Of a stretch of DNA of 64,000 nt, positions 1 to 64,000 are shown one piece after another (position 1 is the stretch's first letter; every line of letters starts with the position of its first letter). The position numbers and the translations under genes are program-made. The notes beneath the pieces were generated by a model. The model was not told where the DNA came from. It made no database searches and saw only the letters and a list, made by a program, of their open reading frames with translations. The stretch is taken from positions 558,001 to 622,000 of the forward strand of contig JAIOOU010000004.1 in assembly GCA_021414245.1 (NCBI GenBank), given 5' to 3'. Source of the stretch: Chloroflexota bacterium (lineage in GTDB: Bacteria > Chloroflexota > Anaerolineae > Anaerolineales > Villigracilaceae).

Positions 1-404
1 GGCACCCATGAATTCCCGGAATCGACATTGTATTCGACCACCAACAGCATGCCGCCCGGTTTGAGGAACGAACGGACATGTTCCAAGACCTTCACTGGGT
101 TCCTGAAAAAATGCAGGGAGTTGGCCATCAGGATCCCGTCCAGAACGGGCAATTTCAATTCCTTTGAGAAATCACCAACGGTGACGTGTAAATTGGCGGT
201 GGTGCCAAAACGTGAGCCATACTCCCGTTCCAATTCGTTCAGGCTGAGACTGTCTTTGTCCACGGCATATATGTTTGCAGTCGGACCGGCCAGCTCGCGT
301 AGGGCGAATGTAAAGGCGCCCGAACCTGCTCCGAGGTCCGCCCACGAACCGCCGGGTTTCATTTCAGCCGGCCTTAAAAGATTCACATGATCGGCATGTT
401 CCAT
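1..404 (-). CDS. Class I SAM-dependent methyltransferase, C-terminus cut by window edge
   Basis: Reading from 404 toward 1 gives an uninterrupted frame starting MEHADHVNLLRPAEMKPGG, with glycine-rich motif I (DLGAGSG, about residues 23-29), an acidic residue closing the next strand (AVDKD) and a later FFRNPVKVLEHVRSFLKPGG segment typical of Methyltransf_11/25 folds. Substrate cannot be told: these enzymes methylate many small molecules. About 134 residues are visible, running off position 1, so the C-terminal part is missing. The gene is divergent from polX; a TATGAT hexamer lies 12 nt upstream of the ATG with a weak TTATCC 17 nt further up, so the leader would be very short. Fold assignment is firm, function open. 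Confidence 0.75.
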   Translation of the reverse strand, partial: MEHADHVNLLRPAEMKPGGSWADLGAGSGAFTFALRELAGPTANIYAVDKDSLSLNELEREYGSRFGTTANLHVTVGDFSKELKLPVLDGILMANSLHFFRNPVKVLEHVRSFLKPGGMLLVVEYNVDSGNSWV

Positions 405-452
405 AGTCTAAATGGTATCATATGGATTGACCCGTGAAAGGATAACTTTATT

Positions 453-2180
453 ATGATGAACAACCGCCAGCTTGCAGACACTTTTACCCTGATCGCTAAT
501 TTATGTGAGATCAAAGGCGAGGTCATTTATGTCATCCTTGCCTATCGCAAGGCTTCCGAAAATTTAATGACCCTCGGCCGTGAAGCCAGTGAATATTGGA
601 AGGAGGGCAAACTGCGCGAGATCCCCGGCGTGGGCAAGGCCATCGCGGAAAAAATCGATGAGCTGCTGACGACCGGAAAACTTGAGTTTTTGGAAAAATT
701 AAAAGCGGAGATTCCCGCCAGTCTTGCGGATTGGCTGCAAGTGCCCGGACTTGGACCCAAGAAGATCGCCCTGATCTGGAAGACGTTGGAGATCACGGCT
801 CTTGCGGACCTGGAAGCTGCCGCGAAAAACGGAAAGTTGCGCGACCTGCCTGGCATGGGTGCGAAATCGGAAACCGCCATCCTGGAGGGGATCGCCTCGC
901 TTGCCAGGCGGTCGGGTAGAATCCCGTTGGGACGTGCGTATCCGCTCGCGCAGGAGATCTGCAGGACCCTCAAAAAGGTGAAGGGAGTCGTCGATGCGCA
1001 GCCCGCTGGAAGTTTAAGAAGAATGCGGCCGACGGTTGGCGATCTGGATATTCTAGTTGCAGCAAAAGATTCAGCGGCCGTGATGGAAGCTTTTGTGAAT
1101 CTGCCCGGCGTTTCGCGCGTTTTGGGAAAAGGCGAGACCAAGTCCAGCCTTGAATTTACAGACGGGGTCCGCGCGCAGGTCTGGGTGCATCCACCGGAGA
1201 AATTCGGGACCGCCCTGCAGTACGCAACCGGCTCGAAGGATCATAATGTGCAATTGCGCCAGATTGCGCTCGCAAAAGGGCTTTCACTTTCAGAACATTC
1301 ACTGACAAAAACAAAAGGGAAAGGCGAGATATTGTGTTCCACCGAGGAGGAGGTTTATAAAACCCTCGGTTTGCCCTGGATTCCCCCTGAATTGCGCGAA
1401 GATCGCGGCGAGGTGCAGGCTGCCAGGGCGGACAAACTTCCCAAGTTAATTGAAGTGAAGGATATCAGGGCCGACCTGCAAACACATTCCACCTGGAGCG
1501 ACGGAAAACTATCCATGCTGGAGATGGCACAAGCCGCGGCGAAGCGGGGCATCAAGGTGATCGCCTTTACCGATCATTCCGCCAGTCTGGGTGTGACCGG
1601 CGGTTTGAAAATGGAAGACCATAAGAAACAAGCTGCCGAAATAAGGAAGATCCAAAAACAACTTGGGGACAGCATTTTGGTTCTGCATGCCAGCGAAGTG
1701 GAGATCAAAGCCGACGGCACACTGGATTATCCCGATGAATTCCTGGCCACTCTTGACCTGGTGCTTGCGTCCATGCATACCAGCCTGCGGCAGCCTCGTG
1801 ACAAGGTCACACAGCGCATGATCAACGCCATCCGCAATCCGCATGTGGATATCATCGGCCACCCGACGGGACGCCTGATCCCGGAACGCGAGGGAGCGGA
1901 CCTGGATATGGAAGCCGTGCTGCAGGCTGCTGCGGAAAGCGGAGTGGCGATGGAAATCAATGCCAGCCCCTACCGGCTTGACCTCGAGGATATTTACGCG
2001 CGGCGTGCAAAGGAATTGGGCATCCCGATCAGCATCAACACCGACTCGCATTCCGAGGAGGATTTCGATATGCTGCCCTTCGGTGTGGCCACGGCCAGAC
2101 GTGCCTGGCTGACAAAGGACGATGTCATCAACTGCTGGTCTGCGAAGAAATTGTTAAGCTGGCTGGAGAAGCGCGGATAA
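453..2180 (+). CDS. polX: DNA polymerase/3'-5' exonuclease PolX
   Basis: A 575-residue protein of the length usual for bacterial PolX, a repair polymerase that fills short gaps and processes 3' ends. Domain order: N-terminal Pol beta-like 8-kDa region with helix-hairpin-helix motifs (IPGVGKAIAEKI about 57-68, VPGLGPKKI about 97-105, LPGMGAKSE about 132-140), the nucleotidyltransferase palm with GSLRR (186-190) and the metal-binding GDLD (196-199), and a C-terminal PHP domain from about residue 340 (QTHSTWSDG, FTDHS, HASEVEI, SMHTS, GHPTGR, NTDSHS), whose His/Asp residues are all present, so exonuclease activity is expected. ATG codons at 453 and 456 are both possible; AAAGGA about ten bases upstream serves as ribosome binding site. 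The stop overlaps the next start by one base (TAATG). Confidence 0.95.
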   Translation: MMNNRQLADTFTLIANLCEIKGEVIYVILAYRKASENLMTLGREASEYWKEGKLREIPGVGKAIAEKIDELLTTGKLEFLEKLKAEIPASLADWLQVPGLGPKKIALIWKTLEITALADLEAAAKNGKLRDLPGMGAKSETAILEGIASLARRSGRIPLGRAYPLAQEICRTLKKVKGVVDAQPAGSLRRMRPTVGDLDILVAAKDSAAVMEAFVNLPGVSRVLGKGETKSSLEFTDGVRAQVWVHPPEKFGTALQYATGSKDHNVQLRQIALAKGLSLSEHSLTKTKGKGEILCSTEEEVYKTLGLPWIPPELREDRGEVQAARADKLPKLIEVKDIRADLQTHSTWSDGKLSMLEMAQAAAKRGIKVIAFTDHSASLGVTGGLKMEDHKKQAAEIRKIQKQLGDSILVLHASEVEIKADGTLDYPDEFLATLDLVLASMHTSLRQPRDKVTQRMINAIRNPHVDIIGHPTGRLIPEREGADLDMEAVLQAAAESGVAMEINASPYRLDLEDIYARRAKELGIPISINTDSHSEEDFDMLPFGVATARRAWLTKDDVINCWSAKKLLSWLEKRG

Positions 2181-2461
2181 TGCTCAAGCCTTCCCTGCTT
2201 AAGAGTACGGTCACCATTGGCCTGCTTTTATTCTTCAGCTGGTTGTGGCGGGTCACATTTGGTTCCACGATCATGGATGCCGCCTTCTATGGAATTCCGT
2301 TTCATTTTTTCTCTGCCTGGGGTCCATGTCCGCCGGGGCAGGCTTGTTCCGAGTTCGACGGCTGGCGCCTGATCCTGGATATTCTCTTTTGGTATGCGGT
2401 CAGCGCTTTGGCCTTGAACTGGATTGCACAACGGAGCGCGCACGCAAAAGAGGAGGAATGA
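2180..2461 (+). CDS. Small two-span membrane protein, function unknown
   Basis: A 93-residue protein whose ATG shares one base with the polX stop codon, implying translational coupling. It has an N-terminal hydrophobic segment (about residues 9-24, IGLLLFFSWLWRVTFG) and a second near residues 67-83 (ILFWYAVSALALNWIA), separated by a loop containing two cysteines (CPPGQAC) and ending in a charged KEEE tail. This suggests a two-span membrane protein with an extracytoplasmic Cys-bearing loop. I do not recognise a family. The overlap with polX is the main evidence that it is real; no link to DNA repair can be inferred. Confidence 0.6.
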   Translation: MLKPSLLKSTVTIGLLLFFSWLWRVTFGSTIMDAAFYGIPFHFFSAWGPCPPGQACSEFDGWRLILDILFWYAVSALALNWIAQRSAHAKEEE

Positions 2462-2592
2462 CAGTGCAGGTCCTGACCTTTAATCCTTGTTGCGTGAATG
2501 CTTGCGGAGTATATTGCTTACGTTCTTCTGCGGCGATGGCGGCGGGCCGGGAAGGAAATCTCCCGTCAGAAAACGATGTAATTAGAATATGA
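2458..2592 (+). CDS. Possible 44-residue small protein
   Basis: An ATG at 2458 overlaps the stop of the preceding membrane protein as ATGA and follows an AGGAGG sequence at the expected spacing. It opens a 44-codon frame beginning MTVQVLTFNPCCVNACGVYC with four cysteines in twelve residues. No family is recognised, and the AGGAGG also encodes the Glu-rich tail of the upstream gene, so the ribosome site may be a coincidence. Listed because it fills the gap before prs and is too short to be called routinely. Confidence 0.25.
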   Translation: MTVQVLTFNPCCVNACGVYCLRSSAAMAAGREGNLPSENDVIRI

Positions 2593-2612
2593 ATAAGCGA
2601 AGGGAAGGGTAA

Positions 2613-3587
2613 ATGACAAATAGTTCGATCTCGGCAGGGGAGGTCCGTTTTTTTAGTGGGAGTTCAAATCCACAGCTGGCGCGGAATATCGCCGCAAAAT
2701 TGGGCGTGCCTTTGGACGACACACACATCACCCGCTTCAGCAATGACAATCTCTATATCCAGTTGAGCGCCAGCGTGCGCTATCGCAGGGTGTATATTGT
2801 GCAGTCCCTGTCACAGCCGGTCAACGATCATTTGATGGAATTGCTGATGATGATCGACATTGCCCGCGGGGCGGCCGCCTCTGAAGTGCATGCCATCATT
2901 CCCTATTATTCCTTCGGCCGTTCCGATAAGAAGGATGCACCGCGTATTTCCATCACCGCGCGTTTGGTGGCGGATCTATTGAAAACGGCCGGGGCGACCC
3001 ATGTCATGAGCATGATGTTTCATTCGCCCCAGGTGCACGGTTTCTTCGGCATACCGACCGACCCGCTAAGCAGCCGCGTGGTGTTCAAAGAGTACCTTTC
3101 GCAACAGGACTTGACCGGCGCGATCATCGTTGCGCCGGATATGGGACAGGCCAAATCCGCCGCCCGGTTTGCAAAGACCCTTAGCCTGCCGGTCGCGGCC
3201 GGAAACAAGGAAAGAATTTCGGACAGCGAGGTGATCATCAGCGGTTTGGTGGGAAGCCAGGTAAAGGGACACAAGCGTGCCCTGATCTATGACGATGAGA
3301 TCGCAACCGGCGGTTCCATCCACGAATTAAGTCAGGTGTTGATCCGGGAGGGCGTGGAGGATATTGTGGTCATCTGTACCCATGGTGTTTTCAGCCGGGG
3401 TGGTTTGGAGCGGCTGGCGGCCATTCCCCAGATCACGGAGATCATCACCACTGACACGGTCCATATCCCCGAGGAGAAAAAACATCCGAAGCTGACCGTG
3501 CTTTCCGTTGCCCAGATATTTGCGGATGCCATTCGTCATAACATTAATCGTGAGTCTCTGAGCGACCTGTTTGTGTTTGGCGAGTAG
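2613..3587 (+). CDS. prs: Ribose-phosphate pyrophosphokinase, divergent form
   Basis: A 324-residue protein that aligns along its length with PRPP synthetase, which makes phosphoribosyl pyrophosphate from ribose 5-phosphate and ATP for nucleotide, His and Trp synthesis. Recognisable blocks are FSGSSNPQLA near the N-terminus, YIVQSLSQPVNDHLMELLMM, IPYYSFGRSDKK, ARLVADLLKTAGATHV, HGFFGIPTDPL and the PRPP loop IYDDEIATGGS. Several usually invariant positions differ: the PRPP loop reads DDEIATGG rather than DDxxDTAGT, the flexible catalytic loop reads NKERISDSE in place of KRRP, and the DLH metal motif reads MFH. It is therefore either a diverged active enzyme or a Prs-like paralog. A GGGAAGGG ribosome site precedes the ATG. 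No second prs lies in the window. Confidence 0.8.
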   Translation: MTNSSISAGEVRFFSGSSNPQLARNIAAKLGVPLDDTHITRFSNDNLYIQLSASVRYRRVYIVQSLSQPVNDHLMELLMMIDIARGAAASEVHAIIPYYSFGRSDKKDAPRISITARLVADLLKTAGATHVMSMMFHSPQVHGFFGIPTDPLSSRVVFKEYLSQQDLTGAIIVAPDMGQAKSAARFAKTLSLPVAAGNKERISDSEVIISGLVGSQVKGHKRALIYDDEIATGGSIHELSQVLIREGVEDIVVICTHGVFSRGGLERLAAIPQITEIITTDTVHIPEEKKHPKLTVLSVAQIFADAIRHNINRESLSDLFVFGE

Positions 3588-3619
3588 CTTTTTTACCATA
3601 ATTATTTTTCGGGAGCGAT

Positions 3620-4060
3620 ATGGATATTGTGATACGCCGTGCCGTACAGGCCGATAAGCATGACTGGTTCAGGATGCGAAAAGGAATTTGGCCTGAGGCT
3701 CCCGATGAATACCTGGATTTTGACATGGATGATATCCTTGTTAGTGAAACAGACGCCGTGTTTTTTGCCATCCTTGAAGGACAGCCGGTGGGAATGATCG
3801 AAGCCCGGATCCGCGAATACGGGGAAGGCTGCGAGACCAGCCCAGTTGGATATATAGAAGGCTGGTTCGTTCAGGACGATTTAAGAGGCAAGGGAATTGC
3901 CGGAGCTTTGACCGGGGCGGCGGAGAATTGGGCCCGCGAAAAAGGCTGCAGTGAGATGGCTTCGGATACCTGGCTGGATAATGAAGCCAGCATCCGGGCT
4001 CATGCAAAACTCGGATACCATGAGGTCGAACGCCTGGTGCACTTCGTAAAACAGCTTTAA
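3620..4060 (+). CDS. GNAT acetyltransferase resembling aminoglycoside 6'-N-acetyltransferase
   Basis: A 146-residue single-domain GNAT protein. It follows the AAC(6')-I pattern: an N-terminal IRRAVQADKHDWFRMRKGIWP segment, EYGEGCETSPVGYIEGWFV leading into the acetyl-CoA pyrophosphate loop DDLRGKGIAGAL, then WAREKGCSEMASDTWLDN and a terminal YHEVERLVHFVKQL. The family acetylates the 6'-amino group of aminoglycosides using acetyl-CoA, but many chromosomal homologues have unknown natural substrates. It starts 33 bases after prs and may be co-transcribed. No mobile element or base-composition jump surrounds it, so it looks intrinsic rather than acquired. Resistance activity is an inference only. 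Confidence 0.75.
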   Translation: MDIVIRRAVQADKHDWFRMRKGIWPEAPDEYLDFDMDDILVSETDAVFFAILEGQPVGMIEARIREYGEGCETSPVGYIEGWFVQDDLRGKGIAGALTGAAENWAREKGCSEMASDTWLDNEASIRAHAKLGYHEVERLVHFVKQL

Positions 4061-4194
4061 GGTGAAAATAGTCCGGATTTCCGGCCAGCTCAAAGGTCCA
4101 TTTTGAGGCGCAGGGAGGCAAATTCATGCCGGAATCGATCGCCAAGCTAACAATTTTGTATCTTTTAAGGGTGGAATAATGAGGTCTACGCCTG

Positions 4195-4200
4195 TATAAT
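4195..4200 (+). promoter_or_regulatory. Likely -10 element of the 4242 histidine kinase gene
   Basis: A perfect TATAAT preceded by TG lies 41 bases before the ATG at 4242 in the 181-base gap after the GNAT gene. No convincing -35 hexamer is visible 16-18 bases upstream. The rest of this gap shows nothing else recognisable. Confidence 0.45.
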
Positions 4201-4241
4201 ATATTGTAAGTAATTGTGCTTTTCTGCGCAGACGATATTTC

Positions 4242-6122
4242 ATGAGCATTCGTTTAAAAGTCATCCTTCCTTATTTATTATTGACCGTGGTCGTGGCCGT
4301 AACCGGGGTCTATGTGGTCACACGCCTGGTGTCAAACACCATGCAGGAGCGTCTTACCAATCAACTGCTGGAGGCGGGGCGGGTGGTCTCAGATAGTTTT
4401 ACCCGCCAGGAAGTAAGTCACGTTGAGACTGCGCGAAGTGTGGCCTTCACCGCGGGCTTGGCGGATGCATTGATTCGGGAGGATGGAGACACCGCCCTGG
4501 CCCTTGTCAAACCCCTTTTCAGCGGGCTGGGTGGGGAAAACCTGATTTTGATCTCCCCGAATGGCAATGAGCTTGTTCATTTGATATTAAACAATAATGG
4601 GGAACTGGAGCGGGTGGACAGAAGCACTGGTGCCGCAGGGTCGCCGATCGTGACCCCATTCCTGACCCGTCGAAACGTGGAAGACCCGCCGCGCCGTGCG
4701 CTCGGGCTTAATCTTGTGAACAATGAATATTATTACTACACTTCCCTGCCCGTTTCCTCCAATGGAGAATTTGCGGGCGTGGTGGTGATTGGAACCTCCA
4801 TCAAGGTCATTCTTCCATCCCTGAAAAGCACCTCGCTCGCAGACGTGATTCTCTACGGTGGCAGCGGACAGGCGATCGGTTCGACCCTCGGGACGGCTGA
4901 TTCGGGCACTCTGCAATATTTTTCCATACCCGAACAGGAATACAAGCAGGCCATCCTTTCCAAAAATATTGTCGATGGGAATAATTTTAGATTTAATGAA
5001 CGCGAATACAGTCTGGCGCGCGGACCCCTGCAGGTGGGGGACGACCGCATCGGCGTATTTGCGGTCGTACTGCCCCTGGATTTTGTCATCCGGTCTGGAG
5101 CAGACAGCCAGACGACCTATGTGGTTTTGTTTACGGTCGTGTTTCTGTTCGTCATCGCGATCGGCTATGCAGTCTCGCGGTTGATCGTCAATCCCTTGTA
5201 TTCGCTCATGCATACGTCCCAGGTGGTTGCGAGTGGCAACCTGGAGGAGCGAACCGGGATCCAGTCTTCTGATGAAATCGGCACACTGGCGACCAGCTTC
5301 GATGAAATGACCGCCCGGCTGCAGGAACGCACCCGCGAGCTTGAAAACACCAATCAACTTCTTAAGAACATAGACAAGACCAAGACGAACTTCATCCAGA
5401 TTTCGGCCCATGAATTGCGCACGCCTCTGACATTGATCATGGGATACTCACAGATGCTGGAACAGGATGCCAAAAAGGACCCGGAGCTCCTGAAACTGGC
5501 GCAGGGAATTTTAGGCGGCGCCGAACGAATGACCGATATCGTGGACAGCATGCTGGACGTGTCCCGTATTGACAGCAATGCCCTGGCTTTGAAGAGATCC
5601 TCCCAGCAGATCGAAATGATCATCAAAAAGGTTCAAAGGGGATTTCAACAGGCGCTGGAAGAACGGAACATTCATTTTCAAATGGATGGACTGTCTGATT
5701 TGCCCCTTATTTCAGCCGACCCGGACCTGATGCAGAAGGTGTTCTACCATCTGGTCATGAATGCCATAAAATTCACGCCGGACGGCGGTTCCGTTACGGT
5801 CAGCGGCAAGTATTTGAACGGGGACCGGCCTCCGCAGGTTGAAGTCATTGTCAGCGATACCGGCATCGGCATTGACCCCGGCTTTAGCCAGACGATCTTC
5901 GAGAAATTCCAGCAAACCGGGGAAGTGCTTTTACATTCCTCGGGCAAGACAAAATTCAAGGGCGGCGGGCCAGGACTCGGCCTGGCCATTGCGCGCGGTA
6001 TTGTCGAGGCGCACGGGGGCCGGATCTGGGTCGAAAGCCCGGGGTATAATGAACAGACCAACCCGGGCAGCAGGTTCTTTGTCCGCCTGCCGGTTGAAAA
6101 AACAGCAGAGAGGGAAACATGA
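4242..6122 (+). CDS. Membrane sensor histidine kinase (extracellular sensor, HAMP, HisKA, HATPase)
   Basis: A 626-residue kinase. An N-terminal membrane helix (about 5-28) and a second (about 287-311) bracket a roughly 260-residue extracytoplasmic region of CACHE type (LILISPNGNELVHLIL, YYYYTSLPVSSNGEFAGVVVIG). A HAMP domain follows (VNPLYSLMHTSQVVASGNLE), then a coiled segment, the HisKA phosphoacceptor (ISAHELRTPLTLIMGYSQ), N box (VMNAIKFTPDGG), G1 (VSDTGIGID), F box (IFEKFQQ) and G2 (GPGLGLAIARGIV). A longer-than-usual insert sits between F and G2 boxes (about residues 560-575). No response regulator is adjacent; instead it overlaps by four bases (ATGA) a secreted stalk protein, which may be its partner or target. 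The start at 4242 lacks a strong ribosome site. Confidence 0.9.
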   Translation: MSIRLKVILPYLLLTVVVAVTGVYVVTRLVSNTMQERLTNQLLEAGRVVSDSFTRQEVSHVETARSVAFTAGLADALIREDGDTALALVKPLFSGLGGENLILISPNGNELVHLILNNNGELERVDRSTGAAGSPIVTPFLTRRNVEDPPRRALGLNLVNNEYYYYTSLPVSSNGEFAGVVVIGTSIKVILPSLKSTSLADVILYGGSGQAIGSTLGTADSGTLQYFSIPEQEYKQAILSKNIVDGNNFRFNEREYSLARGPLQVGDDRIGVFAVVLPLDFVIRSGADSQTTYVVLFTVVFLFVIAIGYAVSRLIVNPLYSLMHTSQVVASGNLEERTGIQSSDEIGTLATSFDEMTARLQERTRELENTNQLLKNIDKTKTNFIQISAHELRTPLTLIMGYSQMLEQDAKKDPELLKLAQGILGGAERMTDIVDSMLDVSRIDSNALALKRSSQQIEMIIKKVQRGFQQALEERNIHFQMDGLSDLPLISADPDLMQKVFYHLVMNAIKFTPDGGSVTVSGKYLNGDRPPQVEVIVSDTGIGIDPGFSQTIFEKFQQTGEVLLHSSGKTKFKGGGPGLGLAIARGIVEAHGGRIWVESPGYNEQTNPGSRFFVRLPVEKTAERET

Positions 6123-7219
6123 AAATATCAAATCGCGAAAAACGCGATTGGAGTCTTCTGATCTTCATCGTGCCGGCCGGTATCTTCTTAATGATGATTG
6201 CCGGCCAGATCGCGGTTCGGATCGTCCCGAAATGGTCAGTGCAGGCCGGCATGCAATCCAGCCTGGACCTGGAGACTGCCCCTAAACAACAGTCTGCTCC
6301 GATCCAGCCGGTTCTGCCCGAGATCCTGACCCCGCTCAGCTGGTTTGAAAACTTTCTGACACCCAATGCAAATTCAGATGCGAATGTGGCTTTTCCACCC
6401 TTTGTTGTGTTCGAGGCCAGCGCCACGCCCGTGGTTTCCGGGACTCCCTCCTCAACCAGTACTGCCACTGCAGTTACCACAACAACTGTAACCGCAACCC
6501 CGACTGCTCCAACAAGCGTTGCAACCGGTACCCCCACCAAGAAGCCAAAATCAACCGATACACCAACACCGACTCCCGCCTTGTGTCAGGATCTCACCGC
6601 TGATAATTTTGGTGATCCATTGCCCTGCACCTATCCGCCTGTGTTATGCACGGACCCCAATGCCAACAACCAGGGTCAGCCTGTGCCTTGTACCTATCCC
6701 ACACCTTCACCTGCTGCGCTGGCAGGCAGTGAATTAACGCCAGCGCCTGCAGGTATTAATGTTGGTCCTCCAAATGGTGTGGCATCCATCCCTGATGGAA
6801 GTTATGTTGTTATTAATTTGGGTTCAAGTCCAATTATTGTGAATGGCATTTCGGATACGAATTATGACTTTGTTTATTTTGAAGAGCCTTCAGGGATTGG
6901 AATTCAAATGGACAGGGTCATTTTGAGTATTTCCACGGATAACGTAATATATTATGTGGTGTTCAATTGGGGGGATGGAACTCCGGATGCGAATTCGAAC
7001 ATTGGCGATGTTGCGGGTTCGGAAAATGACAATCAGCCCATCCCTACTTCGGAATTATATGGAAACAGTGGCGTTCTGGTCGATGTGGATAACGCATCAA
7101 GTCATCCGCCAGCTGGCACATATAATTATCTGGCAATTCAAGCCCCGTCGCCACCAGCCAGTTCTGATGGCATAGGCATGGATTCAGTCCAGGTGATCGA
7201 AGTCACACCAACGCCATAA
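6119..7219 (+). CDS. Secreted or membrane-anchored protein with Thr/Pro stalk and Cys repeats
   Basis: A 366-residue protein whose ATG overlaps the kinase stop (ATGA). A hydrophobic signal/anchor helix lies at about residues 11-35. Residues about 100-155 form a Thr/Ser/Pro/Ala-rich low-complexity stalk of the kind used to lift a domain off the cell surface and often glycosylated. Two cysteine-containing repeats follow (LCQDLTADNFGDPLPCTYPP and LCTDPNANNQGQPVPCTYPT, each with Cys spaced 14 apart), then a C-terminal beta-rich domain (about 220-360) ending in TPTP. The DNA of this last domain (about 6740-7190) is clearly more AT-rich than the flanks. The family is unknown to me; coupling to the kinase suggests a cell-surface sensing or adhesion role. 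Confidence 0.65.
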   Translation: MKISNREKRDWSLLIFIVPAGIFLMMIAGQIAVRIVPKWSVQAGMQSSLDLETAPKQQSAPIQPVLPEILTPLSWFENFLTPNANSDANVAFPPFVVFEASATPVVSGTPSSTSTATAVTTTTVTATPTAPTSVATGTPTKKPKSTDTPTPTPALCQDLTADNFGDPLPCTYPPVLCTDPNANNQGQPVPCTYPTPSPAALAGSELTPAPAGINVGPPNGVASIPDGSYVVINLGSSPIIVNGISDTNYDFVYFEEPSGIGIQMDRVILSISTDNVIYYVVFNWGDGTPDANSNIGDVAGSENDNQPIPTSELYGNSGVLVDVDNASSHPPAGTYNYLAIQAPSPPASSDGIGMDSVQVIEVTPTP

Positions 7220-7220
7220 C

Positions 7221-7252
7221 AAAAAAGAGACCGGTTTTCCGGTCTCTTTTTT
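7221..7252 (+). terminator. Rho-independent terminator after the stalk-protein gene
   Basis: A 14-bp perfect stem (AAAAAAGAGACCGG pairing with CCGGTCTCTTTTTT) around a TTTT loop begins one base after the stop codon at 7219. The run of T ends the kinase/stalk-protein transcript. Confidence 0.9.
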
Positions 7253-7321
7253 GTTAATCCCAACGTTCCACTGTATTTTATTCTGTTGTAGAATTGCCAA
7301 AAATCAGAGCGAGGAGCGGCG

Positions 7322-8035
7322 ATGACAGAGACCAACTCCAGACCCGTATATCGAATTGCAGATCTGCATGTATCGGACCGTCCACGCGAACGGCTGACAG
7401 CGCTAGGTCCGCAGGCGTTGACCAATGCGGAATTGCTTGCCATTTTATTGCGTGTGGGCGTGCGGGGTGAGAATGCCGTGGAAGTGGGTCAGCGCCTGCT
7501 GCAAAAATTCGGGGGGTTAAGCGGACTGCACCGCACGCCGATCAAGGAATTGGTTGACCAGCATGGAATTGGCGGGGCCAAGGCCGCCCAGATCAAGGCC
7601 GCGATTGAACTGGGCAGACGGCTGCGGCTTGAGTCTCCGGATGAGCGCCCGTCCATCAGCAGCCCCGCGGACGCCGCTGCGCTGGTGCAGTATGAGATGT
7701 CCGCTTTGGAGCAGGAACATTTGCGGGTGATTCTATTGGATAGAAGGAACCGGGTGTTGGAGATTGTGGAAGTCTACAAGGGTTCGGTGAATTCTTCGCA
7801 GGTGCGGGTGGGTGAGTTGTTCAAGGATGCGGTCCGCATCAATGCCTCGGCCTTGATCGTGGTTCATAACCATCCCAGCGGTGACCCGACACCCAGTCCC
7901 GATGATGTGGCGGTGACCCGTGCCATCGTGCAGGCCGGAAAGCTGCTGGATGTGGATGTCCTCGATCATCTGGTGATCGGGGTGGGGGCGGGAAAATGGG
8001 TCTCGTTGAAGGAACGCGGACTGGGGTTTGCCTGA
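7322..8035 (+). CDS. radC: RadC family JAB/MPN domain protein
   Basis: A 237-residue protein of the standard RadC length. It has an N-terminal helix-hairpin-helix region ([20 protein letters not shown] and [20 protein letters not shown]) and a C-terminal JAMM metallo-domain with the metal-binding signature [14 protein letters not shown] around residue 183. RadC was historically linked to DNA repair, though the domain is a predicted Zn hydrolase and its substrate remains uncertain. A TTCCAC/TAGAAT promoter-like pair with 17-bp spacing lies 30-55 bases upstream, and GAGGAG precedes the ATG. Transcription converges on acylphosphatase, with three bases between the stops. Confidence 0.93.
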
Positions 8036-8038
8036 AGA

Positions 8039-8338
8039 TCACACACTTCGTTTCACGACAAAGCCTGTTAATTGACCGGTTGATGGTTCGTATTCCACCC
8101 TTGCCTCCTCTATTTTGGAGGCGGTTGGACCCTTCTTTACCATCTCAACAAATTGCTCCAGTTGCGACGGGGTTCCTTCTGCCACGGTTTCCACTGTATT
8201 CGTGCCGACATTTCTTACCCAGCCCAACACCCCAATGCGCAGTGCGTAAAATTCCACATGGGCTCGAAAAGCCACGCCATGCACCCGTCCGCTGACCCAC
8301 ATGTGTACCCTTTGAATTTCGTTAGGATCGGTTTCCAC
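8039..8338 (-). CDS. acyP: Acylphosphatase
   Basis: A 99-residue protein matching acylphosphatase in length and motifs: VSGRVHGVAFRAHVEFYALRI holds the catalytic Arg in the phosphate-binding loop, and GWVRNVGTNTVETVAEG holds the catalytic Asn and the following strand. It hydrolyses carboxyl-phosphate bonds such as in acetyl or carbamoyl phosphate. The common loop sequence GVGFR reads GVAFR here, a tolerated change. The start overlaps the end of the upstream peptidase gene by 17 bases, so the two share a transcript. Confidence 0.92.
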   Translation of the reverse strand: METDPNEIQRVHMWVSGRVHGVAFRAHVEFYALRIGVLGWVRNVGTNTVETVAEGTPSQLEQFVEMVKKGPTASKIEEARVEYEPSTGQLTGFVVKRSV

Positions 8339-9548
8339 GTTTTCTCCTTTGGCGTAGCAAGTCTACCGCACCCCATAGGGGTACGACAAGGACCAAAGCC
8401 AGCAATAAGATGAATGGGGATAGATTCCGGGCTGCCACCCCCGTGACATTCTGGCCCAGAACACTTTCCCGCCAGCGGAGATCCAACTGGCTGAGCGGAA
8501 TGCCAAGCGCATTCGTGGCCCCCAATTCACAATCGAAGCCCTCCCCGTACGCCTGAGTCAGACGCGTGAGCCCGGAAGTGCCGTATGAATCGCGCAGGTA
8601 GGTCACAAAGGACTGGGATTGGGCATAAGCCAGAAAGGCGTTGCCGGCGTCGGCGGGGAAGGCGGCGCATAAGCCATCAAATGAAAGCAAGGTATTTTTC
8701 CGGCTGGCGTCATCCAGAGCGCGTTTGTATTCCAGGTTCGGATATAGCTCCATCATGGCCGCAATGCCTTCCATCAGCCAAAGCGGTTCGCGCGCGTAAT
8801 TTTCGCCCAGGGCGCGGTACATCATCACGTGTGTCAACTCGTGGGGAATCTTGGTCTGCAGCTCGGTGGATTGACTGGGACCGGGCGCAATGGCCACCAA
8901 AACCACCCCGGCCTCCGGGCTGGTATGCCCGCCGGCCCACTCCTGGCCCCCAAGCAACAGCGTGTTTTGCAGGTCGGTCTCATTCGAATAAATATAAATA
9001 TTAATCGGGTCCGTCAGGGAGATCGGAACGAATTCACGCATGGCAAGCATGCCGGCCCCGGCGGCGTCCAATGCGGCCGCGCCAAAGGCGTCGTCCCCGG
9101 CGTACCATTGGATGGTCACATTCGCCTTGCTGGTCGTGCGCCACGGGAAACGATCGTCGTTATAGGGAAAGGTGACCGGTTCGCTGGTGTAGGTCTGGCC
9201 GTCGGCAAGGGTGGCCTGAAACCAGAACACAATCGAACTGAAAGGCGGAAATAAATTCAGCGAGGCGTCATAGGTGAAACTGACCGAACCGTCCTCCGCC
9301 ACCGGCAGGGTCTCTACACGGGTCACTTCCTGATTCACTCCACGAAAAAGCAGGGAGGCCTGTTGGATGGCGATGGGAGCCTTGATCCTGGCCGAGAAGG
9401 TGATCGATTCCCCGAACTTGACCGATACCGCGATATTATCCACCGCGATTCCACCCTGACCGTGAACCGGCTGCGCATTTAATGAAATGGTCGACGCGAT
9501 TAACAGAACCGCTGTCAATTTAAGAACAAACCTTCGTGAACATGACAT
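8322..9548 (-). CDS. Secreted, membrane-anchored peptidase MA-like metalloprotease
   Basis: A 408-residue protein with an N-terminal signal peptide (about 1-30, hydrophobic core VLKLTAVLLIASTISLNA ending near QPVHGQ), an extracytoplasmic beta-rich region, and a gluzincin-type zinc site HELTH (about residue 240) followed about 20 residues later by WLMEGIAAMME, which supplies the third ligand Glu. A C-terminal transmembrane helix (about 378-397) and an RQRRKRGNR stop-transfer tail anchor it, leaving the catalytic domain outside. This is the architecture of peptidase_MA_2 proteins common in Chloroflexota. Its substrate is unknown. It lies four bases after the AEC transporter gene and overlaps acyP. 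Confidence 0.82.
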   Translation of the reverse strand: MSCSRRFVLKLTAVLLIASTISLNAQPVHGQGGIAVDNIAVSVKFGESITFSARIKAPIAIQQASLLFRGVNQEVTRVETLPVAEDGSVSFTYDASLNLFPPFSSIVFWFQATLADGQTYTSEPVTFPYNDDRFPWRTTSKANVTIQWYAGDDAFGAAALDAAGAGMLAMREFVPISLTDPINIYIYSNETDLQNTLLLGGQEWAGGHTSPEAGVVLVAIAPGPSQSTELQTKIPHELTHVMMYRALGENYAREPLWLMEGIAAMMELYPNLEYKRALDDASRKNTLLSFDGLCAAFPADAGNAFLAYAQSQSFVTYLRDSYGTSGLTRLTQAYGEGFDCELGATNALGIPLSQLDLRWRESVLGQNVTGVAARNLSPFILLLALVLVVPLWGAVDLLRQRRKRGNRS

Positions 9549-9552
9549 TTCA

Positions 9553-10470
9553 TTACCTCGTTAAGTAAACGATCAGGGGCGTCAGTGTCAGCGGGCTTAA
9601 CGCCGTGCCTAAAAATACAATCGCTGTGACCAGGGATGGTTCCAGTTTGTATTCAGTGGCAACCACGGTGGTGGCGACTGCGGCGGGCATGGCGGCCTCC
9701 AACACACTGCCCTGACGGGCGGTATGTGTCAGCCCGAACAGGCTGGCGATCACGATTCCCGCCAGCGGGCCGAGCAAAAGTTTCGCGGCAACACCCACGC
9801 CCAGCGCGCGAAAACTGTGCGACCATTGAATGCGCGTCAACTCCAGTCCCAGCAGGATGAGCATGAGCGGGATCGCTCCGTTCGCGGCGATCTCAATTGT
9901 ACGTGATATGGGCAAAGGCAGTTGAAACCCAATACCCTTGATCAGAAGCGCCAGGGTCGCGCCATAAACCACAGGCACCTTGAATAATCCCAACACGGCG
10001 GATTTCAGGTCCATGTGGCCGAGGGAGGCGATCACCACGCCAACGGTATTGAAGAGAATGGTGGTGGTCACATAGAAAATGGAGGCGACTGCCAGGGCAT
10101 CATCGCCAAACGCGAACTTTACCAGGGGCAGCCCGTAATTGCCCGTATTACCGAAGGCCACCGTCAGGATGACAGCCAACAGGTATGGCCTTTCCAGACG
10201 GAACAGTTTTCCCAGCAGAAAGGCTGCCAATCCCAGGACTGCGATCACCGAGGCGGTATAGGCCACAGCGGTAAAGGCCTGACGCAGATCCAGGGTGCTT
10301 TTGATCATCAGGTCAAAGACCAGCAGGGGGCTGAACACATAAAAGACCACCCGTCCCAGGGAACGCGAGTCCACGGTCAGCAGTTTGCCGAGCACGAAGC
10401 CGGCGCCGCCCACCAGCAGGATGGGCAGCAGGTTGTCCGCAAAGGTTGTGATGAGATCGTTGAAGGACAT
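9553..10470 (-). CDS. AEC (auxin efflux carrier) family transporter
   Basis: A 305-residue integral membrane protein with about ten hydrophobic helices and the AEC hallmark of two inverted five-helix halves; FGNTGNYGLPL (about residues 107-117) and AAMPAAVATTVVATEY (about 261-276) are the conserved broken-helix motifs. Family members export or import organic acids or auxin-like compounds; the substrate cannot be assigned. I chose the ATG at 10470 rather than an upstream GTG at 10500 because a TATAAT lies nine bases before it (10485-10480) and the GTG falls in a 14-bp hairpin that follows miaB. Family assignment is firm. Confidence 0.87.
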   Translation of the reverse strand: MSFNDLITTFADNLLPILLVGGAGFVLGKLLTVDSRSLGRVVFYVFSPLLVFDLMIKSTLDLRQAFTAVAYTASVIAVLGLAAFLLGKLFRLERPYLLAVILTVAFGNTGNYGLPLVKFAFGDDALAVASIFYVTTTILFNTVGVVIASLGHMDLKSAVLGLFKVPVVYGATLALLIKGIGFQLPLPISRTIEIAANGAIPLMLILLGLELTRIQWSHSFRALGVGVAAKLLLGPLAGIVIASLFGLTHTARQGSVLEAAMPAAVATTVVATEYKLEPSLVTAIVFLGTALSPLTLTPLIVYLTR

Positions 10471-10498
10471 GTAAAAGGAATTATAAACCCCGAAAACC

Positions 10499-10527
10499 AC
10501 ATGGACACGGCGTCGCCGTGTCCATGT
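10499..10527 (-). terminator. Hairpin after the MiaB-type gene
   Basis: ACATGGACACGGCG and its exact complement CGCCGTGTCCATGT are separated by one base, giving a stem of at least 12 bp with a small loop. It lies seven bases beyond the miaB stop and is followed on the minus strand by a short T-containing stretch, so it is probably a terminator, though the T run is weak. Confidence 0.6.
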
Positions 10528-10533
10528 GAATAT

Positions 10534-11877
10534 TTACAATGAAATCAAGGCAGGTTGTTTCAGCATGACGGCCTGCATGGACCACGGTCCCGTCCAGGTG
10601 ACGGAGACGGGCAGGACCCGGCCCTTCAAGTCATCGTCCGATTCGACGAAGACGAGTTTGTTGGTGGGGGTGCGTCCGCGCCAGCGGCCCTTGACCTTGT
10701 CTTCAAATAAAACTTCCACGGTTTCGCCCAGATATTTTTTGTTGATCTCCGCCACGATCTGCTCCTGCAGGTCATCCAGCATGTGCAGGCGGCGCAGTTT
10801 ATCCTCTTCGGGGACGTTATCGTCCATGCGGCGGGTGGCGACGGTACCCTCCCGAAGGGAATAGCGTGCCAGATGCGCCACATCCAGCTTCAGGTCCGAC
10901 AAGACCCGATACGTTTCCATAAACTGTTCCTCGGTCTCGCCGGGGAATCCAACGATGATGTCGGTTGCGATGGAACAGTTGGGAATCCGCTCGCGGATCT
11001 TTGCGACGAGGTCGCGGTATTGCCGCTGGGTGTATCCGCGTTTCATATTCGCCAGCACCGCGTCATCGCCGGCTTGAATGGGCAGTTCGATGTGCGGCAT
11101 GACTCGCGGAAGTTCGGCGATGGCCTGGATGAGATCGTCTTCAAAATAATTGGGATGCGAGGTCAGGAAGCGGATGCGCTCGATGCCTTCGACATCATGC
11201 AGAACGCGCAGGAGGGCGGCCAGATTGGGGCCATCGGAAATGTCCTTGCCGTAGCGGTCCACGATCTGACCGAGCAGGGTGATCTCCTTGACTCCCTGGC
11301 GTGCCAGCGAGCGGACTTCACTGACAATGTCACCGACGGGACGGGACCGTTCGCCGCCGCGTTTGGAGGGGATGATGCAGAAAGTGCAGGCATGCGAACA
11401 ACCGTATACGATCGGCACATGTGCACTGACCAGCTTGCCCTGCTCGGCGATGGGCAGAATCAGTTCCTCGTCCATCATGAGGAAACGGCGCGTCGTTTCG
11501 GAATCCTCAAGCGATTGTACTTCGCCCTGGGTGAGATGCGAGATCAGAGGCCCGGGATCGGAAGGCGGAGAGAACACGTCCACGAAGGGCAGTTTCTCGC
11601 GCAGTTTTTCCGCGCCTCGAACGCCCACCATGCAGCCCATTAAATTGATGACCAGGTCAGGGTTCTTTTTCTTTAGTGGGGCCAGGGAAGTAACCCGACC
11701 GTAGGCCTTGTCCTCGGCGGACTGACGCACGACGCAGGTGTTTAAAACGATAACATCCGCTTCCTCGATGGTTTCGGTCAGGGTATAGCCAAGATGCTCC
11801 AATGAGGAACCAACCCGCTGGGAGTCGGCCACATTCATTTGGCATCCTTCAGTCCAGATGTGGTATTTCTTTTCCAT
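10534..11877 (-). CDS. miaB: MiaB-type tRNA methylthiotransferase (radical SAM)
   Basis: A 447-residue protein with the three MiaB/MTTase domains: N-terminal UPF0004 domain with three Cys (WTEGCQMN, LNTCVVR, MGCMVG), a radical SAM core with the cluster motif CSHACTFC (about residue 150), and a C-terminal TRAM domain (VEVLFEDKVKGRWRGRTPTNK). MiaB adds a methylthio group to isopentenyladenosine-37 of tRNAs. The relatives RimO and MtaB are less likely given the GCQMN N-terminus and TRAM composition. The start is set at ATG 11877 because a longer frame begins inside the pilin terminator at 11934; a TATAAT nine bases upstream suggests a nearly leaderless message. Confidence 0.88.
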   Translation of the reverse strand: MEKKYHIWTEGCQMNVADSQRVGSSLEHLGYTLTETIEEADVIVLNTCVVRQSAEDKAYGRVTSLAPLKKKNPDLVINLMGCMVGVRGAEKLREKLPFVDVFSPPSDPGPLISHLTQGEVQSLEDSETTRRFLMMDEELILPIAEQGKLVSAHVPIVYGCSHACTFCIIPSKRGGERSRPVGDIVSEVRSLARQGVKEITLLGQIVDRYGKDISDGPNLAALLRVLHDVEGIERIRFLTSHPNYFEDDLIQAIAELPRVMPHIELPIQAGDDAVLANMKRGYTQRQYRDLVAKIRERIPNCSIATDIIVGFPGETEEQFMETYRVLSDLKLDVAHLARYSLREGTVATRRMDDNVPEEDKLRRLHMLDDLQEQIVAEINKKYLGETVEVLFEDKVKGRWRGRTPTNKLVFVESDDDLKGRVLPVSVTWTGPWSMQAVMLKQPALISL

Positions 11878-11886
11878 AGGGCGTGA

Positions 11887-11892
11887 ATTATA
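11887..11892 (-). promoter_or_regulatory. -10 element immediately upstream of miaB start
   Basis: TATAAT on the minus strand with only nine bases before the ATG at 11877 and no Shine-Dalgarno in that spacer. It is one of several such arrangements in the window. Confidence 0.5.
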
Positions 11893-11914
11893 CCAAGAGT
11901 GGTCAGGATTCGAT

Positions 11915-11947
11915 AAAAAACTCGGCGGGGTCAAAGACCCCGCCGAG
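11915..11947 (-). terminator. Rho-independent terminator after the Flp pilin gene
   Basis: A 12-bp perfect GC-rich stem (CTCGGCGGGGTC with GACCCCGCCGAG, loop of three bases) is followed on the minus strand by TTTTTT. It ends the transcript of the pilin gene and separates it from miaB. Confidence 0.9.
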
Positions 11948-11973
11948 TAAACTTCTTCCGTAAGAGAGAGTGA

Positions 11974-12285
11974 TTAGGGTACGTCGTATGCGCCGAAAGT
12001 GGGTGAGTAGCAGTCCCAACCATAACCGGGACCTGTTGCGTATCCATCGGGATGGATATCGGAACATCCGAGACCAGCCGGGGCGGCGGGCGCTGCTGCG
12101 GCACCACTTCCGCCTGCACCCACACCGGATAGAGAACTGTTGATCTTGCTGAAGACATTGCCGATGATGGGTCCGAGGATCATTAGCGCGGCGATGACTA
12201 CAATGGCCACCAGAACCAGGATGAGGGCATACTCGACCAATCCCTGACCCTTTTCGTTCTTTTTATTTGATGATCTACGATACAT
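11974..12285 (-). CDS. Flp/Fap-type pilin subunit
   Basis: A 103-residue protein with a class III (Flp) prepilin N-terminus: a short basic leader (YRRSSNKKNEKGQ), cleavage site G-Q-G followed by LVEYALILVLVAIVVIAALM, where Glu at position +5 region is the conserved pilin residue. Flp pilins assemble into tight-adherence (Tad) pili after cutting by a TadV-type peptidase. Unlike the shortest Flp pilins it carries a 45-residue C-terminal extension, Gly/Ala-rich then with two Cys (GLGCSDIHPD, YGWDCYSP). No tad assembly genes lie nearby. AAGGAG precedes the ATG. It sits 45 bases downstream of an atypical receiver gene. Confidence 0.88.
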   Translation of the reverse strand: MYRRSSNKKNEKGQGLVEYALILVLVAIVVIAALMILGPIIGNVFSKINSSLSGVGAGGSGAAAAPAAPAGLGCSDIHPDGYATGPGYGWDCYSPTFGAYDVP

Positions 12286-12330
12286 TATTTGCTCCTTTTA
12301 AAAAATATGAATGATGATGGAAACGATCTT

Positions 12331-12732
12331 TTAATTTGACAAATGCCAGGCGGGTTGATCCAATTTCAAACGATTGAGGGCATTCAACAATTCCGAACGG
12401 GGGGCCGACTTTTTCACAACAGCCTGGGCTCCGTGCTCCAGGGCAGCGCGTTCCTGGCCGGTTGTCTCGTCGCTGGTCAATGCCAGGATCGGGGTGGCGG
12501 GCAGGGACTTGCGCAAGGTGGCCAAATCCTTCATGTCGTTTTGGTCCGAATGGTTCAAGGCCAGCAGGATGATGTCCGGGATCACCACGGCCGCCAGTTT
12601 CAATGCCTGCGAGACGTTATCGGCCTGCATGCCGGCTTTCCAATGCGGCTCGTCTGCAATGGCGAAGCACAAGGCTTCGCGCATCAGGGGGTGGCTGTCG
12701 ATGACCAATACTGTGGATGGCACGGAAATCAT
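12331..12732 (-). CDS. Stand-alone atypical receiver domain lacking phosphoacceptor Asp
   Basis: A 133-residue protein consisting only of a response-regulator receiver fold (STVLVIDSHPLMREAL at the start, ILALTSDE for the conserved Thr/Ser, AVVKKSAPRSELLNAL for the conserved Lys). The strand that normally carries the phosphorylated Asp reads PDIILLALNHS, placing Ala58 where Asp is expected, and only one acidic residue (Asp12) of the usual pair remains. It should not be phosphorylated in the normal way. Atypical receivers occur in CpaE/TadZ pilus proteins, and the next gene in the same direction encodes an Flp pilin. It resembles the NarL-type regulator encoded just upstream (DSHPLMREAL versus DDHPMMREAL), suggesting duplication and decay. 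Confidence 0.8.
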   Translation of the reverse strand: MISVPSTVLVIDSHPLMREALCFAIADEPHWKAGMQADNVSQALKLAAVVIPDIILLALNHSDQNDMKDLATLRKSLPATPILALTSDETTGQERAALEHGAQAVVKKSAPRSELLNALNRLKLDQPAWHLSN

Positions 12733-12753
12733 GGATGTACTTTATCCGAAAAG

Positions 12754-12830
12754 CCTGTTTAGCGCATCCACGAGGCGTTTAATTCTTGTTGAAATCCTGT
12801 TTAAGCAAATTGAAACAACCCCTTAAACAG
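12754..12830. repeat. Three copies of a CCTGTTTA(A/G)GC-like element
   Basis: CCTGTTTAGC at 12754-12763, CCTGTTTAAGC at 12796-12806, and the inverted CTTAAACAG at 12822-12830 lie in the gap between the NarL-type regulator and the atypical receiver gene. They could be binding sites for the regulator or a weak stem; the sequence alone cannot say which. Confidence 0.35.
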
Positions 12831-12852
12831 AAAGCCCCCCGAAGGGGGCTTT
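12831..12852 (-). terminator. Terminator after the NarL-type regulator gene
   Basis: AAAGCCCCC and GGGGGCTTT form a nine-bp stem with a CGAA loop 14 bases after the regulator stop codon, followed by a T-containing stretch on the minus strand. Confidence 0.8.
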
Positions 12853-12865
12853 GGAAATGGCGGGA

Positions 12866-13513
12866 TCACCCGGATTTGAGGTTCTTATTGGCGAATGCAA
12901 CCGCCTGGGAGCGATTCTCAACTCCCAGCCTTTGAAGGATGCGGTGCACGTGTGAACGCACGGTTGATTCTTCGAGATGAAGGATCCTGCCGATCTCCGA
13001 ATCCGACCGACCCTCACCGAGCAGTGTCAGAATCTCCCTTTGTCTTGAAGTCAACGGCTCATCGTTTACGTGCGGAGGGGCGTTTTTCATTTCACGGATC
13101 CCCTTGAAAAGTTTTTGGGCGACCCCGGCAGGCAGGTAGGGAACCCCATCCGCGACCTTGCGAATGGCTTCCAGCAGATAGGTACGCGGCGCCGTTTTTG
13201 GAAAATATCCCAGTGCGCCGGCTTGAATGGCAGCCAGTATTTTTTCCTCATCTTCCAGACTGGTGGATACCATGATCTTCGCCTGTGGGTTGATGTCACA
13301 GATCGCTGCAATTGCCTCCAGCCCATCCATGTTGGGCATCAGCAGATCCATGATGATCAGGTCCGGTTTTAAGTCTGCGGCCAGGCGAACTCCCTCGACG
13401 CCATTTGAAGCTTCACCAACCACGTTCATGTCCGGCTCGTCCGCAAGCGCAGTTTGCAGCGCCTCGCGCATCATCGGGTGGTCGTCCACGATCAGAATTC
13501 TTATGTTTTCCAT
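12866..13513 (-). CDS. NarL/FixJ-type response regulator
   Basis: A 215-residue response regulator. The receiver (1-120) has the acidic pair IVDDHPMMREAL, phosphoacceptor Asp in LKPDLIIMDLLMP (about residue 55), Ser in VSTSLEDE and Lys in GYFPKTAP. A C-terminal LuxR-type helix-turn-helix follows (LTSRQREILTLLGEGRSDSEI, about 150-170, then STVRSHVHRILQRLGV). It begins two bases after the stop of the cognate kinase gene, so the pair is translationally coupled. Target genes are unknown; the repeats in the gap downstream are candidates. Confidence 0.93.
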   Translation of the reverse strand: MENIRILIVDDHPMMREALQTALADEPDMNVVGEASNGVEGVRLAADLKPDLIIMDLLMPNMDGLEAIAAICDINPQAKIMVSTSLEDEEKILAAIQAGALGYFPKTAPRTYLLEAIRKVADGVPYLPAGVAQKLFKGIREMKNAPPHVNDEPLTSRQREILTLLGEGRSDSEIGRILHLEESTVRSHVHRILQRLGVENRSQAVAFANKNLKSG

Positions 13514-13515
13514 GG

Positions 13516-15759
13516 CTATTCCTTGACCTCCGCGTGCTTTGCATGAAAAAGGACGCTGGTCCCATTTTGAGGGGTTGAAGTAAATGTCAGCGTGCCGCCG
13601 AGCAGACCGGCCCGTTCCTGCATATTTCGTAATCCATATCCACCTGCGTCTGGTCTGGTGATATCAAACCCACTGCCATCATCGACCACTTCCACCTCCA
13701 GATATTTCGAAAAGCTGCGGATCATGATCTGCACACTATGAGCCTGGGCGTGCTTAAGGGCATTATTCAATGCCTCAATCGTAATCCATAAAAGATTTTC
13801 CTGCCAATCTTCAGGGCAAAACTTGAGCGAGCCTTCCTGGATGATTTCCGCCCTGATGCCCGCACGAAGTTCCACGCTGGCCAGCCTGGCGTTCAGTTCC
13901 TCTATGAAGTTCACGCTTCGCCCGTTGACCGAAGTCTGGGTCTCGTAAAGGAGCAGTCGTGTTTCCTTGAGAGCCTGCCGGGCACTCTCCTGCAGTCGTC
14001 CTGATATCTCCCGCGCCCGGTCCACTTTATTCTTATCGAGCATGGATACCAGGGTTTCTGAAAACAATACCAAACTATGAATGGACTGATTCACGGAGTC
14101 GTGCAGGTCACGGGCCATGCGCTGACGTTCATCCACCATTGCCAGTGTGCGCTGCTGCTCGATCAATTGTACCTGCGCCCCGTATAAGGCTTCCTCTCTC
14201 TTCACGCTCTCGGCCAGCTTTGAATGGAGCATGGAGTACAGTTTTGCATTGTCCAGAACCAGCGCCACCATTTGAGCCAATTGTCCGGCCACATATACAT
14301 CGGAGTTGTTGAATGGCTTGTTTTTCACCGTACGCGAGATATTAATGGTTCCGATCGCTGTGTTAAGCTGGAGGATCGGTACGACCATGATTGCATGGAT
14401 CGGATATTCCTCGTAAAGCGGTCGTCGTTTCTGCCAGGTTGAATAATCCTCCAGGAATACTGGCTTTTGACCGTCAATGGCCTGCCAGCTCAGCCATCCG
14501 CCCTCGCCGCGCCGCATGACATCGCCTTTTTTGAGCGGTTGACCCGGGGTAACTGCATGCGTTACCAGGTTGTCTTCCGTTTCGATTAGATCAATGCTGA
14601 TATCTGGGGCATCCAGTAAGGTGCCGATCTTGCCCAGAAGGACCTGCAGGATATCATCCATTTCGTGTCGGTTGACCAGATCCAGAGTCACCTGGTGAAG
14701 CGCCTCCAGGACATTCGTGCGGTTCTGCAATGCCCCGTCCATTTGTTTACGTTCGGTGATATCGCGAAATATAATCAGGCGCCCGATGAGGTTTTTTCCC
14801 TCCCGCAAAGGCGAAACGAGTACGTCGAAATACTTCTTGAATTCAGAGCCGGTCTCCCATTCGGTTTTTATCTCCAATTCGGGAGTTTGTTCGGACAGTG
14901 ATTGGGCGAAGGGCATGATCTCTGTAATGCTTTTGCCAACTAATTCCCTGGGTTGGGAACCGAGCATGTTTTGGGCAATTTGATTAATGTCGATGATGCG
15001 GTTTTGAAGGTCAAGCACGATCATGCCGTCGCCCAGGCTTTGGACCAGCTTGTCGCGGGCGATTGGGATCAGGTCCAGCAGGTGCTGACTGCTTAATGCC
15101 CGTAAAAATAAAAAACCTGTTGCCGAGAATGTAATGGATGTCCAATCCACGCCTTGCACACCTCCAACCCCGAATAAATAGATGAGATTGGCGGCAAGCG
15201 GGAGCAGGATGGCCAACAAAAGTAAACGTCCCTGCCGGCGCGAGATCTCCGAACCGCGGCGGGATGCCGTCCACAGGCTTGTGATGATGGTCAATGTCAT
15301 CAAGTGGCTCGTGATCACCACCCAGATAAATCCGGGCCCATGTTCAAAAATAACCACATTGTTGCTGCTTTGGATAAATCCCTTCCAGATCCACCCATGG
15401 AAGCCGTTGGTCGTGATCAGGAGAATGTTTGAAGCCGGGATGAACACAAACAGGGCTTTGACCCATTTTTTTTCTATCCAGCTGTCAAAACCGGCAAAGG
15501 ACAGGGCAAACAGCGTAAACAGCGGATGGGCGCAAAGATAGCCCCAGGCTTCCAGGGTGGCGAAGAATATTTTGAGGGGGAGTGGGACCGCCGCATAGTC
15601 GAGTCCCGCCGCCAGAGTCCAAAACGTCAACCCGGTCATGCCCAGTGCGAAGTATTTCCCTCCCTTTGTTTTTCTTCTCAGCCAGCTCAAATAAGCGACA
15701 ACGGAGTTGATCGCGGTCGTGATAAATAAAGCGAGAGAGATGGGCGTCAGGTCGAACAT
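13516..15759 (-). CDS. Sensor histidine kinase: 7TM-type sensor, PAS, GAF, HisKA_3
   Basis: A 747-residue kinase. The N-terminal 230 residues hold about seven hydrophobic helices of the 7TM histidine-kinase sensor type (starting FDLTPISLALFITTAINSVV), followed by a PAS domain (about 235-345, GMIVLDLQNRIIDINQIAQN), a GAF domain (about 360-520), a short coiled coil and a NarX/DesK-type HisKA_3 phosphoacceptor (DERQRMARDLHDSVNQS, about residue 550), then a HATPase domain (NALKHAQAHS, VDDGSGFD, GGYGLRNMQERA). It phosphorylates the NarL-type regulator encoded two bases downstream. A TTGATA/TAGACT promoter with 17-bp spacing lies just upstream, leaving a leader of about 12 bases and no Shine-Dalgarno. 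Confidence 0.92.
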   Translation of the reverse strand: MFDLTPISLALFITTAINSVVAYLSWLRRKTKGGKYFALGMTGLTFWTLAAGLDYAAVPLPLKIFFATLEAWGYLCAHPLFTLFALSFAGFDSWIEKKWVKALFVFIPASNILLITTNGFHGWIWKGFIQSSNNVVIFEHGPGFIWVVITSHLMTLTIITSLWTASRRGSEISRRQGRLLLLAILLPLAANLIYLFGVGGVQGVDWTSITFSATGFLFLRALSSQHLLDLIPIARDKLVQSLGDGMIVLDLQNRIIDINQIAQNMLGSQPRELVGKSITEIMPFAQSLSEQTPELEIKTEWETGSEFKKYFDVLVSPLREGKNLIGRLIIFRDITERKQMDGALQNRTNVLEALHQVTLDLVNRHEMDDILQVLLGKIGTLLDAPDISIDLIETEDNLVTHAVTPGQPLKKGDVMRRGEGGWLSWQAIDGQKPVFLEDYSTWQKRRPLYEEYPIHAIMVVPILQLNTAIGTINISRTVKNKPFNNSDVYVAGQLAQMVALVLDNAKLYSMLHSKLAESVKREEALYGAQVQLIEQQRTLAMVDERQRMARDLHDSVNQSIHSLVLFSETLVSMLDKNKVDRAREISGRLQESARQALKETRLLLYETQTSVNGRSVNFIEELNARLASVELRAGIRAEIIQEGSLKFCPEDWQENLLWITIEALNNALKHAQAHSVQIMIRSFSKYLEVEVVDDGSGFDITRPDAGGYGLRNMQERAGLLGGTLTFTSTPQNGTSVLFHAKHAEVKE

Positions 15760-15773
15760 GGGCTGATCAGGAT

Positions 15774-15806
15774 GGGTAGTCTACCCGATTTGGGATGTAA
15801 TATCAA
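15774..15806 (-). promoter_or_regulatory. Promoter of the kinase/regulator pair with palindrome over the -10
   Basis: On the minus strand TTGATA (15806-15801) and TAGACT (15783-15778) are separated by 17 bases. The -10 is embedded in the perfect palindrome GGGTAG-T-CTACCC (15774-15786), a possible operator for autoregulation. Confidence 0.5.
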
Positions 15807-15849
15807 CAATGGCGGATTTATAAAAATGAATGCTTTCGTTTCCGCTTGG

Positions 15850-15855
15850 TATAAT
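15850..15855 (+). promoter_or_regulatory. -10 element directly before the first GT39 gene
   Basis: TATAAT seven bases before the ATG at 15863, with no Shine-Dalgarno between. This implies a leaderless transcript and decides the start codon against the upstream in-frame ATG at 15830. Confidence 0.5.
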
Positions 15856-15862
15856 CTTTCCC

Positions 15863-17584
15863 ATGCTCTTAAAAAGAAAGATGGAATTTTTCGTCTTGCT
15901 TGTTCTGGCAATTGCGCTGCTCCTGCCGCGCCTGCCGGCGCTCGATTCGTTCTCGACCCTGGATGAACCCTACTGGCTGAGCATGGGTGCCAATTTTTAT
16001 TACGCCCTGGGACAAAGGGAATTTCAGAATACAGTTTATGAATATCAGCCAGCTGTCACCACCATGTGGATTGTTACCGCGGCCATGTTGGTGTACTACC
16101 CCGAATACCGCGGACTGGGCCAGGGCTATCTTGAGTTTGAAAAAGGCGCGCTCGATCCGTTTCTGCTTGCGCACGGAAAAGATCCGCTGGCTCTTTTGTA
16201 TGCTGCGCGACTGATTCAGGTCATCATCATTGTCCTTTTATTTTTATTGCTGTATTTTTTGCTGCAGCGCGCGATTTCGAGGCCGGCAGCCTTCTTTGCG
16301 GTTTTATTCGCATCTTTCGACCCGTTCTTTCTCGGTCAGTCACGGTTACTGGATCACGAGGCACTGCTGGCCCTCTTTGTGATGGTTTCCGTGCTGGCTT
16401 TTTGGATTCATCTTGTACAGGGACGCAAGGCTTTCCTTCTCGTTTTATCGGGTGTCAGTGCGGGCCTTGCGCAGTTGACAAAATCGTCGGCCATCGCCAT
16501 CCTCCTGCCGCTTGGAGTCCTTTTGCTCATGGAGATGATTCGATTAAGGGGGGCGGGCTTTTTCAAGGTGATCCGGGATCATGCAAAGGTCTTTGCGGCC
16601 TGGCTGGTTGTGCTTGTCGTGACCTACTTTGTTTTCTGGCCGGGCATGTGGGTTGCACCGGCCAGAATGCTTTATCAAGTCTATGGCAATGCCTTTAGCT
16701 ATGCCTTTCAGGGTGCACGTCTGGCCGTTACCGAGGAATTGCAGCCGGCTCGCTTCAGCCTGAGTCTTGGGCTTGCAGGAATATGGGATTTGATCAGTGT
16801 TCTGTTGTGGAGGACTACTCTCCTGACCTGGCTGGGCATCCTTTTGGGATGTATCCTGCCGTTCACTCGTAACCGTGAGCTGGCCCATCCAAATCGACAA
16901 ATATTCACTCTCTTGATGTCCACTGCGGCCGCCTTCCTGCTCATGTTTGGCATTGCCCAGGGACGTAATTCCCCGCACTATATACTTTCCACTTATCTTG
17001 CCTTGAATTTGCTGGCCGGGTTTGGATGGTTTTTTGCAGTTGAATGGATTGCAGGGCACTTTATGCAATTACAGGTCAAGAGAACCCAATATGTTGGTTT
17101 ATTGCTCCTTATTGGTGTTCAATTCTGGAGTGCAGTGCTGTATTACCCTTATTACTACACATATCGTAATCCGGTTTTATATGCCGTCGGCGGACATCCT
17201 CAATTTCCCCAGTTTTCCTATGGCGAGGGATTGGAACTCGCCGCTCAATATCTTGCCTCCCTGCCCAATGCCGCCGATTCAACCGCCATTGTCTTTTATT
17301 CCCGTGGATGTTTTTCCTATTTTTATCCCGGTAATACCACGCGTTTTAAACCCTATTATGTGGATGCCGGTCATGAGCAGGACCTGGTCGATTCGGTCCG
17401 CTCGGCGGATTACCTTGTTTTGTATTATGCCAGCCAGGGGGCGCTCGATAAATACCAGCCCTTGTTAAAGACTCTGTCTGTTGTCCGGCCCATTCACGAA
17501 GTCTGGCTGGATGATTATAAGTATGTCGTTATCTATCAGGTGGATGCTCTTCCATCTGAAGTGTATGAGGCCTTTCTAAAATGA
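15863..17584 (+). CDS. GT39/PMT-type membrane glycosyltransferase, copy 1
   Basis: A 573-residue polytopic protein of the dolichyl-phosphate-mannose mannosyltransferase/ArnT superfamily. After the first helix the conserved acidic motif of these enzymes appears in the first extracytoplasmic loop (FSTLDEPYWLSMGANFYYAL, Asp-Glu catalytic pair). About ten further helices and a C-terminal extracytoplasmic portion with SRGCFSYFYPGNTTRF follow. It would transfer a sugar from a polyprenyl-phosphate donor to a protein or envelope glycan. The start at 15863 is chosen by the -10 seven bases upstream. It overlaps the next gene, a close paralog, by four bases (ATGA); both share the block VYGNAFSYAFQGARL at near-identical DNA. 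Confidence 0.85.
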   Translation: MLLKRKMEFFVLLVLAIALLLPRLPALDSFSTLDEPYWLSMGANFYYALGQREFQNTVYEYQPAVTTMWIVTAAMLVYYPEYRGLGQGYLEFEKGALDPFLLAHGKDPLALLYAARLIQVIIIVLLFLLLYFLLQRAISRPAAFFAVLFASFDPFFLGQSRLLDHEALLALFVMVSVLAFWIHLVQGRKAFLLVLSGVSAGLAQLTKSSAIAILLPLGVLLLMEMIRLRGAGFFKVIRDHAKVFAAWLVVLVVTYFVFWPGMWVAPARMLYQVYGNAFSYAFQGARLAVTEELQPARFSLSLGLAGIWDLISVLLWRTTLLTWLGILLGCILPFTRNRELAHPNRQIFTLLMSTAAAFLLMFGIAQGRNSPHYILSTYLALNLLAGFGWFFAVEWIAGHFMQLQVKRTQYVGLLLLIGVQFWSAVLYYPYYYTYRNPVLYAVGGHPQFPQFSYGEGLELAAQYLASLPNAADSTAIVFYSRGCFSYFYPGNTTRFKPYYVDAGHEQDLVDSVRSADYLVLYYASQGALDKYQPLLKTLSVVRPIHEVWLDDYKYVVIYQVDALPSEVYEAFLK

Positions 17585-19293
17585 CTTTTGACCATGTACG
17601 CAAGAATCAGTGGCTGGTAATTCTCTTGTTGCTGGCGGTGATCGTCCCGGCACACATCATTGGGATTGACAGGGTGGTCACTTTTGATGAACCCTGGTGG
17701 GTCATATCCGGCTCCAATTATTATTATGCGCTTACCCATGGGGATTATGAGAACACGATCTATGATTATCATCCTGCAGTGACCACCACCTGGGTGGTCA
17801 CTGCAGGAATGCTGGCCTATTTCCCTGAATACCGGGGTTTTGGCGAAGGCTATTTTGACGTCCGAAAACCAAAGTTCGAGGAATTCATGCGCGAGCACGG
17901 GAAAGAAGCCATTGATCTGGTTCGGGATAGCAGATTGATCCAGACCGCCCTGCTGGTCGGCCTGGCTGTTCTTGGCTTTATTCTGCTTCGGACGCTTGCA
18001 GGACAATGGCAGGCATTCATCGCGGTGACACTTGCCATGAACGCCCCTTTTTTCCTTGGACATTCCCGCCTGCTCAATCACGAAGGCATGCTGGCAATGT
18101 TTGTCCTGATTTCCTTTCTGAGTATGCAGGTTTATCTTAACAAGGAACGCAAACTTATTTATTTGATGATTTCCGGAGCGGCTTTTGGATTTGCCCAATT
18201 AACGAAGTCGCCCTCCATCGTTCTGGCCGGGTTGGTCGGATTAATGCTTTTTGTCAGGTTGTTCCAGCTCGGGGACCGTTCAACAGCTTTCAGGATATGG
18301 GAGGCTATTAAAATATTTGCAGTCTGGATGACGGTCGCTGCTCTTGTGTATGTGGCCTTGTGGCCGGGCATGTGGGTGGCGCCGGGAAAGATGTTCTATG
18401 AAGTCTATGGCAATGCCTTTAGCTATGCCTTTCAAGGCGCGCGCCTGGATGTCACGCAGAAGTTGCAGCCTTCCAGCTTTAATCTTGCAGCCGGATTCTC
18501 CGGCAGCATTGCGTATTTGAAGAACTGGCTGGCATCGTCCACGATCATTTCGTGGCTTGGCCTGATCCTGGCGCTTTTTGTGATCGCTTCAAAGGATGAG
18601 CGGAAGATGGTGCGTCCGGTCAAATCCACGATTGCATATCTTGTTGTACTGGCAGCGTTATTCATCCTGATGTTTGGTGTGGCACAGGGGCGCAATTCCC
18701 CACACTATATTCTTAGTAGTTTTGTGGCATTGGATGTGATCGCAGGGATCGGCTGGGGATCTTTTTTATTGTGGGTCCGGGATCGCTGGGCTGTGCTGGA
18801 TCGGTTTTATCTTGTTCCCGCCGCCATGGGGATGCTCATTTTTATGCAAGTTCAGAGTGCCCTGCCGTATTACCCATATTATTTTACATATCAAAATCCC
18901 GTTGTCGGGGGATCGTCAGCCTATGGATATGGGGAAGGTCTGGAACAGGCAGCCATATATCTTTCACAGAAATCTGGCGCCAGGGAGACAAAGGTATATG
19001 CTTATGCCGGCATGGGTTCTTTTTCCTATTTCTATCCGGGAGAGACCACCGTCTTAAAGAAGGTGTATCTGGGCGAGAAAGGGTATCCATCCATTATTCA
19101 AGGGATGCGTGACTCAGACTATCTTGTTCTCTATTCCGTATTGCAGGATCGCCAACCGGAGTCGGAGGATTTTCTGGCGATCATGGCCTCAGTTCAACCC
19201 GAAAAGACCATTTTGATCCGCGGAGTGGAGTATGTCCGCATTTACAGGATTTCCGAAATCCCGGAAAGTGTTTACGAGAGATTGGCCAGATAG
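17581..19293 (+). CDS. GT39/PMT-type membrane glycosyltransferase, copy 2
   Basis: A 570-residue paralog of the preceding enzyme with the same layout: DEPWWVISGSNYYYALTHGD in the first loop (catalytic acidic pair), DYHPAVTTTWVVTAGMLAYF, SRLLNHEGMLAMFV, LAQLTKSPS-like FAQLTKSPSIVLAG, VYGNAFSYAFQGARLDVTQ, and GQGRNSPHYILSS-like AQGRNSPHYILSSFVALD. About eleven membrane helices are expected. Its ATG overlaps the copy-1 stop, so both are made together and may act on the same glycan or as a pair with different acceptors. No acceptor is identified. It ends about 100 bases before the convergent YHYH gene; that gap holds nothing recognisable. Confidence 0.85.
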   Translation: MTFDHVRKNQWLVILLLLAVIVPAHIIGIDRVVTFDEPWWVISGSNYYYALTHGDYENTIYDYHPAVTTTWVVTAGMLAYFPEYRGFGEGYFDVRKPKFEEFMREHGKEAIDLVRDSRLIQTALLVGLAVLGFILLRTLAGQWQAFIAVTLAMNAPFFLGHSRLLNHEGMLAMFVLISFLSMQVYLNKERKLIYLMISGAAFGFAQLTKSPSIVLAGLVGLMLFVRLFQLGDRSTAFRIWEAIKIFAVWMTVAALVYVALWPGMWVAPGKMFYEVYGNAFSYAFQGARLDVTQKLQPSSFNLAAGFSGSIAYLKNWLASSTIISWLGLILALFVIASKDERKMVRPVKSTIAYLVVLAALFILMFGVAQGRNSPHYILSSFVALDVIAGIGWGSFLLWVRDRWAVLDRFYLVPAAMGMLIFMQVQSALPYYPYYFTYQNPVVGGSSAYGYGEGLEQAAIYLSQKSGARETKVYAYAGMGSFSYFYPGETTVLKKVYLGEKGYPSIIQGMRDSDYLVLYSVLQDRQPESEDFLAIMASVQPEKTILIRGVEYVRIYRISEIPESVYERLAR

Positions 19294-19389
19294 AAAGCTG
19301 CCGGATGCCGCTGTCGTAAACAACCGTCAAGTCGTACCATTTGGCGGTAATGTCTTTGAGATCCGGCTATAGGAATTCCATGCAATCCA

Positions 19390-20643
19390 TCACGGACCGG
19401 GTGGCCCTCCGGCAGGGACACAGGCCAGTTGAGTCATACCTGGGGGCATCATACAAGTGCCGTTTAAATCTCCGTTTGGGGTGATCACACTGCAAGTTGA
19501 ATTCAAAGTCAAATTTGCGCAGGCTTCAAACGCTGCCTGCGGCGGCTGACCGTTGCCCTGTTCTCCTTGCAGGGGTCGGCCGGCGGTGCCCGACTGGCCC
19601 TGTCCATTCTGCTGTCCCGGACTCTCGCCAGTGGAAAGCGCTCGCACGGCGGGTTCACCGTGGAAACAGCCGATCACATAGGGAAATTCGTGGGTGGCGT
19701 GATAGTGATACATCTCCACCATTTGACCATGCCATTCGATCTGATGGGTGTGACCGTGGCATTGATCGAGGTCCGCATTGACCACTTCGGCTCCATCTTC
19801 CCCGTAATATCCGTAGATCCCGAAGCCGTCGAAGGCATAGCCCATCAGGGCGGAATGACCTGAGGTATTATCTGCAATACAATCGCTCAGATTGTGATAA
19901 TGATAAAAACCGGAGACCTGCGGATGACCATCACAATCATCCTGGACTTCATGCGCCGGGGCATCGCGTCCTTCCGCGTCGAAGGCGCTGAAGATGACCA
20001 CACCGGAAAGCATGATACCCACCTCACCGCCCACACAATTCGGCTGGGCGGCAGCGGTCGGATTCGCCGGCAGGCTTAATGTGATCGTCTGTTGTTTGAT
20101 CGAATTTGGGTTGCGGTCATAAGCGTATGCATCGTCACTTGAAGCGATCGGGAAATTTCCGGTGGCATGATCGGGAAGGTCGTTTCCAGTGAAGACACGC
20201 CGGTCTCCCTGGATGAAGACCGTGAAACTTGACGGCCAGGATACGGAGCCATCCACGACGGCCTTGCGGGTCGCGTCCCAGGTGCCATCTCCGTTCATCC
20301 AATTGCCTGCGCTCCCTGCACCGCCGCCGTTCCCATTAAACGAGGTCATACAGGTGTACACATATCCGGGCTGCGGACTGGAGGTGTATTTTCCATCTCC
20401 GACTGTCAAATGGGTCAGGTCAACATTCGAATGATGTTCAATATTTGTTTGGACTTCTCCGGCATCGGCATCGGCGGTGACCGGCGCGGATTCTGCGGCT
20501 GTTGCAGAAGGAGCCTGGTCGTTAACGGTTTGGGCGGGGTGTCCTTGTGAATTAGGTGAAATGGGCGTGCCTGCAGGACCGATACAGGCGGACAAAACCA
20601 TTGAACTTGCCATGATCCATGTCAAAAGGCTGCGATTAAACAT
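19390..20643 (-). CDS. YHYH-domain lipoprotein with C-terminal Cys-rich module
   Basis: A 417-residue secreted protein. The N-terminus (LLTWIMASSMVLSAC) is a lipoprotein signal with the lipobox Cys near residue 20. A low-complexity Ala/Thr/Asp linker follows, then a YHYH domain (about 90-335) containing GFYHYHNLSDC and EMYHYHATHEFPY plus CHGHTHQ, which give the family its name and could bind metal. The C-terminus, after a Gly/Gln-rich linker, carries a four-Cys module (FEACANLTLNSTCSVITPNG then GTCMMPP and LACVP) that also occurs inside the adjacent glycosyltransferase. YHYH domain function is not established. AGGAGAG precedes the ATG. Confidence 0.8.
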   Translation of the reverse strand: MFNRSLLTWIMASSMVLSACIGPAGTPISPNSQGHPAQTVNDQAPSATAAESAPVTADADAGEVQTNIEHHSNVDLTHLTVGDGKYTSSPQPGYVYTCMTSFNGNGGGAGSAGNWMNGDGTWDATRKAVVDGSVSWPSSFTVFIQGDRRVFTGNDLPDHATGNFPIASSDDAYAYDRNPNSIKQQTITLSLPANPTAAAQPNCVGGEVGIMLSGVVIFSAFDAEGRDAPAHEVQDDCDGHPQVSGFYHYHNLSDCIADNTSGHSALMGYAFDGFGIYGYYGEDGAEVVNADLDQCHGHTHQIEWHGQMVEMYHYHATHEFPYVIGCFHGEPAVRALSTGESPGQQNGQGQSGTAGRPLQGEQGNGQPPQAAFEACANLTLNSTCSVITPNGDLNGTCMMPPGMTQLACVPAGGPPGP

Positions 20644-20777
20644 TTTTCTCTCCTGTCCAGTTAAGTGACCGTATTGTATTCATGGAAAATATATATAAAG
20701 AGTGCACGAAGTCATTGAATCATGGAAAGTAACGTGCAGGTTGTCATCGGCTGTCACGACTCCCGTCATGGCCTCTT

Positions 20778-20818
20778 AAATCAATATGGACCAGATTTCA
20801 TCCGATCCATATTGATTT
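20778..20818 (-). terminator. Hairpin terminator after the YkcB-like gene
   Basis: AAATCAATATGGA pairs with TCCATATTGATTT over 13 bp around a 15-base loop, starting nine bases beyond the stop codon at 20827. The 184-base gap up to the YHYH start otherwise shows an AT-rich stretch near 20690 that could hold the YHYH-gene promoter. Confidence 0.65.
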
Positions 20819-20826
20819 GGACGCAC

Positions 20827-22992
20827 TTATTTACAGTAATACAGGGTCATGGTTTGATCGCCCGGGTTGCCGCCATCCATGGTTTGATTTGGGGCCGGGT
20901 TGTTCGCACTGACCTGGCTGTAATCCAGCATGACCGAGCAGGAGGAGGCCAGCCAGGCCGTGATCTCTTGCTTGCTGCCACGGTCACCGCCATAGAGCAC
21001 ATATCGTAGTTCACCGTTCGCAACCATCGCTTTGAGATCTTCCGCAGTGACCACTTCATCCTGTCCGCTAAATCCACCCATGTATAGCACCGGACGTCCC
21101 GTTGCAAGCACAAGCGGTGAACCCTGTTGTGAAGATGGGACTGCTGCGAGATATTTGACGTCCGTGGTGTTTGCCTCCAGATAGGCCAGCATTTCCTCAT
21201 TGACATTCGAAATGGGTCCGCCGTTTCCCTGTCCACGGGCGCGGTCCGCACCGTCCTGCAGGCTGCTGCCTTTATAGGCGGACGGCAGGTTGATGTCTGA
21301 GTTTGCCACGGATGTCATGACGGTCCAATACATTGGGATGACCAGCATCGAGGCCAGCAGGGCGATAAAAGCAGCGCGCTTCATCCCGACCATCAGGATG
21401 CTCCCAGCAACGAACAGGACTCCAACCCCGAGCATCCACCAGGACTGTTCTCCATACTGGTATATGGCAAAGACCTGAAAGGCAATCGTCACCGCGCTGG
21501 CGGCGATGAGCAGGATGCCGGCCCATTTCCTCCCGCTGTCCCATGACCATAACTGCGCGAAACCGATCCCAACCATGGCCCCCAATGCCGGGGCAAGCAT
21601 GATCGCGTAATAGGCGTGGAAGATCCCCGAGACCATGCTGAAAAATACCACACAGGTCAACAGCCAGCCACCCCAGAGCAGCAGGGCTTTGTGAATGCCG
21701 GACTCCATCGGAAGTTTAATGTGGGAGCCGAAAAAGGCCAGCAATATACTGATCATTGCGAAGGGTAACAGCCAGGACATTTGCTTGGAGAGGGGGGCGG
21801 TAAAAAAGCGGAAGACTCCCGGGTTGCCCGTTTCCTGACTGAAGGGCGTCCCGCCGCGTTGCCCGTTGGGACCCTGTCCGTCCGGACCATCATTCAAGGC
21901 CTGTCCGTTCTGCGGGACCATGCCCTGCGGTGCACAAGCCAGCACATCCTGATTGGGCGGAGTAATACAGGTTCCGTCGATGGTGTTCCCGTTTTGTAGA
22001 GTAAAGGAGCAGGTTGCGCCTTGTGAGGAGGCTGCACAGGCAGCCAGCGCTTCTTGAGGGGCACCCTGCCTGAGTTGAGTCCCTTGATTGGGGGCGGTAC
22101 CAGCTTGCGGCGCGGCAGGAGGCGTTCCATTTTGCAGGCCGTTTCCTCCAGGGCCGCCCGTGCTTTCGAGGCGGGAAATGCCATTATGTCCAAAGATCAA
22201 TCCCATGACGGTATTGTTGCCGCTTGAGCCGACGTAGGGACGTTGATCTGCCGGAGTGAGATCCACGGCGACTGCCCATGAAAGGGAGACCACGATCAAC
22301 AAAATACTTGCCAGGCCAAGGTTGATGACTTTACGCAACCAGCCTTCCTTTGAACCAAGGAAGTACAAGGCATAAAATGCCGGCAGGGGCAGAAAAGCCT
22401 GCATCATTTTGATGTTAAAGCCAAGGCCGATGAGGAATGCACCCAATAACAGCCAGCGGCGTTTGCCTGTTTCGGTGGCTTGTATAAAGGCCGAGGCTGC
22501 GAGCAGCAGGGTGAAGACCAGCATGCCGTCCATGGTGTTGTTGCGATTTGTGGCTACGAAGACCGGCGTGATCGCCATGACGAAAGCCGCCACCAGTCCG
22601 GCAAGTTCGCCCATGTATTTTTTAACCATCGCATAAAGCAGGGGAATCCCAAGAACGCCTGCAATCATGTTCGGCAGGGAAACACTGAAACCGCTCACGC
22701 CGAGGAAGTAGGCAAAGACGGCTTCGATCCACAACCCCAGTGCAGGCTTATCCACGCTGACCGAACCGCCCGGCTCGGCCGCCACGAAGAAAAAGTTGCT
22801 CCACGATTGCAGCATGGACTTGACTGCGGCGGTGTAGTACGCGTTTGCATCGCCGATGGACTCGATGTTGTAGATGTGCAGGCCGATGGAGAAGGTCATG
22901 ATGACGAGGAGCAGCATCGCGGAGACCGTCAGGCCGGGGAAGAGTTTCTTCCTCAGGAATGAGGGTTGTGCAGGCAGGGTGACTGTTGTCAT
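20827..22992 (-). CDS. YkcB-like GT39 glycosyltransferase with Cys-rich loop insertion
   Basis: A 721-residue polytopic membrane enzyme of the ArnT/YkcB type. The first loop holds the acidic motif region (NIESIGDANAYYTAAVKSM) and the downstream GGSVSVDKPALGLWIEAV block diagnostic of YkcB-like proteins. An extracytoplasmic Gly/Pro/Gln/Asn-rich insertion (about residues 275-395) carries a four-Cys module (LAACAASSQGATCSFTLQNG then GTCITPP and LACAP) almost the same as the C-terminus of the YHYH lipoprotein next door. A large soluble C-terminal domain follows the last helix (LEANTTDVKYLAAVPSSQQG, GRPVLYMGGFSGQDEV). YkcB-type proteins are thought to glycosylate envelope polymers. Probably co-transcribed with gtrA upstream. 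Confidence 0.87.
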   Translation of the reverse strand: MTTVTLPAQPSFLRKKLFPGLTVSAMLLLVIMTFSIGLHIYNIESIGDANAYYTAAVKSMLQSWSNFFFVAAEPGGSVSVDKPALGLWIEAVFAYFLGVSGFSVSLPNMIAGVLGIPLLYAMVKKYMGELAGLVAAFVMAITPVFVATNRNNTMDGMLVFTLLLAASAFIQATETGKRRWLLLGAFLIGLGFNIKMMQAFLPLPAFYALYFLGSKEGWLRKVINLGLASILLIVVSLSWAVAVDLTPADQRPYVGSSGNNTVMGLIFGHNGISRLESTGGPGGNGLQNGTPPAAPQAGTAPNQGTQLRQGAPQEALAACAASSQGATCSFTLQNGNTIDGTCITPPNQDVLACAPQGMVPQNGQALNDGPDGQGPNGQRGGTPFSQETGNPGVFRFFTAPLSKQMSWLLPFAMISILLAFFGSHIKLPMESGIHKALLLWGGWLLTCVVFFSMVSGIFHAYYAIMLAPALGAMVGIGFAQLWSWDSGRKWAGILLIAASAVTIAFQVFAIYQYGEQSWWMLGVGVLFVAGSILMVGMKRAAFIALLASMLVIPMYWTVMTSVANSDINLPSAYKGSSLQDGADRARGQGNGGPISNVNEEMLAYLEANTTDVKYLAAVPSSQQGSPLVLATGRPVLYMGGFSGQDEVVTAEDLKAMVANGELRYVLYGGDRGSKQEITAWLASSCSVMLDYSQVSANNPAPNQTMDGGNPGDQTMTLYYCK

Positions 22993-23018
22993 TTCCGTTT
23001 TCCTTTGATTTTTTGTGG

Positions 23019-23447
23019 TCAGGATCTAAACGTCCAGGTGCGATTTGCAAAATAATTCCAGAATACCACCACGCCCGTGGCAATTACTTTGGCGGGCAGG
23101 TAGCCCCATTCAGGTTGAGCGAGGATGTTTCCCAGCACGCCTTCCAGCGACAGGACGATCAGATTGTTCAATGCCAGCCCAAACAGACTGATGAGAGTGA
23201 ATTTTGCGAACTGTTTGCGCCAATTGGATGGTCTCCCTTCGCCAAATGTCCACAGCCGGTTCCAGGTGAAATTGTTGAGCAGACCTGCGGTAAAGGAAAG
23301 GGAATTTGCAGCCAGGGTTGGCAGCCCGGCCAATTTTAGCAAAGTCAACAGGCTGAAATCCAGCAGGGTGCCGACCGCCCCCACGGTCAGAAAACGTGTT
23401 ATGCGTTCGATCTCCTTGTTCATGGTTATACCGGATAAAGCGGCCAT
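23019..23447 (-). CDS. GtrA family membrane protein
   Basis: A 142-residue protein with four hydrophobic helices and the GtrA signature (RFLTVGAVGTLLDFSLLTLL near the start, LNNFTWNRLWTF after helix 2, KVIATGVVVFWNYFANRTWTF at the end). GtrA proteins are thought to help flip or handle polyprenyl-phosphate-linked sugars, matching the neighbouring YkcB-like GT39. An ATG at 23465 extends the frame, but AAAGGAG eight bases before the ATG at 23447 favours the shorter form; a TATAAA eight bases before 23465 marks a likely start site for transcription. A third option is the Met at NKEIERITRF. Confidence 0.85.
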   Translation of the reverse strand: MAALSGITMNKEIERITRFLTVGAVGTLLDFSLLTLLKLAGLPTLAANSLSFTAGLLNNFTWNRLWTFGEGRPSNWRKQFAKFTLISLFGLALNNLIVLSLEGVLGNILAQPEWGYLPAKVIATGVVVFWNYFANRTWTFRS

Positions 23448-23551
23448 TTTTCGATCTCCTTTCATATCCCAAGTTTATATTTTTTCCCCGCAACCCGGGA
23501 GTGAGGCCAATCACCACTTGCGGCCGGAGACCGTGCACCCATTCATCCATG

Positions 23552-23571
23552 CCCATGACAGCTGTCATGGG
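23552..23571. promoter_or_regulatory. Perfect 20-bp palindrome between gtrA and the kinase gene
   Basis: CCCATGACAGCTGTCATGGG is fully self-complementary and sits in the divergent promoter region, about 105 bases upstream of gtrA and 65 upstream of the kinase. It is a strong candidate operator, perhaps for the NarL-type regulator encoded at 25005, whose family binds inverted repeats. Confidence 0.55.
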
Positions 23572-23635
23572 AACTATGGGGGAATCATGACGACGCACAC
23601 AGGGTCCCTGCGGGCCTTCATGATAAGATTTGCAC

Positions 23636-24955
23636 ATGCAAACCACCAATGACTCAACCCGCATTCTGCGCATGGCCGCCTGGATCTGGATCGGATTCCT
23701 GCTGGCCATGCTGGTCATGGATTCGGTTTTATATCTGCCGCAGGTGCAGGGAAGACTGGGACAAACCAATCCGGCACCGCTTCAGCAGTTTGTTCCCGGC
23801 CAGCCGGGTTTGCCCGTCAACCCGCCGCCGCTGGGGTCTCAGCGGCTGATTCCAGTGGTCCTGTATTACTTTGCCAATCTCTCGGTCGCTTTTCTATTTT
23901 TGATCTTCACGTACTGGACCTGGATTCAGGCACAAATGGGCAGGCTGTATTATCCGGCCTTGCTTTTGGCCATTGCCGTGGCGCCCATCCTGATCAACGT
24001 GCTGGTGGTGCCGCGCTTTCCGCAGGGTCCGCTTTCCAACGCGGAAGGCATGGCGCTGCGCCAACTGCCCGTGCTGTTCGTGGCGCTGGCTCTGGTGGCC
24101 TGGGAATACCGCCTGCCGCACATTATTTTCTTCAGCGTCTCCACAGCGGCCTTGGAACTGATCCTGATCTTTGCCAATGCTTTTGCCTATCAAAACCTGA
24201 TCGTCTTTATTTTCATTGCCATCATTCGTACCATCAGTTTCATCGCTCTTGGAATTTTCATCAGCCTGCTGGTCACCCAGCTGCGTGAACAGCGCGAATC
24301 CCTGCGTGCGGCAAATGCCAATCTCACACACTATGCGTCCACGTTGGAGCAGTTGACGGTAAGCCGCGAGCGCAACCGTCTGGCGCGTGAATTGCATGAC
24401 ACGTTGGCGCATTCCCTGACGGCCATATCCGTATCACTTGAAACAGCCAAGGCATATTTCGACGTTGACTCAAACAAATTACGCGGGTTGATCGAAACTT
24501 CCCTGGAGGCAACCCGCAAAGGCGTGGATGAAACCCGCCGCGCCTTGAAATCCCTGCGGTCTTCCGCCCTCGAGGATCTGGGACTTGGGCTTGCCATTCA
24601 ACGCGCGGCTGAATCCGCCGCGGCGCGCTTCCATCTTAATCTGACTCTTGATCTGCCCGACCCGATGCCATCCCTCAGCCCGGATGTGGAGCAAACCTTG
24701 TACCGCATTGCCCAGGAAGCGATTGAAAATATTACCAGCCATTCGCAGGCCAGGAATTTTAGCGTGCACCTGAAGGGCGGCGGTCATGTCGAGCTGGTCA
24801 TTCAGGATGACGGGGTTGGTTTCGACCCGCACGCCAGGAATCCCGTGGATCACTTTGGATTGGTGGGAATGCGCGAGCGCGCCGAACTTACCGGCGGGAC
24901 CTTGAAGATCGAAAGTGAAAAAGGGAAAGGCACGAGGGTCGTGCTGACGATATAA
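23636..24955 (+). CDS. DesK/LiaS-like sensor histidine kinase
   Basis: A 439-residue kinase. The N-terminal 220 residues contain six or so hydrophobic helices (WIWIGFLLAMLVMDSVL and later segments up to ISFIALGIFISLLVTQL), followed by a coiled coil, the HisKA_3 phosphoacceptor (ERNRLARELHDTLAHSLTAI, about residue 258) and a HATPase domain (AQEAIENITSHSQA, DDGVGFDPHA, FGLVGMRERAELTGG). Extended membrane sensors of this sort often detect membrane or envelope state. The start at ATG 23636 is favoured over a TTG six bases upstream; a TAAGAT hexamer lies six bases before it, so the message may be leaderless. Its regulator follows 49 bases downstream. Confidence 0.92.
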   Translation: MQTTNDSTRILRMAAWIWIGFLLAMLVMDSVLYLPQVQGRLGQTNPAPLQQFVPGQPGLPVNPPPLGSQRLIPVVLYYFANLSVAFLFLIFTYWTWIQAQMGRLYYPALLLAIAVAPILINVLVVPRFPQGPLSNAEGMALRQLPVLFVALALVAWEYRLPHIIFFSVSTAALELILIFANAFAYQNLIVFIFIAIIRTISFIALGIFISLLVTQLREQRESLRAANANLTHYASTLEQLTVSRERNRLARELHDTLAHSLTAISVSLETAKAYFDVDSNKLRGLIETSLEATRKGVDETRRALKSLRSSALEDLGLGLAIQRAAESAAARFHLNLTLDLPDPMPSLSPDVEQTLYRIAQEAIENITSHSQARNFSVHLKGGGHVELVIQDDGVGFDPHARNPVDHFGLVGMRERAELTGGTLKIESEKGKGTRVVLTI

Positions 24956-25004
24956 TCTTGCATGTGTCGCCCTGAGCGCATGCGAAAGGGGGCACAGGAA
25001 ACCC

Positions 25005-25637
25005 ATGAAAATTCTTCTTTGTGACGACCAGGCTGTGATTCGCGATGGGCTTGAAATGCTTCTCACCCTTGAGAAGGATTTTCAAGTGGTGGGTTCCGCC
25101 CAGGATGGAGCAGAGGCTGTGGAACTCGCCGCACAAAAACAACCGGACCTGATTCTGATGGACCTGAAGATGCCGATCATGAACGGCATCGAAGCCACGC
25201 GCCAGATCCGCTCGAAATTTCCCAATATCAAGATCCTGGTCCTGACCACCTACGACGACGATGAGTGGGTCTTTGACGCCATCCGCGCGGGTGCCTCCGG
25301 GTATTTGTTGAAGGACACCTCCCGTCAGAAGATCGTCGAAGCCATCCGCGGGACCATGGAAGGCAAGTCTTTTGTGGACCCTGCGATCGCCGGTAAATTA
25401 CTTAACCAGGTGGCCAGCAAGCAGACCCAGCCTGCCTCTGTTTTGACAGGCAAGCTCACCGAGCGCGAATTGGATGTCTTACGATTGATCGCGAAGGGAA
25501 TTAATAACGGCGAGATCGCGGCCCGGCTGCATTTATCCGAAGGAACGGTTAGAAATCACGTCAGCGCAATTTTGGAAAAGCTGGGCGTCTCCGACAGGAC
25601 CCAGGCCGCTGTCATCGCAATCCAGCATGGATTGTGA
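25005..25637 (+). CDS. NarL/LiaR-type response regulator
   Basis: A 210-residue regulator with an intact receiver (LLCDDQAVIRDGLEML; Asp in PDLILMDLKMP about residue 53; Thr in VLTTYDDD; Lys in GYLLKDTS) and a LuxR-type helix-turn-helix (LTERELDVLRLIAKGINNGEI then GTVRNHVSAILEKLGV). It pairs with the DesK-like kinase just upstream. CAGGAAACCC before the ATG provides a ribosome site. The 20-bp palindrome in front of the kinase and gtrA is a plausible target, which would link this system to envelope glycosylation genes. It converges on rsmG with one base between stop codons. Confidence 0.92.
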   Translation: MKILLCDDQAVIRDGLEMLLTLEKDFQVVGSAQDGAEAVELAAQKQPDLILMDLKMPIMNGIEATRQIRSKFPNIKILVLTTYDDDEWVFDAIRAGASGYLLKDTSRQKIVEAIRGTMEGKSFVDPAIAGKLLNQVASKQTQPASVLTGKLTERELDVLRLIAKGINNGEIAARLHLSEGTVRNHVSAILEKLGVSDRTQAAVIAIQHGL

Positions 25638-25638
25638 G

Positions 25639-26349
25639 TTACAAAGGCACCTTGGCCGGCATGCCTGCATTGCGCGGATACTTCGGAGGGGTGGCGGCCA
25701 CCTTGTCCACCAGCACCAGATAGCGGTCATCGGCCACGCCGGGCAGATTGACCGGGATCAATTGCTTTAGTTTTCCACCCAGTAGTTTCATGGCCTTTTC
25801 AGCGGACTGCGCTTCGGCGGGTCCGCTTTCGCCTTTTTGCGCGAGTACTGTTCCCCCGATCCTTACCAGTGGAAGCAAATATTCGCTCAATACATTCATG
25901 TTCGCAACCGCGCGGGCCACGGCCCAGTCATAGGTTTCGCGCTGTCCGGATTTTTGTCCCATATCCTCGGCTCTGGCCTGAATCACATTCACGTTTTCCA
26001 AGCCGAGTATATCCACAATGTGCTGGCAGAATTTAACCTTTTTGCCCACCGATTCGACCAGGGTCAGCTGCATGGATGGGTAAAGGATTTTCAGGGGAAT
26101 GCCCGGAAAGCCCGCACCCGTGCCCACATCAATGAGACGATGCGGAGGGCCGGCCTTCCAGGCCAGTACGCACGAAAAAGAATCCAGAAAATGTTTGGTA
26201 CGGATCGATTCCACGTCCCGAATGGCTGTCAGGTTGAATTTTTGATTCCAGTCCAGCAATTCATGCTCAAAGGTGGTCAATGCCAGAATGTGCCTGCCCG
26301 TCAGATGAACATTGAAAAGCGACAGTGCCTCGCGGGCTAAATTTTCCAT
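25639..26349 (-). CDS. rsmG: 16S rRNA (guanine-527-N7) methyltransferase RsmG
   Basis: A 236-residue GidB/RsmG protein: LLDWNQKFNLTAIRDVESI, KHFLDSFSCVLAW, the SAM-binding LIDVGTGAGFPGIPLKI (about residues 70-86), LVESVGKKVKFCQHI, and VARAVANMNVLSEYLLPLV. The enzyme methylates G527 in the decoding region of 16S rRNA; its loss gives low-level streptomycin resistance. It lacks gidA next door, unlike many genomes. The -10 TATAAT (26361-26356) lies six bases before the ATG and there is no Shine-Dalgarno, so the message is probably leaderless. That -10 abuts the terminator of the upstream lipoprotein gene. Confidence 0.95.
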   Translation of the reverse strand: MENLAREALSLFNVHLTGRHILALTTFEHELLDWNQKFNLTAIRDVESIRTKHFLDSFSCVLAWKAGPPHRLIDVGTGAGFPGIPLKILYPSMQLTLVESVGKKVKFCQHIVDILGLENVNVIQARAEDMGQKSGQRETYDWAVARAVANMNVLSEYLLPLVRIGGTVLAQKGESGPAEAQSAEKAMKLLGGKLKQLIPVNLPGVADDRYLVLVDKVAATPPKYPRNAGMPAKVPL

Positions 26350-26360
26350 GTGGTGATTAT

Positions 26361-26402
26361 AGCAAAAAGGGAGGCCGCCATCCGGCGGCCTCCCTTTTTG
26401 CT
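26361..26402. terminator. Bidirectional-type 19-bp terminator after the DUF4349 gene
   Basis: AGCAAAAAGGGAGGCCGCC pairs perfectly with its complement around ATCC. T runs exist on both strands. It ends the DUF4349 transcript seven bases after its stop codon; its left edge is also the rsmG -10. Confidence 0.92.
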
Positions 26403-26409
26403 ATATGTT

Positions 26410-27363
26410 CTATTTCTTTTCCGCGGGGGTTTCCTGCGGCTGGTCCTTTTTCACTTTGTTGCCGCGCATCTTTCGGAAGAGGGCGCGCAGGCCCAGGAAT
26501 ACGAGGTACAGCGGAACACCGATCATGATCCATACCGGCAGAATGTAGATCACGAAGCGGATCAGGAATTCGACAAAGCCTTTTGTGAAATCAATCAGGT
26601 CCTGTACCGCCTGAAGTGCCACGCCTTTGGGTTCCCATTTGCCGATCACAAGGGGCTGCACGGTCTCCTCGGCAATAATGCGTATACTGACAGCGGAGAG
26701 CGATGCGGATTCGTCGTAGTACTTGATCTGGCCCTTGATCACTTCGATCTGTTCGCGATATGCGACCAGTTGATTGAAGATATTCACCACGTCCGTGGTA
26801 TCCGTGGCGTTTTCCAGGATGTCGTTCAACTGCGCCTCGGCCGTCTCGAGGTTCTTCAACCGGGATTGCAGGTCGACATACTCGGAGGTCACATCCTGGC
26901 CCGATACCGTCTCGGTTTGAACATCGACCACATCCTTTTTGATCTGGTCGAGCACCTCATCCAGTTTTTCGGCAGGCACCCGGATGACGATCTGCGCTTC
27001 GGGGACCTCAAGATTGTTGTTGGTATAGGATTTATACAAATTGGAGGAGACAACGAAACCGCCCATCTGTTCCGCCATGACCTGGATGTTCTTCATTCGT
27101 TCGCTGACATCCGAAACCACGATGGCGAGGTCGGCGTTCTTGATCACGATGCGGTTCACGTTCGCGGCGGGAAGCCCCGAGGTGTTGGATACGGCTACAT
27201 CCGGCGCGGGGGCCTCGGCGTAGAATTCCTGGGATGAGGCTGGTGCACCGCCGCCCATCGCCGGTGAATTATATGAAGCCGGACTTTCAGCGGAGCGCGC
27301 ACTTCCACAGGCCGCCAGAATAAAAACGGCGAGCATCATACTGACTGGCAATAATTTCTTCAT
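26410..27363 (-). CDS. DUF4349 lipoprotein
   Basis: A 317-residue lipoprotein. The signal LLPVSMMLAVFILAAC has the lipobox Cys near residue 19. A short linker leads into the DUF4349 domain (about 70-235: RIVIKNADLAIVVSDVSERM, MGGFVVSSN, VIRVPAEKLDEVLDQI, VTSEYVDLQSRLKNLETAEA with a predicted coiled coil, then YYDESASLSAVSIRI), a C-terminal membrane helix (about 275-300) and a charged cytoplasmic tail. Function is unknown; the coiled coil plus membrane helix suggests an envelope scaffold. AGGAGAAGAATC before the ATG at 27363 favours this start over one 13 codons upstream. Confidence 0.87.
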   Translation of the reverse strand: MKKLLPVSMMLAVFILAACGSARSAESPASYNSPAMGGGAPASSQEFYAEAPAPDVAVSNTSGLPAANVNRIVIKNADLAIVVSDVSERMKNIQVMAEQMGGFVVSSNLYKSYTNNNLEVPEAQIVIRVPAEKLDEVLDQIKKDVVDVQTETVSGQDVTSEYVDLQSRLKNLETAEAQLNDILENATDTTDVVNIFNQLVAYREQIEVIKGQIKYYDESASLSAVSIRIIAEETVQPLVIGKWEPKGVALQAVQDLIDFTKGFVEFLIRFVIYILPVWIMIGVPLYLVFLGLRALFRKMRGNKVKKDQPQETPAEKK

Positions 27364-27446
27364 GATTCTTCTCCTAATTCCTTTGGGATTTCTCTCTCCC
27401 AAAGGACGGACCTGAGCGGGAATTGGTTCCTGTTCTGAAAACTTGA

Positions 27447-28178
27447 TTACCAGCCTTCAGCCAGGCGGGCGGCGTGTTTTTCTGGCAGGCCCACTGCACG
27501 GATCCGCTCCTGCACCTCCGCAATGTCGTATTCCGCCCGGCGCGGGGTCCATGTACGCGCTTCGGTATCGTAGATGGCATAGGCAGCGCGCGGGTCGCGG
27601 TCACGAGGCTGGCCGACAGAACCCGGATTCAGGATCGATTTCGGCTGGAGCGCGATGGTAACATCCGGTTTGACCTGGTCGAGGCTGACCCGGTCCGTGT
27701 TCAGGTTCAGGGTGAATTTGCATTGAATATGCGAGTGCCCAACGAAGCACCAGGGGGTCTCGAAATGTTCAAAATTAAGTCGTGCAGACAGGGTGTTCAG
27801 GATGTACTCCCAGAGCGGGTCACGCGGACTCCCATGGGCAAGTGTGGCCTCTCCGCATACCTTGGCGTTGGAAGGCAGGGAGCGCAAAAAATCGACATTG
27901 CTGGCGCTGATGACTTTCTCGTGATAAGTCAGGGACCGGCGAGCATCGCCATTGAAGGTCTCAAGGGGCATTTTACCGATGACAGCCACATCATGGTTGC
28001 CAAGCATGCAGGTCAGATTCGGAATGTCGCGGATTTCCTCCACCACTGCATTCGGGTCCGGTCCGTAGCCAACAAGATCGCCAAGACACCAGGTTTCATC
28101 CACTGCGCCAGCATCCGCCAGAACGGCCATAAGGGCGGTGTAATTTGCATGAATATCCGACATAACCAAAACGCGCAT
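27447..28178 (-). CDS. Metallophosphoesterase, YfcE/MJ0936-like
   Basis: A 243-residue calcineurin-like phosphoesterase with all metal-binding motifs: MSDIHAN at the N-terminus, GDLVGYGPDP (about 33-42), GNHD (about 61-64), AHGSPRDP and GHSH (about 150). This family includes phosphodiesterases and protein phosphatases of bacteria; the substrate cannot be told. A GGAG site lies before the ATG and the coaBC stop is two bases upstream, so the two genes are co-translated from one transcript. Confidence 0.88.
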   Translation of the reverse strand: MRVLVMSDIHANYTALMAVLADAGAVDETWCLGDLVGYGPDPNAVVEEIRDIPNLTCMLGNHDVAVIGKMPLETFNGDARRSLTYHEKVISASNVDFLRSLPSNAKVCGEATLAHGSPRDPLWEYILNTLSARLNFEHFETPWCFVGHSHIQCKFTLNLNTDRVSLDQVKPDVTIALQPKSILNPGSVGQPRDRDPRAAYAIYDTEARTWTPRRAEYDIAEVQERIRAVGLPEKHAARLAEGW

Positions 28179-28180
28179 GT

Positions 28181-29386
28181 TTACTCCAACAGCCTTGATG
28201 TGTGTTCGATGATCTTTTCCGCCACTTTTTCCTTGCCTGTCAGCGGGAGGACCTCTTTTGTCCCATCCGGGAATAAAAGTGTAACCCGATTGGTGTCGAC
28301 TGCAAACCCTGCGTCCTTTGCAGATATGTCATTTGCGGCAATGAAATCCAATTGCTTGGACTGTAATTTTTCGGCTGCGTTTTCCAAAAGGTCGCGACTC
28401 TCCGCCGCAAAACCCACCACCACCCGAAAGCGCTTCGCCCCCGACCCTGAGCCTGCCACGGTCTTAAGAATATCGGGCGCCGCTTCGAGTTCGATTTGCG
28501 GAACCCCGTCCCGTTTTTTCATTTTGTCTGTTGCCATCGTCTTCGGGCGGAAATCCGCGGCGGCCGCAGCCATGATCAACGCATCCGCTTGTTCCGCAAG
28601 GACGGCATTCAACATTTCCTGCGCGCTGTTCACTTTGACCAGGCGCGCTCCCACAGGCGGAGTCAATGCCGTGGGCGCGGTGATCAGGCACACGTCCGCG
28701 CCTGAATCGAGAGCTGCCTGGGCGAGGGCATATCCCTGTTTGCCCGAGGAATGATTGGTGATGACGCGTACCGGGTCGAGGGCTTCCTGTGTCCCGCCTG
28801 CAGTGACAAGTACTTTTTTCCCGGCCAGGATTCCTTTTTTGCCAAGCGCAATCCGGATATGACCGAGGATCTCCGCAGGTTCAATCATACGGCCTGTGCC
28901 TTTCAATCCAGATGCAAGATGACCTTCAGCGGGACCAACGACAATGACTCCGCGTTCCCTGAGTTTGGATAGATTTTCCTGTGTGGCCGGGTGATCGAAC
29001 ATGCCGCCGTCCATGGCAGGCGCGATCAATAGGGGGCATGTCGCGGCCAATGCGGTGACCGTCAAAAGGTTGTCTGCGAGACCGTGGGCAAGTTTGGCGA
29101 TCGTGTCGGCGGTACACGGCGCGATCACGAACAGGTCGGCTGTTTTTCCAAAGCTGACATGCAGAACATGCGCTTCATTGCCCCACAGATCCTGGTCAGT
29201 GTAGGCCCGCCGGCCTGTAACAGATTGGAAGGTGAGGGGGGTGACGAATTTTTCGCCCGCCCCGGTCAGGATTACATCCACCTGTGCGCCCGCCTGGGCC
29301 AGTTTGGAAGCCAGATCTGCTGATTTATAACCTGCGATGGAACCTGTCACACCAAGCAGGATGTGTTTACCGGAAAAAACAGACAT
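28181..29386 (-). CDS. coaBC: Bifunctional phosphopantothenoylcysteine synthetase/decarboxylase
   Basis: A 401-residue CoaBC, which makes 4'-phosphopantetheine for coenzyme A in two steps. The N-terminal flavoprotein decarboxylase (about 1-180) shows GVTGSIAGYKSADLASKL, the catalytic-region APAMDGGMF with the PAMN-like motif reading PAMD, and FVTPLTFQSVTG. The C-terminal CTP-dependent ligase (about 185-400) shows VTAGGTQEALDPVRVITN, NHSSGKQGYALAQ and KRFRVVVGFAAES. A TATAAT (29400-29395) eight bases before the ATG indicates a leaderless message; the gene is divergent from the aromatic operon, whose promoter starts under 30 bases away. Confidence 0.93.
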   Translation of the reverse strand: MSVFSGKHILLGVTGSIAGYKSADLASKLAQAGAQVDVILTGAGEKFVTPLTFQSVTGRRAYTDQDLWGNEAHVLHVSFGKTADLFVIAPCTADTIAKLAHGLADNLLTVTALAATCPLLIAPAMDGGMFDHPATQENLSKLRERGVIVVGPAEGHLASGLKGTGRMIEPAEILGHIRIALGKKGILAGKKVLVTAGGTQEALDPVRVITNHSSGKQGYALAQAALDSGADVCLITAPTALTPPVGARLVKVNSAQEMLNAVLAEQADALIMAAAAADFRPKTMATDKMKKRDGVPQIELEAAPDILKTVAGSGSGAKRFRVVVGFAAESRDLLENAAEKLQSKQLDFIAANDISAKDAGFAVDTNRVTLLFPDGTKEVLPLTGKEKVAEKIIEHTSRLLE

Positions 29387-29427
29387 ATGCGTTGATTATA
29401 CTTCCAACTCCACGGGAAAATTGCCCC

Positions 29428-29456
29428 TTGACGCATCCGTCCGACACGCATAGAAT
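29428..29456 (+). promoter_or_regulatory. Promoter of the aromatic amino acid operon
   Basis: TTGACG (29428-29433) and TAGAAT (29451-29456) with exactly 17 bases between are the best sigma-70-type pair in the window. The leader-peptide ATG follows ten bases after the -10. Confidence 0.75.
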
Positions 29457-29466
29457 TGCGCCCAAT

Positions 29467-29544
29467 ATGCTTAAGTCGGCCCGTTGGTTTGCGTTTTACT
29501 TTTATTACGGTTTCCAGGACCTGGTTGCCGTTGGTGGCGCTTAA
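29467..29544 (+). CDS. Aromatic leader peptide of a predicted attenuator
   Basis: A 25-codon frame from ATG 29467 to TAA 29544. Its residues 7-16 read [10 protein letters not shown]: one Trp, four Phe and three Tyr in ten codons (29485-29514). The window holds no other short frame like it. It sits between the operon promoter and a 15-bp terminator (29570-29603) upstream of genes for aromatic synthesis, exactly where ribosome-mediated attenuators place their leader peptides (compare pheA and trp leaders of enterobacteria). When charged tRNA-Phe/Tyr/Trp is scarce the ribosome would stall on this run. GGTGGCGCTT (29533-29542), spanning the last codons, can partly pair with the 5' arm of the terminator and may be the antiterminator strand. 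Inference from layout; not known to me from this phylum. Confidence 0.7.
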
Positions 29545-29569
29545 GTAGACAGAAAACATCCCTGTATGC

Positions 29570-29603
29570 AAAAAGAGCGAGACCACACGGTCTCGCTCTT
29601 TTT
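29570..29603 (+). terminator. Attenuator terminator of the aromatic operon
   Basis: AAAAAGAGCGAGACC pairs perfectly with GGTCTCGCTCTTTTT around ACAC, ending in a T run. It lies between the leader peptide and the first structural gene (start 29631), so it must be read through for the operon to be expressed. Confidence 0.88.
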
Positions 29604-29630
29604 ATTTCCTTTGTTCTCAAGGAGCAGTCA

Positions 29631-30002
29631 ATGGCAATTCGCGGGATTCGCGGTGCAACCACCGTTTCAACTGATGAACCTGATTTAATTCTCGAAGCCA
29701 CGCGGGAATTACTGGAGGCAATTCTGGATGCAAATGCTGGCATGCAGCCGGAGGATGTCGGCAGCGCACTCTTCACCGTGACGGACGATCTCGCCTCGAC
29801 CTTTCCCGCCCAGGCCGCGCGTCAGATGGGCTGGGGACTTGTCCCGATGATGTGCGCAAGGGAAATTCCCGTCCCGGGCAGCCTGCGCAGGGTCATTCGT
29901 GTGCTGGTGCACTGGAACACCGAAATGCCGCAAAATCAGATCACACATGTATACCTGCGCGATGCGGTCAAACTAAGGCCCGACCTGATTGCGGCACAGT
30001 AA
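29631..30002 (+). CDS. aroH: Chorismate mutase, AroH class
   Basis: A 123-residue protein of the Bacillus subtilis AroH fold (trimeric, not the AroQ helical type): [21 protein letters not shown] at the start, a central [16 protein letters not shown] region, [23 protein letters not shown] holding the catalytic Arg, Cys and Glu pocket, and [19 protein letters not shown] at the end. It converts chorismate to prephenate, the first committed step to Tyr and Phe. The start is the ATG preceded by AAGGAG (29619-29624), just past the attenuator. First structural gene of the aromatic operon. Confidence 0.95.
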
Positions 30003-30023
30003 ATATCTTTAGGAGAAATCATC

Positions 30024-31082
30024 ATGATGATCATAATGAAGGCCGGTGCCACGCCCCAGGAAGTGGAGGCGGTCATTGCCCAGATCAAATCCATGGGACT
30101 GGCCGTCCACCTGTCACAGGGAGTCGAAGCAACCATTATCGGTGCAATCGGCGAGACCCATGCCATTCCCATAGAGCGTTTTGAAGGTCTGGATGGCGTG
30201 GAGCTCGTCCAGCGCATCACCCAGCCGTATAAACTGGCTTCCCGTCAGTTCCATCCGGAAGATTCCGTGATCCCCTTAAGCAACTTCGCTGTCGGCGGGA
30301 ATGAGATTGCAATAATCGCAGGCCCATGCTCCGTGGAGAGTCGCTCACAGATCATTGAAACAGCCATCGCTGTGAAAGAGGCGGGGGCGTCCGCTTTGCG
30401 CGGGGGAGTGTTCAAGCCGCGCACATCGCCCTATGCGTTTCAGGGACTTGGTGAGGAAGGCCTCGAACTTCTCGCCGAGGCGCGTGAGAAAACGGGCCTG
30501 CCCATTGTGGTCGAGATCATGTCACAGGTGCAGTTGGATTTGATGTTGAAATATGTGGACGTGTTTCAGGTGGGTGCGCGCAACATGCAGAATTTCAATT
30601 TATTGCGTGCCATCGGCGAAACCCGCACCGCGGTCCTGCTCAAGCGTGGACTTTCCGCAACCATCGAGGAGTTGTTGATGTCTGCGGAATACATACTGGC
30701 CGGGGGAAACACCCGTGTGATGTTGTGCGAGCGCGGCATTCGCACGTTTGAAACCTCCACCCGCAATACAACCGACATCAATGCAATTCCTGTCTTGAAG
30801 AACCTGACTCATCTTCCCGTTATTTTGGATCCAAGCCATTCCACGGGTCATGCGGATTATGTTGCCGCCATTGCGCGTGCGGGCATTGCCGCAGGGGCAG
30901 ATGGTCTGATTATCGAAGTTCATCCCGACCCTGCGAAGGCGGTTTCGGATGGGAAACAATCCCTCAGGCCCGAGAAATTTGCCCAAATGGTCCACCAGGC
31001 CGGTCAAATTGCGCAGATCATGGGTCGCAGGCTGGCGTCGACTCAGGGAAGTGCCCAGCCATTGAAACAGGGCTGGGCGTAA
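30024..31082 (+). CDS. aroF: 3-deoxy-7-phosphoheptulonate (DAHP) synthase, copy 1
   Basis: A 352-residue DAHP synthase of the Thermotoga/Bacillus subtype (type I beta), which condenses phosphoenolpyruvate and erythrose 4-phosphate as the first shikimate step. An N-terminal ferredoxin-like regulatory domain (about 1-70, IMKAGATPQEVEAVIAQI) precedes the TIM barrel with IAGPCSVESRSQI (about 100), GGVFKPRTSPYAFQGLG, QVGARNMQNFNLLRAIG, MLCERGIRTFE, DPSHSTG and EVHPDPAKAVSDGKQSL. In Thermotoga the N-terminal domain mediates Tyr/Phe inhibition. AGGAGAAATC precedes the start. A second, similar copy follows 56 bases later. Confidence 0.94.
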   Translation: MMIIMKAGATPQEVEAVIAQIKSMGLAVHLSQGVEATIIGAIGETHAIPIERFEGLDGVELVQRITQPYKLASRQFHPEDSVIPLSNFAVGGNEIAIIAGPCSVESRSQIIETAIAVKEAGASALRGGVFKPRTSPYAFQGLGEEGLELLAEAREKTGLPIVVEIMSQVQLDLMLKYVDVFQVGARNMQNFNLLRAIGETRTAVLLKRGLSATIEELLMSAEYILAGGNTRVMLCERGIRTFETSTRNTTDINAIPVLKNLTHLPVILDPSHSTGHADYVAAIARAGIAAGADGLIIEVHPDPAKAVSDGKQSLRPEKFAQMVHQAGQIAQIMGRRLASTQGSAQPLKQGWA

Positions 31083-31138
31083 ATATTTCGCAGCGACAGG
31101 ATCGGCCTGCCGGGTAAAATGGAAAAGGAAAAAACAAC

Positions 31139-32173
31139 ATGATGATCATTATGCAACCAGGCGCTCCGAGGGAGCAGATCGATGCCGTCATTGCCGAGAT
31201 CGAAAAACAAAAATTATCCTCACATCCCATCTTTGGCGTCGAACAAACCATCATCGGCGCGGTCGGTGACGGACATTATGTTGCCAGGGAGATTTTTGAG
31301 GCCTTGCCGGGTGTGATGGAGGTCCAGCGCATATCCAAGCCGTACAAACTCGCCTCCCGTCAATTCCATGAACAGGATTCCGTTTTTGAACTCGATGGTT
31401 TCACGGTGGGCGGCACGGAAATTCCGATTATTGCAGGTCCCTGCTCGGTGGAATCACGCGAACAAATTTTGGAAATTGCCCAGGCTGTCAAGGAAGCCGG
31501 GGGCAATGCCCTGCGCGGCGGCGTCTTCAAGCCGCGCACATCCCCTTATGCATTTCAAGGCCTCGGTGAAGAGGGACTCGAATATATGGCGGAAGCCCGC
31601 GAACGGACAGGCCTGCCCATCGTTGTGGAGGTAATGGCTGTCTCGCAGATTGCCATGATGGAAAAATATGTGGATGTCTTCCAGCTGGGTGCACGCAACA
31701 TGCAGAACTTCAACCTGCTGCGTGCCATTGGCGAGACCCGCACGCCCGTGCTTTTCAAGCGCGGCATGTCCGCCACCATCGAGGAAATGCTCATGGCCAG
31801 CGAATACATTCTCAGCGGCGGTAACACGCGCGTCATTCTTTGCGAGCGCGGCATCCGTACCTTTGAGACCGCCACCCGTAATACCACCGACATCAACGCC
31901 ATCCCCGTGTTGAAAAAACTGACCCATCTTCCGGTCATCATTGACCCGAGTCATTCCACCGGTGATTCCGCTTTTGTTTCCTCCATCGCAAAAGCGGGTA
32001 TCGCTGCGGGCGCCGACGGGGTGATCGTTGAAGTGCACCAGGATCCCGCCCATGCCATCTCGGATGGCAAGCAGTCGCTCACACCGGAAGCCTTTGCCAA
32101 AATGGTGAAGCAGATCAAGGCGGTGGCGGAAGCGGTCGATCGTCGTCTCGTAAGCCAACATGCCGCAGCCTGA
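31139..32173 (+). CDS. aroF: 3-deoxy-7-phosphoheptulonate (DAHP) synthase, copy 2
   Basis: A 344-residue paralog of the preceding gene, with the same N-terminal ferredoxin-like domain (IMQPGAPREQIDAVIAEIEK) and complete catalytic barrel (IAGPCSVESREQI, GGVFKPRTSPYAF, QLGARNMQNFNLL, DPSHSTGDS, EVHQDPAHAISDGKQSL). The two differ most in the N-terminal domain and C-terminal tail, which suggests different effector responses, for example one sensitive to Tyr and one to Phe. Both keep all catalytic residues I can identify. Its end overlaps tyrA by 14 bases. Confidence 0.94.
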   Translation: MMIIMQPGAPREQIDAVIAEIEKQKLSSHPIFGVEQTIIGAVGDGHYVAREIFEALPGVMEVQRISKPYKLASRQFHEQDSVFELDGFTVGGTEIPIIAGPCSVESREQILEIAQAVKEAGGNALRGGVFKPRTSPYAFQGLGEEGLEYMAEARERTGLPIVVEVMAVSQIAMMEKYVDVFQLGARNMQNFNLLRAIGETRTPVLFKRGMSATIEEMLMASEYILSGGNTRVILCERGIRTFETATRNTTDINAIPVLKKLTHLPVIIDPSHSTGDSAFVSSIAKAGIAAGADGVIVEVHQDPAHAISDGKQSLTPEAFAKMVKQIKAVAEAVDRRLVSQHAAA

Positions 32174-33026
32174 CTTTAATCTCGCGCAGTCCAAAATCGC
32201 AATCATCGGATTGGGATTGATGGGCGGTTCACTGGCACTGGGACTGCGTGGCAAATGCGCCGCGCTCTATGGGATCGACCCGCATCTCCCCACGCTTGAG
32301 CTGGCCCTCTCCCAACAGATCGTGGATTACGCTGACAGTGACCCTGCCAAACTTCTCCCCGAGGTGGACCTTGTGATCCTGTCCGCGCCCGTACCCGCGA
32401 TTTTGACTCTGCTCGAACAGCTGCCTGGATTGATATCAAATTCCTGCATCGTTATGGACCTGGGTTCCACGAAAGGATTGATCGTTGAATCCATGTCACG
32501 CCTGCCCGAACGCTTCGACCCTGTTGGCGGACATCCGATCTGCGGCAAGGAAAAACTTTCGCTTGCCAACGCCGAACGGACTCTGTACTATGCCGCCCCC
32601 TTTTTAATCACCCCTCTGGAGAGAACGTCCCCACGGGCCCTGTCTGCCGCGAATCAAATCATCGAGACTCTCGGCGCAAAAGGGAAAATTCTCGATGCCG
32701 CCGAACACGACCGCATTCTCTCATCCACGAGTCATTTGCCGTTTCTGGTTTCTTCCGCCCTTGCGCTCGCAACTCCGATGGATGTTGCGCCATTTGCCGG
32801 CCCGGGCTTTAAATCCGCCAGCAGGCTGGCAGGGACACCTTCGTCCATGATGCTGGGCGTCCTGCAATCCAACCGCGAAAACATATTGAACGCGCTTCAT
32901 GGAATGCAAAGCCAGCTGGCGGAGATCGAATCCGCTTTAACTTTAAGCGATTTCCCAAAACTTGAATCTCTTATGAACGAGGCGCAGGAAAACATCAGGC
33001 ATTTGCACAATGAATCCTCCACTTAA
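32160..33026 (+). CDS. tyrA: Prephenate dehydrogenase
   Basis: A 288-residue NAD(P)-dependent enzyme that converts prephenate to 4-hydroxyphenylpyruvate for tyrosine. The N-terminal Rossmann fold has IAIIGLGLMGGSLALGL (about 12-28) with acidic IDPH at the end of the second strand (NAD preference); the catalytic HPICGKEKLS (about 125) carries the His typical of TyrA; a helical dimerisation domain follows (HDRILSSTSHLPFLVSSALA, GPGFKSASRLAGTPSSMM). There is no ACT domain, so feedback control is likely to sit elsewhere. It overlaps the upstream DAHP synthase and the downstream aroA (17 bases). Confidence 0.94.
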   Translation: MPQPDFNLAQSKIAIIGLGLMGGSLALGLRGKCAALYGIDPHLPTLELALSQQIVDYADSDPAKLLPEVDLVILSAPVPAILTLLEQLPGLISNSCIVMDLGSTKGLIVESMSRLPERFDPVGGHPICGKEKLSLANAERTLYYAAPFLITPLERTSPRALSAANQIIETLGAKGKILDAAEHDRILSSTSHLPFLVSSALALATPMDVAPFAGPGFKSASRLAGTPSSMMLGVLQSNRENILNALHGMQSQLAEIESALTLSDFPKLESLMNEAQENIRHLHNESST

Positions 33027-34284
33027 AATCGACCCCATTCAGCATCCGCTCCATGCGACTGTCCATGTGCCGGGCTCCAAGTCGCTGACCAATCGCGCCT
33101 TGCTGATCGCATCCCTTGCGAGCGGAACCACTCGCCTGACCCATGCACTATTTTCTGATGACTCGCGTTACTTCGCCAGAGCTCTGCGAACTTTGGGATT
33201 TGATTTGCAGCTCGATGAAGCCAATCATGCAATGACTGTCACAGGCCTGGGAGGAAAAATCCCCACAAAGAAAGCCGAACTCTTCATTGGCAATGCTGGC
33301 ACCGCCGCAAGATTCCTTTCGGCGTTTCTCACCATCGGAAATGGGGAATATCTCCTGGACGGCGAGCCGCGCATGAGGGAGCGCCCGGTCGGAGATTTGG
33401 TGGATTCGCTCACTCAATTGGGCGCGAAATTGGAAGCCACCAATGACTGCCCGCCAGTGAAGATCACTGCATCAGGTTTGCCTGGTGGAAAGGCGGCGAT
33501 TGCAGGGGATATTTCAAGTCAATTTTTATCCGCCCTGCTGATGGTTGCCCCGTACGCTCAAAACCCGGTTGAAGTTACTCTTTCAACCGGCCTCAACTCA
33601 AAACCCTATGTGGACATGACCATTGCAGTGATGAAGGACTTTGGCGTGGAGGTCGAACGCCGCGACTATTCCCAATTTATCATTTACCCTGCTCGCTACC
33701 TGGCACTCCCCGCATATGCAATTGAATCCGATGCTTCCGCTGCCTCCTACTTTTTCGGCGCCCCCGCAATTTGTGGCGGAAAGGTCAAGGTGGAAAACAT
33801 CTCTCGCAGATCCTTGCAGGGCGATATTGCCTTCCTCGATGTCTTGAAGCAAATGGGATGTCAGGTTACAGAGGGGAAAAACTTTATCGAAGTCACTTAT
33901 ACAGGGGAACTGGTCGGTATTGATGTCGATATGCGTGACATCCCGGACACCGCCCAAACCCTCGCAGTCATTGCGCCCTTTGCATCAACCTCCACTAGGG
34001 TGCGAGGCATTGCATCAGCCCGTGCCAAAGAAACGGACCGTGTTCATGCCGCCTGTACTGAGCTGTCAAGGCTTGGTGTCCGTGTGGAGGAGCATGAGGA
34101 TGGCATGACCATTTATCCCGTGGAAAAGATGCGTGCCGCCTCGGTCCAGACCTATAACGACCACCGCATGGCAATGGCATTCTCCCTGATCGGCCTGCGC
34201 TTCGACGGAGTATCCATCGAAAACCCGGCCTGCGTTTCCAAGACATTTCCCAACTTTTTTGAAGTACTGGAAACTTTACGATGA
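33010..34284 (+). CDS. aroA: 3-phosphoshikimate 1-carboxyvinyltransferase (EPSP synthase)
   Basis: A 424-residue EPSP synthase, which joins shikimate 3-phosphate and phosphoenolpyruvate. Signature blocks are VPGSKSLTNRALLIASLASG (about 18-37), NAGTAARFLSAFLTIG (about 95-110), DGEPRMRERPVGDLVDSL, DISSQFLSALLM, ESDASAASYFFGA, KETDRVHAACTELSRLG and YNDHRMAMAFSLIGL. The NAGTAARFL block has Ala in the loop where glyphosate-sensitive enzymes carry the usual GNAGTAxR pattern, so sensitivity is probable but not provable here. It overlaps tyrA by 17 bases and aroE by four (ATGA). Confidence 0.95.
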   Translation: MNPPLKIDPIQHPLHATVHVPGSKSLTNRALLIASLASGTTRLTHALFSDDSRYFARALRTLGFDLQLDEANHAMTVTGLGGKIPTKKAELFIGNAGTAARFLSAFLTIGNGEYLLDGEPRMRERPVGDLVDSLTQLGAKLEATNDCPPVKITASGLPGGKAAIAGDISSQFLSALLMVAPYAQNPVEVTLSTGLNSKPYVDMTIAVMKDFGVEVERRDYSQFIIYPARYLALPAYAIESDASAASYFFGAPAICGGKVKVENISRRSLQGDIAFLDVLKQMGCQVTEGKNFIEVTYTGELVGIDVDMRDIPDTAQTLAVIAPFASTSTRVRGIASARAKETDRVHAACTELSRLGVRVEEHEDGMTIYPVEKMRAASVQTYNDHRMAMAFSLIGLRFDGVSIENPACVSKTFPNFFEVLETLR

Positions 34285-35099
34285 TCCAGCTTGGCTTGAC
34301 TGGTTATCCGGTCAGACACAGTTTGTCTCCAAAGATTCATGCTGCGGCTCTGAAAGCCTGTGGTTTGGACGGGGATTACTCCTTGTTTCCGATCGCTCCC
34401 GACGACAAGCAAGAATTGGAAGAACTGCTTTCCCGGGTCCGTTCCGGCCGGCTCACCGGACTTAACGTCACCATTCCACACAAACAAAATGTGATCGAAT
34501 TCATGGATGACCTTACGCCCGCGGCAAGGGCCATTGGCGCAGTCAACATCGTCTATCTTCGCGGCAACAGGCTTGTAGGGGATAATACGGATGCCCCGGG
34601 ATTCTTGTCTGATCTGAATAAATTCATTGGACATCAAAAATTGGGGATGGGGAAATCTGCATTGGTTTTAGGCGCCGGGGGATCTGCCAGGGCCGTGGTG
34701 TATGCGTTGATGGATGACGGCTGGAAAGTAACGATTGCCGCCCGCCGAATTGAACAGGCTGGAGAGCTTGTTTTACAGTTTGGGAAGGTGGATGCCGTCG
34801 AACTTAACTTTCAAACCCTTCAGTCTTCAATTGTTCCATTGATCGTCAATACCACCCCGGTTGGCATGGCTCCAAACATGGATCAATCTCCCTGGCCGGA
34901 GAACCTGCCTTTTCCCAATGCTTCAGTGTATGATTTGATCTACCATCCAAGCGAAACCAAACTGGTGCGAAATGCCCGTGCGCAGGGACTGAAAGCAACC
35001 ACTGGATTGGGGATGCTGGTTGAGCAGGCCGCGCTCGGTTTTGAGTTATGGACGGGATGTCAACTGCCGGTTGATATTTTCCGAAAAGCTGTCGAATAA
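34281..35099 (+). CDS. aroE: Shikimate dehydrogenase
   Basis: A 272-residue NADP-dependent enzyme reducing 3-dehydroshikimate to shikimate. The N-terminal domain has LTGYPVRHSLSPKIHAAALK (substrate Ser pair, about 4-23), LNVTIPHKQNV with the catalytic Lys, and VGDNTDAPGFLSDL with the catalytic Asp. The Rossmann domain has LVLGAGGSARAVVYAL (about 127-142) and the basic AARRIEQA segment for NADP, then NTTPVGM and VYDLIYHPSETKLVRNA. Normal length and all key residues present. It starts within the aroA stop and ends 14 bases before aroC. Confidence 0.95.
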   Translation: MIQLGLTGYPVRHSLSPKIHAAALKACGLDGDYSLFPIAPDDKQELEELLSRVRSGRLTGLNVTIPHKQNVIEFMDDLTPAARAIGAVNIVYLRGNRLVGDNTDAPGFLSDLNKFIGHQKLGMGKSALVLGAGGSARAVVYALMDDGWKVTIAARRIEQAGELVLQFGKVDAVELNFQTLQSSIVPLIVNTTPVGMAPNMDQSPWPENLPFPNASVYDLIYHPSETKLVRNARAQGLKATTGLGMLVEQAALGFELWTGCQLPVDIFRKAVE

Positions 35100-35113
35100 T
35101 CCTGGAGAATCCA

Positions 35114-36283
35114 ATGCCATTACGCTTCTTAACTGCGGGAGAATCCCATGGACCGTCATTGACCGCCATCCTGGATGGCGTGCCTGCGGGACTTTCCCTC
35201 CCCCCCCAGATCATTAACAGGGAACTCGCCCGCCGTCAACAAGGATATGGCTCGGGCGGACGTATGAAAATTGAAAAAGACACGGTTCAAATCCTCGGTG
35301 GGGTGATGGGCGGCACGACCACCGGTGCGCCGATCGCCTTGCTTGTCCAAAACGATGACCATGCCAAATGGAAAGGAAAAGCCGTCGAGCCGATGACCGC
35401 TCCGCGTCCGGGCCATGCGGATTTAACAGGTGCTGTCAAATATGGATACAGGGATTTGCGCCCCGCCCTGGAACGCGCATCCGCCCGTGAGACTGCGATG
35501 CGTGTTGCGGCTGGCGCCGTATGCAAACATTTCCTTGCCCAGTTTGGGATTATCGTTGGTGGATATGTCTTCTCCATTGGTGAGGTGCAGACTGATTTTG
35601 GGGACATGTCTTATGAAGAGCGTTTCATGCATGCCGAAGAATCGGATGTGCGTTGCCCCGTTGAATCCTCCGCTTCAAAAATGCGTGCTGAAATTGAGAA
35701 GACTATTCACGCCAAAAATACGCTGGGCGGTGTGTTGGAAATTGTCGCGCTCAATCTTCCCGCCGGCCTCGGCAGTTTTGTGCAGTGGGATCGCCGCCTG
35801 GAAGCAAAACTTGCCCTTGCCATCATGTCGGTGCAGGCCATCAAGGGCCTTGAAATTGGTGATGCGTTTGAAAATGCAAAACTTCCGGGCACCCGCGCCC
35901 ATGACCCGCTGATATTGCGGGATTCGAAAATTTACCGCACCTCGAATCGTGCAGGCGGGATGGAAGGCGGAGTTAGCAATGGACAGCCGATCGTCATCCG
36001 GGCGGCGATGAAACCGATCGCCACCACGCTTCTTCCCCAGCCGACGGTGGATTTGGCGTCAGGAACGGAATCACCCACCCAATATGAGCGCTCCGACTTC
36101 TGCCCTGTGCCCCGTGCAGTTCCCATCCTTGAAGCAATGACCGCTTTTGTGCTGGCCGATGCTTTGATTGAAAAACTTGGCGGCGACTCCATAAATGAAA
36201 TGAGACCACGCTTTCAATCACTGCGCAAAGCCACTTTGGATGACCTGCCGATGGACAACCTTCCGCACGTGTTTTGGGAATAA
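35114..36283 (+). CDS. aroC: Chorismate synthase
   Basis: A 389-residue FMN-dependent enzyme that eliminates phosphate from EPSP to give chorismate. Landmarks are LTAGESHGPSLTAILDGVP (about 6-24), ARRQQGYGSGGRMKIEKD, RPGHADLTGAVKYGYRDLRP, ERASARETAMRVAAGAVCKH, SNRAGGMEGGVSNGQPIVIR and the C-terminal RSDFCPVPRAVPILEAM. Length and motifs fit the monofunctional bacterial type that relies on separate flavin reduction. GGAG lies eight bases before the ATG. Placed between aroE and the aroK-aroB fusion. Confidence 0.95.
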   Translation: MPLRFLTAGESHGPSLTAILDGVPAGLSLPPQIINRELARRQQGYGSGGRMKIEKDTVQILGGVMGGTTTGAPIALLVQNDDHAKWKGKAVEPMTAPRPGHADLTGAVKYGYRDLRPALERASARETAMRVAAGAVCKHFLAQFGIIVGGYVFSIGEVQTDFGDMSYEERFMHAEESDVRCPVESSASKMRAEIEKTIHAKNTLGGVLEIVALNLPAGLGSFVQWDRRLEAKLALAIMSVQAIKGLEIGDAFENAKLPGTRAHDPLILRDSKIYRTSNRAGGMEGGVSNGQPIVIRAAMKPIATTLLPQPTVDLASGTESPTQYERSDFCPVPRAVPILEAMTAFVLADALIEKLGGDSINEMRPRFQSLRKATLDDLPMDNLPHVFWE

Positions 36284-36291
36284 TCAAATTT

Positions 36292-37836
36292 ATGTCTCAT
36301 ATTTTCCTGTATGGTCCGCCCGGGGCCGGTAAATCCACGGTTGGCAGGAAATTTGCGCGCAACCTTGGCCTGCCTTTCATTGACCTTGATCGTGTCATTG
36401 AAATTAATGCGGGCATGTCCATTCCGCAAATAATGGCGCAGCGGGGGGAGCCGGTATTTCGTGATCTTGAGTCTGCCGCCTTGAAGGATACATTGAATGA
36501 AAGGGAAAGTGTGATTGCCCTGGGCGGCGGTGCCTTGTTGCGTGGGGATAACCGTTCCTTTGCGGAAGGCAATGGGACGGTTGTTTTGTTGATGGCAGGG
36601 TTGACCACTTTACTGGAACGAATGCATTTTCAATCCGGGCAGCGGCCTTTACTGGCCGGTGATTTGCGGGAAAAACTTTCATCCCTGCTTGCAGAGCGGG
36701 AGGAACATTACCGTTCCTTCCCCCTGTTAATCCATGCGGATGGAAAGACCACCGAGCAGAATGCGTTTCAGGTGCAAATTGCCCTGGGACGGCACCGCCT
36801 GTCCGCAATGGGGGAGTATGATGCGGTGGTGCAGGGCGGCGGCCTTGAGACACTTGGCGAAATGCTCAACTCGCGCGGGTTGCATCATCCGGTCATTGTC
36901 ACCGATGAAAACGTATCGAAATTTCATGCAGAAAAAGCGGAAGCTTCCCTGCGTTCTTCAGGTTTTGAACCCAAAATAATGACGATTCCTGCAGGTGAGG
37001 CTAATAAAAACCTGGAGACTGTCAGCCAGCTCTGGCATGGATTTCTTCAGGCTGGCCTGGATCGTAAAAGCACCGTAATTGCCCTGGGCGGCGGTGTGGT
37101 TGGCGACCTGGCCGGTTTTGCCGCCTCGACCTATATGCGCGGAATTGCATGGGTCTGTGTGCCAACCACTTTGCTTTCCATGGTGGATGCGTCCCTTGGT
37201 GGGAAGACAGGTTTTGACCTGCCCGAAGGAAAGAATTTGATCGGTTCTTTTTATCCCCCGAAACTGGTTTTGGCGTATCCGCGATTGCTTGGTACACTGC
37301 CTGAAGTGGAGTTGATCTCCGGCATGGCGGAGGTTGTTAAACATGGCATCATCTCTGACCCGGAATTGTTCAATTTGTGTTTGCGTGGATTGGATTGGGT
37401 CAGGAATCATCTGGAAGAGGTTGTCAAACGTGCGATGGCGGTAAAGATCAAGGTTATTGAGGCGGATCCGTTTGAAAAGGGAATCCGTGCGACCTTGAAT
37501 TTTGGACACACAGTGGGACATGCAGTGGAACTGGTCAGTAAATTCAGCCTGCGGCACGGCGAGGCTGTTGCGATCGGGATGGCCGTTGAAGCCGGATATT
37601 CCGCCCGGATCGGGCTGGCAGGCAGCGGGTTGCGGGATGCGGTGGCCGGGTCTCTTGAAGGATTGGGACTGCCGGTTCGAATCCCGAAGGATATGCCGCG
37701 TATGGACATCCTCCGCGCGATGCGGGTGGATAAAAAGAAAGATGCAGATGTGAACGCGGTCCGCTTTGCACTGCCGGTTGAGATCGGCCAGGTGGAACTG
37801 CTGGATGTGACCGATTTGGAATCGGTATTGGAGTGA
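36292..37836 (+). CDS. aroKB: Shikimate kinase / 3-dehydroquinate synthase fusion
   Basis: A 514-residue bifunctional protein. The N-terminal 165 residues are shikimate kinase: P-loop LYGPPGAGKSTVGRKFARNL (about 5-24), FIDLDRVIE with the shikimate-binding Asp, EPVFRDLE and ALGGGALL. Residues about 175-514 are 3-dehydroquinate synthase: TDENVSKFH, TIPAGEANKNLET, ALGGGVVGDLAGFAASTYMR (NAD-binding), VPTTLLSMVDASLGGKTGFD, GMAEVVKHGIISD, FGHTVGHAVE and RHGEAVAIGMA. Steps two and five of the shikimate pathway thus come from one polypeptide. ATG 36292 is preferred over an upstream TTG at 36274 that would overlap aroC. The stop overlaps the next region directly. Confidence 0.94.
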   Translation: MSHIFLYGPPGAGKSTVGRKFARNLGLPFIDLDRVIEINAGMSIPQIMAQRGEPVFRDLESAALKDTLNERESVIALGGGALLRGDNRSFAEGNGTVVLLMAGLTTLLERMHFQSGQRPLLAGDLREKLSSLLAEREEHYRSFPLLIHADGKTTEQNAFQVQIALGRHRLSAMGEYDAVVQGGGLETLGEMLNSRGLHHPVIVTDENVSKFHAEKAEASLRSSGFEPKIMTIPAGEANKNLETVSQLWHGFLQAGLDRKSTVIALGGGVVGDLAGFAASTYMRGIAWVCVPTTLLSMVDASLGGKTGFDLPEGKNLIGSFYPPKLVLAYPRLLGTLPEVELISGMAEVVKHGIISDPELFNLCLRGLDWVRNHLEEVVKRAMAVKIKVIEADPFEKGIRATLNFGHTVGHAVELVSKFSLRHGEAVAIGMAVEAGYSARIGLAGSGLRDAVAGSLEGLGLPVRIPKDMPRMDILRAMRVDKKKDADVNAVRFALPVEIGQVELLDVTDLESVLE

Positions 37837-37838
37837 TC

Positions 37839-38273
37839 ATGAAAATATTGATTTTGCACGGACCCAACTTGAATATGCTGGGCACGCGCGAGCCTGAAAT
37901 ATACGGTTCGACCGCGCTCGCGGATATCGATCATAAAATGACCGAATTGGGAGAACACCTGGGCGCGGAAATAAAATGCCTGCAATCGAATCATGAAGGC
38001 GGGTTGATAGATGCGCTGCAGGATGCCCGGACCTGGGCGGATGGGGTTGTCTTCAATCCCGGGGGATACACTCATACCTCGGTGGCACTGCGCGATGCGA
38101 TCTCCGCGATTGCGATTCCGGTCGTTGAAGTGCATCTGTCCAATGTGTATGCGCGCGAGGAGTTCCGGCATACCTCCTTGATTTCGGCGGTGTGCAAGGG
38201 CAGGGTGACCGGCTTTGGATGGCGTTCCTATGAATTGGGATTGCGGGGTCTCGTTGATATAATCAAGGCGTGA
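37839..38273 (+). CDS. aroQ: Type II 3-dehydroquinate dehydratase
   Basis: A 144-residue dodecameric-type dehydroquinase: MKILILHGPNLNMLGTREPE at the N-terminus with the catalytic Tyr in the EIYGSTALADID flexible loop, QSNHEGGLIDALQDA, FNPGGYTHTSVALRDAI, PVVEVHLSNVYAREEFRHTS with the catalytic His, and GRVTGFGWRSYELGLRGL. It dehydrates 3-dehydroquinate to 3-dehydroshikimate. ATG 37839 is chosen over a GTG two codons upstream because it gives the usual family N-terminus. It completes the seven-step shikimate set in this operon. Confidence 0.95.
   Translation: MKILILHGPNLNMLGTREPEIYGSTALADIDHKMTELGEHLGAEIKCLQSNHEGGLIDALQDARTWADGVVFNPGGYTHTSVALRDAISAIAIPVVEVHLSNVYAREEFRHTSLISAVCKGRVTGFGWRSYELGLRGLVDIIKA
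38258..38263 (+). promoter_or_regulatory. Internal -10-like element before the hydrolase gene
   Basis: TATAAT six bases before the GTG start at 38270, lying within the aroQ C-terminus. It may give the operon tail its own leaderless transcript. Confidence 0.35.
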
Positions 38274-39067
38274 ACACTCAAATCAATCCCACAACTGAAC
38301 CTTTCTTTTTTCCCGGTGGCCGTACGGGTGTTTTGTTGATCCATGGATTCACCGGTACGCCCAAGGAGATGCGTTGGATGGGGGAATATCTTAATGGGCA
38401 GGGACTGACCTGTTTGGGAATCCGGCTCAACGGACATGCAACGAACATGGAAGACATGCGCCGATCGAGCTGGACCGATTGGACTGCCTCTGTGGAAGAT
38501 GGCTTTCATCTCCTCTCCGGCAGCGTGGACAGGATATTTCTGGCCGGACTTTCGATGGGCGGCGCGTTAAGTTTGTTGATGTCTGCCAGATTTGCGGAGC
38601 GTGTGGCGGGTGTCGTGGCGATGTCCACCCCGTATAGGCTGCCGCGGGATCCGCGAAATTACCCGGTTTGGTTTCTCAGGCTGTACGGCAGGTTCGTGAG
38701 ATATGCCCCGAAATCCGGCGAGGTGCCGGGCGCTTCATGGTTTGACAAGGAGGCCTTTGCCGGCCATGTCTCTTATCCGCAGAATCCTGTCAGTCCGATT
38801 GCGGAGTTGAAAATTCTGCTCCATGAAATGAGGGCTGCGCTGCCGGGGATCCGCCAACCCGTCCTGTTGATCCATTCCAAAGATGATACCTATGTGCTTC
38901 CTGAAAATATGGAGAAGATCCACGCCGCGCTGGTCAGCGCGTCAGACAGGACCAAACTATACGTGACCGGATCAGGCCATGTTGTTACGCGCGACGCGGT
39001 CCGTGATCAGGTGTTCAAAGCAGCCGGGGATTTCATCCGCAAGGTGGAGAGTCAACTTGAATCGTAA
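38270..39067 (+). CDS. Alpha/beta hydrolase, carboxylesterase (Est30-like)
   Basis: A 265-residue serine hydrolase starting at GTG, which overlaps the aroQ stop (GTGA). It carries the oxyanion region VLLIHGFTGTPKEMRWMGEY, nucleophile elbow AGLSMGGALS (Ser about 95), acid in LLIHSKDDTYV (about 205) and catalytic His in TGSGHVVTRD (about 235), matching the Geobacillus Est30/monoacylglycerol lipase-type carboxylesterases. Its substrate is not known; its position at the end of the shikimate operon may be incidental or may reflect handling of an aromatic ester. It overlaps the MFS gene by 11 bases. Confidence 0.88.
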   Translation: MNTQINPTTEPFFFPGGRTGVLLIHGFTGTPKEMRWMGEYLNGQGLTCLGIRLNGHATNMEDMRRSSWTDWTASVEDGFHLLSGSVDRIFLAGLSMGGALSLLMSARFAERVAGVVAMSTPYRLPRDPRNYPVWFLRLYGRFVRYAPKSGEVPGASWFDKEAFAGHVSYPQNPVSPIAELKILLHEMRAALPGIRQPVLLIHSKDDTYVLPENMEKIHAALVSASDRTKLYVTGSGHVVTRDAVRDQVFKAAGDFIRKVESQLES

Positions 39068-40187
39068 TCTGATTTTTGTCGCCGCCGCCCTGTTCCTGTG
39101 GGGCTTTGGCGAGGGAATGTTCTTTAATTTTGTGCCGATCTATCTTGATCTGCAGTTTTTCCTGAGCAAATATGACATCGGCCTGATCCTGGGCGGGTTC
39201 GGTTTCTTTATGGCCATCACGCATATTCCCGCCGGCCGCCTTGCAGACCGGATCGGGCGCAGGCCTTTGTTGATCGGCGCCTGGCTGCTGGGGTTGTTTG
39301 CCACGCTGATCATGGGATTTGCCCTGGACCTGCCGCTCTTTCTGGTGGGATTGTTCGCTTACGGGTTGACCGCCTTTGTTTCATCGCCGTTGAGCAGTTA
39401 TGTGACCGCCGCCCGCGGAGAGTGGCCGGTTGGGACCGTGCTTTCGCTGACCACGGCTACCTTTGGGATGGGGATGGTATTGGGGCCCGTCACTGGCGGG
39501 TGGGTCGGCGACCATTACGGCATGCGCATGAGTTTTTATGTGGCAGCCGCGGTTTTCGTCCTTTCCAACCTGTCCATGATCTTTATTGAAGGCCAGCCCA
39601 TTGACCATCATGACCCGGACAGCCCGCCGCCGGGCCTGGCCAGCAATAAAAAGTTCGTGACGCTGATCGCCGTGCTGGCTTTCGCCATTTTTTCCATGTA
39701 TATCGCACAGCCGCTCACGCCGAATTTTCTCGAAGGCGTGCGTGGACTTTCCCTGAGCCAGACCGGATTGATCTTCACCGTGGGGGCGCTTGGGAATTCC
39801 CTGATGGCGATCGCTTTCAGCCGTGCCAATCCGCGCAGGGGATTTTTGTTTGCGCAGGCCCTGGTGATTCTCTTCGCGGTCTTCATCTGGAAGGGCACCA
39901 CCCTGCCGGTTTTCGCACTGGGATATTTCCTGCTTGGCGGTTTTCGCGCAGGACGTCCGCTGGCGATGGCGCAGGCGCGTGAATTGGTGCATGAATCGCA
40001 AATGGGCATCACGTATGGGGTCATGGAAACGGTCAGTGCCATCATCTCCATTCTTACACCGCCAATTGCCGGACTGCTCTTTGAAAGGGACCCGATCATC
40101 CTCTATCCGCTTGCGATTGGTTTGATCGCGGTTTCAATTGTTCTGAGCTCCGCATTTCTTCCGCAAAAGGCTGAGGCTCATGCTTGA
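39057..40187 (+). CDS. Major facilitator superfamily transporter
   Basis: A 376-residue membrane protein with about 11-12 hydrophobic helices and the MFS loop 2-3 signature GRLADRIGRRPLLIGAWLLG (about residues 59-78). The start is TTG 39057 with GGAGAG six bases upstream; a longer frame opening at 38979 runs inside the hydrolase gene and has no ribosome site. The translated N-terminus NRNLIFVAAALFLWGFGEGM enters the membrane at once, as is normal. Substrate is unknown; in this context export or import of aromatic compounds is possible but unproven. It overlaps the next gene by eight bases. Confidence 0.87.
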   Translation: MNRNLIFVAAALFLWGFGEGMFFNFVPIYLDLQFFLSKYDIGLILGGFGFFMAITHIPAGRLADRIGRRPLLIGAWLLGLFATLIMGFALDLPLFLVGLFAYGLTAFVSSPLSSYVTAARGEWPVGTVLSLTTATFGMGMVLGPVTGGWVGDHYGMRMSFYVAAAVFVLSNLSMIFIEGQPIDHHDPDSPPPGLASNKKFVTLIAVLAFAIFSMYIAQPLTPNFLEGVRGLSLSQTGLIFTVGALGNSLMAIAFSRANPRRGFLFAQALVILFAVFIWKGTTLPVFALGYFLLGGFRAGRPLAMAQARELVHESQMGITYGVMETVSAIISILTPPIAGLLFERDPIILYPLAIGLIAVSIVLSSAFLPQKAEAHA

Positions 40188-40824
40188 GATCGTCCCGTTC
40201 ACGCTCGGTCCTGCACAGACCAATGCCTATCTGGTCGCGGACGCGCTGACACGGGAGGCCGTGGTCATTGATCCCGCCTGGGATGGTCATCTCATCCTCA
40301 AGGCCGCACAGGACCGTGATTGGCGCATCGGTCACCTGTGGTATACCCACGCGCATTTTGATCACATTGGCGGAGCGGCAGCGATCGCCGACGCCTTGAA
40401 CCCGTTGCCGCACGTGGCCCTGCACCCGGATGACCATGTCCTCTGGCGCACGGGTGGCGGCGGCGCTCTTTTTGGCCTGGATATCGACCCCGGTCCCGAG
40501 CCCACCATTGATTTTGTGCATGGCATGAGCCTTAAGCTTGGCTCGAATGAATTTGAAGTGCGATTCACCCCCGGACACACCAAAGGTCACTGTGTGTTGT
40601 ATGTTGCCGGAGAAGGTGTATGTTTTTGCGGCGACCTGATCTTTAATGGCAGTGTCGGCCGCACAGACCTGCCCGGCGGGGATTGGAATGCGCTCGAAGA
40701 CAGCATCCACACTCAAATTTTCACTTTGCCCGATCAAACCAGACTGCTTTCCGGACATGGCCCGGAAACAACTGTTGGCAGGGAAAGAAGGCATAATCCA
40801 TTTGTGGGAAAGGGTGTGTCATGA
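40180..40824 (+). CDS. Metallo-beta-lactamase-fold hydrolase (glyoxalase II-like)
   Basis: A 214-residue MBL-fold protein with the metal-binding signature YTHAHFDHIGGAAAIAD (HxHxDH, about residue 60), FTPGHTKGHCVLYV (third His), CFCGDLIFNGSVGRTDL (bridging Asp) and LLSGHGPET (last His). This pattern is that of the glyoxalase II/YcbL group, which hydrolyses thioesters such as S-lactoylglutathione. The real substrate is unknown. The ATG overlaps the MFS gene and its stop overlaps the next gene (ATGA), so the four tail genes form one translationally coupled unit. Confidence 0.88.
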   Translation: MLEIVPFTLGPAQTNAYLVADALTREAVVIDPAWDGHLILKAAQDRDWRIGHLWYTHAHFDHIGGAAAIADALNPLPHVALHPDDHVLWRTGGGGALFGLDIDPGPEPTIDFVHGMSLKLGSNEFEVRFTPGHTKGHCVLYVAGEGVCFCGDLIFNGSVGRTDLPGGDWNALEDSIHTQIFTLPDQTRLLSGHGPETTVGRERRHNPFVGKGVS

Positions 40825-41711
40825 AACATGCAGTCGGAATCAGCCTTGGAAGTTCAAAGCGCGACAAAAGCGTGAAGGTCAACCTCGGCGGGCAGGAGAT
40901 CCTGGTCGAACGATTTGGCACGGACGGCGATCTTGAAAAGGCCCGTCAAATGTATCTGGATCTGGACGGCAAGGTGGATGCCTTCGGTGTGGGCGGGGTG
41001 GACCTGTATTTGCGTTTGGAGGAAAGGGAATACCCGCTTCATGCCGCGCTCAAGCTTGTCTCCGGCGTCAGGCAGACTCCCCTGTGCGACGGACGCGGCC
41101 TCAAGCACACCCTCGAGAGACGCGTTTTCCAATTGACAAAATCCCAACTCGGAGAGATCCGCTTTAAGCAGGCCTTCATCCCTGTCTCGGTGGACAGGCT
41201 TGGTCTGGCTGAGGCAGTTGCCGAGGTCAGCGAAAGGATCGTTTCCGGGGACTTGATGGTTGCCCTCGGGGTGCCAATCCCCTTATATGGGATTCCCGCC
41301 TTCAAACGTATTGCGCGGATCATGCTGCCGATCGTCAGTTATTTTCCGATGAGCATGATCTTTTATGGCAGCGACGGCGCCGAGCAGGAACCGAGATACA
41401 CAAAATATTTTGAAGAGTCAGATCTGATCGCGGGTGATTTTCTCTTCATGCGGAAATATATGCCGCCCAGCCTGGCCGGCAAGACCGTGGTGACCAATAC
41501 CACCACCGAGGATAATATTGCCCTGCTTAAGGAACGCGGTGTAAAACGGGTGATCACCACAACGCCACGCTATGACGGCCGGTCGTTTGGGACCAACACC
41601 ACCGAGGCCATGCTTACGGCCTATGCAGGCAAAGGCAGAAGGTTGACCGACGATGAGTTGAATGGCCTGATCGATGAGCTGGGATTAAAACCCACAGTGC
41701 TTGAATTCTAA
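40821..41711 (+). CDS. Conserved protein of the family often labelled quinate 5-dehydrogenase
   Basis: A 296-residue protein starting with GISLGSSKRDKSVKVNLGGQ and containing RFGTDGDLEKARQMYLDLDG, VDAFGVGGVDLYLRL, LCDGRGLKHTLERRVF, and near the C-terminus NTTTEDNIALLKERGVKRVI and TTTPRYDGRSFGTNT. I recall proteins with this GSSKRD N-terminus carrying the label quinate 5-dehydrogenase in Firmicutes and Chloroflexota genomes, but I see no classical Rossmann GxGxxG at the start and the label may be unproven. Its location as the last gene of a shikimate operon fits a role with quinate/shikimate-like compounds. Followed at once by a strong terminator. Confidence 0.6.
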   Translation: MKHAVGISLGSSKRDKSVKVNLGGQEILVERFGTDGDLEKARQMYLDLDGKVDAFGVGGVDLYLRLEEREYPLHAALKLVSGVRQTPLCDGRGLKHTLERRVFQLTKSQLGEIRFKQAFIPVSVDRLGLAEAVAEVSERIVSGDLMVALGVPIPLYGIPAFKRIARIMLPIVSYFPMSMIFYGSDGAEQEPRYTKYFEESDLIAGDFLFMRKYMPPSLAGKTVVTNTTTEDNIALLKERGVKRVITTTPRYDGRSFGTNTTEAMLTAYAGKGRRLTDDELNGLIDELGLKPTVLEF

Positions 41712-41752
41712 ACAATGCGGACGGCTGGTTAATACCAGCCGTCCGCATTGTT
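41711..41752. terminator. 19-bp terminator ending the aromatic operon
   Basis: AACAATGCGGACGGCTGGT pairs perfectly with its complement around TAAT, starting at the stop codon of the last operon gene. A T run follows on the plus strand and a similar one exists on the minus strand, so it may also stop the converging glycosidase operon whose last gene ends at 41788. Confidence 0.92.
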
Positions 41753-41787
41753 TAGATGTGTCTGGTTCATTGATGCATGTTTTGTAT

Positions 41788-43149
41788 TTAGAACCCGTTT
41801 TTTCTGATCACTGATTTATACCATTTGGCACTGTCTTTCAATATGCGTTCCCGGGTCTCAAAATCGACCCAGATAATGCCGAAGCGTTGACCGTATCCAA
41901 ACGACCACTCAAAGTTATCCATCAACGACCAGACAAAATATCCGGCCAGGGGCACGCCCGCCTGTATGGCGCGATGCGCCGCCGCAATGTGTGTCTTCAA
42001 ATAGTGGATGCGATGCACATCCGGGACCTTGCCGTTTTCGTCCGGCGGCGTGGAATAGCTCGCGCCGTTCTCGGAAATGTAGATCCTGCGGGGCAGGTAA
42101 TCGAAATAAACGCGCCCGAGGGATCCGGTCAGCCCGTCTGGGTAATTTTCCCAATCCATATCCGTCCAATGTTCGGGGGTTTTGGGAAGTAAAAAATCGA
42201 TCTGCGGTTCGTTTTCCGGTGTATTTGCACGGTGCAGGTTGCGGCCGTAATAGTTCAAGCCCATGAAATCGGTCGGTGTGGCGATTGCCTGCATGTCGCC
42301 GGTTTTGACAAAATCGAAGCCGTTCGAGAGGGCTCCCAGTTTCATGAAGTGCTCGGTCATGTCTGCAGGGTAGCCGCGTGTATATAGGGGGTCGGAAAAC
42401 CAACGGAACCATCTCCCGTCATCCAGCCGGGCGGATTCCATATCCATGACACTCTTCGAGGCGGGAACCTTCCAGCTGATGTTCAACACAATTCCCGCCT
42501 CAGAGTTCGGACTGTTGCGATGAATGACAGGCACCGCCCGGCCATGGGAAAGCAGCAGGTGATGAGCTGCTTTCATGCCCAGGGTGACATCCTTCTTCCC
42601 GGGTGCATGGACTCCCATTTCATAACCAAGCCAGGCCACCACAGCAGGTTCGTTGTGAGTGGCCCAGCTTTTTACCCGGTCGCCCAGGGCGCGGGTGACC
42701 ACATCGGTGTATTCCACAAAGGCCTCCGCCGTTGAGCGGACCGGCCAGCCGCCTTCGTCCTCCAGCGTCTGCGGGAGGTCCCAGTGATACAGGGTGGCAA
42801 AGGGCGTAATGTCCGCGGCCAGCAGACCATCCACCAGACGGCTGTAGAAGTCCACTCCCTTTTGATTGACCTTGCCCCGTCCCATTGGCAGGATGCGCGG
42901 CCAGGAGACCGAAAAGCGGTAGGCCTTCAAGCCCAGCTTCTTCATTAATCCAATATCTTTTTTCCACAGGCGATAATGATCCGTGGCCACATCTCCCGTG
43001 TCGTTGTTCCGGATCCGGCCCGGCGTATGTGCGAACCGGTCCCAGGTGGATTCTCCCTTGCCGTACTTGTCCCAGGCCCCTTCGATTTGATACGAGGCCG
43101 TGGCCGCGCCCCAAAGAAAATCTTTTGGAAATTTGATTTTATTTGTCAT
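41788..43149 (-). CDS. GH1 beta-glucosidase
   Basis: A 453-residue GH1 enzyme. N-terminal signature FPKDFLWGAATASYQIEGAW (about 5-24), acid/base Glu in WATHNEPAVVAWLGYEMG (about 163), nucleophile Glu in RRIYISENGASYS (about 352), and the aglycone/glycone region WSLMDNFEWSFGYGQRFGI (about 405-423). The pattern and length match bacterial cytoplasmic beta-glucosidase releasing glucose from cellobiose and other beta-glucosides. No signal peptide, so it acts on imported oligosaccharides. Last gene of the LacI-controlled operon; its ATG overlaps the preceding stop by four bases. Confidence 0.94.
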   Translation of the reverse strand: MTNKIKFPKDFLWGAATASYQIEGAWDKYGKGESTWDRFAHTPGRIRNNDTGDVATDHYRLWKKDIGLMKKLGLKAYRFSVSWPRILPMGRGKVNQKGVDFYSRLVDGLLAADITPFATLYHWDLPQTLEDEGGWPVRSTAEAFVEYTDVVTRALGDRVKSWATHNEPAVVAWLGYEMGVHAPGKKDVTLGMKAAHHLLLSHGRAVPVIHRNSPNSEAGIVLNISWKVPASKSVMDMESARLDDGRWFRWFSDPLYTRGYPADMTEHFMKLGALSNGFDFVKTGDMQAIATPTDFMGLNYYGRNLHRANTPENEPQIDFLLPKTPEHWTDMDWENYPDGLTGSLGRVYFDYLPRRIYISENGASYSTPPDENGKVPDVHRIHYLKTHIAAAHRAIQAGVPLAGYFVWSLMDNFEWSFGYGQRFGIIWVDFETRERILKDSAKWYKSVIRKNGF

Positions 43150-44030
43150 TCTATACTCCAGGTCGTCTCCTGATTTGATGCAAGTCTTGCACTGATCGCC
43201 CGCGCCGCCTCGATCGTCGCGGGATACAGGGTATCCGTGATGACCTCCCAGGTCTCTTCATGGATCAGGCTTTGATTTGGGTCCAGCCTTTCCAGAGGCC
43301 CAAGTGTTTCCAACTCAAGATAGGAATCTTTTACATAGGCTTCCACGTTACAACCCCGGTCGGGATAATTTGAAGCGGTAAGAACCGGGAATCTTTTAAC
43401 GAATAAAGTATTTTCCACGGTGCAGGCGATCCATCCGTATTTGTTAAAGCAGCCAACCTTGAAAGCCGGCTCCGCTGCCTGTCCGTGCAGAAGGATCATG
43501 TCATCGTGCAATTCGAAGCGCGGATCACGAAACTGTGAATACGGCCAGAACACAACGTTGCGGTCCGGCGCCAGCCCTTCGGAAGATCCAAGCGGCAGGA
43601 CCGCCATGCCCGCCCGGCGCAACTGGGTGATTCCCCAGGCTGCACACTCGATCGACTGGCTGCCATGCCAGGTGATGCGATGGGCAAGGTGTACACGGTT
43701 TTCATCCAATCGGACGGTGATTTCCTTTTCCAGCCCGGCTGCATCCACGCAACCAGCAAGCACCACTTTGTTTTTGTCGCCTGTGATTCTAATTCCGCCT
43801 TCCGGAACGGTATAAAACGGATCTTCAGGCGCGACCCAAAGCCGATGACCCCCATACAAAACATATTCACCGTGCGGAGTGGGCCAGTGTACTCCGGGGG
43901 TTTCTGCCAGTAAATTCGCTTTTGTGCCCTGTACGTACAACCCGATGATGCACGGCCCGATTGTCGTCAGATAATCGAGCCGTAGAAATTCATTTTCAAG
44001 GGAGGAGAACGGAGGAGCGGATGCCGTCAT
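43146..44030 (-). CDS. Mutarotase-like (DUF4380-type) protein
   Basis: A 294-residue protein without signal peptide and rich in beta-strands: ENEFLRLDYLTTIGPCIIGL near the start, YVLYGGHRLWVAPEDP (about 75-90), RITWHGSQSIECAAWGITQL, and VEAYVKDSYLELETLGPLE. The GGHRLWVAPE and ELETLGPL blocks are typical of the galactose-mutarotase-like superfamily, including DUF4380. It may interconvert anomers of the sugars or sugar phosphates formed by the adjacent cellobiose phosphorylase, but activity is inferred from fold and context. It overlaps the GH94 stop and the GH1 start. Confidence 0.72.
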   Translation of the reverse strand: MTASAPPFSSLENEFLRLDYLTTIGPCIIGLYVQGTKANLLAETPGVHWPTPHGEYVLYGGHRLWVAPEDPFYTVPEGGIRITGDKNKVVLAGCVDAAGLEKEITVRLDENRVHLAHRITWHGSQSIECAAWGITQLRRAGMAVLPLGSSEGLAPDRNVVFWPYSQFRDPRFELHDDMILLHGQAAEPAFKVGCFNKYGWIACTVENTLFVKRFPVLTASNYPDRGCNVEAYVKDSYLELETLGPLERLDPNQSLIHEETWEVITDTLYPATIEAARAISARLASNQETTWSIE

Positions 44031-46477
44031 TACCCCATCACCACTTCAACATGTACATCGCCCTTGCCCGCTTCCGCGCGGATCAGCCTTCCCGAAATCT
44101 GCTTCCCGTTGACCGTGATCCTTTCCACGCCTTTGCTGACATGTTTCGGATTGGTCACTGTGATGTGGTAACAGACACCGCGATAGCTGCGTGTGACCTT
44201 GAATCCATCCCAGTCGGCAGGGATGGCCGGGTCGATTTCCAGACCCTCAAAGCACGGACGAATGCCGAGGATGTATTGCGTGATGGCGGCGTAGTTCCAG
44301 GCGGCCGTGCCGGTCAGCCAGGAATTCTTGGCTTCTCCATGGGTTGGCGCATCCCTGCCCGCGATCATTTGGGCGTAAACGTACGGTTCGCACTTGTGCA
44401 GATCGCTCAGCTCTTCGCGTGTTGAGGGATTAATGCGCTTGTAATAATCGAAGGCCTTGCTGCCGCGCCCAACCATGGATTCAGCGATCATGATCCATGG
44501 ATTGGTGTGGCAGAAGATGCCCGCGTTCTCCTTGTAGCCTGGCGGATAGGAGGAAACCTCGCCCAAATGCAGGTAATACTGGCTGAAGGCGGGTTGTTGA
44601 AGCACGATTCCGTGCGGGGTGGCCAGATGTTCCGCCACCGCATCCAGTGCTTTGATCGCATTGCCGTTCTCCAGACCCAGGCCCGCGATCACACAAATGC
44701 CCTGTGGTTCGATAAAGATGCGGCCTTCCGTATTTTCCTTTGAACCCAGGACATGGCCAAAATTATCGTACGCCCGCCGGAACCACTCCCCGTCCCAGCC
44801 CACCGCCCAGATCGTTTTTTCCATCTCGGCCGCGGCCTTTTGAATTTTACCCAACTCCGCCTGGTCGTTTCGATGGCCGGCAATCCCTGCCATTTCCCTG
44901 CATGCCAGCACGAACAACCCGGCAATGAACACGCTTTCCGCCACCATGCCGTCCTTGTTGGTGGTGGTCTGGAAGGACTGTCCCGGGGTGTCGGAGAAAC
45001 AGTTCAGGTTCAAACAATCGTTCCAGTCCGCCCGGCCGATCAGGGGCAGCTGATTGGGTCCGAGTCGGTCCAATGTATATTGGAGGGCGCGCTGCAGATG
45101 TTCGTAGAGCGGCATTTCGCTGCCGGCTTCATTCTCGTACTGTACGGGTTCATCCAGAATGGACCAGTCGCCGCTTTCCTTGATATAGGCTGCGACCCCC
45201 AGCACCAGCCAGGCTGAATCGTCATTGAAGCCGGAGCCCACATCGTTGTTGCCGCGTTTGGTGAGCGGCTGGTACTGATGAAAGGCGCCGCCGTTCCTGA
45301 GCTGGGTCGCGGACAGATCCAAAATTCGTTCCCGCGCCCGTTCGGGGATCATATGCACGAAGCCGAGCAGGTCCTGGTTTGAATCGCGGAAGCCCATGCC
45401 GCGGCCGATGCCGCTTTCAAAATAGGAGGCCGAGCGGCTCATGTTGAATGTCACCATGCATTGATAGGCGTTCCAGATGTTCACCATGCGGTTGGTGTCT
45501 GTATCGGGTGTGGTCACCTGCAACTTGCCGAGCAGCATGGTCCAGTACTCGCGCAATGTGTTGAAGGCCCCGTCTGCATTTGCGGTCTGCAAATATTTCC
45601 GGATGACCGGTTTGACCCTTTTCTTGTTGATGACTTGTGATCCGGACGGGTCAAACTTTTCATCCTTTGGATTTTCCTGATAGCCCAGGATGAATACGAC
45701 CTGTTTCTGCTCCCCGGCCTTCAAATGCACCTTGACATGATGGGAACCGATCAGCTGCCATCCATGCGCTTCAGAATTGACCGATGTGCCGGTTTGCACA
45801 ACCTGGGGCTGGTCCCAGCCCTGATAATTTCCCAAAAAGGCTTCCCGCTGCGTATCGTAACCGGCCAGTTTTTCAGAGCATGCGAAGTATGCGAAATGAT
45901 TGCGGCGTTCGCGGTATTCGCTCTTGTGATAGATGACCTCATCCGCGATCTCCACCTGCCCGATCGAATAATTGCGCTGGAAATTCGTCGCGTCGTCGTT
46001 TGCGTCCCACAGACAAAACTCGATGGCTGAGAACAGGCTCAGGTCGGAGTCCGATCCGCTCTCGTTGGTCAGGGTCACCTGCCAGATCTCGAGACTTTCC
46101 CCAAGCGGCACAAAGTAGCGGGTCGAGGATTTGATCCCGTTGAATTTGGAGGTAATGATCGTATACCCCTGTCCATGGCGGCATTCATATTCGTCCAGTT
46201 TTGTGCGGGTGGGCATCCAGGAGGGCGACCAGTATTGTCCGCTGTGATTGTCGCGCAGGTATAGATACCGGCCGCCGACATCGAGCGGGGAATTGTTATA
46301 GCGATAGCGGGTCAGGCGGCGCAGGCGCGCATCTTTATAAAATGAATAGCCGCCGGCGGTATTTGAAATGAGACCAAAATATTCCTCGCAGCCGAGATAG
46401 TTGATCCAGGGCAGGGGCGTGTCGGGGCGGGTGATGATGTATTCACGGGATGCGTCGTCAAAGTGTCCGTATTTCAT
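44030..46477 (-). CDS. GH94 cellobiose phosphorylase
   Basis: An 815-residue protein of the length expected for cellobiose phosphorylase. N-terminal super-beta-sandwich (residues 1-290: YIITRPDTPLPWINYLGCEE, GGYSFYKDARLRRLTRYRYN), then an (alpha/alpha)6 barrel with GRGMGFRDSNQDLLGFVHM (about 360), the general acid Asp in IGRADWNDCLNLN (about 485) and phosphate-site residues in HCEPYVYAQMIAG-like KCEPYVYAQMIAGRDAP. It splits cellobiose with phosphate to glucose 1-phosphate and glucose, saving ATP. The substrate is most likely cellobiose, though cellodextrin or laminaribiose phosphorylases are related. Cytoplasmic. AAAGGA precedes the ATG; a TATAAT at 46505-46500 could be an internal promoter. 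Confidence 0.92.
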   Translation of the reverse strand: MKYGHFDDASREYIITRPDTPLPWINYLGCEEYFGLISNTAGGYSFYKDARLRRLTRYRYNNSPLDVGGRYLYLRDNHSGQYWSPSWMPTRTKLDEYECRHGQGYTIITSKFNGIKSSTRYFVPLGESLEIWQVTLTNESGSDSDLSLFSAIEFCLWDANDDATNFQRNYSIGQVEIADEVIYHKSEYRERRNHFAYFACSEKLAGYDTQREAFLGNYQGWDQPQVVQTGTSVNSEAHGWQLIGSHHVKVHLKAGEQKQVVFILGYQENPKDEKFDPSGSQVINKKRVKPVIRKYLQTANADGAFNTLREYWTMLLGKLQVTTPDTDTNRMVNIWNAYQCMVTFNMSRSASYFESGIGRGMGFRDSNQDLLGFVHMIPERARERILDLSATQLRNGGAFHQYQPLTKRGNNDVGSGFNDDSAWLVLGVAAYIKESGDWSILDEPVQYENEAGSEMPLYEHLQRALQYTLDRLGPNQLPLIGRADWNDCLNLNCFSDTPGQSFQTTTNKDGMVAESVFIAGLFVLACREMAGIAGHRNDQAELGKIQKAAAEMEKTIWAVGWDGEWFRRAYDNFGHVLGSKENTEGRIFIEPQGICVIAGLGLENGNAIKALDAVAEHLATPHGIVLQQPAFSQYYLHLGEVSSYPPGYKENAGIFCHTNPWIMIAESMVGRGSKAFDYYKRINPSTREELSDLHKCEPYVYAQMIAGRDAPTHGEAKNSWLTGTAAWNYAAITQYILGIRPCFEGLEIDPAIPADWDGFKVTRSYRGVCYHITVTNPKHVSKGVERITVNGKQISGRLIRAEAGKGDVHVEVVMG

Positions 46478-46505
46478 GATTGTCCTTTGTCGTACCGGTA
46501 TTATA

Positions 46506-49151
46506 TTATTTGATGTTCGCCAGTTCTTTTTCTATGGTTTGCACCAGTTCCTGCGGCACATAGTTGGGATGGTTGCTTGCGACCTGCTCAAGGGTCATAT
46601 TGAACGCCATGCTCATATCTTCCATCAACAGGAAACCGCCTGCGTACTTGGTCAGGATGGCGCGTCCATCCGGGTCGTCAAGCAGGGCCTGGATGGTGAG
46701 ACCGGCATGCAGGCGCGACGCCCGCGGTTCGGGATTGAGAAGGACCGATCCGCGCAGGCGGATGTCGCGGCTGGATGCACCCACGAGGATCTCAAATTCA
46801 CCCGTTTCGATGGACCATGAATTCTTAAGTATATCGAAATACCAAAAGGCTTCGCGGTTCAGTGTGAAGTTGAGTGTCTTGGTCTGCCCGGGATTCAATT
46901 CCACTTTCTCGAAGGCCTTCAGTTCCTTTTCCGGCCGTGCAATGGTGGATTGAACATCGCGCACATACAATTGCACAACCTCCCTGCCTTTGACCCCGCC
47001 GGTGTTCGTCACGTCCATTTTGACCTGCAGGATCTGCCCCGGCGTGATGGTTGTTTCACTTATATTCAAGTTGCCGTACTTGAAGGTTGTGTAGGAAAGC
47101 CCGTGGCCGAACGGGAACAGCGGTGCAATTTCCTTTTTGTCGTAATAGCGATAACCGACGAAGATACCCTCTCCATAACGGACCCTGCCATTTTCACCCG
47201 GGTAGTTGATATAAGCCGGGTTGTCCTGCAGCCGCACCGGGAAGGTGGTGGGAAGTTTTCCGCTGGGATTCACGTCACCGAAAAGCACATCTGCAAGCGC
47301 ATTGCCCTGTTCCTGGCCGTCATACCAAAGTTGTAGGATGGCGGGCACTTCATCCACCCAGGGCATTTCGACCGGGGAGCCGGCATTTAATACAACAATC
47401 GTATTCGGGTTTGCAGCCGCCACCCGGCGGATCAATTCATCCTGCCGGCCGGGCAGCTTCATGTCCACACGGTCAAAACCTTCGGATTCCCAGTCCCCGT
47501 TCAATCCGGCGATGATCACAGCCACATCCGAACGCCCGGCCAGCGCGACCGCCTCGGCGATCAAATCCGGTGCATGGGGCGGCTGATGGCCCAATGCAAC
47601 CGCACGCCAGCGCGGGTCGCCTTTCCAGTAGTATTCCAATTTGATTTCGTAGGATTTTCCGCCTTCCAGTTCAAGGTCGGCGGTCTTTTGCTGTCCCATG
47701 TCCGAATCAGCCCAATGGTCAATGACCAGCTTGCCGTTAAGAAAGAGGCGGCACCAGCCCACGGCGGAAAGGCCCAGTGTATGTGTCCCGCTTTCCCTGG
47801 GTGTAAAAAATCCTTCCATGCGCATCGAGAAATTATCCTGTGGCACTCCGGGGACGCTTTTGTCAAACCAGGCGTGCTGGACGCGCGTAGTCGTTTCGAT
47901 GTGGAGGGGGTTCCCTGAGAAATCAGTTCCCGCATACAAGCTCAAGCGCAGTCCGCTTTCGCCGTTTGCCGCGGACAAAGTGTCAGGTTCCGGTGCAGGT
48001 AATGTTTTATGAATTAAAACTCCAGATGCGGTCTCCACCAAAACGTCCCTGCCTTCCGGATTGTTGACGCCATCGAACGGCGAGATTGTGTAATGCGGGG
48101 TGACACTTGAACTGCCGCCGCCCAAAATTTGCGCTTTGCGTGCATAAGGACCGATCATTGCGATGGTCCTGGTGGCATGGTCGAGCGGCAGAACCCCGTT
48201 ATTTTTAAGCAGCACGATGGCTTCCTGCGCGGCTTCACGAATGATCAGGCGGTGTTCGGGCCGGTCCTCGCTTTTTTCAGGCTGCAGCTCCGGATGTTCA
48301 AACCGACCGGCTTTTTCCAACACACCCAGCAGGCGGCGGACCTTATCGTTCAATCCTTCCCCGGTCAGGGTTCCGTTTTCGAGGGCCTTTTTTACCACTT
48401 CAGCTGCCATCCAGCGCGCGGGGCCGGGCATTTCAATGTCCAGCCCGCCGGATGGAACACCATCATCATACGTCCCAAACCAATCGGATATCACGATGCC
48501 CTTGTAATTCCACTCGCCTTTTAGAATTTCAAGCAGGGAATGATCGCATTCGCAGGCATAGACTCCATTCACGCGGTTGTAGGAGGACATGACCGCCCAC
48601 GGGTTGGAATTGCGGATCGCGATGCGGAATGGTTCCAGATAGATCTCGCGCAGGGTGCGTTCATCCACCTCTGAACTGATCGAGAAACGTTCGAACTCCT
48701 GGTCGTTGGCAATGAAATGTTTGATACATGCCCCCACGCCCTGATCCTGAATTCCTTTGATATACGCCGAAGCCAGCATGCCGCTCAGGAATGGATCCTC
48801 GGAATAACACTCGAAGTTGCGCCCGGCAATGGGGGTGCGGTGAATGTTGACCGTTGGTGCGAGCAGGATATGGGCGCCCTTGGTTTTCACCTCGTCTCCG
48901 AGCACATTCCCGACCTTTTCAACCAGGCCTGGATTCCATGTTGCGCCGAGCGCGATTCCCACGGGTGTTGCCACCGATGGGGAAGCCATGCTGCCCCAGG
49001 CGCCGCGCGCACCGTTCGGACCGTCAGTCATTTTGAATTGCGGGATGCCGAGCCGCGGAACTGGGGCGCTGTGCCACAAGTCCGCGCCGGCCAGCATGGA
49101 AATTTTTTCGTCCAGTGTCATTTGTTTGAGCAGATCGTCAATGCAAGACAT
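46506..49151 (-). CDS. GH3 beta-glucosidase with PA14 domain
   Basis: About 881 residues. GH3 N-terminal TIM barrel begins at LLKQMTLDEKISMLAGADLW, with substrate-binding KMTDGPNGARG and IKHFIANDQEFERFS, and the nucleophile Asp in IVISDWFGTYDGV-like region (VISDWFGTYD, about residue 225). A PA14 carbohydrate-binding domain is inserted in the C-terminal GH3 domain (about 390-535), as in Kluyveromyces-type beta-glucosidases, followed by PSGKLPTTFP, FPFGHGLSYT and a fibronectin-III-like domain (about 660-740). No signal peptide. ATG 49151 has AAAGGA at good spacing; an in-frame ATG at 49199 directly abuts the upstream hairpin and is less likely. Confidence 0.9.
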   Translation of the reverse strand: MSCIDDLLKQMTLDEKISMLAGADLWHSAPVPRLGIPQFKMTDGPNGARGAWGSMASPSVATPVGIALGATWNPGLVEKVGNVLGDEVKTKGAHILLAPTVNIHRTPIAGRNFECYSEDPFLSGMLASAYIKGIQDQGVGACIKHFIANDQEFERFSISSEVDERTLREIYLEPFRIAIRNSNPWAVMSSYNRVNGVYACECDHSLLEILKGEWNYKGIVISDWFGTYDDGVPSGGLDIEMPGPARWMAAEVVKKALENGTLTGEGLNDKVRRLLGVLEKAGRFEHPELQPEKSEDRPEHRLIIREAAQEAIVLLKNNGVLPLDHATRTIAMIGPYARKAQILGGGSSSVTPHYTISPFDGVNNPEGRDVLVETASGVLIHKTLPAPEPDTLSAANGESGLRLSLYAGTDFSGNPLHIETTTRVQHAWFDKSVPGVPQDNFSMRMEGFFTPRESGTHTLGLSAVGWCRLFLNGKLVIDHWADSDMGQQKTADLELEGGKSYEIKLEYYWKGDPRWRAVALGHQPPHAPDLIAEAVALAGRSDVAVIIAGLNGDWESEGFDRVDMKLPGRQDELIRRVAAANPNTIVVLNAGSPVEMPWVDEVPAILQLWYDGQEQGNALADVLFGDVNPSGKLPTTFPVRLQDNPAYINYPGENGRVRYGEGIFVGYRYYDKKEIAPLFPFGHGLSYTTFKYGNLNISETTITPGQILQVKMDVTNTGGVKGREVVQLYVRDVQSTIARPEKELKAFEKVELNPGQTKTLNFTLNREAFWYFDILKNSWSIETGEFEILVGASSRDIRLRGSVLLNPEPRASRLHAGLTIQALLDDPDGRAILTKYAGGFLLMEDMSMAFNMTLEQVASNHPNYVPQELVQTIEKELANIK

Positions 49152-49200
49152 GAGTTCCTTTGAAGAGCTGACGGTTGGCAGGTATTTGCTAATTTGCATA

Positions 49201-49226
49201 AAGAAACGCCTTCGAAGGCGTTTCTT
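49201..49226 (-). terminator. Hairpin between GH4 and PA14-GH3 genes
   Basis: AAGAAACGCC and GGCGTTTCTT form a 10-bp stem around the self-complementary TTCGAA, five bases after the GH4 stop, followed by T residues on the minus strand. It probably attenuates expression of the distal genes, since no strong new promoter is visible. Confidence 0.7.
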
Positions 49227-49231
49227 CCAGT

Positions 49232-50530
49232 TTAATTGAAGAATTGCGGCAGGTATTCACGATGGATTTCGAGCATATCGTCTAGAACAGCCTGTACTTG
49301 GTCGGCTTTGGGGCCAAGCGGGTGAACCAGCAGAGCCTGATAAGCAGCATCCCGGTCGCCATGTACGGCAGCTTCCACGGTCAGCAGTTCATACGACTTG
49401 ACTGCGGAGATCAACCCGAAACAGGAGGAGGGCAGGGGGGCGGTGGTAATGGGGGTGATTCCGCTCTTCCCGACCCTGGAAGGTATTTCCAATACCCATT
49501 CTGCCGGCCATTCCTTTACAGCATCATTGTTCCTGACGTTGACAACATGGGTCTCGCCCAGGTCGTTGTAGTGTGAATTCAGCAATTGAATCGCCATGGT
49601 GGAATAATATGCACCGCCTCGTTTCATTAACTCTGCCGGGAGCTCCTTGAGTTCGGGGTCCGCGTACTCTTGCAGAAGTTTCTTTTCGACCTCCATTACC
49701 TCCTCCGCGCGGGAAGGCGGCCAATTGGCCTGTTCCCTTAGTTTCCTATCCGTGTGATAGAAATATTGGAGATAGGAATTGGGGATCATCTGCAAAACCT
49801 CCAGGGTGCGCACCTCCCATTCGGGATGTTCCTCTTTTTTCAATTTATCCATGTAAGCCTGGAGGACCTGCGGCCAGATGTCGAAACCGTCCACCGTAAA
49901 ACCATAATGCCAGGATAGATGATTCAGGCCCAGGGTTTTCAGTCCAACCCGGCCCGGGTCAATTTTTTGACCGGCAGCCTGTTCGAGGCCTTCGATGATA
50001 TGCATCACCGTTGTGATTGGCACATTACATACGCCCACCGAGGGCGTCTCCTTTGCATATTCACACACCGCTTGTGTGACCAACCCTGCGGGATTGGTAA
50101 AGTTAACCAACAGCGCACCGGGTTTGGCAAGTCCCTGCATGTCCCTTGCAACCTGAAGAATGACCGGAATGGTGCGCAGGGCCTTGGACATGCCGCCAAC
50201 CCCGGTGGTTTCCTGCCCGATCAGGCCGTGATGCAAACCGAGATACTCGTCGCGTTTGCGCGCCTGCATGTGGCCAACACGCAGTTGAGTAATTACATAA
50301 TCCGCATCGCTGACCGCGGCGCGCTGGTCGCCGGTCAGGATTATTTTGAAGGGGGAGCCTTTGGTCTCCAGCATGCGCCGGGCAAATCCGCCCACCACAT
50401 CCAGACGTTCCCTGTCTATATCCATGAGCCATAGCTCATTAATGGGGAATTTTTCCAGACGTGAGAGAAACCCGTTGGTGAGCTCCGGTGTGTAGGTTGA
50501 TCCGCCGCCGACCACAGCAACTTTTAACAT
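49232..50530 (-). CDS. GH4 family glycosidase, 6-phospho-beta-glucosidase type
   Basis: A 432-residue NAD- and metal-dependent GH4 enzyme. Rossmann start VAVVGGGSTYTPELTNGFL (about 4-22), LMDIDRERLDVV, QLRVGHMQARKRDEYLGL (about 81-98), IGQETTGVGGMSKAL, LLVNFTNPAGLV, the metal-binding Cys in SVGVCNVPITT (about 172) and metal His in GLNHLSWHYGF (about 200). The set matches LicH/BglT-type 6-phospho-beta-glucosidases, which cleave by an oxidation-elimination route. Oddly no PTS or beta-glucoside kinase gene is present here to make a 6-phosphorylated substrate, so another specificity is possible. Weak ribosome site. Confidence 0.9.
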   Translation of the reverse strand: MLKVAVVGGGSTYTPELTNGFLSRLEKFPINELWLMDIDRERLDVVGGFARRMLETKGSPFKIILTGDQRAAVSDADYVITQLRVGHMQARKRDEYLGLHHGLIGQETTGVGGMSKALRTIPVILQVARDMQGLAKPGALLVNFTNPAGLVTQAVCEYAKETPSVGVCNVPITTVMHIIEGLEQAAGQKIDPGRVGLKTLGLNHLSWHYGFTVDGFDIWPQVLQAYMDKLKKEEHPEWEVRTLEVLQMIPNSYLQYFYHTDRKLREQANWPPSRAEEVMEVEKKLLQEYADPELKELPAELMKRGGAYYSTMAIQLLNSHYNDLGETHVVNVRNNDAVKEWPAEWVLEIPSRVGKSGITPITTAPLPSSCFGLISAVKSYELLTVEAAVHGDRDAAYQALLVHPLGPKADQVQAVLDDMLEIHREYLPQFFN

Positions 50531-50679
50531 GGATACGTCCCAATTGGATTGAGCTGCGCACTGTCTGGCTGGTTTGGTTCACAAAAAAACTGGCCAGATT
50601 CCCGGCAATGGCGAACCGGAAAGCGAGTCAAACCTTTGGAATAATGCCTCCAGACATTGCATGCAACATGGTTTTAAAT

Positions 50680-52992
50680 TTATTCGATCGTCACAGGGCA
50701 GACAAATACTCTATCTTTCACATCCGCATCGCTGACGATTTCAAATTCGCCGTGCAATCGAATATCATCGGATGAGCCCCCGATCATTACCTGAATCCTG
50801 CCTGCTTCAATGATCAGGTTTAGATTCCGGTCATAAAATGCAAGCTGGTCAACGGGTAAATGAAATGTGATCGTGCGTTCCTCGTCCGGTTCGAGAGTCA
50901 CACGCTGATATGCCTTTAATTCCTTAACCGGGCGCGGGATGGAAGCGTACTCATCCCGCACATAAAGTTGCACCACTTCATCACCTGCAACCTTGCCCGC
51001 GTTCCTGACCTTGAGCGATATGGCCACGGACTCACCTCCGCGCAACCGATCCCTGTCAATATGAAGTGAGTCGTACGTGAAGCTGGTGTAACTTAATCCA
51101 TGTCCAAACGGATATAAAGGCGTTACTTTTTCAGCCACGTAATCCACATACCAATTGGATTTCATCCCGGAAGGTTTGGCATTGTAGAAAATGGGGACCT
51201 GTCCCACCGAACGCGGAAACGAAATGGGCAGCCTGCCGCCGGGGTTTTTGTTTCCGAATAAAATATCGGCAATTGCAGAACCGCCTTCTTCGCCTGGAAG
51301 CCAGGCCTCAAGAATTGCGGTGGCGTTTTCCGCCAGCCATGGCATTGCAAATGGACGTCCATTTACCAGCACAACGGCAACCGGTTTTCCAGTTGCGACG
51401 ACAGCCCGGGCCAGTTCTTCCTGAATGCCGGGGAGTTTTAAATCTGCGCTGTCACGAGTTTCTCCTGTTGTGCAGGAAGGTACCAGACCGGAGTGATCTC
51501 CGAGGACAAGCACAACTGCATCCGCCTGTTTTGCAGCGTTGATGGCTTCCTCAAAGCCGGATGTATCCAAACTCAGGTTTTCACAACCTTTTGCATATAT
51601 CACGTTTGTGTCTGAAGACACTGAATTTTTAATGCCTTCCAGCACTGTGGTGATCTTGATGTCGTGCTGCGCCAGTTTATTTAAGTCAACGTTTACAAAA
51701 TCCGAGTCTGCCGGAGCCTGCAGCCGCATTAATTGCAGAGTTGCTGCATAGGAGTAGTCCCCAAGTTGATTTCTGCCGCTGTTCGCGTTTGGCCCAATCA
51801 CTGCAAGCGTCCTGATATTTTTCTTCAATGGCAACAAGCCGTCATTTTTCAACAAGACCATGCTTTGAGCTGCGATCTCTCGCGCAAGCCCCCGGTTTTC
51901 GGAGGTTTCAAAAACCTCGAGCACACTGCCTTCGTCGACGTAGGGATTCTCAAACAAGCCCAGTTCGATCTTCTTGCGAAGGTGACGACTCACCGAAAGC
52001 TCGATTGTTTCAAGGTTTAAATCGCCAGCTTCGAGGGCGGCACGAAGCGGATCTCCATAGCAAACCGTGGTGGGCAGCTCAACGTCTATTCCCGCGGTAA
52101 GCGCCAGATATCCTGCAGTTGATTTGTCCGCGGCCATATTGTGAAAGTTGTGGATCATCAATACTGCTTCATAATCTGACACAACAATGCCGTCGAAACC
52201 AAGTTTGTTGCGCAGGAGATCGGTCAGGATATTTCGTGAAGCAGCAACGACTTCACCGTCCAGTTCTGGGTAAGCGTTCATTATGGAGGCGAGACCGGCG
52301 TCGCGAATGGCTGCCTGGAAAGGGGCGAGATAAACATCGTACACATCGCGCATTCCCATGTGAACGGGACCGCAATTCAACCCGCCTTGACTCAGACTGT
52401 GTCCGATAAAATGTTTGCCAGTTGCCATGATGCCAATTTTAAGATCGTCCCCCTGCAAACCTTTAATATAGGACACCCCAAAGTGACTGACGAGTGTGGG
52501 GTCCTCTCCAAAAGTTTCTTCAACACGGCCCCAGCGGGAGTCGCGCGAAATATCCAGTACAGGCGCCAATCCTTGATGTGCGCCAATAGCGCGCAGCTGT
52601 CTGCGAATGGCAGTAGTCATGTGCCCGGCCAATTCCGGCTGGAAGGTGCTGGCCAGACCCAACATTTGTGGGAACATGGTTCCGCCCAGAATCATTGGGC
52701 CCGAACAACACTCTTCGTGCACGATCGCGGGAATCCCCAGACGGGTATTTTCAACAAGATGTTTTTGTAATTGATTTGCGGCTTTTGCTGCGCGCATGGG
52801 ATCAAGAGTGGAGGCGCCAGCGATACGGGTGATCTGTCCAATGCCATGTTTAAATATGTTCCCCACTTTTTTTCCGTCAATCTCGCCTTCAGTCTGCAGT
52901 TCATACATCCAGACCGAACCGATTTGGGCGAGCTTTTCATCCAAAGTCATTTCGCTGAGTAGTTTTTTTATGCGTCCTTGGTTGTTGACCAT
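50680..52992 (-). CDS. GH3 beta-glucosidase / beta-xylosidase
   Basis: A 770-residue GH3 enzyme without signal peptide. RIKKLLSEMTLDEKLAQIGS starts the TIM barrel; GIPAIVHEECCSGPMILGGT, LDISRDSRWGRVEETFGEDP, KHFIGHSLSQGG and the nucleophile Asp in GFDGIVVSDYEAV (about residue 268) follow. The C-terminal sandwich has VVLVLGDHSGLVPSC, NPGGRLPISFP, YPFGHGLSYTSF and a fibronectin-III-like end. The HEECCSG block and adjacency to xylose isomerase favour beta-xylosidase/xyloglucan-type activity, but GH3 specificity cannot be read from sequence with confidence. Begins 26 bases after xylA. Confidence 0.9.
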   Translation of the reverse strand: MVNNQGRIKKLLSEMTLDEKLAQIGSVWMYELQTEGEIDGKKVGNIFKHGIGQITRIAGASTLDPMRAAKAANQLQKHLVENTRLGIPAIVHEECCSGPMILGGTMFPQMLGLASTFQPELAGHMTTAIRRQLRAIGAHQGLAPVLDISRDSRWGRVEETFGEDPTLVSHFGVSYIKGLQGDDLKIGIMATGKHFIGHSLSQGGLNCGPVHMGMRDVYDVYLAPFQAAIRDAGLASIMNAYPELDGEVVAASRNILTDLLRNKLGFDGIVVSDYEAVLMIHNFHNMAADKSTAGYLALTAGIDVELPTTVCYGDPLRAALEAGDLNLETIELSVSRHLRKKIELGLFENPYVDEGSVLEVFETSENRGLAREIAAQSMVLLKNDGLLPLKKNIRTLAVIGPNANSGRNQLGDYSYAATLQLMRLQAPADSDFVNVDLNKLAQHDIKITTVLEGIKNSVSSDTNVIYAKGCENLSLDTSGFEEAINAAKQADAVVLVLGDHSGLVPSCTTGETRDSADLKLPGIQEELARAVVATGKPVAVVLVNGRPFAMPWLAENATAILEAWLPGEEGGSAIADILFGNKNPGGRLPISFPRSVGQVPIFYNAKPSGMKSNWYVDYVAEKVTPLYPFGHGLSYTSFTYDSLHIDRDRLRGGESVAISLKVRNAGKVAGDEVVQLYVRDEYASIPRPVKELKAYQRVTLEPDEERTITFHLPVDQLAFYDRNLNLIIEAGRIQVMIGGSSDDIRLHGEFEIVSDADVKDRVFVCPVTIE

Positions 52993-53018
52993 GAGATTCT
53001 CGTTTTGCCGGGAGTTTT

Positions 53019-54188
53019 TTATTTTCTGATGCCAAGAAGAATATCAATCGTCAACTGATCCAGGCGTTCATATCTCAGCCCGCGTTTGCCGAGTGCAACA
53101 CGGTCAAAGGATTGTTCTTTTAATCCGGATGCTTTTTTAGCATCATATTTTCCAAAATATTGATTCATCGAGCCGTCGTCAGCATTGATCTCTGCCAGGA
53201 GGGATTGCACCTCCTGATCTGCGTTGAATTGCCCCGCTTTTTCCTTCAGAATCATGTATGTGCGCATACAGCCACGCGCAAAATCCTTTACGCCTTCGTA
53301 ATCCTCAGTGCGGTAGGAGTGGGCATCAAAGTGACGCGAGCCGTCATATTTTACATCCTCAAGAAATTTGACAAGATAGAACGCAGCTTTGATATCGCGC
53401 GAACCAAAACGTAAGTCCTGATCATAGCGGCCGGGGTATTGGTCATTCAGATCAATGTGGAAAAGTTTCCCCGCTTCCCACGCCTGGGCAACCCCATGCA
53501 TGAAATTAATGCCTGCCATGTGTTCATGAGCCACTTCCGGGTTCACTCCCACCATTTCCGGATGGTCAAGAGTGGCGATGAACGCCAGCATGTGGCCAGT
53601 CGTAGGGTTGTAGATATCGCCGCGCGGTTCGTTGGGTTTTGCTTCCAGGGCGAATTTAAGATCATATTTTTTGTCGATTACATATTCACACAGGAAATTC
53701 ATCGCCTCACGCGAACGTTCGATGGACTTTACCGCGCTTTTGCTTGAATCAGTTTCGGTACCTTCACGCCCGCCCCAGAACACATAGGTCTTCGCGCCAA
53801 ATTCCACACCCAAATCAATGGCATTCATTGTCTTTTGAAGGGCATAGGCGCGCACCTTGGAATCATTCGATGTAAAGGCGCCGTCCTTGAAAACCGGGTC
53901 GCTGAAGAGATTTGTGGTTGCCATCGGCACAACCAAACCAGTGTCGGAGAGGGCTTTACGGAATTCCCTTTTGATTGCCTCGGCTTCAGACGGAGTTGCA
54001 TCAATCGGGATAAGATCGTTATCGTGGAAGTTGACCCCGTATGCGCCAACCTCGCCGAGCAGGCGTACCAGTTCCGCAGGTGACTTATGTTCACGCACTG
54101 CCGAGCCAAATGGATCAACACCACGATTGCCAACGGTCCATAATCCAAAGGTGAATTTATTCTGAGGTTTGGGGGTGTAGTCAGACAT
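53019..54188 (-). CDS. xylA: Xylose isomerase (class I)
   Basis: A 389-residue class I (actinobacterial-type, short) xylose isomerase converting xylose to xylulose. N-terminal [18 protein letters not shown] (about 11-28), catalytic His in [12 protein letters not shown] (about 54), WGGREGTE, metal ligands in [33 protein letters not shown] and [18 protein letters not shown], and HFDAHSYR. All ligands are present. No xylulokinase gene is in the window, so the next step must be encoded elsewhere. GGAGA precedes the ATG. Between it and the ABC genes lies a GC-rich hairpin. Confidence 0.95.
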
Positions 54189-54243
54189 GAGATTTCTCCG
54201 TGTATCTTATAGGGTTATGGAGCAGATGGTCACTTCCCTTTGC

Positions 54244-54269
54244 CTGCCCCCCGGGAGAACAGGGGGCAG
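54244..54269 (-). terminator. GC-rich hairpin between ABC permease and xylA
   Basis: CTGCCCCC and GGGGGCAG pair around a ten-base loop in the 145-base gap. T-rich sequence precedes rather than follows it on the minus strand, so it may protect RNA ends or tune expression instead of fully terminating. Confidence 0.4.
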
Positions 54270-54333
54270 GGTAAAAAAGGAGAGAGAGAAAAAAAACATT
54301 TTTGAGAAAGCGGAGACCGCCTGGGGGCAGTTG

Positions 54334-55179
54334 CTATTCCTTTATTGCACCCAGGGCAATTCCGCTGATGATGTAACGGGAGAAAATTGCATATATGATA
54401 ATAATCGGCACAATTGTGAGCGCAAGGCCCAAATAGATCGCACCATATTCGGTTCGATAGACATCCCCACGCAGCGTTTGCACCAGCATGGGCAGTGTGT
54501 ATTTTTCGATGGACGAAATCATGATGAAGGGGTTGAAAAAATTATTCCAGGACGCAACAAAGGCAAAAATACCCATGGTGGCCGCTCCTGGTATTGCGAG
54601 GGGCATCATCACCTTGTGAAAAATGCCCAACTCACTGGCCCCGTCAATCCGGGCTGCGTCGATGAGATCCTGAATTATCATGGATTCAAGGTATTGCTTG
54701 CCAAAGAAAACTGCCCCGGCATTTGCGATCAGCGGAAAAATCAGCGCCACGTAATTATCGGTGAGCCCAAGTTTGGACATGAACCTGTAGAATCCAATAA
54801 TGGAAAGCTGCATGGGGATCATGACCAGCACGATGATGAAGTTTGAAAACAGCTTTTTGCCTGGGAAGTTGTAAACGACCAGGCCGTAGGCAGTCAACAG
54901 CGAGAAGTAGACCGTGATAATTGTCGAAGAGGTGGCAAGGAACAGGCTGTTCGCGAAGCCTCTCGGCAGATTTAATCCCTTGCTGATCAACAGGCGGTAA
55001 TTTTCAATCATGTGAGTGCTGGGTAAAATACTGATGCCCTGTTGGATTTCCGTTGTGGAGCGGGTTGCATTCACGATCAGCAGCCAGATCGGAACAATTG
55101 TGATAACCAAAAGGAGGAACAGAAGGATATAGACCAAAAAGCGCATCAGATATGTGCCCAATTTATATTTGTTAATCAT
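54334..55179 (-). CDS. Carbohydrate ABC transporter permease, MalG type
   Basis: A 281-residue inner-membrane permease of the CUT1 family with six helices and the EAA loop reading ELGIFHKVMMPLAIPGAATMGIFAFV (about residues 177-202; the Gly and the terminal residues of EAA---G---------I-LP are recognisable). It forms a heterodimer with the preceding permease and receives sugar from the lipoprotein at 56248. Its ATG overlaps the other permease stop (ATGA). Substrate is inferred from operon context as gluco- or xylo-oligosaccharide. Confidence 0.93.
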   Translation of the reverse strand: MINKYKLGTYLMRFLVYILLFLLLVITIVPIWLLIVNATRSTTEIQQGISILPSTHMIENYRLLISKGLNLPRGFANSLFLATSSTIITVYFSLLTAYGLVVYNFPGKKLFSNFIIVLVMIPMQLSIIGFYRFMSKLGLTDNYVALIFPLIANAGAVFFGKQYLESMIIQDLIDAARIDGASELGIFHKVMMPLAIPGAATMGIFAFVASWNNFFNPFIMISSIEKYTLPMLVQTLRGDVYRTEYGAIYLGLALTIVPIIIIYAIFSRYIISGIALGAIKE

Positions 55180-56132
55180 GACTGAGGCCTCTCTGCATTC
55201 TTTTTGTCAAGCGACTTTCTGGCTGGTTTGGGCTGATCCAAATCCCGATCACGCAGGATATAGAAGATGCCCAGGGCGCAAATGCTTGTCATGATAAAAA
55301 CCAGGACGCCCACTGAGGCGGCCGCCCCAATATGCCCCTTGCTGCTGGCAAACTTCATATACATCAAGATGTTGTTTGTCTGGATCGAACTCAATGGAGA
55401 GCCCCTGCCGTCGGTCAAAAGGAAGGGAATGTCGAACATCTGCATGCCGCCCACAAGGGAAGTGACGAAGATGAAGATTAATATGGGCTTCAGGAGCGGC
55501 AAGGTGATCCGGGTGAACATCTGCCAGACGCTTGCACCGTCCACCATGGCTGCCTCATAAAGGGGGATGGGGATCGAGGTCATTCCGGCCATCAGGATGA
55601 TCATGGTCTGGCCGAACCATGTCCACCATTGGATGAAAACCACCAGCCCGCGTGTCACTGTGATTGACTCCAGGAACCGCATGGCTTCACTCAGAAAACC
55701 GGCTCTGACCATGAATTGGTTCGCAGGTCCGTAGTATGCAAACAGCGCGTTGAATAAAGCTGCCACCGCGGCTGGCATTAGCAAATTGGGCAAATAGTAT
55801 ATGGCCCGCCAGACACCAACCCCCTTGATCTTGAGTCGTGCACTTGTGAACAGGACCGACAGCAGCAATGCAATGCCGATTTGTGGAATGAAATTGCAGA
55901 TCCAGATCAGCCAGGTGTTCCCCACGGCCCGTATAAACACATTGTCGGCAAACAGGCGCTTGAAATTGTCAATGCCAATGAAATGACTGCTTCTTGACAT
56001 CAGAGTGGCGTCAGTAAAGCTAAGTGCCAATGTGTTAACAACCGGGTATAAGCCAAAGACCAGGAAGCCAATAATGAATGGTGTAAGGAACAGATACCCG
56101 GTGGAATTTTTCTTGAGCTGGGTGAAATTCAT
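55176..56132 (-). CDS. Carbohydrate ABC transporter permease, MalF/UgpA type
   Basis: A 318-residue CUT1-family permease. After the first helix (GYLFLTPFIIGFLVFGLYPV) come five more, the EAA loop PLYEAAMVDGASVWQMFTRI followed by TLPLLKPILIFI (about 205-235), and a charged C-terminal tail (DQPKPARKSLDKKNAERPQS). The start at 56132 is set by GGAGG nine bases upstream; a longer frame begins at 56222 inside a strong hairpin. No ATP-binding subunit gene is nearby, which is common in CUT1 systems that share one MsmK-type ATPase. Confidence 0.93.
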   Translation of the reverse strand: MNFTQLKKNSTGYLFLTPFIIGFLVFGLYPVVNTLALSFTDATLMSRSSHFIGIDNFKRLFADNVFIRAVGNTWLIWICNFIPQIGIALLLSVLFTSARLKIKGVGVWRAIYYLPNLLMPAAVAALFNALFAYYGPANQFMVRAGFLSEAMRFLESITVTRGLVVFIQWWTWFGQTMIILMAGMTSIPIPLYEAAMVDGASVWQMFTRITLPLLKPILIFIFVTSLVGGMQMFDIPFLLTDGRGSPLSSIQTNNILMYMKFASSKGHIGAAASVGVLVFIMTSICALGIFYILRDRDLDQPKPARKSLDKKNAERPQS

Positions 56133-56195
56133 GCTGCCTCCGTTTAATGGGTAAGCTGGGTTGCCGACCGGCGGAAAGGTGGTTGGAAAACAGGG

Positions 56196-56230
56196 GTGGG
56201 TCAGTGTATCCCAACTATACACTGACCCAC
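56196..56230 (-). terminator. Intercistronic 14-bp hairpin after the binding-protein gene
   Basis: GTGGGTCAGTGTAT pairs perfectly with ATACACTGACCCAC around a seven-base loop, 18 bases after the binding-protein stop; only a short T run follows on the minus strand. Such stems typically raise the ratio of binding protein to permease by partial termination and by protecting the upstream mRNA. Confidence 0.78.
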
Positions 56231-56247
56231 AAACTTTCGGGATTACA

Positions 56248-57654
56248 TTATTTTACTGGAGCTTCGGGGATGGTCAGATCGGGGAACTCGCTCCGAACTG
56301 CATCCAGCCATGCGGCCCACATTTCAGCTTCCGTCATGGTGCCGCTCAGATAAGCAGCCAGCGGATCATTGAGGGCGCGTTGAATGGCGTCATCTGAACC
56401 GGTCAGCAAGGCGCCATTGACACTTGGGGCGGCCTTTGCAAATGCACCATAGGAGTTCTCACCGCCAAGGAAATCGGCAAGCGTGGATTTGTCAAAACTC
56501 TTGGTAATCTTTTCGACTACAACCTGGCTGGAGACGAAGTCACCAGCGGCCTGTTGCTGATCATCAGGTGTGGTGGGGTCAATGGCCTTTAAGTATTCGT
56601 TGGTGTAAACACCGGTTGCCCAGTTGGTCAGGTTTTCTTCATCCAAGGCGACAAATTTGACGAATTCTTTTGCCAATTCACTATTCGGGCTGCCTTCCAG
56701 GACACCAACCCATGTGCCACCCCATTGATAAGCCATCGGGCCGTTAATCATGGCCCAGTCGCCGCCGGTACCAGCACCACCATCTTTGGGTGTGGAGTTG
56801 GGGCTCAAAACGTAAGGCAAACCCCAAGTGGGCAGGAAGTAGCTGAAGACTTTCTTGGGTGTGCCGTTGGCATCCTTCAGAGTGTCGTTCATGCCGGCAA
56901 ACCAACCTTCAGTCCACTGGGTTGCCCCGGATTCGTAGCCATTATCGCGCATCATTTTGGCGAAGTGGACATATTCCACGATCTTGGGGTCGATGACGAG
57001 GGTGTTGTCAACAATCCAGGGTTGAGAGCGGTTGGAGAGGAAGGGTAGGAACATCTCACCACCGGTTCCGACCGTGTAGTAGTCGCCTGTGCCACAAGCC
57101 TTGATCTTGGCTGCGGTCTCAACAAATTTGTCCATATCGGCAACCATGGCCTGTACTTTATCGAGGTCATCCGTGCCAAGGCATTCTTTTGCTATGCTGC
57201 GGCGATAGAAGAAGGCGCCTGGAGTGGCCTGGTAAGAGAAACCTTTGGTAACGCCATCGTATGTGCCGACTTGAACAACAGCCGGATAGGTCTTGAGGTC
57301 CTTGGTCAAGGGAACCAGATCGTTCAGGTTGGCCAAAAGGTCGGACTCAACCCACTCTTTAACAAAAGCGGCTTCCAGAGCAACGACATCGGGTGAATCA
57401 GAGGTGCCGGCTGCAGCCTTCACCTTGGTTTGATATTCACCATTTGTCATCGGGATCATGGTGTATACGACTTTTACGTCCGGGTGCTTGCCTTGAAAGG
57501 CAATTGCCATGGTCTTGATTTCATTGGTGAAGGACCAGACATTCAAAGTCCCCTTCAATTCCTTCGGCTGGGCCGGAGCTCCGCCACCGCAGGCTGATAA
57601 AATCATGGAAGCGATGATCAGCAGAGCGAATAAAACAGACAGCTTTTTCTTCAT
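56248..57654 (-). CDS. Extracellular sugar-binding lipoprotein of ABC transporter
   Basis: A 468-residue solute-binding protein of the CUT1 class. Signal peptide LSVLFALLIIASMILSACGG with lipobox Cys at residue 22 anchors it in the membrane. The mature domain shows the SBP_bac_1 pattern (LNVWSFTNEIKTMAIAFQGK, VKVVYTMIPMTNGEYQTKVK, then PDVVALEAAFVKEW, DWAMINGPMAYQWGGTWVGV). It should bind an oligosaccharide fitting the operon enzymes. The start at 57654 is marked by GAGGAG 10 bases upstream; an in-frame GTG at 57735 has its own purine-rich site but no signal peptide at the right place. 95 bases after lacI. Confidence 0.93.
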   Translation of the reverse strand: MKKKLSVLFALLIIASMILSACGGGAPAQPKELKGTLNVWSFTNEIKTMAIAFQGKHPDVKVVYTMIPMTNGEYQTKVKAAAGTSDSPDVVALEAAFVKEWVESDLLANLNDLVPLTKDLKTYPAVVQVGTYDGVTKGFSYQATPGAFFYRRSIAKECLGTDDLDKVQAMVADMDKFVETAAKIKACGTGDYYTVGTGGEMFLPFLSNRSQPWIVDNTLVIDPKIVEYVHFAKMMRDNGYESGATQWTEGWFAGMNDTLKDANGTPKKVFSYFLPTWGLPYVLSPNSTPKDGGAGTGGDWAMINGPMAYQWGGTWVGVLEGSPNSELAKEFVKFVALDEENLTNWATGVYTNEYLKAIDPTTPDDQQQAAGDFVSSQVVVEKITKSFDKSTLADFLGGENSYGAFAKAAPSVNGALLTGSDDAIQRALNDPLAAYLSGTMTEAEMWAAWLDAVRSEFPDLTIPEAPVK

Positions 57655-57749
57655 GGTAATTATTCTCCTCGTAGTGTAGTTAATACTTGAAATGCAGATC
57701 GAACACCAAACAACCAATTGCTGGAAAAGCCTCACCTCCTTTTACAAAT

Positions 57750-58769
57750 CTATGCATTACATCCACATGAGCGTCGCGTGATCAATTTGGTGGGTAACAA
57801 AGTTACACCGCCAGGAATCTGTTGGTCGAAGAGAGAAAATAATTGTTCTGTCGCGATCCTGCCGACCGTTTCGGTGGGAGCCGAGACGGTCGTAAGAGGA
57901 GGGGTTAGAAAAGCTGAGAATCCGAGGTCGTCAAAACCCACAACGGAGACACCCTCGGGTATTCGATGACCCTTTTCCTGCAGGGCCTTGAGCACCCCGA
58001 TTGCAGCGTCATCATCGCCTGCGAAGACTGCGTCAACAGGAATTTCCGGGTTGGAGGCAAGAAATTCATTCAGGGCTGTATAGGCAATTCCCCGCTCAAA
58101 ATTTCCATTTAATACCAGTCTTTCGTCAAAAGGGATCCCGTTGGCCGCCAAAGCCGCCTTATAGCCAGTCTCGCGCCAGTATGAATCTTCCTGATGGATA
58201 GGGCCACGCATCATAACGATTCGTTTTCTGCCGTGGACTTTGATCAGGTGTTCAATTAGTTCAAAAGTAATCTTCTTGTTTTCAACTGTAACGCTTGGGA
58301 TGGGTAATGAATTTGGGGGAGTACGGTGAACCAGGACCATGGGAAAGTTTCGTGCATGCAGGGACGCCAAATCCTCATCGGAAAGGCCATCGGAAAAGAC
58401 CAACATGCCATCCGTATTATGAGGGCCGATGGGAGGGGGCATATCCCGGCTTCCCGAGTGATAGGTCGCGATTACAAGATTGTATTCATGCTTTCGAACC
58501 ACGCCTTCAATCCCGTTCAAAAGCGGCACAAAGAAATCATTGTGCAGGTTATTCAACAACAAACCCACTACACGAGTTTTTCGGGAGGCCAGCTGACGGG
58601 CTGCTGCATGCGGCACATACTGTAGCTCCGCCATAACCTTTTCCAACCGCTGCGAAACCGGCTTGGAAATCGCTGCACTTCGATTGAGAAAACGGCTTAC
58701 TGTTGCCACAGAAACGCCAGCTTTCTGCGCCACTTGCCGAATTGTTACGGAGTGAGATTTTTTGGTCAT
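57750..58769 (-). CDS. LacI family transcriptional repressor
   Basis: A 339-residue LacI-type regulator. The N-terminal helix-turn-helix is complete (TIRQVAQKAGVSVATVSRFL about 9-28, and the hinge HAAARQLASRKTRVVGLLL). The effector domain has the periplasmic-binding-protein fold (NDFFVPLLNGIEGVVRKHEY, DGMLVFSDG, GDDDAAIGVLKALQEKG, VVGFDDLGFSAFLTPPLTTV). It likely represses the downstream transport and glycosidase genes until an oligosaccharide appears. Two operator palindromes sit directly on its own promoter, so it is autoregulated. First gene of the catabolic operon. Confidence 0.94.
   Translation of the reverse strand: MTKKSHSVTIRQVAQKAGVSVATVSRFLNRSAAISKPVSQRLEKVMAELQYVPHAAARQLASRKTRVVGLLLNNLHNDFFVPLLNGIEGVVRKHEYNLVIATYHSGSRDMPPPIGPHNTDGMLVFSDGLSDEDLASLHARNFPMVLVHRTPPNSLPIPSVTVENKKITFELIEHLIKVHGRKRIVMMRGPIHQEDSYWRETGYKAALAANGIPFDERLVLNGNFERGIAYTALNEFLASNPEIPVDAVFAGDDDAAIGVLKALQEKGHRIPEGVSVVGFDDLGFSAFLTPPLTTVSAPTETVGRIATEQLFSLFDQQIPGGVTLLPTKLITRRSCGCNA
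57794..57806. promoter_or_regulatory. Operator-like GTAAC-AAA-GTTAC inside lacI end
   Basis: An inverted repeat sharing the GTAAC/GTTAC half sites of the lacI operators lies in the last codons of lacI, 140 bases before the binding-protein start. Its odd 3-base centre differs from the two-base centre of the upstream sites, so it may be an auxiliary site or chance. Confidence 0.25.
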
Positions 58770-58788
58770 AATTTGCGTGTATCCATTT

Positions 58789-58814
58789 GTAACCGGTTAC
58801 TGTAACCAGTTACA
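58789..58814. promoter_or_regulatory. Tandem LacI-family operators
   Basis: GTAACCGGTTAC (58789-58800) is a perfect palindrome, followed at once by TGTAACCAGTTACA (58801-58814), nearly palindromic with the same half sites and the central CG/CA typical of LacI operators. Both lie directly downstream of the lacI -10. Confidence 0.85.
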
Positions 58815-58842
58815 TTATTGCATAACTGAAAGGTCTGGTCAA
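58814..58842 (-). promoter_or_regulatory. lacI operon promoter
   Basis: On the minus strand TTGACC (58842-58837) and AATAAT (58819-58814) are 17 bases apart. The predicted start of transcription falls inside the tandem operators, the arrangement expected for repression. Confidence 0.75.
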
Positions 58843-58995
58843 GACACATTATTCTTAAAATATTTATGACAAGAGAAAATTCCTAGCCAGATTCTTAAAA
58901 AATGATGGTTGGAAGTGTTGATTTGAAAAAAAATCGAACCTTCCCGGAGAGCCTTACCCTGTTTAGTCTGCTAATTGCCTTGAGTTGTAGGAAAA
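58843..58995. other. Intergenic spacer without recognised genes
   Basis: This AT-rich stretch, part of a gap of about 330 bases between lacI and the receiver gene, holds short A runs but no credible frame, repeat or RNA signature that I can identify. The rest of the gap is the promoter/operator above and the terminator below. Confidence 0.6.
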
Positions 58996-59033
58996 ACAAG
59001 CCTGCCTCGATCTGAATGTCGAGGCAGGCTTGT
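58996..59033 (-). terminator. Terminator ending the kinase/PLP-enzyme/receiver operon
   Basis: ACAAGCCTGCCTCGA pairs perfectly with TCGAGGCAGGCTTGT over 15 bp around an eight-base loop; TTTTT follows on the minus strand. It lies 64 bases after the receiver gene stop. Confidence 0.88.
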
Positions 59034-59097
59034 GACTGGGATATTAACTGAACTAGCGGCCAGTACAGGATAATCTATTGACTTCCCCCGCCAATCA

Positions 59098-59487
59098 TCA
59101 TTTTACATGTGGAGACGGCACAAAGGCCTCCACTCGCGCCCAAAGCTCTCGAATATTGATTGGTTTGGACATGTACACATCACACCCGGCAGCAACGGCC
59201 TTTTCAGCGTCGCCCTTGAGGGCATTGGCGGTGACTGCGATGATCGGCAGATAAGCAAGAGCGGTTTTGCGGTTGCTGCCCCGGATCCTGCGTGCCACTT
59301 CATATCCATCAATGTCAGGGAGGTTGATATCCAACAGGATCAGGTCCACATCCTCAGTTTCGGCTTTTTCCACACCGGTCATTCCGGTCATTGCCTCCAG
59401 TAATTTGTATCCGCGTGATTCCAGGGCCCGTTTAACGAGCATCATGTTATCCGGATTGTCTTCGATATATAGAATGTTATTTCCCAT
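59098..59487 (-). CDS. Stand-alone DivK/CheY-like receiver protein
   Basis: A 129-residue single-domain response regulator: ILYIEDNPDNMMLVKRALES (acidic pair), phosphoacceptor Asp in VDLILLDINLPDIDGYEVAR (about residue 53), Thr in IIAVTANALKGD and Lys in DVYMSKPINI. The PIIAVTA and MSKPI blocks are DivK/hybrid-kinase receiver style. With no output domain it probably acts as a phosphorelay shuttle or phosphate sink. It starts 11 bases after the PLP enzyme-receiver fusion, with AAGGAG in the gap, and is the last gene of the operon. Confidence 0.93.
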   Translation of the reverse strand: MGNNILYIEDNPDNMMLVKRALESRGYKLLEAMTGMTGVEKAETEDVDLILLDINLPDIDGYEVARRIRGSNRKTALAYLPIIAVTANALKGDAEKAVAAGCDVYMSKPINIRELWARVEAFVPSPHVK

Positions 59488-59498
59488 GATGGGTCTCC

Positions 59499-61142
59499 TT
59501 AGGCTCCATTTTTCTCTTCGATGACGTCGATCATTTGATCGACGAATTTCCTCGTTGGAAGCGAGCCTTTTTGAAATACAGCCTCGATCTGTCCATGTAG
59601 TCGTTTGCGTTCCTCGGTGGTAATGTCTTTCGCGCTGACCACCACCACTGGGATATCCTTCGTGCGGGCATCCAACTTCAATTCCTCCACCAGCCCAAAT
59701 CCATCTATGCCGGGCATGGTCAGATCGCTGATGATCAGATCCGGCAGATGTTGACGCGCCATGGCCAGGCCTTCCCAGCCATCCCGGGCATGATGCACCC
59801 GGTACGATTTTTTTCCTTCGAGCAGACGGCGGATCAGTAGTGCGTCATCTGCATTATCGTCCACGAGAAGAACCGTGGTGGTTTTCTCGTCCAGATTTTC
59901 CAATGCAGCCTGTAGTCCTTCACGGGGAGCGGGGGATTGGTCCTTGCTGAGATGTACATCCACCGCCCATTGATCACCAAGCACGTGCTTCTCAACCGGA
60001 AAGGTGTGGCCTGTGCAATTTACAACGACAGTTTCTTCTAAACCAATTCCCCCCTCCTTTAATAACTTCTCCAATCCCGCAAAGGCCACGGAGGTTGCCG
60101 GCTCAACAGCCATTCCTTCACTCTTGGCAAGCGATCGCATGGCGGCAAAGGCTTCCGCGTCCGTGACCGATTCCATGATGCCGCCGTATCTTTTGATGAG
60201 ATTCCAAAGATAAGTATAGGACTTGCCTGGATCGCCGGTCGACAGGATGATGATGCGGGTATCGGGGACAACCGGCTCCGCAAAATCCCTGCCGGCTCTG
60301 AATGCCTGTACCATGGGTGAACAGCCTTCGACCTGTATGACTGCCAGTTTTGGTATTCGGTCGATCAGCCCCATCTCGAGTAACTCTTTAAATCCCTGAT
60401 ACACCCCCAGCGGACCCAGTCCGCCGCTGACAGCTTGAATGTACCAATCCGGTGCACGCCAGCCCAATTGTTCCACGATCTCATAGGCGATCGTCTTCAT
60501 GGATTCACGCGCCGGAATGGAGCTGGCTCCGCGATCCAGGTGCAGGTTTCTGCGTTGTGCAAATTGACTGGCAATCTGTTTTGTCTGGTCGTAATTGCCG
60601 CTCACCCGGATTACCTCAGCGCCAAAGAGGGCCGCCTCGCGCAACTTTTCCTGTGGAACGAGACTGGTCATGAATACCCAAAGCTTGATGCCTGCCCGGG
60701 CACAGGCAGCGGCATAAGCCACCGCCGCGTTGCCAGTGGATGCAATGACGGCTTCGCGAACATTATTTTCATTCATGGCCGCGACTGCAACCGCAGCCTG
60801 GCGGTCTTTGAAGGAACTTGTCGGGCCGTAACGCTCATCCTTGAAGTAAACATGAGCATGCCCGAGATTGGGGGCGAAGCGTTGTGACAGCCAAAGAGGG
60901 GTCCCGCCGGCGGGATAAAGATCCAAAGCGGCAGGATCATTCAACGGCAGGACATCCTGATACCGCCACAAGTTGCCGGGGCGGTTGGGCAAGCCGCGCA
61001 GGATCTCGCGTTTGAAGGAGGTGTAATCGTAATGTGCCTCCAGCCATTGTGATTCACACTGTTTGCAGACCGCGGCAACGAAGGGCTCATAAGGCTGCCG
61101 CTTTCCACAGAGAGCGCATTGCAGGAATTCAGGTTTTGCCAT
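59499..61142 (-). CDS. Threonine synthase-like PLP enzyme fused to a receiver domain
   Basis: A 547-residue fusion in one unbroken frame. Residues 1-35 form a four-Cys zinc-ribbon-like start (CALCGKRQ, VCKQCESQ). Residues about 40-400 are a fold-type II PLP enzyme most like threonine synthase: GPTSSFKDRQAAVAV with the PLP Lys112, IASTGNAAVAYAAACA, SGGLGPLGVYQGFKELL, and STGDPGKSYTYLWNLI. Residues 420-547 are a receiver: VLLVDDNADD, phosphoacceptor Asp473 in LIISDLTMPGIDG, Ser in VVVVSAKD and Lys525, all present. Threonine synthase makes Thr from O-phosphohomoserine; the true substrate here is unverified. It starts one base after the kinase stop. No Thr or homoserine genes are near, so a role in phosphorelay-controlled metabolism is inferred. 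Confidence 0.88.
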   Translation of the reverse strand: MAKPEFLQCALCGKRQPYEPFVAAVCKQCESQWLEAHYDYTSFKREILRGLPNRPGNLWRYQDVLPLNDPAALDLYPAGGTPLWLSQRFAPNLGHAHVYFKDERYGPTSSFKDRQAAVAVAAMNENNVREAVIASTGNAAVAYAAACARAGIKLWVFMTSLVPQEKLREAALFGAEVIRVSGNYDQTKQIASQFAQRRNLHLDRGASSIPARESMKTIAYEIVEQLGWRAPDWYIQAVSGGLGPLGVYQGFKELLEMGLIDRIPKLAVIQVEGCSPMVQAFRAGRDFAEPVVPDTRIIILSTGDPGKSYTYLWNLIKRYGGIMESVTDAEAFAAMRSLAKSEGMAVEPATSVAFAGLEKLLKEGGIGLEETVVVNCTGHTFPVEKHVLGDQWAVDVHLSKDQSPAPREGLQAALENLDEKTTTVLLVDDNADDALLIRRLLEGKKSYRVHHARDGWEGLAMARQHLPDLIISDLTMPGIDGFGLVEELKLDARTKDIPVVVVSAKDITTEERKRLHGQIEAVFQKGSLPTRKFVDQMIDVIEEKNGA

Positions 61143-61143
61143 T

Positions 61144-64000
61144 CTAGTTTGCCGTCAGGGTGGCATTCTCATTTATGTTGGCTTCAATCGGCAGTGTGAC
61201 ATGGAAAGTGGAGCCTTCTCCATTGATGCCCGAACTTTCGGCCCATAGACGTCCGCTGTGCATGGTGATCAGACGGCGGCTGATGGGCAGACCCAGGCCC
61301 GTACCTCCGGCTTTGCGCGTGGTCGTGGTGTCCACCTGGGTGAATTCCTGGAAGACCGTTTCAAGATGATCCTGTGAAATGCCAATGCCTGTATCTTTGA
61401 CACTGATCAATATGTTTTTGTTTTCACGTCTGGCACGGATCGAGATGCCGCCCCTGTCTGTGAATTTCATGGCGTTGTTGACCAGATTGATCATCACCTG
61501 GCGCAGACGGATCTTGTCCGCGTTGATCTGTATTTCATGATCCGAATCAGGTTCGATGACAAGTTCGAGCGATTTCTCCTTTGCAAGCGACGAGGTAATG
61601 CTGATGACATCTGTCAGAAGCTCGTGGACGTTGAATTTTTCAACATTAAGGTTCATCTTGCCCGATTCGATCTTGGCCATATCGAGCACGTCGTTGATCA
61701 GATGCAGCAGATGCTGGCCGTTTTTCTGGATCAGGCTCAGGTCATTGCTCATCGTGTCCGTGAGGGGTCCATCCAGTCCTTCAAGCATGACATCCGCAAA
61801 GCCCAGGATGGAATTCAACGGCGTGCGCAATTCATGCGACATGTTGGCAAGGAATGAGGATTTGAGACGGTCCAACTCGCGCAACTGGGTGACGGCCGCT
61901 GCCTGTTCCACGTATAGGCGGGCGTTCTGCAGGGCAACCGCCACCTGTGATGCCAGGGTGGTGTAGATATTGGCGTCCTCATCCGTAAAATGGTTAAGCG
62001 TGTCCGCTTGCACGTCGAACACACCGATGACTTTGTCACCCACGATCATGGGCACAGCCATTTCCGAACGGGTTTCGGGAAGCATCGGGTTGGACAGGAA
62101 ACCCGCTTCAGCACGCACGTCATTGACGATGATGGATTTGCGTTCACGCGAGGCGCGTGCCACAAGCGATCTTTCCGCATCCATTTCGATGGAATGTCCT
62201 GTTTCAACCATCTGGCGCCCGATCTCACCCGCACCTGCCGCAAGCAGCAGAGTGCTCCACGCATCATCCGTAAGATAAATATGGGTGTGGTACACATGAA
62301 AGCGCTCTTTTGTGAGGTCCACCACTGCCTGCAACAATTTATCCGGGTCGAGCAGAGTTGCAGCTGTACTGGATACGGTTGCCACGGTTTCCAGCTGGTT
62401 GGCGCGTTGGGCGATGATCTCCTGCGCCTTCTTTCGTTCGGTGATGTCTGTAACGCTGGCTCGCACCTGTGGTTTCTCGCCCGGCATGCGTACGAGACGG
62501 ACTTCGCAGGGGATGTCCTGTCCCTGTGCGTTACGATGGGTCCAGTCAAAAACCGGCGCACCGCCCTGCATGGCTTCGTTGATTTTTTCCATGGCTTTCT
62601 CGGTTGAGTCGCGGCCATCGGGTTGGTTGGGCGGGCTCATCTGGGCGGGACCAACCTTTATCAATTCCTGATAAGGCAGGCCGTACAGTTTCATGGCGTT
62701 TTCATTTGGTTCTGCAAATAAACCTGTGGTCAAATCGACAACCACGATTGCTTCCGGGGCATTTTCAATCAAGGTGCGCAAACGGGCTTCACCTTTTTTA
62801 AGTTCATTTCGGCCCAACTCGGTCTCTTCAAGCAGGCGCAGGGTCTCGATATGACTGCTCAGTTGGCTGGCTACTGCGGAAAAAATTTCATTCATTGCTT
62901 GCGGATCGGCATGCTCTGCGTTGATCATTAATTCGCCAATGGGTTCATCCCGAACGGTGATCGGCAGGCTGAGAGTTGCGGGGGAGTCGATTTCCAGCGC
63001 TTCATTTTCAATTTTTACTTCATTTGGACTGAAGGAATAACCTGCGGCAAGTGCATGGCGGGTTTGAAGATAACCTTCCCAGCCTTCGCGGGTCAGCCGT
63101 CGGGCGGTCTGTTCCGCCTCCTGACGATATTTCTCTGCCTGGGCCAGCAGACGCAAATTCTCGATATGTTGGGCGAGCTGCTCGGCCGTGGATTGGATGA
63201 CCTCGGCTTCACTGGACGTCCATTGCCTTCCATCCTGCGCAACCTGGATCAATCCGATGGTTGCACCTGTCACCGTGATGGGTGTGCTAAGGGAGTTCCC
63301 GGATTGAACCTGGCTTCCACGTTCCAATGGTTTGACTTCCGCCTGATCAAAAATGTAACCGATCTTCTCGCCGCGATCGCTTCCATTCAAGTAATCCATC
63401 CATCCGGTTTCTGCGGTTCCGCGAACGTTTTCTTCCACCTGTCTGCGGACTTCTTCTGACTGCTTAAAGAGGATCGAGTTTTGAATGGCAATGGCCACCT
63501 GCCCGGCCAAAGCTTCATAAGCAGGCAGAACATCCTCGTTCAATACGCCAGGTTCGCGGCTTTGCAGGTCCAGGACACCCACCACTATGCCGCCGACCAT
63601 CAGGGGGACGGATATTTCAGAACGGGTTTCCGGCAGAAGTGGATTCGGCCGGAAGAAGGTGCTCTCAGCAGTATCGGAAACGATGACTGCCCGCCTTTCG
63701 ATGACTGCGCGGCCATTGATCGAAGTGGCATCCAAGCCGAGGCGGTGCCTACGGCGGAGCAACTCTGCTCCGGCCGATCCGGTACCTGCCTGAAGGAGCA
63801 GGGAGGTCTGGTTTGGATTTGTCAGGTAAACCTGAACATAATAGAGGTTGAAGTTGGTACGAATTAGTTCGGTGGCCTCGCTCAACATGCTGGAGAGGTC
63901 ACGAACCCGGGAGAGGCGCCTGGAGACTTCCGCAGCCAGGACCAGATTCTGATTAAGAGATTGGGAGATTCTTTCGGACGTTTCAAGCTCTTCATTAACT
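61144..64000 (-). CDS. Multi-GAF/PAS sensor histidine kinase, N-terminus beyond window
   Basis: An open frame of at least 950 residues running off position 64000, so the N-terminus is missing; the visible part starts with a coiled coil (NEELETSERISQSLNQNLVL). Order: GAF 1 (NFNLYYVQVYLTNP to LPAYEALAGQVAIAIQN), two tandem GAF-like repeats each opening with GW-x-x-YL (GWMDYLNGSDRG; GWEGYLQTRHAL) and ending in an AEQLAQHIENLRLL/ASQLSSHIETLRLL helix, PAS (LIENAPEAIVVVDLTTGLFA), GAF 2 (FHVYHTHIYLTDDA to VALQNARLYVEQ), HisKA (FLANMSHELRTPLNSILGFA), HATPase (NLVNNAMKFTDRGG, VKDTGIGIS, GGTGLGLPISRRLI). No membrane helix is visible, so sensing is probably cytoplasmic. Its stop is one base before the PLP-enzyme fusion gene. 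Confidence 0.9.
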   Translation of the reverse strand, partial: VNEELETSERISQSLNQNLVLAAEVSRRLSRVRDLSSMLSEATELIRTNFNLYYVQVYLTNPNQTSLLLQAGTGSAGAELLRRRHRLGLDATSINGRAVIERRAVIVSDTAESTFFRPNPLLPETRSEISVPLMVGGIVVGVLDLQSREPGVLNEDVLPAYEALAGQVAIAIQNSILFKQSEEVRRQVEENVRGTAETGWMDYLNGSDRGEKIGYIFDQAEVKPLERGSQVQSGNSLSTPITVTGATIGLIQVAQDGRQWTSSEAEVIQSTAEQLAQHIENLRLLAQAEKYRQEAEQTARRLTREGWEGYLQTRHALAAGYSFSPNEVKIENEALEIDSPATLSLPITVRDEPIGELMINAEHADPQAMNEIFSAVASQLSSHIETLRLLEETELGRNELKKGEARLRTLIENAPEAIVVVDLTTGLFAEPNENAMKLYGLPYQELIKVGPAQMSPPNQPDGRDSTEKAMEKINEAMQGGAPVFDWTHRNAQGQDIPCEVRLVRMPGEKPQVRASVTDITERKKAQEIIAQRANQLETVATVSSTAATLLDPDKLLQAVVDLTKERFHVYHTHIYLTDDAWSTLLLAAGAGEIGRQMVETGHSIEMDAERSLVARASRERKSIIVNDVRAEAGFLSNPMLPETRSEMAVPMIVGDKVIGVFDVQADTLNHFTDEDANIYTTLASQVAVALQNARLYVEQAAAVTQLRELDRLKSSFLANMSHELRTPLNSILGFADVMLEGLDGPLTDTMSNDLSLIQKNGQHLLHLINDVLDMAKIESGKMNLNVEKFNVHELLTDVISITSSLAKEKSLELVIEPDSDHEIQINADKIRLRQVMINLVNNAMKFTDRGGISIRARRENKNILISVKDTGIGISQDHLETVFQEFTQVDTTTTRKAGGTGLGLPISRRLITMHSGRLWAESSGINGEGSTFHVTLPIEANINENATLTAN

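Follow-up and report, generated by a model that had tools for sequence, protein, structure and literature searches.

A threonine synthase-like PLP domain joined to a receiver domain in Chloroflexota: a candidate response regulator with an enzymatic output

Does a single open frame that joins a PLP-dependent enzyme to a receiver domain encode a genuine protein and, if so, is the enzyme switched by phosphorylation, or does it inform the phosphorelay instead? The question is raised by a gene located in a stretch of 64,000 nucleotides of a Chloroflexota bacterium (contig JAIOOU010000004.1, positions 558,001 to 622,000; hereafter the window), taken from an assembly of 3.87 Mb in 17 contigs. A sequence-only reading of this stretch had described one frame carrying a PLP lysine, Lys112, followed by an intact C-terminal receiver. 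Both parts of that description hold: the frame runs without interruption from its ATG, each domain scores above its Pfam cut-off (Table 1), and Asp473 and Lys525 are accompanied by Ser503 and by the acidic pair Asp428/Asp429. The role of Lys112 is the one presumed from its family, and the N-terminal cysteine motif, judged from its pattern, would form a zinc-ribbon-like element.

AlphaFold2, run on an alignment of 56 fusions, predicts two folded modules (mean pLDDT 81.8, pTM 0.68), the receiver fold extending to about residue 546. Between them, residues 380-420 have a pLDDT below 50, and the model does not fix the placement of the PALP and receiver domains relative to each other; despite this low confidence, the EGLxxAL stretch of the linker is conserved across the fusions. 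The best solved matches of the model found by Foldseek are threonine synthases from Mycobacterium tuberculosis, Aquifex and Thermus (TM-score 0.80-0.82, by target length). Pfam, residue conservation, the model and Foldseek thus all identify a fold-type II PALP domain equipped with its PLP lysine.

Table 1. Features of the fusion gene and of its immediate neighbours (window coordinates)
Feature	Position	Strand	Remarks
Histidine kinase (GAF, PAS, GAF, HisKA, HATPase)	61144..64000	(-)	Hydrophobic N-terminal part; runs beyond the window
PALP-REC fusion gene, type A	59499..61142	(-)	547 aa, ATG start, no internal stop
N-terminal CxxC...CxxC motif, Cys9, 12, 26, 29	61056..61118	(-)	
PALP domain, residues 78-378	60009..60911	(-)	Pfam PF00291, 241.5 bits, cut-off 35
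Lys112 codon, presumed PLP Schiff-base lysine	60807..60809	(-)	SSFKDRQA context
Altered substrate loop, residues 204-217 (RGASSIPARESMKT)	60492..60533	(-)	Stand-alone-type loop in 0/137 fusions
Linker, residues 380-420	59883..60005	(-)	Low pLDDT; conserved EGLxxAL stretch
Receiver core, residues 424-516	59595..59873	(-)	Pfam PF00072, 63.1 bits, cut-off 30.2
Asp473 codon, presumed phospho-acceptor	59724..59726	(-)	
Lys525 codon	59568..59570	(-)	
Lone receiver, DivK-like	59098..59487	(-)	11 nt after fusion stop; Pfam PF00072, 91.6 bits

The join does not come from an assembly error: at least 75 of the 150 genomes of the family, that of the window counted, carry an orthologue of the same type (type A, see below), the 74 others sharing 77-91% identity with it, and 74 of these family orthologues are full-length while one (in G138) ends at a contig end. 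Six apparent partial fusions were checked; five stop at a contig end and one is frameshifted. Since the full-length fusion recurs across many genera and also lies on a contig of 6,346,587 bases (G250 C1:1409303-1410910, in a genome of the family f35), an artefact of assembly or gene calling, or a chance join, is ruled out, and we attach negligible weight to such an explanation. Receiver and enzyme therefore belong to one polypeptide that is conserved beyond a single genome.

The fusion family is widespread but patchy. Of 248 sampled class genomes, 80 have a full-length fusion (match at E <= 1e-100), and the fusion is dispensable for the lineage, given that the other 168 have no match at that threshold; at E <= 1e-120, 41 of 400 phylum genomes have one. 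Among the matches listed from samples of 400 phylum and 249 class genomes, two groups separate cleanly: fusions, with at least 43% identity, which include the whole receiver where they are not truncated, and proteins with PALP alone, with at most 38% identity, none of which extends past residue 428. When 84,980 species genomes were scanned, 447 relatives emerged, the best 80 of which were analysed as named loci: 74 are of type A (66-91% identity) and six of type C, and all the lineages named among these 80 are Chloroflexota. Outside the class, type A is found in six genomes of one family (f35, 63-64% identity), which we take to be Herpetosiphon, including Herpetosiphon aurantiacus, and a fusion of 51% identity is found in one genome (G159) of the family f24. 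As to the spread of this domain order, about which the first reading had asked, it is recurrent in the Anaerolineae and presumably in Herpetosiphon, and separate PALP-only relatives exist too. No relative was present among 21 pattern matches in viral contigs and none of 319 matching plasmid records covers 80% of the query, so that spread by viruses or plasmids finds no support in the contigs and records searched.

Three types of fusion can be distinguished: type A, to which the window gene belongs; type B, present as a second, full-length copy in the same genome (G000:C1:120855-122489); and type C, in which the order is PALP-REC-REC. Such a full-length B copy, at about 47-52% identity, recurs in many genomes of the family among the matches listed. 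The two consecutive receivers that follow the PALP domain in type C were noted in L121-L126 and in most of L157-L175, Pfam having been run on L121, and the open frames concerned are about 710-745 aa long. A tree of 77 PALP domains sets its 48 fusions apart from 29 stand-alone relatives with a support of 100/100, with a long-branch warning for the stand-alone rows; support for the individual types is 100/99 for A, 91/99 for C and 73/42 for B. Judged from this tree, the fusion architecture has one origin, from which three paralogous types descend.

Conservation was assessed on 137 distinct fusions (83 A, 31 B and 23 C), taken as open frames of at least 250 aa with an alignment of at least 250 from loci L001-L186. 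Identical cores were counted once, which reduced A from 118 to 83, B from 35 to 31, C from 42 to 39 and the stand-alone group S from 54 to 53, and floors of identity to the own reference were then imposed (60% for A, 45% for B and C, 50% for S, 90% for thrC/L3), which excluded one thrC row as well as 16 C rows that presumably represent kinases or other PALPs. In all 137 fusions, Lys112, Ser135, Thr136, Gly137, Asn138, Gly240, Gly241, Gly243, Glu347 and His379 are invariant, and the four N-terminal cysteines are kept. In the receivers, Asp429, Asp473 and Lys525 are invariant, residue 428 is Asp or Glu and residue 503 Ser or Thr in 137/137. The aromatic residue two positions before Lys525 is Tyr or Phe in 83/83 A and Trp in 23/23 C, and the 31 B receivers have Leu (25), Met (5) or Trp (1) at this position; with the switch aromatic missing from most of type B, the types may not all be coupled in the same way. 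In eight orthologue pairs, pN is 0.05-0.13 and pS, which is near saturation, 0.65-0.80 in both domains, showing that purifying selection acts on PALP and receiver alike. With the key residues kept and pN far below pS, the PLP site and the phosphorylation site are both free of decay. Loss of either function should allow residues to decay, and none do, which argues for the maintenance of both functions. Full conservation of the PLP site is also to be expected of a PLP-based sensor.

The name "threonine synthase", given to it at first as a function, does not survive as worded. The window fusion scores 237.4 bits against NF006050 (cut-off 303) and 164.5 bits against TIGR00260 (cut-off 167.1), thus falling short of the latter by 2.6 bits, and the type B copy scores 262.8 and 149.8 bits against the same two models; for the window fusion, the comparison covers the best 25 of 111 models. 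The same genome has a canonical ThrC (TIGR00260, 292.8 bits, cut-off 167.1) beside ThrB, away from the fusion, and this gene fills the place of the threonine-pathway enzyme of the organism. Because ThrC adjoins ThrB elsewhere and the fusion stays below the curated cut-offs, in one case by little, a housekeeping threonine synthase is ruled out. In threonine synthase, the loop P[FY]xxEG(Q/K/S)K binds the substrate phosphate. Of 68 stand-alone relatives, 67 have this loop, as against none of the 137 fusions; 131 of the fusions have E(S/A/G)(M/L)KT instead, or the same with Asp or Gln for Glu; five A and one C sequences fit neither pattern and were scored as not of the stand-alone type. Since the substrate loop is altered, the reaction cannot be named. 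Compared with ThrC (TIGR00260, NF006050, PDB 1uim, 2d1f, 2zsj), the fusion thus shares the fold, the SFKDR context of the lysine, the ASTGN loop and the Thr/Ser-Gly-His near the C-terminal end of the PALP domain, whereas it lies under the cut-offs given above, has its loop replaced, bears a receiver and does not adjoin thrB. The zinc-ribbon-like N terminus is common to the fusions and to the stand-alone group S.

The canonical arginine of the loop deserves a separate remark. It is absent from 12 of 13 other stand-alone relatives (L205-L216) and from L003, whose loops are of the NPYMTEGKKT and RPYYAEGSKT types, and the annotation of these proteins as threonine synthases may deserve checking. 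Because stand-alone relatives lack it too, its absence proves nothing by itself, and we dropped it as sole proof against threonine synthase activity; only the changed Glu-Gly-x-Lys part of the loop is specific to the fusions.

The gene neighbourhood is that of a signalling system. The kinase frame ends 1 nt before the ATG of the fusion in the window; its membrane segments are predictions of a hydropathy script. Among the best 80 of the 447 relatives, a histidine kinase frame lies directly upstream in 79/80 named loci and in 74/74 A loci, with a gap of -1 to 5 nt in 59 of the 74 A loci (hand count) and of between -23 and 135 nt in the others. No adjacent kinase is seen in some C-type loci (L124, L189 and L190) and in B-type L192. 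The adjacent kinase would be the cognate kinase of the fusion. Downstream, 73 of the 74 A loci of the same set encode a homologue of the lone receiver, and the only exception, L112, ends 186 nt past the fusion. A script rule for a lone receiver was satisfied by 72 of the 77 loci that have over 600 nt of downstream sequence (best 80 of 447); it missed the receivers of L059, L080, L097 and L108 because long open frames hid them, and in these four the homologue may not stand alone. Two f35 loci have the same succession of kinase, fusion and lone receiver. Further upstream in the A cluster, on the same strand, are found a ParA-like ATPase, then two sensors of the dCache-HAMP-GAF kind flanking a Peripla_BP_6 protein, and finally a receiver-bearing kinase; the whole row could form one operon.

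Type B lies in a parallel cluster, in which sensors, a ParA-like ATPase and a PAS-GAF kinase with two receivers precede the PALP-REC gene and an EamA permease follows. Sixteen B loci were read: the upstream kinase is present in 15, ParA in 11 and the downstream EamA in 13, and in one of them, L191, the kinase matches the A-cluster kinase at 29% only. In the genome of the window, the EamA-type permease (L040:10493-11482) overlaps the B fusion by 4 nt. The ParA/MinD-like ATPase is placed between sensors and kinase in both clusters (L039:9430-10233 and L040:4854-5642). ParA as a constant partner is ruled out, being present in 6 of the 63 named A and C loci that have over 6 kb of upstream sequence (best 80 of 447). 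Next to the signalling genes in the window, a sugar-catabolic cluster (49232-58769, minus strand) encodes GH4, GH3 and xylose-isomerase-like proteins, ABC permeases (named from their translations), a solute-binding protein and a LacI regulator.

Taken together, these observations are best explained, in our view, by a response regulator with a PLP enzyme, acting on an amino-acid-type substrate, as its output; we give this reading a probability of roughly one half, or slightly better. The phosphotransfer, the allostery and the substrate would be as follows. The kinase encoded 1 nt upstream would autophosphorylate in response to membrane, GAF and PAS inputs and to its partner sensors, and its phosphate would go to Asp473 as well as to the lone receiver; the latter might compete for it or act as a second output, like CheY beside CheB. 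Once phosphorylated, the receiver of the fusion, held on its flexible linker, would change in position or assembly and thereby turn the activity of the PLP domain up or down. This domain would hold its amino-acid-type substrate on Lys112 in aldimine form and catalyse an elimination, replacement or deamination of the beta/gamma type, probably not the housekeeping O-phosphohomoserine reaction. The gene context mildly favours phosphorylation switching the enzyme over the PLP domain gating the receiver, and the existence of the B copy in a parallel gene cluster counts for the response-regulator reading. Against it count the loci without an adjacent kinase, the class genomes without a fusion match, the switch aromatic missing from most B receivers, the domain placement that the model leaves loose, and the altered substrate loop together with the narrow miss of TIGR00260.

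The reverse arrangement, also raised by the sequence-only reading, would make the PLP domain a ligand sensor, in which an amino-acid aldimine gates phosphorylation or dephosphorylation of the receiver and metabolic state is read into the phosphorelay. The substrate loop altered in every fusion and the presence of a separate ThrC speak for it, and PLP-enzyme-like sensors are known in the MocR regulators. The sensors of the clusters also suggest small nutrients, namely the Peripla_BP_6 protein in the A cluster and, in 6 of 16 B loci, a dCache domain that resembles the amino-acid-binding motif. However, the receiver is C-terminal and no further output domain follows it in types A and B, so that the signal would have to exit via a separate partner, and we hold this arrangement to be rather unlikely.

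As to the dCache domain by the B fusion itself, it departs from the motif (F....R.W[FY]...Y...D; residues as given in the excerpt of PMC10104139 used here) by a Phe in place of the first Tyr. The sensors concerned are L040:364-2829 and one each in L194, L196, L197, L202 and L203.

Control could also run in both directions, phosphorylation setting the PLP chemistry or ligand affinity and the aldimine setting the phosphorylation of the receiver. The Anaerolineae and Herpetosiphon would then merge outside signals with the internal amino-acid level, by means of a reaction for which no fold-type II family has so far been described. We regard such a two-way device as unlikely.

Very unlikely, in our opinion, is an enzyme simply tethered to the signalling cluster, for which the receiver would provide recruitment or localisation and no allostery. 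The long flexible linker of the model would suit a tether, as would the ParA-like ATPase of the A cluster in the genome of the window and of the 11 B loci; nevertheless, the scarcity of ParA among A and C loci speaks against it, as do the phosphorylation residues, which are intact in all 137 fusions.

Finally, the fusion might be a regulatory subunit that pairs with an adjoining stand-alone threonine synthase of the NF006050 type and makes the latter dependent on phosphorylation. A stand-alone PALP gene does follow the fusion in 33 of the 64 named A and C loci that have over 3 kb of downstream sequence (best 80 of 447), and the two such neighbours that were scanned are NF006050 threonine synthases (576.2 and 564.6 bits, cut-off 303). 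In 34 of the 38 family genomes that possess both genes, the two lie side by side. On the other hand, the neighbour gene and type A occur together in 38 of the 150 genomes of the family, which is what chance would give (Fisher p = 1.0), and no neighbour gene is present at E <= 1e-100 in 37 of the 75 A-bearing genomes, including that of the window. The chance co-occurrence in 150 genomes rules out an obligate dependence on the neighbour, and the subunit explanation as a whole is highly improbable.

If the fusion is indeed a response regulator with an enzymatic output, a histidine kinase would control a PLP amino-acid enzyme at the protein level, with no transcription step; the pairing of a PLP enzyme with a phosphorylation switch, beside a sensor kinase, suggests direct control of a metabolic enzyme by an outside signal. 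A function would also be given to a conserved family whose members are presumably annotated automatically as threonine synthases or response regulators. The fusion can be tested, because the type strain of Herpetosiphon aurantiacus, which we infer to carry it, is available in culture collections.

Three known systems invite comparison. The PLP regulators of the MocR type are DNA-binding proteins of fold-type I. Like them, the fusion places a PLP-enzyme-like domain in a signalling protein, but it is of fold-type II and carries a receiver. In the CheA-CheB-CheY system, one kinase, an enzyme-bearing receiver and a lone receiver are encoded together. The fusion locus has the same three elements, with the differences that the receiver of the fusion is C-terminal and that the enzyme is not known to be related in sequence. 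As for receivers joined to metabolic enzymes, bacterial examples were already known and archaeal ones are narrowly distributed, according to section 14 of PMC5847659, which cites Galperin 2006 and 2010 for such outputs. A PALP enzyme is not among the outputs named in that section, and the main text of the paper contains neither "pyridoxal" nor "threonine synthase"; our literature search found no paper on a PALP-receiver fusion, which the Galperin reviews of 2006 and 2010 may mention. The initial impression that the architecture had not been characterised therefore stands for the literature searched, although the class made of a receiver and a metabolic enzyme had been described (PMC5847659, section 14): the general idea of a receiver on a metabolic enzyme is not new, and PALP as the partner domain was not found in that literature. 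With the metabolic-enzyme response regulators of that section of PMC5847659, the fusion shares the joining of a receiver to a metabolic enzyme and, as far as seen, a restriction to certain lineages; it differs from them in spanning many families of one class and two families outside it, f35 and f24.
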